From assembly GCA_025455395.1 (NCBI GenBank), contig JALOMO010000015.1, positions 1-38,884 on the forward strand: a stretch of 38,884 nt of DNA, read 5' to 3'. Of the stretch, positions 1 to 38,884 are shown one piece after another. Below the pieces are notes generated by a model. The model did no database searches and was not told where the DNA came from. It saw nothing but the letters and a program-made list of their open reading frames with translations. The DNA comes from Bacteroidales bacterium (GTDB lineage: Bacteria > Bacteroidota > Bacteroidia > Bacteroidales > VadinHA17). The translations under genes and the position numbers were made by a program. The first letter of the stretch is position 1. Every line of letters starts with the position of its first letter.

Positions 1-432
1 GCCCGTCCTTACCTATTCTCAAATACAATAGCTCCTGTTATTGTCTCAGGTGTACTCAAGGTATTCGATATACTTACCGCAAGCACTGAACGTCGCGACA
101 AGCTGGAAAAGAACGCGGCATACTGGAGAAAAGGCCTCACAGAAGCAGGCTTTCTGCTTAAAGATGGTAATACTCCGATAGTGCCGGTGATGCTTTTCAA
201 TGCAAAACTGTCACAGGACTTTTCGAGGGATCTTTTTAAAGAGGGCATTTATGCTATAGGATTCTTCTTCCCAGTGGTTCCGAACGGGCAGGCAAGGATA
301 CGAACCCAGATCTCTGCAGGTCATGAGATCCACCATCTTGACAAAGCCCTCGAGGCATTCATCAAAGTGGGGAAGAAATATGGTATTCTTGGTCTCACAA
401 AAGATCAGATCATCGAAAAATACGGATTGTAG
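1..432 (+). CDS. C-terminal part of a glycine C-acetyltransferase / alpha-oxoamine synthase family protein (5' end outside window)
   Basis: Frame 1 is open from base 1 (ARPYLFSNTIAPVIVSGVLKVFD...VPVMLFNAKLSQDF...FFPVVPNGQARIRTQISAGHEIHHLDKALEAF...) to the stop at 432. The motifs RPYLFSN and FPVVPxGQARIRxQxSAxH match KBL. It is homologous to the next ORF. Confidence 0.88.
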   Translation, partial: ARPYLFSNTIAPVIVSGVLKVFDILTASTERRDKLEKNAAYWRKGLTEAGFLLKDGNTPIVPVMLFNAKLSQDFSRDLFKEGIYAIGFFFPVVPNGQARIRTQISAGHEIHHLDKALEAFIKVGKKYGILGLTKDQIIEKYGL

Positions 433-551
433 CACGGTCACTTTTAAGCAAAATATTCATATTATTTTCATATGATATTGATGATTATCGTCATGGAATA
501 ATCACAGTAAAACGCCATCTTTGCATCCGTTTTAAGTGAATATTCACAACG

Positions 552-1751
552 ATGTACAATCAATACCAGGATTATCTCAGATCTCAGATCAGTGAGATAA
601 AGGAAGCCGGGCTCTATAAGCATGAACGTGTCATTGTCTCACCGCAGGGTGCGGAGATAACACTTGACACCGGTCAGCATGTTCTTAACTTCTGCGCCAA
701 TAACTATTTGGGGCTTTCTGCAAATGAAAAGCTTGTTGAGGCAGCAAAGAAAGCCCTGGAGACTCATGGCTACGGAATGTCATCAGTACGCTTCATATGT
801 GGAACAGGAGACCTCCATAAGGAACTGGAACAAAAGCTGGCTGATTTTTTTGGAACGGAAGACACTATTCTCTATGCTGCCTGTTTTGATGCTAACGGTG
901 GTGTTTTCGAACCTTTGCTCACAAGTGAAGATGCCATTATATCCGACTCCCTCAACCATGCTTCAATAATTGACGGTGTGCGTCTCTGCAAGGCACAGCG
1001 TTACCGCTACGAGAATGCAGACATGGAGGACCTTGAGACGCAGCTGCAACTGGCCCAGGAACAGCGCTTCAGGCTGATAGTCACTGACGGCGTCTTCTCA
1101 ATGGACGGCAACGTTACTCCGCTCGACAAAATCTATGAGCTGGCAACCAAATACAATGCAATGGTCATGGTAGATGAGTGCCACTCGGCAGGTGTTGTAG
1201 GTGAGACCGGTCGCGGTGTTACAGAACTATATAACCTCAGGGGAAAGATTGAGATCATCACCGGCACCCTGGGAAAAGCATTCGGCGGAGCCATTGGCGG
1301 GTTCACTACCGGTAAGAAGGAAATAATTGAGATGCTGCGCCAGCGCTCGAGGCCGTACCTCTTCTCCAATGCCATCCCTCCCCTCGTTGCCGCTGCAGGC
1401 ATCAGGATGATTGAGATGATGACAGAGACCAACGAGTTGCAGGATAAGCTTCATTTCAACACGAATTATTTCATGGAGAGGATGCTGAAGGCGGGATTCG
1501 ACATCAAACCCACCCGTTCTGCTATCTGCGCCGTCATGCTCTATGACGCCAAACTGTCGCAGGAAATGGCGGCGAAGTTGCTTGATGAAGGCATCTATGT
1601 CACCGGCTTCTACTACCCGGTCGTCCCGAAAAACCAGGCTCGCATAAGGGTGCAGCTCTCTGCAGCACACGAGGTTGAACATCTCGACAAGGCAATTGAG
1701 GCTTTTACCAGCGTCGGAAAAAAGTTGGGCATCCTTAAGATGAAAAACTGA
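552..1751 (+). CDS. kbl: Glycine C-acetyltransferase (2-amino-3-ketobutyrate CoA ligase)
   Basis: Full-length 399 aa. Motifs: FCANNYLGLSAN, GYGMSSVRFICGT, VMVDECHSAGVVG, GTLGKAFGGAIGGFTTG, RPYLFSNAIPP. Confidence 0.93.
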   Translation: MYNQYQDYLRSQISEIKEAGLYKHERVIVSPQGAEITLDTGQHVLNFCANNYLGLSANEKLVEAAKKALETHGYGMSSVRFICGTGDLHKELEQKLADFFGTEDTILYAACFDANGGVFEPLLTSEDAIISDSLNHASIIDGVRLCKAQRYRYENADMEDLETQLQLAQEQRFRLIVTDGVFSMDGNVTPLDKIYELATKYNAMVMVDECHSAGVVGETGRGVTELYNLRGKIEIITGTLGKAFGGAIGGFTTGKKEIIEMLRQRSRPYLFSNAIPPLVAAAGIRMIEMMTETNELQDKLHFNTNYFMERMLKAGFDIKPTRSAICAVMLYDAKLSQEMAAKLLDEGIYVTGFYYPVVPKNQARIRVQLSAAHEVEHLDKAIEAFTSVGKKLGILKMKN

Positions 1752-1767
1752 ACAATAATCTTCGGAT

Positions 1768-1797
1768 TTTGTTTTTAAAATTATAGTACTACTTTTG
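1768..1797 (+). promoter_or_regulatory. Bacteroidetes-type promoter (-33 TTTG, 18-nt spacer, -7 TACTTTTG) for the his operon leader
   Basis: TTTG at 1768-1771 and TACTTTTG at 1790-1797, matching the TTTG / TAnnTTTG consensus. It lies just upstream of the His leader peptide. Confidence 0.7.
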
Positions 1798-1814
1798 TAG
1801 CGAAGCAGAAACAA

Positions 1815-1871
1815 ATGGCAATTAATAAATTACATCATCATCATTCTCATACTTGCTCTCAGGCGAGATGA
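1815..1871 (+). CDS. hisL: his operon leader peptide MAINKLHHHHSHTCSQAR
   Basis: 18-codon ORF (atg gca att aat aaa tta cat cat cat cat tct cat act tgc tct cag gcg aga tga) with four consecutive His codons plus one more. It lies between a promoter and a terminator upstream of hisG. Confidence 0.88.
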   Translation: MAINKLHHHHSHTCSQAR

Positions 1872-1938
1872 TAATGATATAGTGTAATAAGAAATATCAT
1901 GAACCCGTCTGAGCAGATCAGGCGGGTTTGTTTTTTTC
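1858..1938 (+). terminator. his attenuator: antiterminator segment CTCAGGCG (1858-1865) plus terminator hairpin AACCCGTCTGA/TCAGGCGGGTT (1902-1912/1918-1928) with U tract
   Basis: The hairpin has one G-U pair, a 5-nt loop and is followed by TTTGTTTTTTT. CTCAGGCG (1858-1865) is complementary, with one G-U, to CGTCTGAG (1906-1913) in the terminator 5' arm. Confidence 0.85.
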
Positions 1939-1970
1939 CGTAGGGTTTGCTCAGATTAAACATAAAAATA

Positions 1971-2828
1971 ATGAGCAGACTGAAAATTGCAGTACAGAAA
2001 AGCGGAAGGCTGAGTGAAAGCTCCCTTAAACTGTTTGAAGAGTGCGGCATCAAGATCTCCAACGGGGCAGGCACCCTCAGAGTGATCGCCAGCAACTTCC
2101 CAATCGAGATACTATTCCTTCGCGATGACGACATCCCGCAGTATGTTGAGCAGAATGTTGCGGACATAGGTATTGTGGGTGAAAATATGGTCGCAGAAAA
2201 AAATAAGAATGTGGAAATGCTCGAGCAACTCGGTTTTGCCGGCTGCCGACTGAGCCTGGCAATACCCAGGGAAGAAAATTACCAGGGAACTGACTACTTC
2301 GCCAACAAGAGGGTGGCTACGAGTTATCCCCGCCTCCTTGGCGAATACTTTAAGAAACATAATATTTCAGCTATTATTGAAGAGATAAGCGGTAGCGTAG
2401 AAATTGCTCCAGGCATAGGACTTGCTGATGCTATCTGTGATATAGTCAGTTCCGGCAGCACTCTTCTTACCAATGGCCTTCGCGAAGTAGAGACAATCAT
2501 GAAGAGCCAGGCAGTTATCATCGCTAACAGAACCATAAGCAGTGATAAGAGACCAGTGCTTGATAAACTTCTCTTTAGGATCAAAGCGGTAAAGAATTCA
2601 GGAGAGAATAAATATATCCTTCTTAACGCGCCACGAGAAGCGATATCCGGAATCTGCAAAATCCTCCCCGGAATGAAGAGTCCGACGATATTACCTCTTG
2701 CCGAAGAGGGTTGGTGCAGCCTGCATTCAGTAGTAAAGGAAGATGAATTCTGGGAGAGAATAGATCAGCTAAAAAAAGCGGGAGCTGAAGGTATTCTTGT
2801 AATTCCGATCGAAAAAATGATAATGTAA
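1971..2828 (+). CDS. hisG: ATP phosphoribosyltransferase
   Basis: MSRLKIAVQKSGRLSESSLKLFEECGI...; first gene of the his operon. The track ORF begins at 1947, but ATG 1971 gives the typical HisG N-terminus. Confidence 0.93.
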   Translation: MSRLKIAVQKSGRLSESSLKLFEECGIKISNGAGTLRVIASNFPIEILFLRDDDIPQYVEQNVADIGIVGENMVAEKNKNVEMLEQLGFAGCRLSLAIPREENYQGTDYFANKRVATSYPRLLGEYFKKHNISAIIEEISGSVEIAPGIGLADAICDIVSSGSTLLTNGLREVETIMKSQAVIIANRTISSDKRPVLDKLLFRIKAVKNSGENKYILLNAPREAISGICKILPGMKSPTILPLAEEGWCSLHSVVKEDEFWERIDQLKKAGAEGILVIPIEKMIM

Positions 2829-4117
2829 TGAAAACAATAATACGACCCGAAAAGATAGTGTGGCAGGAGTTATGCAGAAGGCCTGTCATTGGCACTGCTA
2901 ACCTTGACGTCCAGGTAAAGGAGATAATAAATCAGACAAGGCTGAGAGGCGACACAGCCCTTATCGAATTCTCAGAGAAATTTGATGGGTGTGCCCTGAC
3001 TGAATTGCAGGTGAGTGATGATGAAATTGATGAGGCCGCTAAAACAGTGCCTGATAAACTGAAGTCTGCCATCAACTCCGCCCGAAGAAATATTGAATTT
3101 TTCCACTCCCTTCCTGTTAAGGGATCAAAGGTGGCAGAGATCACGAAAGGAGTCACCTGTTGGAGCAGGGAGATTGCAATTGAGAAAGTGGGATTATATG
3201 TTCCGGGTGGGTCGGCTCCGTTATTCTCTACGGTGCTAATGCTTGCCCTGCCGGCAAGAATAGCAGGCTGCCATGAAATAATAGTCTGCACTCCGCCTGA
3301 CAGTAACGGAGCTGTAAATCCGCTGATATTGTATGCTGCATCCGTCTCAGGTGTCACCGGCATATACCGGATCGGCGGAGCACAGGCCATCGCCGCCATG
3401 GCCTACGGCACCAGAACCGTTCCCAGGGTACATAAAATCTTCGGCCCAGGAAACCAGTTTGTTACAAAGGCAAAAGAGCTGGTACAGGCTGATGGGATTG
3501 CAATTGACATGCCTGCCGGACCGAGCGAAGTGCTGATAATTGCAGATGGCTTTGCCAATCCGGAATTTGTTGCTGCCGACCTGCTTGCACAGGCTGAGCA
3601 TGGACCTGACAGCCAGGTAATCATGCTGACTGACAATAGCATGATGATTGACTCAGTAACCGCTGAGTTGAATCTCCAGCTAAGCAGATTGAAACGAAAA
3701 GAGATAGCGGAAAGGGCATTGGATAATAGCTGCCTCATCCTCATGAATTCTCTTGATGATTGTATGGAATTCAGTAATCATTACGCCCCGGAACATCTTA
3801 TTATTGCTACCTCAGATCCCTCAACCCTGGCTGCCGGAGTGATAAATGCCGGTTCAGTCTTTCTCGGAGAATTCAGTTGTGAAAGTATAGGTGATTATGC
3901 CAGCGGACCAAATCATACACTTCCTACAAATGGATATGCAAAAAGCTATAGCGGCCTGTCAAATGAAAGTTTTATGAAGAAGGTATTCTTCCAGGAGGTT
4001 ACTAAAGATGGCATGATATCCCTCGGGCCGGTGGTTGAGGCCATGGCCGGTGCAGAGATGCTTGATGCTCACCAAAATGCTGTAACTGTCAGATTAAAAG
4101 CCATAAACAATGAGTGA
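2828..4117 (+). CDS. hisD: Histidinol dehydrogenase
   Basis: 429 aa: [71 protein letters not shown]. Overlaps the hisG stop. Confidence 0.96.
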
Positions 4118-5141
4118 GGTTGATAAGCTTGTTAGAAAGAATGTGAGGGAACTAATCCCCTACTCGAGTGCCAGGGATGAGTACGAGGGTGATATGGGCA
4201 TCTTTCTTGACGCAAATGAAAATCCTTATGGTACCATGAACAGATACCCCGATCCTCATCATAAAAAGTTGCGAAATGCAATAAGCAGATTCAAAAACGT
4301 GCCACAAGAGAATATTTTCCTCGGTAATGGCAGTGATGAGGTAATTGACCTCTGCTTCCGTATCTTCTGCAATCCGGGTACTGATAAAGCACTCATAATG
4401 ACACCCACATACGGAATGTATGAAGTGGCTGCAGCTGTGAATGATGTTGAAGTGGTAAGGGTTCCGCTTGACGAGACGTTCAATATTAGTATTCCTTCGG
4501 TCATACCTCTGCTACATGATGAAAGGCTTAAGCTGGTTTTCATCTGCTCTCCGAACAACCCTACAGGGAACAGTATGGAAAGCAACGATATTGAGCTCAT
4601 AATCAACAGCTTCAAGGGCATCGTCCTGATTGATGAGGCATATATTGACTTCAGCCTTCACCCTTCTCTCAGCCAGAAGATCATGAGGTATCCGAATCTT
4701 ATTGTTATGCAGACCTTTAGTAAGGCACTGGGCATGGCAGCAGCCCGGATAGGTATTGCATTTGCTTCTTCGGAAATAATAAAATATTTCTACAGGGTGA
4801 AATCACCTTATAATATCAGCGCATTAAACCAGGAGAAGGCATTTCTCAAACTGGCAGAGAGAGGAACAATCGCCAACCAGGTCAGGACCATACTGCAAGA
4901 AAGGGAAAGACTTATTGACAGGCTTAATAAGATTGTTAGTGTGGAAAAAGTATTTCCGTCTGACGCCAACTTTGTTCTTGTCAGGGTTAAGGACGCTGAT
5001 CTCATTTATTCCAGGCTTCTTGAAAGAGGTGTTATTGTAAGGAACCGTAACAGAATCATTCGTAACTGCCTGCGGATTACCGTGGGAGCGCCTGAAGAAA
5101 ACAGCAAGTTATTGAATGAACTTGAAAAAATAGATCTATGA
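4110..5141 (+). CDS. hisC: Histidinol-phosphate aminotransferase
   Basis: 343 aa PLP aminotransferase: LDANENPYG, NIFLGNGSDEVIDL, CSPNNPTGN, TFSKALGMAAARIG. Within the his operon. Confidence 0.95.
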   Translation: MSEVDKLVRKNVRELIPYSSARDEYEGDMGIFLDANENPYGTMNRYPDPHHKKLRNAISRFKNVPQENIFLGNGSDEVIDLCFRIFCNPGTDKALIMTPTYGMYEVAAAVNDVEVVRVPLDETFNISIPSVIPLLHDERLKLVFICSPNNPTGNSMESNDIELIINSFKGIVLIDEAYIDFSLHPSLSQKIMRYPNLIVMQTFSKALGMAAARIGIAFASSEIIKYFYRVKSPYNISALNQEKAFLKLAERGTIANQVRTILQERERLIDRLNKIVSVEKVFPSDANFVLVRVKDADLIYSRLLERGVIVRNRNRIIRNCLRITVGAPEENSKLLNELEKIDL

Positions 5142-6226
5142 AAAAGGCATTATTCATCGACAGGGACGGGACTATCCTCCGCGAACCAGGCGACAAGCAA
5201 ATTGACAGCCTTGAGAAACTCACTTTCATGCCCGGAGTAATTTCAAATCTGTCCGCCATTGTAGCTGATACTGACTTCGAACTTGTTCTGGTAACCAACC
5301 AGGATGGTCTAGGCACACCGGCATTCCCTGAGGAAACATTCTGGCCGGTGCATAATAAGATGCTTGAAATACTGAAGGGTGAGGGAGTCAACTTTGCTGA
5401 GATCTTTATTGACCGTTCACTCCCTGAGGAAAACTCACCAGCCAGAAAACCGGGCACTGCGATGCTGACACGGTATCTCGCGCGTGGCATAGATCTTAAA
5501 TCATCATATGTTATCGGAGACAGGGTAACAGACATAGAACTTGCTGAGAGGCTGGGATGCATGGCCATCTATTTCAGCAATGAGAAAAATGACCACGCTG
5601 TTCTGTCAACTACAGACTGGGGACATATTTACAAATATCTTTCCGTCAGACTGCGGATAGCCAGAGTCGAAAGGGTAACTGCGGAGACCAGAATACAAGC
5701 AGACCTCAACCTTGATGGTTCAGGAAGAGGAGATATAAAAACAGGCATTGGGTTCTTCACTCATATGCTTGAGCAATTTACCAGGCACAGCTCAATTGAC
5801 CTTACTCTTCGTGCTGAAGGAGACCTTCATGTTGATGAGCATCATCTTATAGAAGATACCGGCATAGTTCTGGGTGAAGCATTCAATAAGGCGCTGGGGA
5901 GCAAACGTGGAATAGAAAGATATGGGTTCACTCTTCCGATGGACGACGCCCTGGCACAGGTGGCAATTGACTTTGGAGGAAGAGCCTGGCTTACATGGGA
6001 GGCCGAATTCAGGTCTGAAAAGATTGGCAATATGCCCGCTGAAATGATCGTTCATTTCTTCAGGTCATTCTGCGACCATGCAAAGTGCAACATCAGTGTC
6101 AGGGCAGAAGGTCTTAATGATCATCATAAGGCAGAAGCAATTTTTAAAGCCTTTGCCCGGGCAGTAAGGCAGGCTACTGCAAAATCAGGCAGCAATGAAC
6201 TTCCAACAACAAAAGGAATCATATGA
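5138..6226 (+). CDS. hisB: Bifunctional histidinol-phosphatase / imidazoleglycerol-phosphate dehydratase
   Basis: HAD N-terminus MKKALFIDRDGTILREPGD fused to an IGPD domain (GIGFFTHMLEQFTRHS, DLHVDEHHLIEDTGI). Confidence 0.95.
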   Translation: MKKALFIDRDGTILREPGDKQIDSLEKLTFMPGVISNLSAIVADTDFELVLVTNQDGLGTPAFPEETFWPVHNKMLEILKGEGVNFAEIFIDRSLPEENSPARKPGTAMLTRYLARGIDLKSSYVIGDRVTDIELAERLGCMAIYFSNEKNDHAVLSTTDWGHIYKYLSVRLRIARVERVTAETRIQADLNLDGSGRGDIKTGIGFFTHMLEQFTRHSSIDLTLRAEGDLHVDEHHLIEDTGIVLGEAFNKALGSKRGIERYGFTLPMDDALAQVAIDFGGRAWLTWEAEFRSEKIGNMPAEMIVHFFRSFCDHAKCNISVRAEGLNDHHKAEAIFKAFARAVRQATAKSGSNELPTTKGII

Positions 6227-6804
6227 TAGCAATTCTTAAATACAGTTCGGGGAATATAAAATCTGTCAGTACTGCACTTGACAGGATTGGATACAGGAGC
6301 ATCGTAACCGACAACCCAGTTGAGCTGATGTCTGCAAAAAAAGTAATTATACCGGGCGTGGGAGAAGCCAGGTCGGCTATGCTTTTTCTGAAAGAGAGAA
6401 GGCTTGACAAAGTAATCAGATCACTCAGTCAGCCTGTGCTGGGGATATGCCTGGGACTGCAACTAATGACGAGATACTCTGAGGAGGGCGATACTGACTG
6501 TCTTGGTATTTTCGATTCAATTGTGAGAAGACTTCCTGCCGGCGACAAAGTTCCTCATATGGGTTGGAACAATTTCTCACGATTAAGCGATGCAACCATT
6601 CTCAAGGGAATAAAAGCGGAAGATAATTTCTACTTCGTCCACAGCTACTATGCTGAGATTTCATCAATGACAACAGCAGTATGTGATTATATACTGCCAT
6701 TCAGTGCAGCAATGCAGAAAGACAACTTCTATGCAACACAGTTCCACCCTGAGAAATCGGGTGAGATCGGTGAAAGGATACTTAAGAACTTCCTTGAGCT
6801 ATGA
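6223..6804 (+). CDS. hisH: Imidazole glycerol phosphate synthase subunit HisH (glutamine amidotransferase)
   Basis: VIIPGVGEARSAM, LGICLGLQLM, YATQFHPEKSG. Confidence 0.95.
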   Translation: MIAILKYSSGNIKSVSTALDRIGYRSIVTDNPVELMSAKKVIIPGVGEARSAMLFLKERRLDKVIRSLSQPVLGICLGLQLMTRYSEEGDTDCLGIFDSIVRRLPAGDKVPHMGWNNFSRLSDATILKGIKAEDNFYFVHSYYAEISSMTTAVCDYILPFSAAMQKDNFYATQFHPEKSGEIGERILKNFLEL

Positions 6805-7514
6805 GAATAATTGCAGCTATTGATATTATAGGCGGAGAGTGCGTAAGACTCACCCGGGGAAACTTCGACGATAAGAAGGTCTACGATAAGGATCCGCTCG
6901 AAGTTGCACGGAAACTTGAAGATCATGGTTTGAAGTTCCTTCACCTGGTCGATCTTGACGGGGCACGTCAGGGAAAGACAGTTAATCTAAATATACTGGA
7001 ATCAATAACCGTTAAAACCTCACTTAAGGTCGATTTCGGCGGGGGCATAAGATCGGATGTTGATCTAAGAAACGCATTTGAATCCGGCGCTTCGCAGGTC
7101 ACCTGCGGCAGCATAGCAGTCTTCCGTCCCGACCTGTTCAGGAGATGGCTCACCATTTACGGAGCTGATAAGATAATTCTCGGGGCTGATTTCAGACAAA
7201 GACTCATATCTATCAGCGGATGGGCGGAGAGTTCTGACAACGACGTTGTCTCTTTCCTGAAAAAATATCGTGATGCAGGGGTAATTTATTCAATATCTAC
7301 CGACATTGAAAAAGATGGTATGCTAAGTGGACCGGCTTTTGACCTTTACGAGGAGCTATGTCATATTGAAGGGCTTAAGATAATTGCCAGCGGTGGTATC
7401 ACAACGTCAGACGACCTGAGAAGACTAAAGGAGACTGGCTGTGAGGGGGCAATAATAGGTAAAGCTATATATGAGGGGAAAATAACTTTAAAAGAGCTAA
7501 GGGAGCTATGCTGA
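6801..7514 (+). CDS. hisA: HisA ProFAR isomerase
   Basis: [59 protein letters not shown]. Confidence 0.95.
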
Positions 7515-8263
7515 AAAAGAGGATCATACCATGTCTTGATATTAAAGACGGCAGAACAGTCAAAGGTGTCAACTTCTTGTCAATCAGGGATGCCGGAGAT
7601 CCTGTTGAACTGGCAAAGGCTTACGTTGATCAGGGAGCGGATGAACTCGTCTTCCTTGATATAACAGCAACTCTTGAAAGGCGAAAGACCCTGGCTATGC
7701 TTGTTGAAAGAATAGCTTCAGAATTAAATATCCCTTTCACTGTGGGAGGCGGAATATCAACGATAGATGATGTCTCGATGCTTATCAGATCAGGCGCAGA
7801 CAAGGTAAGCATCAACAGTGCAGCTGTAAGTGACCCCGGATTGGTCACCGCGATAGCAGGAAAATTCGGAAGCCAGTGCGTGGTTGTTGCCATAGACACC
7901 AAGCTGATAAACAACGAGTGGTATGTTTATGTGAACGGAGGCAGAACGCCGACAGACCTGGTCGCAGAAGAATGGGCCACAAGAGTCGAAAAACTTGGGG
8001 CCGGCGAAATTCTCCTCACATCAATGAACTCCGATGGTACAAAAGCCGGGTTCTCACTGGATATTACCCGTGAGGTCTGCCGGAAAGTGAATATCCCCGT
8101 TATTGCCTCCGGTGGGGCAGGCAGATTGGAACATTTCGTTGATCTCTTCAATGAGACAGGATGCAGCGCAGCCCTTGCTGCCAGTATATTCCATTTCGGT
8201 GAGATAAGAATTCCTGATCTTAAAACCTATCTGACAAATAATCAAATAAAGGTACGATGCTGA
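7508..8263 (+). CDS. hisF: Imidazole glycerol phosphate synthase subunit HisF
   Basis: [56 protein letters not shown]. Confidence 0.96.
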
Positions 8264-8850
8264 ATATCGATTTTAAAAAAGGGGGAGGACTGGTCCCCGC
8301 AATAATCCAGGACCATACCACACTCCAGGTATTAATGGTGGGGTACATGAATGAACAAGCCCTGGACAAAACCATGAAGGATGGTCGTGTGACCTTTTTC
8401 AGCAGGAGCCGAAATGAACTATGGACAAAAGGCCACACCTCTGGTAACTACTTACATGTAAGGGAGATACTTACTGACTGCGATAGTGATGCCATTCTGA
8501 TCCTTGCTCAACCTGAAGGTCCGGTATGCCATAGCGGATCATTCTCATGCTTCGGCGAAGAGAGTGCCAGAAGCTTTTTATACCGGCTGGAAGAGATAGT
8601 CAGCCAGCGAATTGATGAGGACTCACCAGACTCATATACGAACAAAATCTTCAAAAAGGGGATCAACAAGATTGCACAGAAGGTGGGTGAGGAGGCTGTG
8701 GAACTCATCATTGAAGCAAAAGACGATGATCCTCTCCTCTTCATGAATGAGGCCGCTGACCTTCTCTATCATCTGCTTATTCTTCTTAAAGCCAAGAATT
8801 TAAGCTTGTATGAAATTGAAAAATTGTTGTTTGACAGGCATAAAAGATGA
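8257..8850 (+). CDS. hisIE: Bifunctional phosphoribosyl-AMP cyclohydrolase / phosphoribosyl-ATP pyrophosphatase
   Basis: [32 protein letters not shown], plus HisE domain [17 protein letters not shown]. Confidence 0.95.
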
Positions 8851-8866
8851 CAAAACACAGGAAAAA

Positions 8867-8896
8867 TTTGTATTATCAAAATTTTATATACTTTTG
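8867..8896 (+). promoter_or_regulatory. Bacteroidetes-type promoter (TTTG, 18-nt spacer, TACTTTTG) for the ilv-leu operon
   Basis: TTTG at 8867-8870 and TACTTTTG at 8889-8896. The spacer and -7 octamer are identical to those of the his promoter. Confidence 0.7.
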
Positions 8897-8926
8897 TCAG
8901 CTACATGATAAAGTTGTAAACTCAGA

Positions 8927-8983
8927 ATGAAGACCTCTTTATTTTATTTTATTATTCTCCCCCTTATTATCGGCAATAGTTGA
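8927..8983 (+). CDS. ilv-leu operon leader peptide MKTSLFYFIILPLIIGNS
   Basis: 18-codon ORF with Ile x4, Leu x3, Phe x2 and Tyr x1. It lies between a promoter motif and an intrinsic terminator upstream of ilvD. Confidence 0.82.
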   Translation: MKTSLFYFIILPLIIGNS

Positions 8984-8986
8984 TGA

Positions 8987-9060
8987 TCCGGAGAGTAATT
9001 GTGTAGAATAATGAGAAACAGATACAAAAGAGCTTCCCGGAAAACCGGGAAGCTTTTTTT
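8987..9060 (+). terminator. ilv-leu attenuator: terminator AGCTTCCCGG/CCGGGAAGCT (9031-9040/9045-9054) with U tract, and antiterminator segment TCCGGAGAG (8987-8995)
   Basis: Perfect 10-bp stem, AAAA loop, then T7. TCCGGAGAG can pair with CTTCCCGGA (9033-9041) with one A-C mismatch and one G-U. Confidence 0.85.
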
Positions 9061-9073
9061 ATAGCTTTTTAAG

Positions 9074-10900
9074 ATGAAGATACCTTTAAGGAGTTCAATT
9101 ACCACCACCGGCAGAAACATGGCCGGAGCAAGAAGCCTCTGGCGTGCCAATGGAATGAAGGAGGATCAGTTTGGAAAACCTCTGATTGCAGTTGTTAATT
9201 CCTTTTCTCAGTTCGTACCCGGACATGTACACCTGCATGATGCTGGCCAGTTAATTAAGAGAGAGATCACCAAACAAGGATTCTTTGCTGCTGAATTCAA
9301 TACAATAGCTATTGATGACGGCATTGCCATGGGGCACGAAGGGATGCTCTACTCGCTTCCCTCCAGGGAACTAATAGCCGACAGCGTGGAGTATGTGTGT
9401 AATGCACATCGTGCCGATGCAATGATCTGTATCAGTAACTGTGATAAGATCACTCCCGGAATGATGATGGCCGCCATGAGACTCAACATTCCGACAGTGT
9501 TTATTTCCGGAGGCCCCATGGAGGCAGGGAGAATTGCCAACAGGGAGCTTGATCTCATTGACGCCATGGTGGCTGCTGCTGATAATTCAGTCTCTGATGA
9601 AAAACTTAAAGAGATCGAAATGGCAGCCTGCCCGACATGCGGCTCCTGCTCCGGGATGTTTACCGCAAACTCAATGAACTGCCTTGCTGAAGCACTTGGT
9701 CTTGCCCTGCCGGGTAACGGAACAGTGCTTGCTACACATCGGAATCGTCTCAGACTGATGGAAAATGCAGCTCACATGATTGTTGATCTGTCAAGAAGAT
9801 ACTACTACGAGGGGGATGAAACTGCTCTCCCCCGTAATATTGCCACCAGAAGTGCCTTTATGAATGCAATGTCACTTGACATTGCAATGGGCGGTTCAAC
9901 CAATACTGTTCTTCACCTTCTGGCAATCGCCCGGGAAGCAGAAGTAGATTTCACAATGAAGGATATTGATGAGTTGTCTCGGATAATTCCAAATATATGC
10001 AAGGTAGCCCCAAGCTCACATTATCACATCCAGGATGTTAACCGTGCCGGAGGAATTATTGCAATTATGGGGGAATTATCACGTAAAGGTCTTATTGATG
10101 GCTCTGTATGCAGGGTTGATTACTCATCTCTTACTGAAGCGATCGCCCGATGGGATATCTTAAGTAAATCAGCACTCCCTGAAGCTTCTGTATTGTTCAG
10201 GAGCGCCCCTGGAGGTGAGAGAAACCTTGAAATGGGTTCACAGGAAAAATATTATGACGAACCCGATACAGACAGGGTCAAAGGCTGCATAAGAAGTATT
10301 GATCACCCCTACAACAGGGATGGTGGCCTGGCGGTGCTGTATGGTAATATTGCAGTGGACGGGTGCATTGTCAAAACAGCAGGTATTGACCCATCTCTCT
10401 ATACATTTTCAGGACCTGCAGTCGTCTTTGAATCGCAGGAAGAAGCGGTTGAGGGAATACTAAACGGAAGAGTAAAGCAAGGCAATGCTGTAATAATAAG
10501 ATACGAGGGGCCTAAGGGAGGACCCGGCATGCAGGAGATGCTCTACCCCACCTCCTACCTGAAATCAAAAGGGCTTGATAAAGACTGTGCCCTCATAACC
10601 GATGGTCGCTTTTCCGGAGGCACATCAGGCCTTTCAGTCGGGCATGCCTCCCCTGAGGCTGCTGCCGGAGGACTACTGGCATTGGTACAGGACGGAGATT
10701 TAGTCGAGATCAGTATTCCGGACAGGTCCATAAATGTCCTGGTTAAGGAAGAAGAAATTGAAAATAGAAGATCGGCTGAAAACAAAAGAGGAATAATGGC
10801 TTACAAACCAAAAATAAGGAGAAGAGTTATCTCAGGTGCCCTGAGGGCATATGCTGCCAACGTAAGCTCAGCTGATAAGGGTGCCATACGAATAATCTAA
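9074..10900 (+). CDS. ilvD: Dihydroxy-acid dehydratase
   Basis: 608 aa: [80 protein letters not shown]. Confidence 0.96.
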
Positions 10901-10911
10901 GATTTCAGGGA

Positions 10912-12642
10912 ATGAAGGAAAATAACAACAAGAACCACAACGGAAACGGGCAGGGTGAGATTTCAGGAGCCGAGGCAGTAATTAATATACTTATCGCCGA
11001 GGGAGTGGATACAATCTTTGGCTACCCCGGCGGGGCCATAATGCCAATCTATGACAACCTTATGAATGTGGAGGACAAAATAACCCACGTTCTTACAAGG
11101 CATGAACAAGGTGCTGCACACGCCGCCCAGGGATATGCCATGGTGACTGGTAAACCCGGAGTATGCCTTGCTACTTCCGGCCCAGGTGCCACCAACCTGG
11201 TTACCGGTATTGCCAATGCATACCTCGATTCTGTTCCTGTGGTGTTCATAACGGCCCAGGTGGTATCGACACTGATAGGAACAGATGCATTCCAGGAAAC
11301 TGACATAATTGGTGTGTCAATGCCTGTAACAAAGTGGAACTGCCAGGTCAAGAGTGCGGATGAAATACCGGAAGCACTGTCGAAGGCTTTCTATATTGCC
11401 ACCACCGGACGTCCAGGACCTGTCCTGATTGATATTACCAAAGATGCGCAGATTCAGAAACTAAACTTCATCTACAGCAAATGCGATTACATAAGAAGTT
11501 ATAATCCCCATATTCCTCTTCATATGAAGGAGATCGAATCGGCAGCAATACTTATCAATCATGCATCCCGCCCGATGATCATTGCCGGCCACGGTGTTCT
11601 TATCTCCCATGCAGAAGAGGAGCTTTTGAAATTTGCAGAGAAGACAGGTATCCCGGTTGCCCTGACCCTGCTCGGGCTCTCAGCCTTTCCTTCATCTCAC
11701 AGGTTATATGCCGGATACCTTGGTATGCATGGCAATTATGCCCCTAATGTTCTGACTAACCAGGCTGACCTGTTGATAGCAATAGGTATGAGGTTTGATG
11801 ACCGTGTCACAGGCAACCTTAAGAAGTATGCGCCCGATGCCAGTGTAATTCATATCGATATTGATGCTGCTGAAATCAATAAAAATGTCAGGGTTGATGT
11901 GGCAATAAACAATGATGCTAAAGAGGCACTTTATAATCTTATCCCGCTGGTAAATCAGAATTCTTATGAGAAATGGATAAGAGAATTCAGGATATACGAC
12001 AAAACTGAATTTGACACAGTTATAAAGAAGGACATAAAACCTGAATCGGGTGAAATAAAGATGGGCGAGGTCGTAAAAATGATCTCTGACCTGACGAAAG
12101 GAGATGCGGTCATAGTGACCGATGTGGGCCAGAACCAGATGGTAACAGCCAGGTATTACAGATTCTCAGAACCCAATACTCTGGTAACATCAGGAGGTCT
12201 TGGGACCATGGGCTTCGGACTTCCGGCATCAGTCGGGGCAAGGCTGGGCTCCCATAAAAAGAATGTAATCACCTTTTTGGGAGACGGAGGCTTCCAGATG
12301 ACAATCCAGGAGCTTGGTACCATAATGCAATATAATATCGGCGTTAAGATCGTCATCCTGAATAACAGCTACCTGGGCATGGTAAGACAATGGCAGGATA
12401 TGTTCTTCAGCAAAAGATACGCATCCACAGAGATGGTTAACCCCGATTTTGTTGCTATTGCCGCTGCCTACCGGATACCCGCAAAGAAAGTATCTGAAAG
12501 AGCTGACCTCGAATCTTCAATAAAGGAGATGCTGGCAACTGACGGACCATATCTTCTGGAGGTAACCGTTGAAAAAGAAACTAATGTGATGCCAATGGTT
12601 CAACCCGGAGCATCAGTATCAGAAATCAAGTTAACACACTAA
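10912..12642 (+). CDS. ilvB: Acetolactate synthase large subunit
   Basis: ThDP enzyme: FGYPGGAIMPIYDNL, RHEQGAAHAAQGYA, ATSGPGATNLVTGIANAYLDSVP, FLGDGGFQMTIQEL. Confidence 0.96.
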   Translation: MKENNNKNHNGNGQGEISGAEAVINILIAEGVDTIFGYPGGAIMPIYDNLMNVEDKITHVLTRHEQGAAHAAQGYAMVTGKPGVCLATSGPGATNLVTGIANAYLDSVPVVFITAQVVSTLIGTDAFQETDIIGVSMPVTKWNCQVKSADEIPEALSKAFYIATTGRPGPVLIDITKDAQIQKLNFIYSKCDYIRSYNPHIPLHMKEIESAAILINHASRPMIIAGHGVLISHAEEELLKFAEKTGIPVALTLLGLSAFPSSHRLYAGYLGMHGNYAPNVLTNQADLLIAIGMRFDDRVTGNLKKYAPDASVIHIDIDAAEINKNVRVDVAINNDAKEALYNLIPLVNQNSYEKWIREFRIYDKTEFDTVIKKDIKPESGEIKMGEVVKMISDLTKGDAVIVTDVGQNQMVTARYYRFSEPNTLVTSGGLGTMGFGLPASVGARLGSHKKNVITFLGDGGFQMTIQELGTIMQYNIGVKIVILNNSYLGMVRQWQDMFFSKRYASTEMVNPDFVAIAAAYRIPAKKVSERADLESSIKEMLATDGPYLLEVTVEKETNVMPMVQPGASVSEIKLTH

Positions 12643-12652
12643 TTATTAAGCT

Positions 12653-13213
12653 ATGAATCAGGAGTATACATTATCAGTATTTTCTGAAGACCACATCGGT
12701 ATTCTTAACCAGATAACTATTATCCTAACCAGGAGACAAATAAATATTGATAGCATAACAGCCTCTGAGTCAGCTGTAAAGGGGGTTCATCTTATAACGA
12801 TTGTTGTCAGGACCACTCCTGAAATGGTACAGAAGGTAGTCAGGCAGATGGAAAAGGTTATCGATGTACTGAAAGTATTTGCCCACACATCGGAAGAGAT
12901 AGTATATCAGGAAATAGCCCTGTTCAAGGTTTCGACCAAGGTAATGATGTCAGGAACTATTACTGATCAGGTTGTAAGGTACCATAACGGCAGACTTGTT
13001 GAGGTAACGCCTGAATACATGGTGATAGAAAAAACCGGACATAAGGATGAGATAATCGAACTGCTTCATTTCCTGGAGAAGCATGGAATATTACAGTTTG
13101 TCAGGTCAGGAAGGGTTGCCATCACGAGGCAGGTCAAAGAGCTAAACACCTATCTGAAAGAGATGGATTCAGCCACAAGATCAAAGATTCCGGAATCAAC
13201 AATATATAATTAA
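12653..13213 (+). CDS. ilvN: Acetolactate synthase small (regulatory) subunit
   Basis: N-terminal ACT domain YTLSVFSEDHIGILNQITIILTRRQINIDSITAS, 186 aa, directly after ilvB. Confidence 0.92.
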   Translation: MNQEYTLSVFSEDHIGILNQITIILTRRQINIDSITASESAVKGVHLITIVVRTTPEMVQKVVRQMEKVIDVLKVFAHTSEEIVYQEIALFKVSTKVMMSGTITDQVVRYHNGRLVEVTPEYMVIEKTGHKDEIIELLHFLEKHGILQFVRSGRVAITRQVKELNTYLKEMDSATRSKIPESTIYN

Positions 13214-13243
13214 AGTAAACAATAGAAACCAATACAAACAATC

Positions 13244-14296
13244 ATGGCAAAGATCAATTTCGGCGGAGTAGTTGAAGATGTTGTTACCAGGGAAGAATTT
13301 CCTGTTGAGAAGGCACTTGGAGTACTTAAAAATGAGACCATAGCTATTATTGGCTACGGGGTACAGGGGCCTGCACAGGCATTGAACCTGAAGGATAACG
13401 GTTTTAACCTGATAGTAGGACAGGCACCAGAGTTCATTAAGGACTGGGAGCGGGCTGTTGCTGACGGATTCATCCCCGGAGTAACACTCTTCCCCGTTGA
13501 GGATGCCGTAAAGAAAGCTACTGTTATTCAATATCTTGTTTCTGATGCGGCACAACGTATCCTGTGGCCCGCGGTGAAAAACTGTCTGAAGAAAGGTGAC
13601 GCACTCTATTTTTCACATGGCTTCTCCATAACATATAAGGAGCATACCGGTGTCATACCACCTGAATATGTCGATGTAATTCTTTGTGCTCCCAAGGGAT
13701 CCGGGACCAGCGTCCGACGTAACTTCCTGGCAGGTGCCGGCATCAATTCAAGCTTCTCTGTTTTTCAGGATTATACTGGAAGGGCTACCGAAAGGGTTCT
13801 TGCCCTCGGAATCGGTATCGGTTCGGGTTATCTTTTCCCTACTACCTTCGAAAATGAAGTCTACAGCGACCTCACCGGCGAACGGGGTGTACTGATGGGA
13901 GCCCTGGCAGGAATAATGGATGCACAGTATCAGGTGCTGAGAGATAATGGGCACAGCCCCTCTGAGGCCTTCAACGAGACTGTTGAAGAGCTTACACAAA
14001 GCCTGATACGGCTTGTTGATGAAAACGGTATGGACTGGATGTACGCAAACTGCAGCGCTACTGCACAGAGAGGTGCTCTCGACTGGAGACCGCAGTTCAG
14101 AGATGCAACACTTCCCGTATTTAAGGAATTATACAGGAGGGTAAAATCAGGTGAGGAATGTGTCAGAGTCCTGCAATCAACGGGTACATCAGATTACAGG
14201 GAACTGCTTGAAGCTGAATTAAGTGAATTAAGAAATTCGGAATTATGGAGTGCCGGTGCTGCAGTGAGAAAGTTAAGACCAGGCAACAAGAAATAA
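13244..14296 (+). CDS. ilvC: Ketol-acid reductoisomerase
   Basis: IAIIGYGVQGPAQALNLKDNG, CAPKGSGTSVRRNF, ENEVYSDLTGERGVLMG, NCSATAQRGALDW. Confidence 0.95.
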   Translation: MAKINFGGVVEDVVTREEFPVEKALGVLKNETIAIIGYGVQGPAQALNLKDNGFNLIVGQAPEFIKDWERAVADGFIPGVTLFPVEDAVKKATVIQYLVSDAAQRILWPAVKNCLKKGDALYFSHGFSITYKEHTGVIPPEYVDVILCAPKGSGTSVRRNFLAGAGINSSFSVFQDYTGRATERVLALGIGIGSGYLFPTTFENEVYSDLTGERGVLMGALAGIMDAQYQVLRDNGHSPSEAFNETVEELTQSLIRLVDENGMDWMYANCSATAQRGALDWRPQFRDATLPVFKELYRRVKSGEECVRVLQSTGTSDYRELLEAELSELRNSELWSAGAAVRKLRPGNKK

Positions 14297-14305
14297 AAGG
14301 ACATC

Positions 14306-15799
14306 ATGGAAGAGAAGATAATAATTTTCGATACCACTCTCCGGGACGGGGAACAGGTTCCCGGCTGCCAGTTGAACACGATTGAAAAGATTGAAGTGGC
14401 AGAGGCTCTTGAAGCTTTGGGTGTTGACATCATTGAAGCAGGCTTCCCGATATCCAGCCCGGGTGATTTTGCATCGGTGGTTGAGATATCAAAGGCTGTT
14501 TCTGAGCCCGTAATCTGTGCATTGACAAGAGCGGTAAAACAGGATATCGAAGTAGCAGCAGATGCCCTTAAATTTGCAAAACGTAAGAGGATACACACCG
14601 GTATCGGAACCTCACCTTACCATATCGAACATAAGATCAGGGCCACACCTGAGGAGGTGCTCAGGAGGGCTGTTGACGCAGTGAAGTATGCAAAAAAGTT
14701 TGTGGAAGATGTTGAGTTCTATGCCGAAGATGCAGGCAGATCAGATAACGTTTATCTGGCCAGGGTCATTGAAGCTGTAATAAAGGCAGGTGCCACAGTG
14801 GTGAATATTCCTGATACAACCGGCTATTGTCTTCCTGAACAGTACGGCGAAAAGATCAGGTACCTGCATGAAAATGTTAAGGGCATTGATAAGGTGATCA
14901 TATCCACTCATTGCCATAACGACCTGGGGATGGCCACCGCAAACACGATGATGGGTATAATCAATGGTGCAAGACAGGTTGAGGTTACGCTTAACGGGAT
15001 AGGTGAAAGAGCAGGTAATACCTCTCTTGAAGAGATCGTCATGATTCTTAAAAGCCATAAGTCACTGAACCTCACAACTAACATAAACAGCAAGCTGATT
15101 TATAACACCAGCAGACTTGTCTCAACTCTCATGAATATGCCGGTTCAACCCAACAAGGCTATCGTGGGCAGAAATGCATTTGCCCATTCATCAGGAATCC
15201 ACCAGGATGGGGTGCTCAAGAACAGGGAAAACTATGAGATCATTGACCCGGTTGAGGTGGGAATTAAGGAGTCATCGCTGATACTTACTGCAAGAAGTGG
15301 CAGGGCTGCATTAAATCACCGCCTTGAAAGCCTGGGCTTTCAGTATAGTAAGGATGACCTTGATGAGATTTACCATAAGTTTCTTCAACTTGCAGATAAA
15401 AAGAAGAATATTGATGACGATGACATACGGATTCTGACAGGTCAGGTCTTCAAGGAGGAAAAACCATTAAAGCTTGAACTCCTGCAGGTTACATGCGGCA
15501 AGAGCACTTTCCCGGTGGCAACTGTCGGCCTTAGAATCAATGGTGAAGTACACACATCCACCGCATCGGGCAACGGCCCCATTGATGCCTCATTCACTGC
15601 CGTCAAGCAACTTATTAAAAAGACAATAGTCCTGGAAGAATTCCTCATTCAGGCTATTACAAAGGGCAGCGACGATCTTGGCAAAGTGCATGTTCAGGTA
15701 GATTATGAAGGAAGAATCTATTATGGATTCTCAGCCAATACTGATATCGTTACGGCATCAGTAGAGGCCTTGATTGATGCAATCTCAAAGATAAAATGA
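14306..15799 (+). CDS. leuA: 2-isopropylmalate synthase
   Basis: [87 protein letters not shown]-terminal LeuA dimer domain. Confidence 0.94.
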
Positions 15800-17193
15800 A
15801 TCAAAAAACACTTTTCGACAAGATTTGGGATGCCCACAGGGTTCATTCAATTGATGATGGCCCTGATGTATTGTATATTGACAGGCACTATATTCATGAG
15901 GTAACAAGCCCTCAGGCCTTCAGGGGATTAGAAGAAAGGGGGATAACTGTCTTCAGGCCCTCCCTGACGCTTGCAACGGCCGATCATAACACGCCGACGA
16001 TAGATCAGCATCTTCCGATCAAGGAGGAATTGTCAAGGATACAAGTTGATAAGCTAAAAGAGAACTGTTCCAGGCATGGTATTGAATTATTCGGGCTGGG
16101 GCATAATAATAACGGGATAGTACATGTAATTGGGCCTGAGCTTGGATACACGAGACCGGGGATGACAATAGTATGTGGTGACAGTCATACCTCAACCCAT
16201 GGTGCTTTCGGCACAGTGGCATTCGGGATTGGAACGAGTGAGGTGGAGATGGTACTTGCAACCCAGTGCATTCTTCAGACCCGGCCCAAAACAATGAGGA
16301 TTACTGTTGATGGGGCACTGGGTAAAGCAGTTACATCGAAGGATATAATAATGCATATCATTGCACTCCTTTCTACTGGCGGAGCTACCGGATATTTTGT
16401 TGAGTACAGCGGCCCGGCCATAATGGCTCTCAGCATGGAGTCGAGGATGACAATATGTAACATGAGTATAGAGATGGGAGCAAGAGGCGGCCTCATTGCA
16501 CCTGATGAAACCACATTCTCTTATCTGAAAAACACTAAATACTATTCAGTAAACAGTGAATTTGAAAATGATCTGAAAAAATGGAAAGATCTCATTACTG
16601 ATTCGGGGGCTTCATTTGATAAAGAGATAACCATCTCTGCGGAATCTGTCAGGCCAATGATTTCATATGGTACCAATCCGGGCATGGCGGTGGCAATCGA
16701 ATCATCTATTCCTGAGACAGAAGGTATGAACAATCATGATGAGGAAAATTATGTTAAGGCACTTTCATACATGGGGTTCCGTCCCGGTATGAAACTGGAA
16801 GGTCACCCGGTTGATTATGTCTTTCTCGGAAGCTGTACAAACGGAAGAATTGAAGACTTCAGGGCCTTTGCTTCTGTTGTAAAGGGAAGGAAGAAGGCAG
16901 ATAATGTAACGGCACTCCTGGTGCCCGGGTCAAAGCTTGTTGAAGAACAGGTTAAAAAGGAAGGGCTGCTTAGAATACTTCATGATGCCGGTTTTGAATT
17001 GAGGCAGCCAGGCTGCTCATCGTGCCTTGCTATGAACGAGGATAAAATACCTGCCGGGAGATATGCTGTTTCGACCTCTAACCGGAACTTTGAGGGAAGG
17101 CAGGGCCCGGGAGCAAGGACTTTGCTTGCCAGCCCGCTGACGGCTGCTGCATCAGCAGTCACAGGCAGGATAACCGATCCGCGAACACTATAG
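15796..17193 (+). CDS. leuC: 3-isopropylmalate dehydratase large subunit
   Basis: [76 protein letters not shown]. Confidence 0.96.
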
Positions 17194-17208
17194 AAGAACC
17201 GTAAAGAA

Positions 17209-17811
17209 ATGGCAAAAGAAAAACTCAACCTGCTTGAATCGACATGCGTGCCTCTCCCTGTCGAAAATGTCGACACAGACCAGATCATCCCGGCCAGGTT
17301 CCTGAGCTCAACATCAAGAGAAGGTTTTGGCGATAATCTATTCCGCGACTGGAGATTTGACCATGAGGGAAGACCACTTGAGGGATTTATCCTGAACAAT
17401 AAGAAATATAGCGGTAAAATCCTGGTTGCGGGTAAAAACTTCGGATGCGGATCAAGCCGCGAACATGCCGTGTGGGCCGTTTACGATTACGGGTTCAGGG
17501 TGGTGATATCAAGCTTCTTTGCTGATATCTTCCGGAACAACGCCCTTAATAACGGCTTGCTTCCATTGATATTACCTGAACATGAGGTGCAAAACCTCAT
17601 GACTCTCGTTACCGCAGCGCCCGAAACAACCGTAAAGATTAATGTAATGGAGCGAAAGATTGAGATCCCTTCATCAGGAAAGTCTTTCACCTTTGAAATT
17701 AATCCCTACAAACAGGAATGTCTCATATATGGTCTTGATGACATTGATTATCTCATAAATATGAGAGGCAGAATATCAGACTTTGAAAAGAAAAGAGGAG
17801 GATTAAGATGA
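17209..17811 (+). CDS. leuD: 3-isopropylmalate dehydratase small subunit
   Basis: VENVDTDQIIPARFLSSTSREGFGDNLFRDWRF, GKNFGCGSSREHAVWAV. Confidence 0.96.
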   Translation: MAKEKLNLLESTCVPLPVENVDTDQIIPARFLSSTSREGFGDNLFRDWRFDHEGRPLEGFILNNKKYSGKILVAGKNFGCGSSREHAVWAVYDYGFRVVISSFFADIFRNNALNNGLLPLILPEHEVQNLMTLVTAAPETTVKINVMERKIEIPSSGKSFTFEINPYKQECLIYGLDDIDYLINMRGRISDFEKKRGGLR

Positions 17812-19370
17812 GGATTGAGATAATGGATACCACTCTTCGCGACGGTGAACAGACCCAGGGTGTTTCTTTTTCACCTGTTGAGAAGCTGCATATGGCTACC
17901 CTGCTCCTCAGGGAGCTAAAAGTCGACCGTCTCGAGGTAGCCTCGGCAAGAGTTTCCAGGGGAGAGTATGAGGCAGCATCTAAAATTGCAGAATGGGCAA
18001 GGAAGAATAACATGCTTGACAAAATCGAGGTGCTTGGATTTGTTGACGGAGAAGCCTCTCTTGACTGGATAGAGAATGCAGGGATCAGGGTGATCAATCT
18101 ACTCTGCAAAGGATCGAGGAGACATCTTGAGAAACAGTTGAGAAAAACCGCAGAGGAACATCTTTACGATATTAAATATGTTATTTCAAAGGCAGTCGAG
18201 CGAGAAATGACCGTGAATCTCTACTTCGAAGACTGGTCAAACGGAATGATCAACTCTGAAAGCTATGTCTACTTCATGCTCGATAACCTTAAAGATGAAC
18301 CGGTCACGAGATTCATGCTGCCTGATACCCTTGGTATCCTGAATCCTGATCAGACATCAGACTTCTGCAGAAGGTTAGTTGTTAAATACCCGTCACTCCA
18401 CTTTGATTTTCATGCACACAACGATTATGATCTTGCTGCCGCCAACGTATTCGCTGCATTAAAAGCAGGCGTCAAGGGTGTTCACACAACTGTCAACGGG
18501 CTTGGTGAAAGGGCCGGGAATGCTGCGCTGTCAAGTGTTATTGCAATAATAAAAGATCATACCGAATATGAGGCCGGGGTTGATGAAAGCGCAATAACCG
18601 GCGTCAGTAATGTTGTTGAATCTTACAGCGGTATCAGAATACCTGTTAATAAGCCTGTTATTGGTGAGAATGTATTTACCCAGACTTCAGGCATACATGC
18701 AGACGGCGATAACAAGGACAACCTATATTTCAACAGCCTGCTCCCGGAAAGATTCGGGAGAAAAAGAAAATATGCACTAGGCAAAATGTCAGGAAAGGCG
18801 ACAATAAAAAAGAATCTTGAAGAGTTCGGCCTTGAACTTGACCCGGAATCGCTGACTAAAGTCACCATGAGAGTTATTGAGCTTGGCGACAAGAAAGAGA
18901 ATGTAACGACAGAGGATCTCCCTTTCATTATAGCTGATGTGCTCGGTACAGAACGGATTAACTACAGGGTCTTCATCAGAAACTATTCGCTCTCCCTCTC
19001 GTACGGATTAAGGCCTTTTGCAAGTGTGAAGATTGAGATTGACGGCGCCCTCTATGAAGAAACTTCTTCCGGTGATGGTCAATATGATGCTTTCATGAAA
19101 GCTATAAGAAAAATATACGATAACAAAGGAAGGGAATTCCCGGTTTTGACAGACTATATTGTCACAATTCCACCCGGAGGAAAGACAGATGCACTAGTTG
19201 AAACAGTTATCTCGTGGAGCTACGGTAACATGAAATTCAGGACAAAAGGGCTGGACGCAGATCAGACTGAATCAGCTATAAAAGCAACTGAAAAAATGCT
19301 TAATATTATTGAGAACAAGGATGGCAGGAGCAAAGTCAACACTATAATTGAAGCTACAAATGAACTATAA
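17808..19370 (+). CDS. cimA: LeuA-like Claisen synthase, probable (R)-citramalate synthase
   Basis: [96 protein letters not shown]. It resembles the Leptospira citramalate synthase as I remember it and differs from the neighbouring leuA ([11 protein letters not shown]). Confidence 0.72.
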   Translation: MRIEIMDTTLRDGEQTQGVSFSPVEKLHMATLLLRELKVDRLEVASARVSRGEYEAASKIAEWARKNNMLDKIEVLGFVDGEASLDWIENAGIRVINLLCKGSRRHLEKQLRKTAEEHLYDIKYVISKAVEREMTVNLYFEDWSNGMINSESYVYFMLDNLKDEPVTRFMLPDTLGILNPDQTSDFCRRLVVKYPSLHFDFHAHNDYDLAAANVFAALKAGVKGVHTTVNGLGERAGNAALSSVIAIIKDHTEYEAGVDESAITGVSNVVESYSGIRIPVNKPVIGENVFTQTSGIHADGDNKDNLYFNSLLPERFGRKRKYALGKMSGKATIKKNLEEFGLELDPESLTKVTMRVIELGDKKENVTTEDLPFIIADVLGTERINYRVFIRNYSLSLSYGLRPFASVKIEIDGALYEETSSGDGQYDAFMKAIRKIYDNKGREFPVLTDYIVTIPPGGKTDALVETVISWSYGNMKFRTKGLDADQTESAIKATEKMLNIIENKDGRSKVNTIIEATNEL

Positions 19371-20427
19371 GATTGCAGTACTCCCCGGAGACGGAATTGG
19401 TCCTGAAATAATAGACCAGGCAATTAAGGCCCTCAATGCTGTCGCGGGCAAATTCAACCACTCATTTATATATGAATATGCCCTGGTGGGTGCAGTGGCA
19501 ATTGACAAAACGGGGTCTCCCCTTCCCGAAGAAACATTGTTGAAATGCAAGGCTTCTGATGCTGTACTGTTCGGCGCCATAGGAGATCCGAAATACGATG
19601 CCGACCCGAAAGCAACAGTCAGGCCTGAACAGGGGCTACTGGCAATGCGCAAAGAGCTTGGACTCTATGCAAACGTCAGACCGGTGACAACATTCCCATC
19701 ATTACTTGATAAATCACCACTCAGAAAAGAGATTGTCAGCGGGGTTGATATTCTGATGGTGAGAGAGCTGACCGGAGGGATCTACTTCGGGAAACCGCAG
19801 GGACGGTCTGAGGATGGTAAAACAGCGTATGATTCATGTGTTTACAGTAGATTTGAAATTGAACGTGTTGTCAGACTTGCCTGTGAATATGCCCTTAAAC
19901 GTAAAGGAAAGGTTACCGTCGTTGACAAGGCCAACGTACTGGCAACATCAAGACTGTGGCGTGAAACATCGAAAGAGATCGCTTCTGAATACCCCGGGAT
20001 AGAAATGGACTTTATGTTCGTCGACAATGCTGCCATGCAGCTGATCCAGAACCCACTAAGGTTTGATGTTATTGTCACAGAAAATATGTTCGGTGATATC
20101 CTTTCCGATGAAGCAAGCGTGATCACCGGGTCACTGGGTTTGCTCCCATCGGCATCCATCGGCCTCTCAACCTCGGTATTTGAGCCTATACACGGCTCTT
20201 ATCCCCAGGCGGCAGGAAAGAATATCGCCAATCCTCTCGGAACCATACTCTCTGCTGCAATGCTTCTCGAAACCGGACTAAATCTAACAAGGGAATCTCA
20301 TGCTGTCACAAAAGCAGCCATAAAGTCTCTTGAAGCCGGCATTGTTACAGAAGATATTGACAGAAGTAATCCCTGCTCTACCTCAATGGTTGGCGACCGG
20401 ATAGCAGAATATATTTTATCCACCTGA
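19360..20427 (+). CDS. leuB: 3-isopropylmalate dehydrogenase
   Basis: MNYKIAVLPGDGIGPEII, VRELTGGIYFGKPQGR, VTENMFGDILSDEASVITGSLGLLPSA. Start at the internal ATG 19360, overlapping the upstream stop. Confidence 0.95.
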   Translation: MNYKIAVLPGDGIGPEIIDQAIKALNAVAGKFNHSFIYEYALVGAVAIDKTGSPLPEETLLKCKASDAVLFGAIGDPKYDADPKATVRPEQGLLAMRKELGLYANVRPVTTFPSLLDKSPLRKEIVSGVDILMVRELTGGIYFGKPQGRSEDGKTAYDSCVYSRFEIERVVRLACEYALKRKGKVTVVDKANVLATSRLWRETSKEIASEYPGIEMDFMFVDNAAMQLIQNPLRFDVIVTENMFGDILSDEASVITGSLGLLPSASIGLSTSVFEPIHGSYPQAAGKNIANPLGTILSAAMLLETGLNLTRESHAVTKAAIKSLEAGIVTEDIDRSNPCSTSMVGDRIAEYILST

Positions 20428-20445
20428 TTAACCGAAACAAATTAT

Positions 20446-21291
20446 ATGACCGATCGTCAGATACTTGTAGCCATTCAGGGCGAAAAGGGAAGCTTTCACG
20501 ATGTAGCTGCAAAAGACTATTTCAGGAATAAAGAGATTGTTATCATACCATGCTCAACATTCGATGAAACAATTAATTCTGTTATCTCAGGCAAGGCTGA
20601 ATATGCAGTTATGGCAATTGAGAATGCCCGCGCAGGCAGCATTCTGTATAATTATAACCTTATCAGAGAGTCGGGCCTTAAAATACTTGGCGAGCTAAGA
20701 CTAAGGATCAGGCAGAATCTCATGGCACTTCCCGGAACAACAATTGGCTCATTAAATGAAATCAGATCTCATCCTATTGCCCTCGCACAGTGTATGGAAT
20801 TTCTCAACACCCTGAAAGGAATGACATTGATTGAGACCGACGACACTGCCGGTACGGCCAGGATTATAAGCGAACACCATCTTACCGGAACAGGCACAAT
20901 AGCATCAGCCAGTGCAGCAGAGATTTATGGACTTGAAATTCTTGCCGATGGGATAGAGACGTATAAAAAGAACTACACAAAATTCCATGTCATTGGCAAT
21001 GAATCTGAAATGCCCGATGAAGGAGATAAAGCATCTGTCTGCTTTGCAACCAGTCACCTGCCCGGTTCACTTGCCAGAGTTCTGCAAATACTTGCCGGCA
21101 TGGACATCAATCTTTCAAAAATACAGTCTGTTCCAAGGTTGAACGGCAACTGGGAGTACATGTTTTATCTTGATCTTGAGATGAGCAAGGCATCAAGAAT
21201 GGACACTGTTGTAAAGGCACTTGAAGAACACACGATGAACCTGGAGATACTCGGGATTTACAACAAGGACAACAATCTTTATGAATGCTAA
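20446..21291 (+). CDS. pheA: Prephenate dehydratase with C-terminal ACT domain
   Basis: VAIQGEKGSFHDVAAKDYF, YAVMAIENARAGSI, TDDTAGTARII, C-terminal ACT region PGSLARVLQILAGMDINLSKIQSVP. Confidence 0.9.
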   Translation: MTDRQILVAIQGEKGSFHDVAAKDYFRNKEIVIIPCSTFDETINSVISGKAEYAVMAIENARAGSILYNYNLIRESGLKILGELRLRIRQNLMALPGTTIGSLNEIRSHPIALAQCMEFLNTLKGMTLIETDDTAGTARIISEHHLTGTGTIASASAAEIYGLEILADGIETYKKNYTKFHVIGNESEMPDEGDKASVCFATSHLPGSLARVLQILAGMDINLSKIQSVPRLNGNWEYMFYLDLEMSKASRMDTVVKALEEHTMNLEILGIYNKDNNLYEC

Positions 21292-21316
21292 GAGGGGCTA
21301 AAAAAACATGACGGAT

Positions 21317-21346
21317 TATTTTTGTATCATAATTTCATTATTTTTG
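21317..21346 (+). promoter_or_regulatory. Candidate promoter region for trpB2 with two TATTTTTG -7-like motifs (21317-21324 and 21339-21346)
   Basis: Both octamers match TAnnTTTG and lie just upstream of the Trp leader ORF. Neither has a clean TTTG at ideal spacing. Confidence 0.5.
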
Positions 21347-21351
21347 CATAA

Positions 21352-21396
21352 GTGAAACCGACAACATTAAATATCTGGCGCTGGTGCAGCTCATGA
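21352..21396 (+). CDS. trpL: trp leader peptide MKPTTLNIWRWCSS (GTG start)
   Basis: 14-codon ORF gtg aaa ccg aca aca tta aat atc tgg cgc tgg tgc agc tca tga. Two closely spaced Trp codons sit immediately before mutually exclusive RNA hairpins. Confidence 0.78.
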   Translation: MKPTTLNIWRWCSS

Positions 21397-21480
21397 GATG
21401 AAGCTGTGATTGACGCCATTATATAATATCATTAGATAATTATGCAAAAAGGCACGCTGATCACAGCGTGCTTTTTGTTT
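21387..21480 (+). terminator. trp attenuator: pause hairpin (21387-21406), antiterminator GCTGTGAT (21403-21410) with ATCACAGC (21460-21467), and terminator GCACGCTG/CAGCGTGC (21452-21459/21464-21471) plus U tract
   Basis: The terminator has a perfect 8-bp stem, ATCA loop and TTTTTGTTTT. The 8-nt antiterminator pairing is perfect and extended by GCC/GGC (21415-21417/21451-21453). CAGCT..AGCTG protects the antiterminator 5' part. Confidence 0.85.
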
Positions 21481-21503
21481 TATATAACCCTAAAAAATTG
21501 AAT

Positions 21504-22868
21504 ATGGAAAAGTTTACAAAATTTCTTCTGAGTGAAAACGAGATGCCGCGCCAGTGGTATAACATTATGGCTGACATGCCAAATAAACCCCTTCCTCCAC
21601 TTCATCCGGGAACAGGCAAACCTGTCGGACCTGAAGATCTTGCAGCAGTCTTCCCGATGGAACTGATAAAGCAGGAAGTCTCAACAGAGAGATATATTGA
21701 CATTCCTGAGGAGGTATTCGATCTCTACAGAACATACAGGCCCTCACCGTTATTCAGGGCAAGGAATCTTGAAAAGGCTCTGGGAACAAAAAGCAGGATC
21801 TATTATAAGTACGAAGGAGGTAATTATTCCGGATCGCATAAAGCAAATACAGCTATACCGCAGGCCTATTATAACAAGATGGAAGGCGTTAGAAGGATAA
21901 CTACTGAAACAGGTGCCGGACAATGGGGAAGCGCCATGAGTTTTGCCTGCAATCACTTCGGACTCGAGTTACTTGTATTCATGGTAAGAGTAAGCTTTGA
22001 TCAGAAACCCGGCCGTAAACTCATGATGAATACCTACAATGCCAGGGTAGTGCCATCGCCCAGCACTATGACAGCAGCGGGAAGAAAGGTTCTGGAAGCG
22101 GATCCAGACTCTCCGGGAAGCCTCGGCATCGCTATCTCTGAGGCGATGGAGGTGGCAGTACAGGACCCGTATACCAAATATGCCCTTGGCAGCGTGCTCA
22201 ACCATGTCATACTTCACCAGACAATTATTGGTCAGGAGGCGCTTATCCAGATGGCAAAGGCAGATGACTACCCCGATGTTGTACTGGGATGCTTCGGTGG
22301 AGGATCAAATTTCTCCGGTATCGCATTCCCCTTCCTTCGTGAGAACCTGCTCAACGGTAAGAAGACAAGACTTGTTACAATTGAGCCGGCTTCATGTCCC
22401 AAGCTGACAAAAGGAAAATTCATGTATGACTTTGGCGATCAGTCAGGCATGACGCCTCTTCTTCCGATGTACTCACTGGGGCATAACTTCATCCCTGACA
22501 AGATACATGCAGGGGGTCTTCGCTATCATGGCGCCGGAGTACTTGTGAGCCAGCTGCTTAAGGATGGATTTGTAGAGGCAAAGGCAAAATTCCAGAGAGA
22601 ATGCTTCGAGGGAGGAGTGCTCTTTGCCAGGACAGAAGGCATATTGCCGGCTCCGGAATCAACATATGCAATTGCAGGGGCACTTGATGAGGCACGCAGG
22701 GCTGACATTGACGGAGTATCAAGAAGTATCCTCTTTAACCTTAGCGGACATGGACATTTTGATATCTCTGCTTACGAGAAATACTTCGAGGGAAACCTGC
22801 CCGACCATGAAGTAACAGCGGAAGAGGTAGACAGGTCTATTGCGCAGCTTAACCTTCCTGTATTCTGA
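21504..22868 (+). CDS. trpB2: Tryptophan synthase beta-like protein (TrpB2 type)
   Basis: MEKFTKFLLSENEMPRQWYNIMADMPNKPLPPLHPGTGKPV, RPSPLFRARNLEKALGTKSRIYYKYEGGNYSGSHKANTA, ETGAGQWGSAMSFA, GGGSNFSG. The long N-terminus is typical of TrpB2. The track ORF starts at an upstream GTG inside the terminator; ATG 21504 is preferred. Confidence 0.9.
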   Translation: MEKFTKFLLSENEMPRQWYNIMADMPNKPLPPLHPGTGKPVGPEDLAAVFPMELIKQEVSTERYIDIPEEVFDLYRTYRPSPLFRARNLEKALGTKSRIYYKYEGGNYSGSHKANTAIPQAYYNKMEGVRRITTETGAGQWGSAMSFACNHFGLELLVFMVRVSFDQKPGRKLMMNTYNARVVPSPSTMTAAGRKVLEADPDSPGSLGIAISEAMEVAVQDPYTKYALGSVLNHVILHQTIIGQEALIQMAKADDYPDVVLGCFGGGSNFSGIAFPFLRENLLNGKKTRLVTIEPASCPKLTKGKFMYDFGDQSGMTPLLPMYSLGHNFIPDKIHAGGLRYHGAGVLVSQLLKDGFVEAKAKFQRECFEGGVLFARTEGILPAPESTYAIAGALDEARRADIDGVSRSILFNLSGHGHFDISAYEKYFEGNLPDHEVTAEEVDRSIAQLNLPVF

Positions 22869-22881
22869 TAACAGAGAGAGG

Positions 22882-22919
22882 AAAAAAGGAGAGAGGAACG
22901 CTTACGCTGGCCTCTCTCC
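22882..22919 (-). terminator. Intrinsic terminator for nrdJ (minus strand)
   Basis: Minus strand reads GGAGAGAGG-loop-CCTCTCTCC-TTTTTT. It lies between convergent trpB2 and nrdJ. Confidence 0.75.
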
Positions 22920-22949
22920 TCTCTTGATATGGGATAGTTTTAAAAGATC

Positions 22950-25589
22950 TCAGCTGCATTTTGATGCACCGCAGTCGGTACAGATCAGGCATCCCTCCTG
23001 ATAGAGGAGCGCTGTTGACCCGCATGAGGTGCACTTCCCCTTAGCTTTTGTCCCATTTGGAATATAGCGTTTCAGAGACCGCTCAACACCATTCTTCCAG
23101 GTGTTGATCGTCTCACTGTCAAGCTTCATTGACGACACTAGCTCAACAACATCCTTGGCTGGCATACCGTAACGAAGCACTCCGGAGATAAGTCGCGCAT
23201 AATTCCAGAACTCGGGCTTGAACATATGTGAAAGCCCTCCCAGGGTGTTTTTATAACCGTACTTATCAGTATACTGGAAATCATAGCGTGTGTTCCCTGC
23301 TTCATCCTTGTTCTTCAGTATCTTTCCCTTGACAATGCTCTTTGGTATCGGGAACATCTCATCGTCCTGCAGCCCAGTAAAGATCTCATATGGCACTCCA
23401 TCCTTCAGCCCTACGAAGGCTATCCACTTCTCCTCATTATTCTGGAAACGGATAACATCTGCATCAAGTATCTTCGGTCTCTCAGGTGACCATTCCGGTT
23501 TCTTCTCATCCTTGTTATTCGAGACCAGAACACCAGACCTTGACCCGTCACGATAGACGGTGGCTCCCTTGCATCCCTCGTTCCATGCAGTAAGATAGAG
23601 CTCTGAAACAAGCTCCTCCTTTGCATCGGCAGGCAGGTTGATGGTGACGCTGATGGAATGGTCTACCCATTTCTGAATAGCCCCCTGCATGCGAACCTTG
23701 GCAACCCAGTCGACATCGTTAGCCGAGGCCTTATTATATGGTGACTTCTCAACTATTTGAGAGATCTCAGCCTCTGACATGTTTCTTACCCGCTCATAGT
23801 CATACCCGTTCACCTCCATCCAGTCAATAAACTTATGATGGAAAACCACAAACTCTTCCCAATGATCACCTACCTCGTCGATGAAGCTGACCTTTACATC
23901 CTTGTCATTAGGATTGACCTTCCGGCGCCTCTTGTAAAAAGGCATGAATATAGGTTCAATACCTGATGTTGTCTGGCTCATCAGGCTGGTAGTGCCGGTG
24001 GGTGCAATCGTCAACAGTGCTATGTTCCGCCTGCCATGCTTCTCCATCGCAGCATACATTTCAGGGTCAGCCTCACGCAAACGGTTTATGAAAGGGTTAT
24101 TGTACTCCCTCTCGCTGCTGTAAATCGGGAACGGTCCTCTCTCCTTGGCCATCTCAGTGGAGGCCCTGTAAGCCTCTACCGCCAGTACACGATGCACGCT
24201 TACTGAAAATTCTGTTGCCTCGTCTGTCCCGTAGCGCAGTCCGAGTGCTGCCAGCATATCTCCTTCGGCGGTGATGCCAATGCCCGTTCTCCTGCCCTCT
24301 TCCGTCTTGTGTCTAATGTTCTTCCACATATTCAGCTCCACCTGCTTGAGCTCCTGTGCCTCGGGGTCATTCTCTATCTTGGTGATAATGGCATCAATCT
24401 TCTCCTGCTCCAGATCTATGATGTCATCCATAATGCGCTGTGAGAGATGCACATGCTTTTTAAAGAGATCAAAATCAAATTGAGCCTGAGGGGTGAACGG
24501 ATTATTGACATACCCGTACAGGTTGATGGCTATCAGCCTGCAGCTATCGTAAGGGCAAAGGGGTATCTCGCCGCACGGGTTGGTAGAGACGGTCTCGTAA
24601 CCGAGATCGGCATAACAATCCGGGACGCTCTCACGCCTGATAGTGTCCCAGAAAAGGACCCCCGGCTCAGCTGACTTCCATGCATTATGAACGATCTTGT
24701 TCCACAGCTTGCGAGCATCAATATCTTTCACAAATTTGGGCTCCTCAGATTTCACAGGGTACTGCTGGCGGAAGCTCTTGCCATTCACAACGGCTTCCAT
24801 AAACTCATCTGTGATCTTAACTGAAACATTTGCCCCGGTAACCTTTCCTGCTTCCAGCTTTGCATCAATAAAACTCTCTGCATCAGGATGCTTTATTGAG
24901 ATTGAAAGCATCAATGCGCCCCTGCGGCCGTCCTGGGCTACTTCCCGTGTAGAGTTCGAATAACGCTCCATAAAAGGCACCACACCTGTGGATGTGAGGG
25001 CACTGTTAAGAACAGGAGAGCCTTTGGGTCTAATATGTGACAGGTCATGCCCTACCCCGCCACGCCGTTTCATCAGCTGCACCTGCTCCTGGTCAATCTT
25101 CATGATGCCTCCGTATGAATCAGAGTCACCTTTGTTCCCGATTACAAAACAATTGGAGAGCGAGGCAATCTGGTAATCATTGCCTATCCCTGTCATTGGC
25201 CCGCCCTGGGGAATGATATATTTAAAGTCCTTAAATGCCTCATAAATAATTTCTGACGGAATAGGATTGGGATATTTCTGTTCAATACGGTAGATCTCTG
25301 AAGCCAGCCTCCGGTGCATGTCATCAGGGCTCTTTTCATAAAGATTTCCGTATGAATCCTTCAGAGCATATTTGCTTGCCCATACCTTCGCGGCAAGGTC
25401 GTCACCCCTGAAATACTCGCGCGCACCTTTTATGGCCTCCTCATAAGAGTAGATCGTTTTACCGTTACCTTCTGCCACTCGGGATCTTTTCTCCGCTACC
25501 GCCTCTTCCTTTTTCATTTTCTTCTCTTCCTTCTTTACAACCTTTTCGTCAGGGGCGACGGAGGGCATCTGGACAAGTGAATCTCCCAT
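22950..25589 (-). CDS. nrdJ: Adenosylcobalamin-dependent (class II) ribonucleoside-diphosphate reductase
   Basis: 879 aa: LSNCFVIGNKGDSDSYGGI, RRGGVGHDLSHIRPKGSPV, NPCGEIPLCPYDSCRLIAINL, IAPTGTTSLMSQTTSGIEPIF, C-terminal Cys cluster CTSCGSTALLYQEGCLICTDCGASKCS. Confidence 0.93.
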   Translation of the reverse strand: MGDSLVQMPSVAPDEKVVKKEEKKMKKEEAVAEKRSRVAEGNGKTIYSYEEAIKGAREYFRGDDLAAKVWASKYALKDSYGNLYEKSPDDMHRRLASEIYRIEQKYPNPIPSEIIYEAFKDFKYIIPQGGPMTGIGNDYQIASLSNCFVIGNKGDSDSYGGIMKIDQEQVQLMKRRGGVGHDLSHIRPKGSPVLNSALTSTGVVPFMERYSNSTREVAQDGRRGALMLSISIKHPDAESFIDAKLEAGKVTGANVSVKITDEFMEAVVNGKSFRQQYPVKSEEPKFVKDIDARKLWNKIVHNAWKSAEPGVLFWDTIRRESVPDCYADLGYETVSTNPCGEIPLCPYDSCRLIAINLYGYVNNPFTPQAQFDFDLFKKHVHLSQRIMDDIIDLEQEKIDAIITKIENDPEAQELKQVELNMWKNIRHKTEEGRRTGIGITAEGDMLAALGLRYGTDEATEFSVSVHRVLAVEAYRASTEMAKERGPFPIYSSEREYNNPFINRLREADPEMYAAMEKHGRRNIALLTIAPTGTTSLMSQTTSGIEPIFMPFYKRRRKVNPNDKDVKVSFIDEVGDHWEEFVVFHHKFIDWMEVNGYDYERVRNMSEAEISQIVEKSPYNKASANDVDWVAKVRMQGAIQKWVDHSISVTINLPADAKEELVSELYLTAWNEGCKGATVYRDGSRSGVLVSNNKDEKKPEWSPERPKILDADVIRFQNNEEKWIAFVGLKDGVPYEIFTGLQDDEMFPIPKSIVKGKILKNKDEAGNTRYDFQYTDKYGYKNTLGGLSHMFKPEFWNYARLISGVLRYGMPAKDVVELVSSMKLDSETINTWKNGVERSLKRYIPNGTKAKGKCTSCGSTALLYQEGCLICTDCGASKCS

Positions 25590-25747
25590 AGATATTAAAA
25601 AAATCTTAAAGTTTGATAATAAGTTACTTAGTTGACCGCCGGTAAAATTGATCGGGTTTTGCTAAAATAGACACACATGTCAGAGCAGACAAGAATAAAA
25701 CTTCTCTTTTATTAACATACATATCAACTTTATAAACCAATGGTTAG

Positions 25748-25777
25748 TAAAAAAAAGAGGCCGGTTTCCCGGCCTCT
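25748..25777 (-). terminator. Intrinsic terminator for the TonB receptor gene (minus strand)
   Basis: Minus strand reads AGAGGCCGG-GAAA-CCGGCCTCT followed by a T run: perfect 9-bp stem with GNRA loop. Confidence 0.9.
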
Positions 25778-25800
25778 GTAAATAGCTTATTATGTGATTA

Positions 25801-28800
25801 TTAGAAGATCAGACGAACTCCGAGCAGGCAACCCCATGTGCTTGAAGTGCTTATGCTCTTGCTGAGGGTTGTCTTAGTGGCAAAGTCAGTAAGTGATGTT
25901 GCATTGAGCCTGTAAACAGGAGCTGTGGTTGCTGTACCCCTTGTAACAACTGTAAGGGGACGAACATTGTCGTAGCTTGCCAGCGGATTATAGACCCATG
26001 TGCCCCATGCGTCGTTAATCATATTACCGACATTCAGGAAGTCAACACTGACCTGTACGGTATACTTGTGATTAGTGCCGAAGTTGGCAAAGATATCCTG
26101 GAGGATCTTTGCATCAAACCTGTGCATCCAGGGACGCACCTCACCGAATCTTTCTGCATATTCACCCTTGCGTGAATGCAGGTATTCATTGTTGTTGATA
26201 TACTCCCAGAACGCAGCCTGCTGCTGGGCAGCAGTCATTGTAACTCCGCCTGAAGTGTAATTGGCAAAGTTAATCTCGGTTGCACTTGCTGGAACATACA
26301 TCAGGTCTGATGATACACCGTCACCATTGAGGTCATTTGAATATGTATATGACCATCTGCCCTGCTGATAGCCCTGATAAACCAGGGAGAATGTGGTTGC
26401 AAAATGTTTTGCATACTCGATCCTGTAAGAAACATTACCCAGAAGCTTATGCGGTGTGGCGAAGTTTGAGTAGCTCAGCCCTGGATCATTAAGACTTCCG
26501 ATTGCAACGTTGGAAGAATATGCAGAGTAAGCTGCTGATCCCGGGTTTGCAGTAAGATCGTATGCCATTGTATAGGTATAGGCGAACATACCGGAAAATC
26601 CTTTGGAGAAATTCTTGGTCAGCTGGCCGGTAACCGAATATTGATACCCTTCGCTGGCATTGTCAAGCTCCATAGCACTCGCTATTGATGTATTAACTTT
26701 TGCAGCGTTAGTTGATGCCCAGTATTCCCTTTTGTCAGGACCTGTCATTATGCCTGTCGGGGCAGCAAGGTTTATGTTCTGCTGTACAATAGCATTGATA
26801 TCTTTTGAGAAGATTGCCTCTGCAGTGAAGACCATGCTCCATGGAAGCTCAATGTCTACACCTATGTTCGACCTCCATATCTGTGGGAACTTGAATTCCT
26901 TGCCCACCTGCACCACCGATGAGTTGTTAGGCAATGTACTCGGGCTCTGCGGGAAAAGATCAGGCCTGCTGGCTATGAATTCCTTATAGTCAGGATTGAA
27001 CTCCAGGCCGGCAAGGTTAGCATTGCCCGGTCCCCATCCGATCTCAGGTGACTGGATTGTGCCGGAGTTGGTTGGCTGATTGGTGAACCAGACAAATGGA
27101 AGCAGTCCGGTGAAAATACCGGTACCGCCTCTAATCTGCAGTGATCTGTCACCCTTAACATCCCAGTTGAAGCCAAAGCGGGGAGAAACAACAAGCTGAG
27201 TCTCAGGCCAGGTGCCTACATCCATTTTCTTGCCTTCAGCAAAAGTAAGAGCTGCTATTGCCGGGTTGGGCGTCAGATCATATAGATAGAAGGGCATCTC
27301 CAGACGTAAACCATAGGTAAGTTTTATGTTTGGCAAAGCCTGCCACTCATCCTGACCATATATTGATGCAAATCCAAAAGTTGCATAGGCCCCAGGGGCA
27401 TCCTCACCGTTATAACCATAGGTAACTCCGAATCCGGTCGGATCGGCACCGTTGATGAAATCGTCAACAGAACCATAGCGGTAATAGGTGGTACCTTCAC
27501 GAATGTATGAGTTGCGGAAGTACATATGGTCAAATGATATACCACCTGTCACAGTATGTTTATTCAGGTTTATCGTCACGTTATCGACAATGGTCAGAGT
27601 CTTGTTAGTAACGTCATTATTAAAAGTAAAGAGTTCATATCCGAATGACATATACTGGTCACCACCCTGCCATATGTCAACAAACGGGAAGAGGTCCGAG
27701 TTGCTTGTACGGGTGTCTTGTATAAAGGTGTAACTGGCAAGGAACTTGTTGGATATCTTGTTGCCAAACTTGCTGTTAAGTTCACCGGTTATCGAACGTA
27801 CAGTATTCTTAAAACCGTAGAAAGCATTTGAGAATGCCATTGACTGGCTGCTTATACGGTTTGAGTTGCGTGCGTTGTTTGGCGGACCGCTGTTGCCATT
27901 GGTCTGCTGGTCTGAGGTTCCGACAACATCATTATACCTCACGGTAAACTTGTGATTCGTGCTGATGTTCCAGTCAATACGTGCAAGGATCTTGGTATTA
28001 ACATTCTGGAAAGGATCGAAATCCTTGTACTTCCCGGGATCATAATTATATGTCTCAAGGAGATGGTCTCTTACGCGAATCATATCTGACTCGAGTGTTC
28101 TTGAGATCATGAGGTCGGCATTGGCAACTCCGTCAGTGCTTGGTCTCCATGAAACGCCCGGGACTGATTCTGTCCCGTACTCACCGCTGATGAAGAAGAA
28201 TAATTTGTCCTTGATGATCGGACCGCCGATGCGTCCGCCGTAGGTCTGTGAACTTCTCTCCCTGGCTCCTGTAACCTCGTTACCGTCAACTGTATTGCCG
28301 GTAAATGATTCCGGACGAATATATGTATAGGCTGAAGCCTTGAATGTGTTGTCGCCGCTTCTTGTCACTGCATTTATACTAGCTCCTGTAAACTGCGACA
28401 TACGTACATCATAGGGTGCAATATTTACAGAGATCTCCTCGATTGCGTCAAGAGCGATTGGTTGTGCCTCACCACCCGGCAGAGGGTTGCTGCTCAGCCC
28501 GAAGTTATTGTTGAAGGCGGCACCGTCAATTGTAATGGTGTTGAAGCGGCCGTCCCTGCCTCCGAAGGAATTGCCCTGCGCCTGAGGTGAGTACTTGGTG
28601 AAGTCAAGTATACTCCTGCTGATGGTGGGCATGTTAACGAGGTCGCGTCCGCTGACGTTGGTCATGGTGCCGGAACGCTCTGAACTCAGAATAGAATTCT
28701 TAAGGCCTGCCGTGACAACAACCTCCTGCAAGGCTGTGGTTGTCTCAGTGATCTGACCGTTCTGAACATAATTTTCTCCAAGCTTGAGGTAGATATCCGT

Positions 28801-29076
28801 ATAGGTACTCGTTGAATACCCGACAAATGAGACATCAACCTTGTACGGACCACCGACACGCATGTTCTGGATCCTGTAGTTTCCTGCATTGTCGCAAAGA
28901 GCTGCATACTGCGTTCCTGACGGAACATGCACTGCAACAACGGTAGCGCCTGCCATCGACTCTCCTTTGCTGTCAGTGATCTTGCCGCTCAGCGACGAGG
29001 TCGTCACCTGTGCCATCAGGGCCACAGACCCCAGTAACAGTGACAACAGAATAAATGTAAACTTAATTGTTCGCAT
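25801..29076 (-). CDS. TonB-dependent receptor, Oar-like, with N-terminal carboxypeptidase-regulatory-like domain
   Basis: 1091 aa, signal peptide MRTIKFTFILLSLLLGSVALMAQ, LSGKITDSKGESMAGATVVA, plug region GRDGRFNTITIDGAAFNNNFGLSS, C-terminal aromatic GVRLIF. Confidence 0.88.
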   Translation of the reverse strand: MRTIKFTFILLSLLLGSVALMAQVTTSSLSGKITDSKGESMAGATVVAVHVPSGTQYAALCDNAGNYRIQNMRVGGPYKVDVSFVGYSTSTYTDIYLKLGENYVQNGQITETTTALQEVVVTAGLKNSILSSERSGTMTNVSGRDLVNMPTISRSILDFTKYSPQAQGNSFGGRDGRFNTITIDGAAFNNNFGLSSNPLPGGEAQPIALDAIEEISVNIAPYDVRMSQFTGASINAVTRSGDNTFKASAYTYIRPESFTGNTVDGNEVTGARERSSQTYGGRIGGPIIKDKLFFFISGEYGTESVPGVSWRPSTDGVANADLMISRTLESDMIRVRDHLLETYNYDPGKYKDFDPFQNVNTKILARIDWNISTNHKFTVRYNDVVGTSDQQTNGNSGPPNNARNSNRISSQSMAFSNAFYGFKNTVRSITGELNSKFGNKISNKFLASYTFIQDTRTSNSDLFPFVDIWQGGDQYMSFGYELFTFNNDVTNKTLTIVDNVTINLNKHTVTGGISFDHMYFRNSYIREGTTYYRYGSVDDFINGADPTGFGVTYGYNGEDAPGAYATFGFASIYGQDEWQALPNIKLTYGLRLEMPFYLYDLTPNPAIAALTFAEGKKMDVGTWPETQLVVSPRFGFNWDVKGDRSLQIRGGTGIFTGLLPFVWFTNQPTNSGTIQSPEIGWGPGNANLAGLEFNPDYKEFIASRPDLFPQSPSTLPNNSSVVQVGKEFKFPQIWRSNIGVDIELPWSMVFTAEAIFSKDINAIVQQNINLAAPTGIMTGPDKREYWASTNAAKVNTSIASAMELDNASEGYQYSVTGQLTKNFSKGFSGMFAYTYTMAYDLTANPGSAAYSAYSSNVAIGSLNDPGLSYSNFATPHKLLGNVSYRIEYAKHFATTFSLVYQGYQQGRWSYTYSNDLNGDGVSSDLMYVPASATEINFANYTSGGVTMTAAQQQAAFWEYINNNEYLHSRKGEYAERFGEVRPWMHRFDAKILQDIFANFGTNHKYTVQVSVDFLNVGNMINDAWGTWVYNPLASYDNVRPLTVVTRGTATTAPVYRLNATSLTDFATKTTLSKSISTSSTWGCLLGVRLIF

Positions 29077-29332
29077 AATTTGAATTTAGTTAGATAGTTT
29101 ATGGTTGTTGTTCGTAGTAAGAGATTGAAATCAAATTAATTGCTCCTGCTGCCCTTTTCTTCAAGGGCAGACGGTTAAATTACAGTTACGCCCAGATATT
29201 AAAGGTAATGATATTTCGTAATTATTAACAACTTTTTAACGCGTTATTAAGGGGATATCATCAGTCTCTGCTTTAAATATCGGCACAAAGGTAATAAACT
29301 CATACTTTTGTATAAAATAAATTTTTGTTACA

Positions 29333-30280
29333 ATGGTACGACTCATTGCCCTGTTTATCTCGATAGCCCTTCAGATAATCGCCGCCTCCATAGCACTCAG
29401 ATTCATGAAAATAACCAGGTACAGGCTATCATGGATATTGCTTTCAACCTCCTTCGTCCTGATGGCTATCCGCACCTTCATACAGCTCATTGAGTACTTC
29501 CGCGGAAAGCCCTCATTTGAACTTATGATGGTAGATGAATGGATGAATGTGCTTATATCCGTTATGATTATCACTGGAGTGGTGCTTATAAGGGAACTCT
29601 TCTATTCTCTCAAGAGGGCTGAGACTGACAGGCTGAGATCTGAGAGGAGGCTGCTAAACGCTATAATCAATACTGAAGAGACCGAAAAAAAAAGATTTGC
29701 AAAGGACCTTCATGACGGACTGGGTCCCCTTCTTTCCACCGTCAAGATGTCATTATCTGCTCTCACCCCAAAAGTGAAGGATCCGGTGGGAGTTGAAATA
29801 CTCAATAATACCAGTCATGTTGTAAATGAGGCCCTTAATACTATTAAAGAGATCTCCAACAATATGAGTCCACACGTGCTAACCAACCTTGGTGTGGCCA
29901 GCGCCATAAGCATCTTCGCCGCAAAAGTGAACAGTACAAGAAGCGTAACTGTGGATTTCAGGACAAATATGGAGGGCGAAAGGTTCGACACCGACAAAGA
30001 GGTAGTGCTGTATCGGGTTGCTTGCGAACTTATTAACAACGGAATGAAGCACTCCGGAGCATCAAAGATAGAAATGGACCTTAACAGGCACCAAAAAATA
30101 ATTACCTTGCAGTATCTGGATAACGGTAGAGGGTTCGACACCGAAAAACTCTCTTCCGAAGAGGCGGTTGGAATGGGCTTGCCTAATATAGAGACCAGGG
30201 TAAGATCAGTTGACGGGGTCTTTATCATTGAAAGTTCGAAGGGCAAAGGGACAAGTGCGCTGATAAGGGTGGATTTCTGA
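29333..30280 (+). CDS. Sensor histidine kinase (HisKA_3 / NarX-LiaS type) with membrane N-terminus
   Basis: Hydrophobic N-terminal helices, H-box KKRFAKDLHDGLGPLLSTVK, HATPase motifs ELINNGMKHSGAS, YLDNGRGFD, GMGLPNIETRV. Confidence 0.9.
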   Translation: MVRLIALFISIALQIIAASIALRFMKITRYRLSWILLSTSFVLMAIRTFIQLIEYFRGKPSFELMMVDEWMNVLISVMIITGVVLIRELFYSLKRAETDRLRSERRLLNAIINTEETEKKRFAKDLHDGLGPLLSTVKMSLSALTPKVKDPVGVEILNNTSHVVNEALNTIKEISNNMSPHVLTNLGVASAISIFAAKVNSTRSVTVDFRTNMEGERFDTDKEVVLYRVACELINNGMKHSGASKIEMDLNRHQKIITLQYLDNGRGFDTEKLSSEEAVGMGLPNIETRVRSVDGVFIIESSKGKGTSALIRVDF

Positions 30281-30333
30281 AAGTATAAAGGTTAAAGGCG
30301 AAAGGTGAAAGTAAGGAAAATGAACATGTTGTA

Positions 30334-30975
30334 ATGGAAAGAATTAAAATTGCACTGGCTGATGATCATCAGCTTTTCCGAAACGGATTAAAGATCCTGC
30401 TGAGCGGGTACAATGAGTTTGAAGTGATCGCGGAGGCATCAAACGGTGCCGAACTGCTTGGAATACTTGAAAACACAATTCCTGACATAGTGCTCATGGA
30501 TATCAGTATGCCGGAGATGGATGGCATTGAGGCAACCGCAAGACTGGCCAGGCAGGCACCCGGAACACGCGTGATCGCCCTCTCTATGTATGGAGAGGAG
30601 GAATATTATTACAAGATGCTTGATGCCGGAGCAAAAGGGTTCATCCTTAAAGATTCTGATATCACTGAGGTTCATGATGCCATTATCGCCGTTCATAAGG
30701 GAGGCAATTTCTTCTCCCAGGAACTGCTGTACCATGTCATCAAACGGATCAAGAACAGGGAGCAGGAGGTTAAGAGCTCGAGCCTGTCAAAACGTGAGAA
30801 GGAGATACTTCTGAAGATCTGCGAAGGACTGTCAAACCATGAGATAGCTGACGCTCTCTTTATCAGCAAGCGCACCGTTGACAAACACAGGGCAAACCTT
30901 CTGGCAAAGACCGGCTCAAAGAATACTGCCAGCTTAATACTGTATGCCATCAAAAACAGGCTCATAGAGATCTGA
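30334..30975 (+). CDS. NarL/LuxR-family response regulator
   Basis: Receiver IKIALADDHQLFRNGLKILL, DIVLMDISMPEMDG, and LuxR HTH LSKREKEILLKICEGLSNHEIADALFISKRTVDKHRANLLAKTGSKN. Confidence 0.94.
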   Translation: MERIKIALADDHQLFRNGLKILLSGYNEFEVIAEASNGAELLGILENTIPDIVLMDISMPEMDGIEATARLARQAPGTRVIALSMYGEEEYYYKMLDAGAKGFILKDSDITEVHDAIIAVHKGGNFFSQELLYHVIKRIKNREQEVKSSSLSKREKEILLKICEGLSNHEIADALFISKRTVDKHRANLLAKTGSKNTASLILYAIKNRLIEI

Positions 30976-30976
30976 A

Positions 30977-31339
30977 ATGAGTGACAGCGCTTCAATGGGT
31001 GCCAGAGGCGAAGAGCTTGCCGCAGGGTATCTCAGGCAACATGGCTATTTAATCCGTGACAGAAACTGGAAGTCAGGCCGGACAGAGATCGACATCATTG
31101 CCGAAAACAACGAATTCATTGTTTTTGTAGAGGTAAAAACAAGAGCTTCAGACTACCAGGTCCATCCGCGTGATGCGGTCAATGTCCCGAAACAGCGTAC
31201 AATCATTTTTGCAGCTTCAAATTATATAGCCCGATATAACCTTGGGAAAGAGGCACGATTTGACATTATAACAGTGATATTTAACGGGCCCGGATGGGAG
31301 ATAGACCATATTGAGAATGCTTTTTATCCGACAATGTGA
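30977..31339 (+). CDS. YraN family (UPF0102) endonuclease-like protein
   Basis: 120 aa: GARGEELAAGYLRQHGYLIRDRNWKSGRTEIDIIAENNEFIVFVEVKTR. Confidence 0.92.
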   Translation: MSDSASMGARGEELAAGYLRQHGYLIRDRNWKSGRTEIDIIAENNEFIVFVEVKTRASDYQVHPRDAVNVPKQRTIIFAASNYIARYNLGKEARFDIITVIFNGPGWEIDHIENAFYPTM

Positions 31340-31436
31340 CTGGCGGCTGCAGAGAGCCTGTTAAAAAACATTTTCTCAATCCGATATTATAGATACTTTT
31401 GATTATTCTGATGATTTAAATATCAACATATTCCAA

Positions 31437-32642
31437 ATGAAAAAGACATTATTTGCATTGGTTGCGCTCATCATTGCAGTGATGCAGGTTACAGCGCAGA
31501 AAGCCGGTAAAGAGGCTGTCGTAACCCCTGAAGGTTATAAGTTCACAACAGTTGTTACTCTTCCTGCTTCCCCGGTAAAAAACCAGGCGGCAACAGGCAC
31601 TTGCTGGTGCTTTGCCACCACCTCTTTTATGGAGTCTGAACTCCTTCGTCTTGGAAAAGGGGAGTATGATCTTTCAGAGATGTTCGTTGTAAGGAAAACA
31701 TATGAAAACCGTGTCAGAGACAATTACCTGCGCCAGGGAAAGGGTAACCTCGGACCGGGAAGCCTCTCACCCTCATGGATAAGGATCTTTAACGAGAGCG
31801 GGATTGTCCCCGAAGAGGTCTATAACGGGATTAGCTACAGCTCTCCGGTTCATAATCACGGGGAACTGCAGTCATATATCGAAGCCGTAACAGCTATCCC
31901 TGTCAAGAAAAAGAGTGTCAGCAAAGAATCTGATGAGGTGGTCAGCGCCGTCCTCGATATCTACCTTGGTGATGTGCCGGAGAATTTTACTTATAAGGAA
32001 CAAACATACACTGCAAAATCATTTGCCGCCAGTCTTGGCCTTGACATGAACAACTATGTAAATATCACATCATTCTCCCATTTTCCATTTTATACAGAGG
32101 GACTACTTGAGGTGCCCGACAACTGGGAGATGAACCGTTTCTATAACGTGCCTCTTGATCAGCTGATCAGCATTATTGACAACTCTTTCGCAAAGGGTTA
32201 CACTATTGTATGGGATGGTGATGTCAGCGAGAAAGGGTTCTCCCACTCCAAGGGAGTCGCAGTCGTTCCTGACGTGGTTCATTTTGACAGCTACTCTGCC
32301 ACTGACCGTGCACGATTTGAGAAGATGCCTGAGCAGGAAAGGATGGCCGAGGTGTACAAGTTTGAGAAGCCCTATCCGGAGGTGAATGTTACACAGGAGA
32401 TACGCCAGAAGGGATATGAGGCATTCGTCACTACAGATGACCACCTGATGCACCTTACCGGAATGGTAAAAGATCAGAACGGGACGAAGTATTACATCAC
32501 CAAAAACTCCTGGGGTACTGACAGGAACCCCTTCGGCGGCTACCTGAACATGTCTGAGAGTTATGTCCGGGCGAAGACCATCTACATCCTCGTGCACAAG
32601 GATGCGGTACCTGCAGACATACGTGGCAAATTAGGATTCTAA
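31437..32642 (+). CDS. Secreted C1 family peptidase (bleomycin hydrolase / aminopeptidase C-like)
   Basis: Signal peptide MKKTLFALVALIIAVMQVTAQ, catalytic PVKNQAATGTCWCFATTSFMESEL, His region DDHLMHLTGMVKDQNGTKYYITKNSWG. Confidence 0.88.
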   Translation: MKKTLFALVALIIAVMQVTAQKAGKEAVVTPEGYKFTTVVTLPASPVKNQAATGTCWCFATTSFMESELLRLGKGEYDLSEMFVVRKTYENRVRDNYLRQGKGNLGPGSLSPSWIRIFNESGIVPEEVYNGISYSSPVHNHGELQSYIEAVTAIPVKKKSVSKESDEVVSAVLDIYLGDVPENFTYKEQTYTAKSFAASLGLDMNNYVNITSFSHFPFYTEGLLEVPDNWEMNRFYNVPLDQLISIIDNSFAKGYTIVWDGDVSEKGFSHSKGVAVVPDVVHFDSYSATDRARFEKMPEQERMAEVYKFEKPYPEVNVTQEIRQKGYEAFVTTDDHLMHLTGMVKDQNGTKYYITKNSWGTDRNPFGGYLNMSESYVRAKTIYILVHKDAVPADIRGKLGF

Positions 32643-32683
32643 GGGCACTTCGTCTATTGCCTTTTTCACAACAGACCACCTCC

Positions 32684-32733
32684 CCCCTTCCGCCAGATGG
32701 CGGATCGGGGTACTCCTCCTGACTCAGGAGGAG
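32684..32733. repeat. Two adjacent palindromes between convergent genes (possible REP-like element or bidirectional terminator)
   Basis: CCCCttCCGCCAgaTGGCGGatcGGGG (32684-32710) and CTCCTCCTGA-c-TCAGGAGGAG (32713-32733). Confidence 0.6.
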
Positions 32734-32767
32734 AAATCCTGGTCTAATATAACTCTTCTTTGAGCCC

Positions 32768-33760
32768 CTAGCCAATAAGCAGGTTACAGCCCCGGATATC
32801 TGCATCATCAAACCTGCCGAGTACTTCGAAGGTACCGTCACTATGCATCCTTCCAAGGTCAGAGGTGGCAATGAAGGAACATGAGTAAATATTTGCCAGG
32901 TCAATGACGCTTATTCCGCCGCTTGAACCGGCTTCAGTGGTGTGTGATGATGGGTCATGACTGTCACGGATAAGCACCTTCATCCAAGGCGGTGTATTGA
33001 ATAGTCCGTCGCCATTTGAGTATGCCTGGCTGAGCAGCTCGGTCATTCCGTATTCTGAGTGTACAGAGGAGACATTAAATGAGGCTTTGAGAATAGCATG
33101 CAGCTCTTCTCTTATCATCTCCTTCCGCCTTCCTTTCATGCCTCCCGTTTCCATTATTATCGCGTCGGCAAGGTCAAAGGGTTGCTGTTCTGCCAGCTCA
33201 AGCAGGGCAAAGCTGACCCCGATAAGAAGCACCCTCTTCCCGGCCCTTCGCGCTTCTTCAACAGATCTCAGGAGTGCTTTGTGGTTACCATGGAAGAACC
33301 CTCCGAAGGGATTGCCGGATAGCTCCACCAGCCTCTTTACCATATAGATAAGCGAGGAGCCTTCACGTTCAATATATGAAGGCAGCAGCCCCATGATGGC
33401 ATACTCCGCAGGCTCACCGTAGAATTTGCGGAAGCTCTGCTCAAGGCTTTTATTATAGATTGAAAGTCTCTTCACCGGATGACGGCTCTGCCTCATACCT
33501 GTTGTTCCGCTGCTCAGGAATATTTTCTCTGGCTCACCTTCGCCGGAAATGATCAGATGATCCCTGAAAAAAGTGACAGGCATGAAAGGGATCGAACTGA
33601 CAGATCTGACAGTGTCAGGATGAATCCCAAGGAGCCTGACAAACTCACCATACACCTGACACTCAGCTGCCTGAAAACGAAATATCCCCAGGGCTCTCTC
33701 CTCAAACGATTCAGGAGAGTTGACGGCAAAAATCTCGTCCGCCAGAGACAGGTTCATCAC
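32768..33760 (-). CDS. LuxE/PaaK-like acyl-protein synthetase / acyltransferase family protein
   Basis: 330 aa: IPFMPVTFFRDHLIISGEGEPEKIFLSSGTTGMRQSRHPV, VSSVHSEYGMTELLSQAY, IATSDLGRMHSDGTFEVLGRFDDADIRGCNLLIG (adenylate-forming-like). Confidence 0.8.
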   Translation of the reverse strand: MMNLSLADEIFAVNSPESFEERALGIFRFQAAECQVYGEFVRLLGIHPDTVRSVSSIPFMPVTFFRDHLIISGEGEPEKIFLSSGTTGMRQSRHPVKRLSIYNKSLEQSFRKFYGEPAEYAIMGLLPSYIEREGSSLIYMVKRLVELSGNPFGGFFHGNHKALLRSVEEARRAGKRVLLIGVSFALLELAEQQPFDLADAIIMETGGMKGRRKEMIREELHAILKASFNVSSVHSEYGMTELLSQAYSNGDGLFNTPPWMKVLIRDSHDPSSHTTEAGSSGGISVIDLANIYSCSFIATSDLGRMHSDGTFEVLGRFDDADIRGCNLLIG

Positions 33761-34293
33761 TATTGCGGAAAAGTCTTTGACCCGTCAGGCTGGTAAACCC
33801 ACTGAAATTTGCAGGAAGCAAAAGGCGGCAATTCGACATCATCAAGAACCACCTCGATAGTACGGATCTTGGCGTACTTATCATCACCTGTTCTTATCAC
33901 CCACACCTGATTATTCTTGAGAGGGGCGGCAAGGTCAATCCAGACAGGTGTACCTGCATCAGACAGTGCATTAAAAGCTGCCTGCGCCTCGCTTGCCGTT
34001 GCGTACTCTCCTGCCAGTCCGAACGATGGTTTGAATGTATTTGCCGAGAGAAAGGGTTCAATGACAACACCTCCTGTCACAACTCCGGCCTGTACTGTAA
34101 TATCCGGACCCGGTGTATCGTTGCTCGATACCTTTACTGCCTTGCTGAATGAGAAACCGTATGCATAGAAGATGCTTGTACCGTAGATCTGGTTATCAAT
34201 TGTGATTGTACCCGACAAAGGTACTTCATCTTTGTTGCACCCTGAGATCAGAAGAAGCGGGCAGAGGATATATGCAGGTTTTATTTTCATCAT
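33760..34293 (-). CDS. Putative lipoprotein of unknown function
   Basis: 177 aa, lipobox in [23 protein letters not shown]. Short overlaps with pgk and with the LuxE-like gene suggest translational coupling. Confidence 0.7.
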
Positions 34294-35552
34294 TCACCTC
34301 TGATTGCTGTTATGCCGGGCAGTTTCTTGCCTTCCATATATTCAAGCATTGCGCCACCTCCGGTTGAGACATAACTTACCTTGTCTGCAAGTCCGTTCTT
34401 GTTTACGGCAGCTACAGAATCACCGCCACCGATGAGTGAAAATGCTCCTTTTTCAGTTGCTTTTGCTACGGCTTTTGCAATGGCAGTTGTACCGGCAGCA
34501 AATTTCTCCATTTCGAAGACTCCCATCGGGCCGTTCCAGAGTATTGTCCTGGACTTCATTATCACATCCTCAAACATGGCAATGCTTTTTTCAGCGATGT
34601 CAAGACCCATCCATCCATCCTTAACATCATCAATAGCTGAAATATAAGTATTAGCCTCAGCATCAAACTTATCTGCATTGACCCCGTCAACCGGCAGGAG
34701 AAGATTCACCCCCTTTGCCTTTGCCTTCTCAATCACAGCTTTTGCAACATCAAGTTTGTCGGCTTCACAAAGTGAATTTCCGATTTTTCCACCCATGGCC
34801 TTTATAAAGGTATAGGTCATTCCACCGCCAATTATGAGGTTGTCAACCCGATCAAGAAGGTTTTCAATTATAAGAATTTTGTCTGAGACCTTCGCTCCAC
34901 CCATCACAGCTGTAAAGGGCTTTTGTGCGCTCTTCAGTACTTTGTCCATCGCAGCCAGTTCGCTGTTGATGAGGAAGCCGAACATTCTTCTGTCCTCCGG
35001 AAAAAAGTCAGCCATCACCGCGGTCGTGGCATGAGCCCTGTGTGCTGTTCCGAAAGCATCATTTACATATACCTCCGCATAAGTTGAGAGTCTCTTTGCC
35101 ATCTCCTTCTGCTTCACCTTAAGTGCTGCCTTCGCAGCCTTCTTTTCCTCATCAGTTGCCGTCTCTGGTAATATTGGCTTTCCCTCCTCTTCAGGGTAGA
35201 ACCTCACATTTTCAAGCATCATTACCTCACCGGGCTTAAGCGCCGCTGCCATGGCAGCTGCCTCATCACTGAGAGAGTCCTCAGTAAAAAGCACTTTCAT
35301 TCCCAGCAGTTTTTCCAGCACAGGCAAGACAGGTTTTAGTGAATACTTTTCCTGTACCCCCTCAGGACGACCGAGATGAGACATAAGAATAGCTGACCCT
35401 CCGTCTGAAATTATCCTCTTAATTGTTTTGATAGCTCCCCGTATACGCGTATCATCGGTGACCTCACGAGTTTTTTTGTCAAGCGGAACATTGAAATCAA
35501 CCCTTACAATTGTTCTGATACCTTTAAAACTGAAGCTGTCAATCATTTTCAT
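34290..35552 (-). CDS. pgk: Phosphoglycerate kinase
   Basis: 420 aa: [68 protein letters not shown]. Confidence 0.96.
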
Positions 35553-35602
35553 AACCTTATCATTTATATGTTTATCTTTAATCGGGAGACAAAGTTACAA
35601 AA

Positions 35603-35630
35603 TTTGGAAAACCTTACAGGCTTATGTTTG
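35603..35630 (+). promoter_or_regulatory. Candidate tpx promoter (TTTG 35603-35606, TATGTTTG 35623-35630)
   Basis: Matches TTTG / TAnnTTTG with a 16-nt spacer, 42 nt upstream of the tpx ATG. Confidence 0.5.
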
Positions 35631-35672
35631 TTGATAAAGAAAAAATAAAGTCTAATTTTAAAGAAAAAGATC

Positions 35673-36170
35673 ATGGCGAAAATCACATTTAAAGGCAATC
35701 CGGCAAATTCTTCAGGCAATCTGCCACCTGTTGGCACCAAGGCTCCTGACTTTACTCTAGTTAAGTCGGATCTGACCCAGTTATCCCTTCATGAACTGAA
35801 AGGGAAGAAGCTGCTTCTCAATATCTTTCCGAGTCTGGGCACATCAGTATGCGCCAACGCTTTACGCAAGTTCAACCAGCTGGCAGCTGGCAGGGACAAC
35901 ACAGTGGTACTGGCAATTTCAAAGGATCTTCCATTTGCACACAATACTTTTTGCTCAACAGAAGGAATTGCCAATTTAGTAACCCTTTCCGGATTCCGTG
36001 ACAGTAGTTTCGGCAAAGATTATGGGGTTGACCTTCTTGACAGCCCATTTGCCGGATTATATGCCCGCAGTGTGGTGATAATAGATGAAAAGGGCTTTGT
36101 GAAATATACTGAGCTGGTTCCTGAAATAGCTATTGAACCAGATTATGACAAGGCCATAGCAGCTCTCTGA
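35673..36170 (+). CDS. tpx: Thiol peroxidase
   Basis: 165 aa peroxiredoxin: VGTKAPDFTLV, NIFPSLGTSVCANALRKFN, ISKDLPFAHNTFCSTEGIANLVTLSGFR. Confidence 0.92.
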   Translation: MAKITFKGNPANSSGNLPPVGTKAPDFTLVKSDLTQLSLHELKGKKLLLNIFPSLGTSVCANALRKFNQLAAGRDNTVVLAISKDLPFAHNTFCSTEGIANLVTLSGFRDSSFGKDYGVDLLDSPFAGLYARSVVIIDEKGFVKYTELVPEIAIEPDYDKAIAAL

Positions 36171-36229
36171 TCAGAACCATTCATTCATTGAATTTTTGTA
36201 TTTTTGCTTTCCCCTCAGAGGAAAGCTGA

Positions 36230-37357
36230 ATGAATTTCTCACAGATACCCGGACAGAGTGCCGTCATAAACAGGCTCAGAAGTGCAGTGGCTGAAAACCG
36301 TGTCAGTCATGCACTTCTTTTTTATGGTCCGGAAGGAAGTGGCAAGTTCGCACTGGCCCTCGCTTTTGCACGTTTCATAAGTTGCGAGAAGCGCTCAGCG
36401 GATGATGCATGTGGCATTTGTCCCTCCTGCTCAAAATATGACAAATTAATTCATCCTGACCTCCATTTTGTTTTTCCTGTCATCAAAAAGAAGTCAGGAA
36501 CAGAGCCGGTAAGTGATACATATATTTCACAGTGGCGTGAGATGGTGCGTAAATCTCCTTACTTCTCTCAAAGCAAATGGACAGAAGCGATGGAGGTGGC
36601 GAATGAGCAGGCCCTTATCCCTGTTGCCGAAGCTGCTGAGATAATCAGAAAGCTAAGCCTGAAATCATTCGAATCTGACTACAAGATAATGATCATCTGG
36701 CTTCCGGAAAAGATGAATCCTGAGACAGCCAACAAGCTTCTGAAAATGATTGAGGAACCTCCTGCCAAAACAGTGTTTATCCTGGTTTCGGAGGAGGATG
36801 ACAGGCTGCTTCCAACAATAACCTCGAGATGCCAGCATATCAGGATACCGGCAATTGCCTCTGATGATATGAGCAAATACCTGGTACAGGAGTATGGCAT
36901 AGTACAGACAAGAGCTGAAGAAATAGCGGGTATAGCAAACGGAAACATGGTCAGGGCAACCGAGCTGGCCCGGGAAGATGACAATACCGCCGTTCACCTT
37001 GAGCGATTCATAAAGCTGATGCGCACTGCATATGCCCGTGATATACAGTCCGTTATAGCGTGGTCCGAAGAAACAGCTGCACTTGGAAGAGAGAGACAGA
37101 AGAGTTTCCTCTCTTATGCCCTTCGTCTTGTTCGCGAAAACTTCATTATGAATTTCGGCGGAAAGGAAAACAAATTAGTTTATCTCACACAGGCCGAAGA
37201 GGAGTTTTCTGCAAGATTTTACCCCTTTATCAATGTGAATAATATTCATGCCCTTGACCGGGAATTTAATCTTGCCTATGCTCATGTCGAAAGCAACGGC
37301 AACACTAAAATGATCTTCCTCGACCTTGCACTCAGAACGATGAGACTGATAAGGTAA
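36230..37357 (+). CDS. holB: DNA polymerase III delta' subunit
   Basis: MNFSQIPGQSAVINRLRSAVAENRVSHALLFYGPEGSGKFALALAFARFISCE, zinc Cys motif, EEPPAKTVFILVSEEDDRLLPTITSRCQHIRI. Confidence 0.9.
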   Translation: MNFSQIPGQSAVINRLRSAVAENRVSHALLFYGPEGSGKFALALAFARFISCEKRSADDACGICPSCSKYDKLIHPDLHFVFPVIKKKSGTEPVSDTYISQWREMVRKSPYFSQSKWTEAMEVANEQALIPVAEAAEIIRKLSLKSFESDYKIMIIWLPEKMNPETANKLLKMIEEPPAKTVFILVSEEDDRLLPTITSRCQHIRIPAIASDDMSKYLVQEYGIVQTRAEEIAGIANGNMVRATELAREDDNTAVHLERFIKLMRTAYARDIQSVIAWSEETAALGRERQKSFLSYALRLVRENFIMNFGGKENKLVYLTQAEEEFSARFYPFINVNNIHALDREFNLAYAHVESNGNTKMIFLDLALRTMRLIR

Positions 37358-37447
37358 GTGTATCATTGCCATTGAAAATAGCTCATTTTATGCTAAATTT
37401 GCATCCACCCTCGGGTTGACAAATTGTATCCGGCCATTCAACCGTGA

Positions 37448-38620
37448 ATGGTTGCAGCATTAACTGATAGTATGATGAACGAAGATATACAGGCACATGG
37501 TGGTGAAGAACCGCTGCCGCCTGAACAAGTATACCGTAATGGAGAAAACAAGCTTGATGAATTCAACTGGCTTGCAGGGCTCCCATGTGACAAGCGTTTT
37601 AATCAGGTTATTGAAGTACGTTTCAAGAACACCCGTAAAGGATTTTACCGTAATATCAACGACCTCCGGCTTGAGGTAGGCGATGTTGTTGCCGTAGAGG
37701 CATCTCCGGGTCATGACATCGGTCGTGTATCCATGACCGGCTATCTTGTAAATGAGCAGCTGAAAAAAATGAAGATAAAGCCTGTCATCGAGGAGATGAA
37801 AAAGGTGTACAGGAAAGCCCGGCCTGTTGATATTCAGAAGTGGGAGGAGGCTAAGAAACAGGAGGTGCACACAATGCTGCGCTCAAGAAAGATAGCTGAA
37901 AATCTGGGACTGAACATGAAGATAGGGGATGTTGAGTACCAGGGTGATAAGACAAAGGCGATCTTCTATTACCTGGCCGACGAGAGAGTTGACTTTCGCC
38001 AGCTCATTAAGGTCCTTGCAGAAGAGTTTCATATACGCATTGAGATGAGACAGATAGGCGCCCGGCAGGAGGCTGGCAGGATAGGCGGTATTGGTACCTG
38101 CGGACGCGAATTGTGCTGCTCAACACACATAACAAATTTCATCTCGGTGACAACAACACATGCCCGCTACCAGGATCTGTCACTTAATCCACAGAAACTG
38201 GCCGGCCAGTGCGGCAAACTGAAGTGCTGCCTCAACTATGAGCTTGACTGTTATATTGACGCCCAGAGGGAATTCCCGTCAAAGGAGATACCTCTTGAGC
38301 TGGCAGGAGGAACAGCATACTTCACTAAAATGGAAGTGCATACAGGTATATACTGGTATTCCACCGACCAGCGAATGGCAGTTAACCTGACAGCTGTACC
38401 AGTGGCCAGGGTACGCGAGATAATCCAGCTCAACAGAAAAGGCATTAAGCCTGAGAAACTCCTTGTGTCTGCTGATAATCATTCTCTTGAGCGAGGAAAT
38501 GACCTTCTGCTTCAGAACAGCGGGCTGGAAAGGTTTGAGTCAACAAGCAACCATCGGCAGGGAAAAGGCAAGGGTAATAAACGACCATTTCACAGGAGAA
38601 ATGAGAGAAAAAAAGAATAA
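37448..38620 (+). CDS. ricT: PSP1 domain-containing protein (RicT-like)
   Basis: DKRFNQVIEVRFKNTRKGFY, KAIFYYLADERVDFRQLIKVLAEEFHIRIEMRQIGARQEAGRIGGIGTCGRELCCS, SGKLKCCLNYE-type Cys motifs. Basic C-terminus. The exact start is uncertain (37448, 37472 or 37475). Confidence 0.9.
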   Translation: MVAALTDSMMNEDIQAHGGEEPLPPEQVYRNGENKLDEFNWLAGLPCDKRFNQVIEVRFKNTRKGFYRNINDLRLEVGDVVAVEASPGHDIGRVSMTGYLVNEQLKKMKIKPVIEEMKKVYRKARPVDIQKWEEAKKQEVHTMLRSRKIAENLGLNMKIGDVEYQGDKTKAIFYYLADERVDFRQLIKVLAEEFHIRIEMRQIGARQEAGRIGGIGTCGRELCCSTHITNFISVTTTHARYQDLSLNPQKLAGQCGKLKCCLNYELDCYIDAQREFPSKEIPLELAGGTAYFTKMEVHTGIYWYSTDQRMAVNLTAVPVARVREIIQLNRKGIKPEKLLVSADNHSLERGNDLLLQNSGLERFESTSNHRQGKGKGNKRPFHRRNERKKE

Positions 38621-38884
38621 GATAATACTTGCAGTCACACTGCTTATGCTCCTTACCCTGTCATGCCTCAGGGACACATTTTATGCAGATAATGTAAGGA
38701 TGGATGACGAAGCCTGGAGTATGTATGACCCGGCAAAATTCTCCTGTGCTATTGTTGATACCGCCAGTATCTATGATATCACTCTCTCTGTCCGTACATC
38801 TACTGACTACCCCTACCGCAATCTTTATCTCTTCGTTGTAACCGTCTTCCCTTCCGGAACTTCTATCACCGACACCATCCAGGG
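38601..38884 (+). CDS. gldH: GldH-like gliding motility lipoprotein (3' end outside window)
   Basis: Translation MREKKNKIILAVTLLMLLTLSCLRDTFYADNVRMDDEAWSMYDPAKFSCAIVDTASIYDITLSVRTSTDYPYRNLYLFVVTVFPSG. Lipobox LTLSC; overlaps the ricT 3' end. Confidence 0.75.
   Translation, partial: MREKKNKIILAVTLLMLLTLSCLRDTFYADNVRMDDEAWSMYDPAKFSCAIVDTASIYDITLSVRTSTDYPYRNLYLFVVTVFPSGTSITDTIQ

Follow-up and report, generated by a model that had tools for sequence, protein, structure and literature searches.

The trpL attenuator of E. coli combines a short leader ORF with clustered Trp codons, a protector hairpin, an exclusive antiterminator and an intrinsic terminator upstream of trpEDCBA, and its region 2 pairs with the 5′ arm of the terminator (CGGGC:GCCCG). 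A candidate Trp attenuator has also been predicted in C. diphtheriae, an actinobacterium, before the trpB2A operon, a biosynthetic operon in which the gene named trpB2 is paired with trpA (PMC1262725). In the alphaproteobacterium S. meliloti the trp leader trpL (peptide peTrpL) is leaderless, with RNA reported to begin at the trpL ATG, and precedes trpE(G) (PMC7298713); the ilvB leader peptide of C. diphtheriae is likewise leaderless. Within the Bacteroidota, leader-peptide attenuation of amino-acid operons was earlier suggested in F. psychrophilum (PMC9723704).

The leader described here shares the elements of E. coli trpL but precedes a lone trpB2, often in genomes without trpA, and the part of the terminator that its region 2 captures is the loop plus 3′ arm. 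We predict an almost leaderless mRNA for it, with a 5′ end deduced from a promoter box, unlike the reported end in S. meliloti. A literature search covering few subscription papers turned up no earlier account of an attenuator before trpB2 in Bacteroidota. The new elements are trpB2 as the target and its genomic context, an antiterminator built on the loop and 3′ arm, and the predicted near-leaderless start.

A putative tryptophan attenuator upstream of a lone trpB2

The window, by which we mean the whole 38,884-nucleotide stretch analysed, comes from a Bacteroidales MAG of 3.47 Mb that is 89% complete. The trpB2 product passes the cut-offs of two NCBIfam models, PRK12391 (700 bits, cut-off 366) and TIGR01415 trpB_rel (605 bits, cut-off 518.85), and scores 131 bits, far under the cut-off, with the canonical trpB model TIGR00263. 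The solved chains that score best against it are 6hul_B, 4qys_B and 6hte_B, the latter two both named tryptophan synthase beta chain 2. The gene stands alone between a pheA-like prephenate dehydratase gene ending at 21291 and a convergently oriented gene for a B12-dependent ribonucleotide reductase. Elsewhere in the window, an ORF of 1091 amino acids (25801-29076, minus strand) had no NCBIfam match at E 0.001.

Taken together, the leader ORF, the covarying pairings, their placement and the stall-dependent folding make it very likely that trpB2 is controlled by ribosome-mediated, Trp-sensing transcription attenuation (Table 1). The 153-nt leader folds with z = -3.35, and none of 200 shuffled sequences folded as low.

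Table 1. Features of the trpB2 leader and of two further leaders in the window
Feature	Position	Strand	Details and basis
Alternative TATTTTTG motif	21317-21324	+	Sequence; not conserved among orthologs
Predicted -7 promoter box TATTTTTG (TAnnTTTG)	21339-21346	+	Aligned in nearly all 68 orthologous leaders
Predicted leader peptide ORF VKPTTLNIWRWCSS	21352-21396	+	GTG start, TGA stop; sequence; same start place in relatives
Sensor codons TGG-CGC-TGG (W-R-W)	21376-21384	+	TGG at 21376-21378 and 21382-21384
Region 1:region 2 protector hairpin (CAGCTCAT / ATGaAGCTG)	21387-21406	+	Arms 21387-21394/21398-21406, one bulged A
Region 2, antiterminator 5′ strand	21403-21417	+	GCTGTGAT 21403-21410, GCC 21415-21417; covariation
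Antiterminator 3′ strand	21451-21467	+	ATCACAGC 21460-21467 (loop and 3′ arm), GGC 21451-21453; covariation
Intrinsic terminator AAAAGGCACGCTG-ATCA-CAGCGTGCTTTTT	21447-21476	+	Loop ATCA 21460-21463; covariation
trpB2 (orphan tryptophan synthase beta chain 2)	21504-22868	+	Start ATG 21504; NCBIfam
His leader peptide MAINKLHHHHSHTCSQAR	1815-1871		Ends in stop; terminator 1902-1928; upstream of hisG
Ilv leader peptide MKTSLFYFIILPLIIGNS	8927-8983		Ends in stop; terminator GAGCTTCCCGG-AAAA-CCGGGAAGC 9031-9054; upstream of ilvD

Conservation and covariation of the leader

A TrpB2 search of genome contigs identified 80 related loci besides that of the window. At 69 of the 81 loci, window included, a short ORF lying 60-220 nt ahead of trpB2 contains a TGG-NNN-TGG motif. 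One of the 12 loci without a W-x-W leader (L033) is cut by a contig end; in five others (L014, L019, L034, L056 and L059), all at least 80% identical, the leader is truly absent. In L014 and L019 the leader has been lost and a terminator, degraded in L014, still lies directly before trpB2, behind the end of an aroA-like gene. These two losses constitute a natural experiment on the switch.

Both TGG codons are invariant in all 68 leaders of the alignment, and the codon between them varies (R/S/W/C/L/P), giving WRW, WSW, WWW, WCW, WLW and WPW leaders. Relatives mostly start the leader with ATG at the same place; a few, including the window, use GTG. Many of the aligned leaders have Ser codons after the tryptophans (AGC TCA in the window). 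Downstream of region 2 and ahead of the terminator, at about 21419-21426, a TTATATAA motif shows strong conservation even where the leader stops earlier, and it provides the stop codon of longer leaders.

Pairing statistics were computed on the same 68-row alignment. The terminator is paired in 92.3% of cells, with two-sided changes in nine pairs, and the antiterminator in 93.8%, with two-sided changes in six; the GCC:GGC helix, whose strands lie opposite each other in the antiterminator, is paired in 96.6%. Three of the two-sided antiterminator pairs have their partner in terminator-loop columns, and this supports the antiterminator because terminator function alone does not constrain the loop. 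The 1:2 hairpin, which acts as protector, is paired in 80.4% of cells and shows two-sided changes in six pairs. Pair counts exceeded those of shuffled alignments on the main measures, although that control ignores relatedness, which alone can inflate the excess. When partners were slid out of register, 20-60% of cells paired, as against 80-94% in the true register. Some of the most-diverged loci (L065, L066, L076 and L078) have changed arms with matching partners. The antiterminator and the terminator are mutually exclusive, and both of them and the protector hairpin covary, as expected of a ribosome-mediated Trp attenuator.

The initial annotation had placed the ORF, the Trp codons, the hairpins and the terminator at coordinates that all match the sequence on rechecking, and the positions of GCTGTGAT and ATCACAGC are exact. 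It had proposed searching trpB2 orthologs for the W-x-W leader and the three pairings, and had held that unconserved Trp codons or pairing would count against attenuation. Both are conserved, at 68 of the 80 related loci and with two-sided compensatory changes in each pairing, an outcome that favours the attenuator. Its choice of trpB2 as the target also held up, the element preceding trpB2 across relatives.

Predicted promoter and start of transcription

Shine-Dalgarno initiation is largely absent from Bacteroidota. Of the two TATTTTTG motifs upstream of the leader, it is the second that is conserved among orthologs. This -7 box ends exactly 5 nt ahead of an in-frame start in 54 of 69 trpB2 leaders, versus mostly 16-19 nt in those Bacteroidota trpE leaders in which a box was found. 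Given this spacing, and because in F. psychrophilum the TAnnTTTG box spans -12 to -5 (PMC9723704), we predict that transcription of the window leader starts at about 21351, with a 5′ UTR of 1 nt, so that the mRNA would be almost leaderless. Leaderless mRNAs are a minority in the phylum, at 5.5% in F. psychrophilum, and 5′ UTRs shorter than 10 nt make up about 3.7% in B. thetaiotaomicron (PMC7366714).

Predicted folding and the signal sensed

We modelled folding with a ribosome footprint edge assumed to be E. coli-like (P-site first base +15). With the window RNA blocked up to 21394, as by a ribosome on the second Trp codon, the antiterminator keeps a probability of about 1 while the RNA grows to 21470, and the terminator overtakes it only at 21472-21476. 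In free RNA, or with the ribosome on the stop codon, the terminator is predicted to have formed by 21472-21476. Across 65 orthologs, with 6 nt of the 3′ arm exposed, a stall at the second Trp codon favours the antiterminator in 97%, and the terminator stands at about 0.95 in free RNA or with the ribosome at the stop. Shuffling the spacer while keeping its dinucleotides reduces antitermination to 10%. At equilibrium the complete terminator (-19.2 kcal/mol) is more stable than the antiterminator (-12.8 kcal/mol), and antitermination must therefore be kinetic.

We hypothesize the following sequence of events. Transcription, beginning right at the leader start codon as the -7 box suggests, would let a ribosome load at the RNA 5′ end and trail RNA polymerase. 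When Trp-tRNA is scarce, the ribosome would stall on the two UGG codons and cover region 1, which would free region 2 to pair first with the base of the terminator 5′ arm (GCC:GGC) and next with the emerging terminator loop and the start of the 3′ arm (GCUGUGAU:AUCACAGC). The antiterminator may thereby keep the terminator open for as long as the polymerase needs to get past it. If Trp is plentiful, the ribosome would reach the stop codon, and region 2 would be masked or held in the 1:2 hairpin, as it would be if the leader were untranslated, and the terminator would form. Trp depletion would in this way turn on indole salvage through TrpB2.

Which codons could trigger this response was assessed by placing the stall at codons -5 to +10 relative to the first Trp codon. 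Antitermination was predicted for codons 0 to +5 only, the highest value elsewhere being 0.31 at codon -3, and the Trp codons thus lie in the one stretch where stalling is expected to cause antitermination. Because this stretch also includes Arg, Cys and Ser codons, the switch may respond to more than Trp. A switch that senses Ser, Arg, Cys or general translation stress through these neighbouring codons, besides or instead of Trp, is nonetheless unlikely. It would account for the predicted effect of stalls at codons +1 to +5 (R/S, W, C/R/H, S, S/L), and serine is the co-substrate of TrpB; but invariance is confined to the Trp codons, the AGC Ser codon is in any case required by the 1:2 pairing, and leaders in a second clade of trpB2 have clustered tryptophans (WWWW, WWCW, WRWWW) and lack the Ser pair.

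Antiterminator topology

For each leader we compared the best spacer complementarity to the 5′ arm plus loop of the terminator with that to the loop plus 3′ arm, each against shuffled spacers. The better partner is the loop plus 3′ arm in 98% of 65 trpB2 leaders (mean z 3.5 vs -0.2) and in 91% of 22 trpE leaders. On a similar metric E. coli trpL gives the opposite result (5′ arm 15, z 1.8; loop plus 3′ arm 9.5, z -1.3). A few Bacteroidota leaders do use the 5′ arm plus loop (L127 and L132, and by eye L184 and L185).

The initial annotation had called the element a textbook E. coli-trp-like switch. The leader with Trp codons and the three exclusive hairpins bear this out; the antiterminator strand and the predicted near-leaderless mRNA do not, nor does the Rfam Trp_leader model RF00513, which gives the window leader 22.8 bits against a threshold of 41. 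The pairing that it had labelled 2:3 is really 2:4, since the partner of region 2 is made up of the terminator loop and 3′ arm, region 4 in E. coli terms. The logic is E. coli-like and a different strand of the terminator is captured. Rfam scans at the gathering score found no match in the window and loose E-values yielded sub-threshold hits only; neither scan of the window revealed a T-box or other Rfam riboswitch family.

Pairing of region 2 with the whole loop and part of the 3′ arm makes a loop-first pseudoknot intermediate geometrically possible, and one could envisage an antiterminator that depends on such a region 2-loop pseudoknot, or on a trans factor, and not on ribosome stalling. 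We consider this very unlikely: the invariant Trp codons are located where a stalled ribosome exposes region 2, and the GCC:GGC helix makes the antiterminator nested rather than pseudoknotted.

Distribution across Bacteroidota and related leaders

A covariance model of the element matches 91 of 118 genomes of the window's family, and 88 of the 92 matches there lie 25-71 nt before trpB2. One match, between L31-like and lon-like genes in genome G004, was judged a false positive. In a sample of the phylum the model matches 18 of 399 genomes, among them the window's own; the other 17 matches precede a trpE-like gene, as read from its translation and not from a family search. The second trpB2 clade (55-59% identity) has W-rich leaders (WWWW, WWCW, WCCW and WRWWW) followed by terminators, largely different in sequence, and several of these leaders are missed by the model.

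It is very unlikely that the hairpin is a mere terminator of the upstream pheA operon with an incidental leader ORF and incidental alternative pairings: a strong terminator does stand between pheA and trpB2, and L019 keeps one after losing its leader, but across genomes the terminator is fused to a W-x-W leader, region 2 covaries with its loop, and the -7 box before the leader in nearly all relatives would be needless at the end of an operon.

The Bacteroidota trpE leaders, which include WWW leaders in Flavobacterium-like genomes and some Bacteroidales, resemble the trpB2 leaders in their clustered Trp codons, in the pairing of region 2 mostly with the loop and 3′ arm, and in a similar layout. 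They differ in the gene that they precede and in the wider spacing of the box, and are only distantly similar in sequence. In one case (L135, G022:C4, 580-960) trpE is preceded by two tandem Trp leaders, MHKNSNKNWWWHNDFDQTL and MSKILNIRIISGKMSAWWWQWNGT, each followed by a terminator of its own, and a TATATAA similar to the TTATATAA motif is present.

The 39-kb window may contain three attenuated amino-acid operons, His, Ilv and trpB2, as judged from their leader sequences. Most of the genus relatives examined also have His-rich leaders ending TCSQAR, and most have Ile/Leu-rich leaders. The -7 box of the His leader (1790-1797) is 17 nt from the start, and this leader is therefore not leaderless.

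Tryptophan pathway loss and probable indole salvage

The function of orphan TrpB2 proteins has been a long-standing question. Of the 22 genus genomes, 20 have neither trpC nor trpD. The two exceptions, G098 and G112, are also the only ones in which trpA exceeds its cut-off. In the window's own genome trpA, trpC and trpD are all missing and the sole trpE-like match is weak; as this MAG is 89% complete, the case for its missing genes rests on more complete relatives. In the family, 50 of the 87 genomes with both the element and trpB2 have no trpA, and 18 of those 50 are at least 95% complete.

In T. kodakarensis, indole is reported to be converted to Trp with a TrpB2 (cited in PMC11085991). Because most genomes of the genus have no trpC, trpD or trpA, TrpB2 most likely uses imported indole and serine to form Trp, and the switch probably governs indole salvage. 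A Trp-codon switch that is conserved in genomes that have lost trpC, trpD and trpA suggests that TrpB2 serves the cell as a Trp supplier, with indole taken up from its neighbours.

On balance we favour the view that Bacteroidota have an attenuator class of their own, in which the antiterminator mostly uses the loop and 3′ arm of the terminator, and that before the orphan trpB2 of Bacteroidales without a Trp pathway it serves as a near-leaderless switch for indole salvage. If so, it would provide regulatory evidence that orphan TrpB2 is a Trp-making enzyme in vivo. A family-wide attenuator with a different antiterminator layout would also make the coupling of ribosome and polymerase testable in Bacteroidota.
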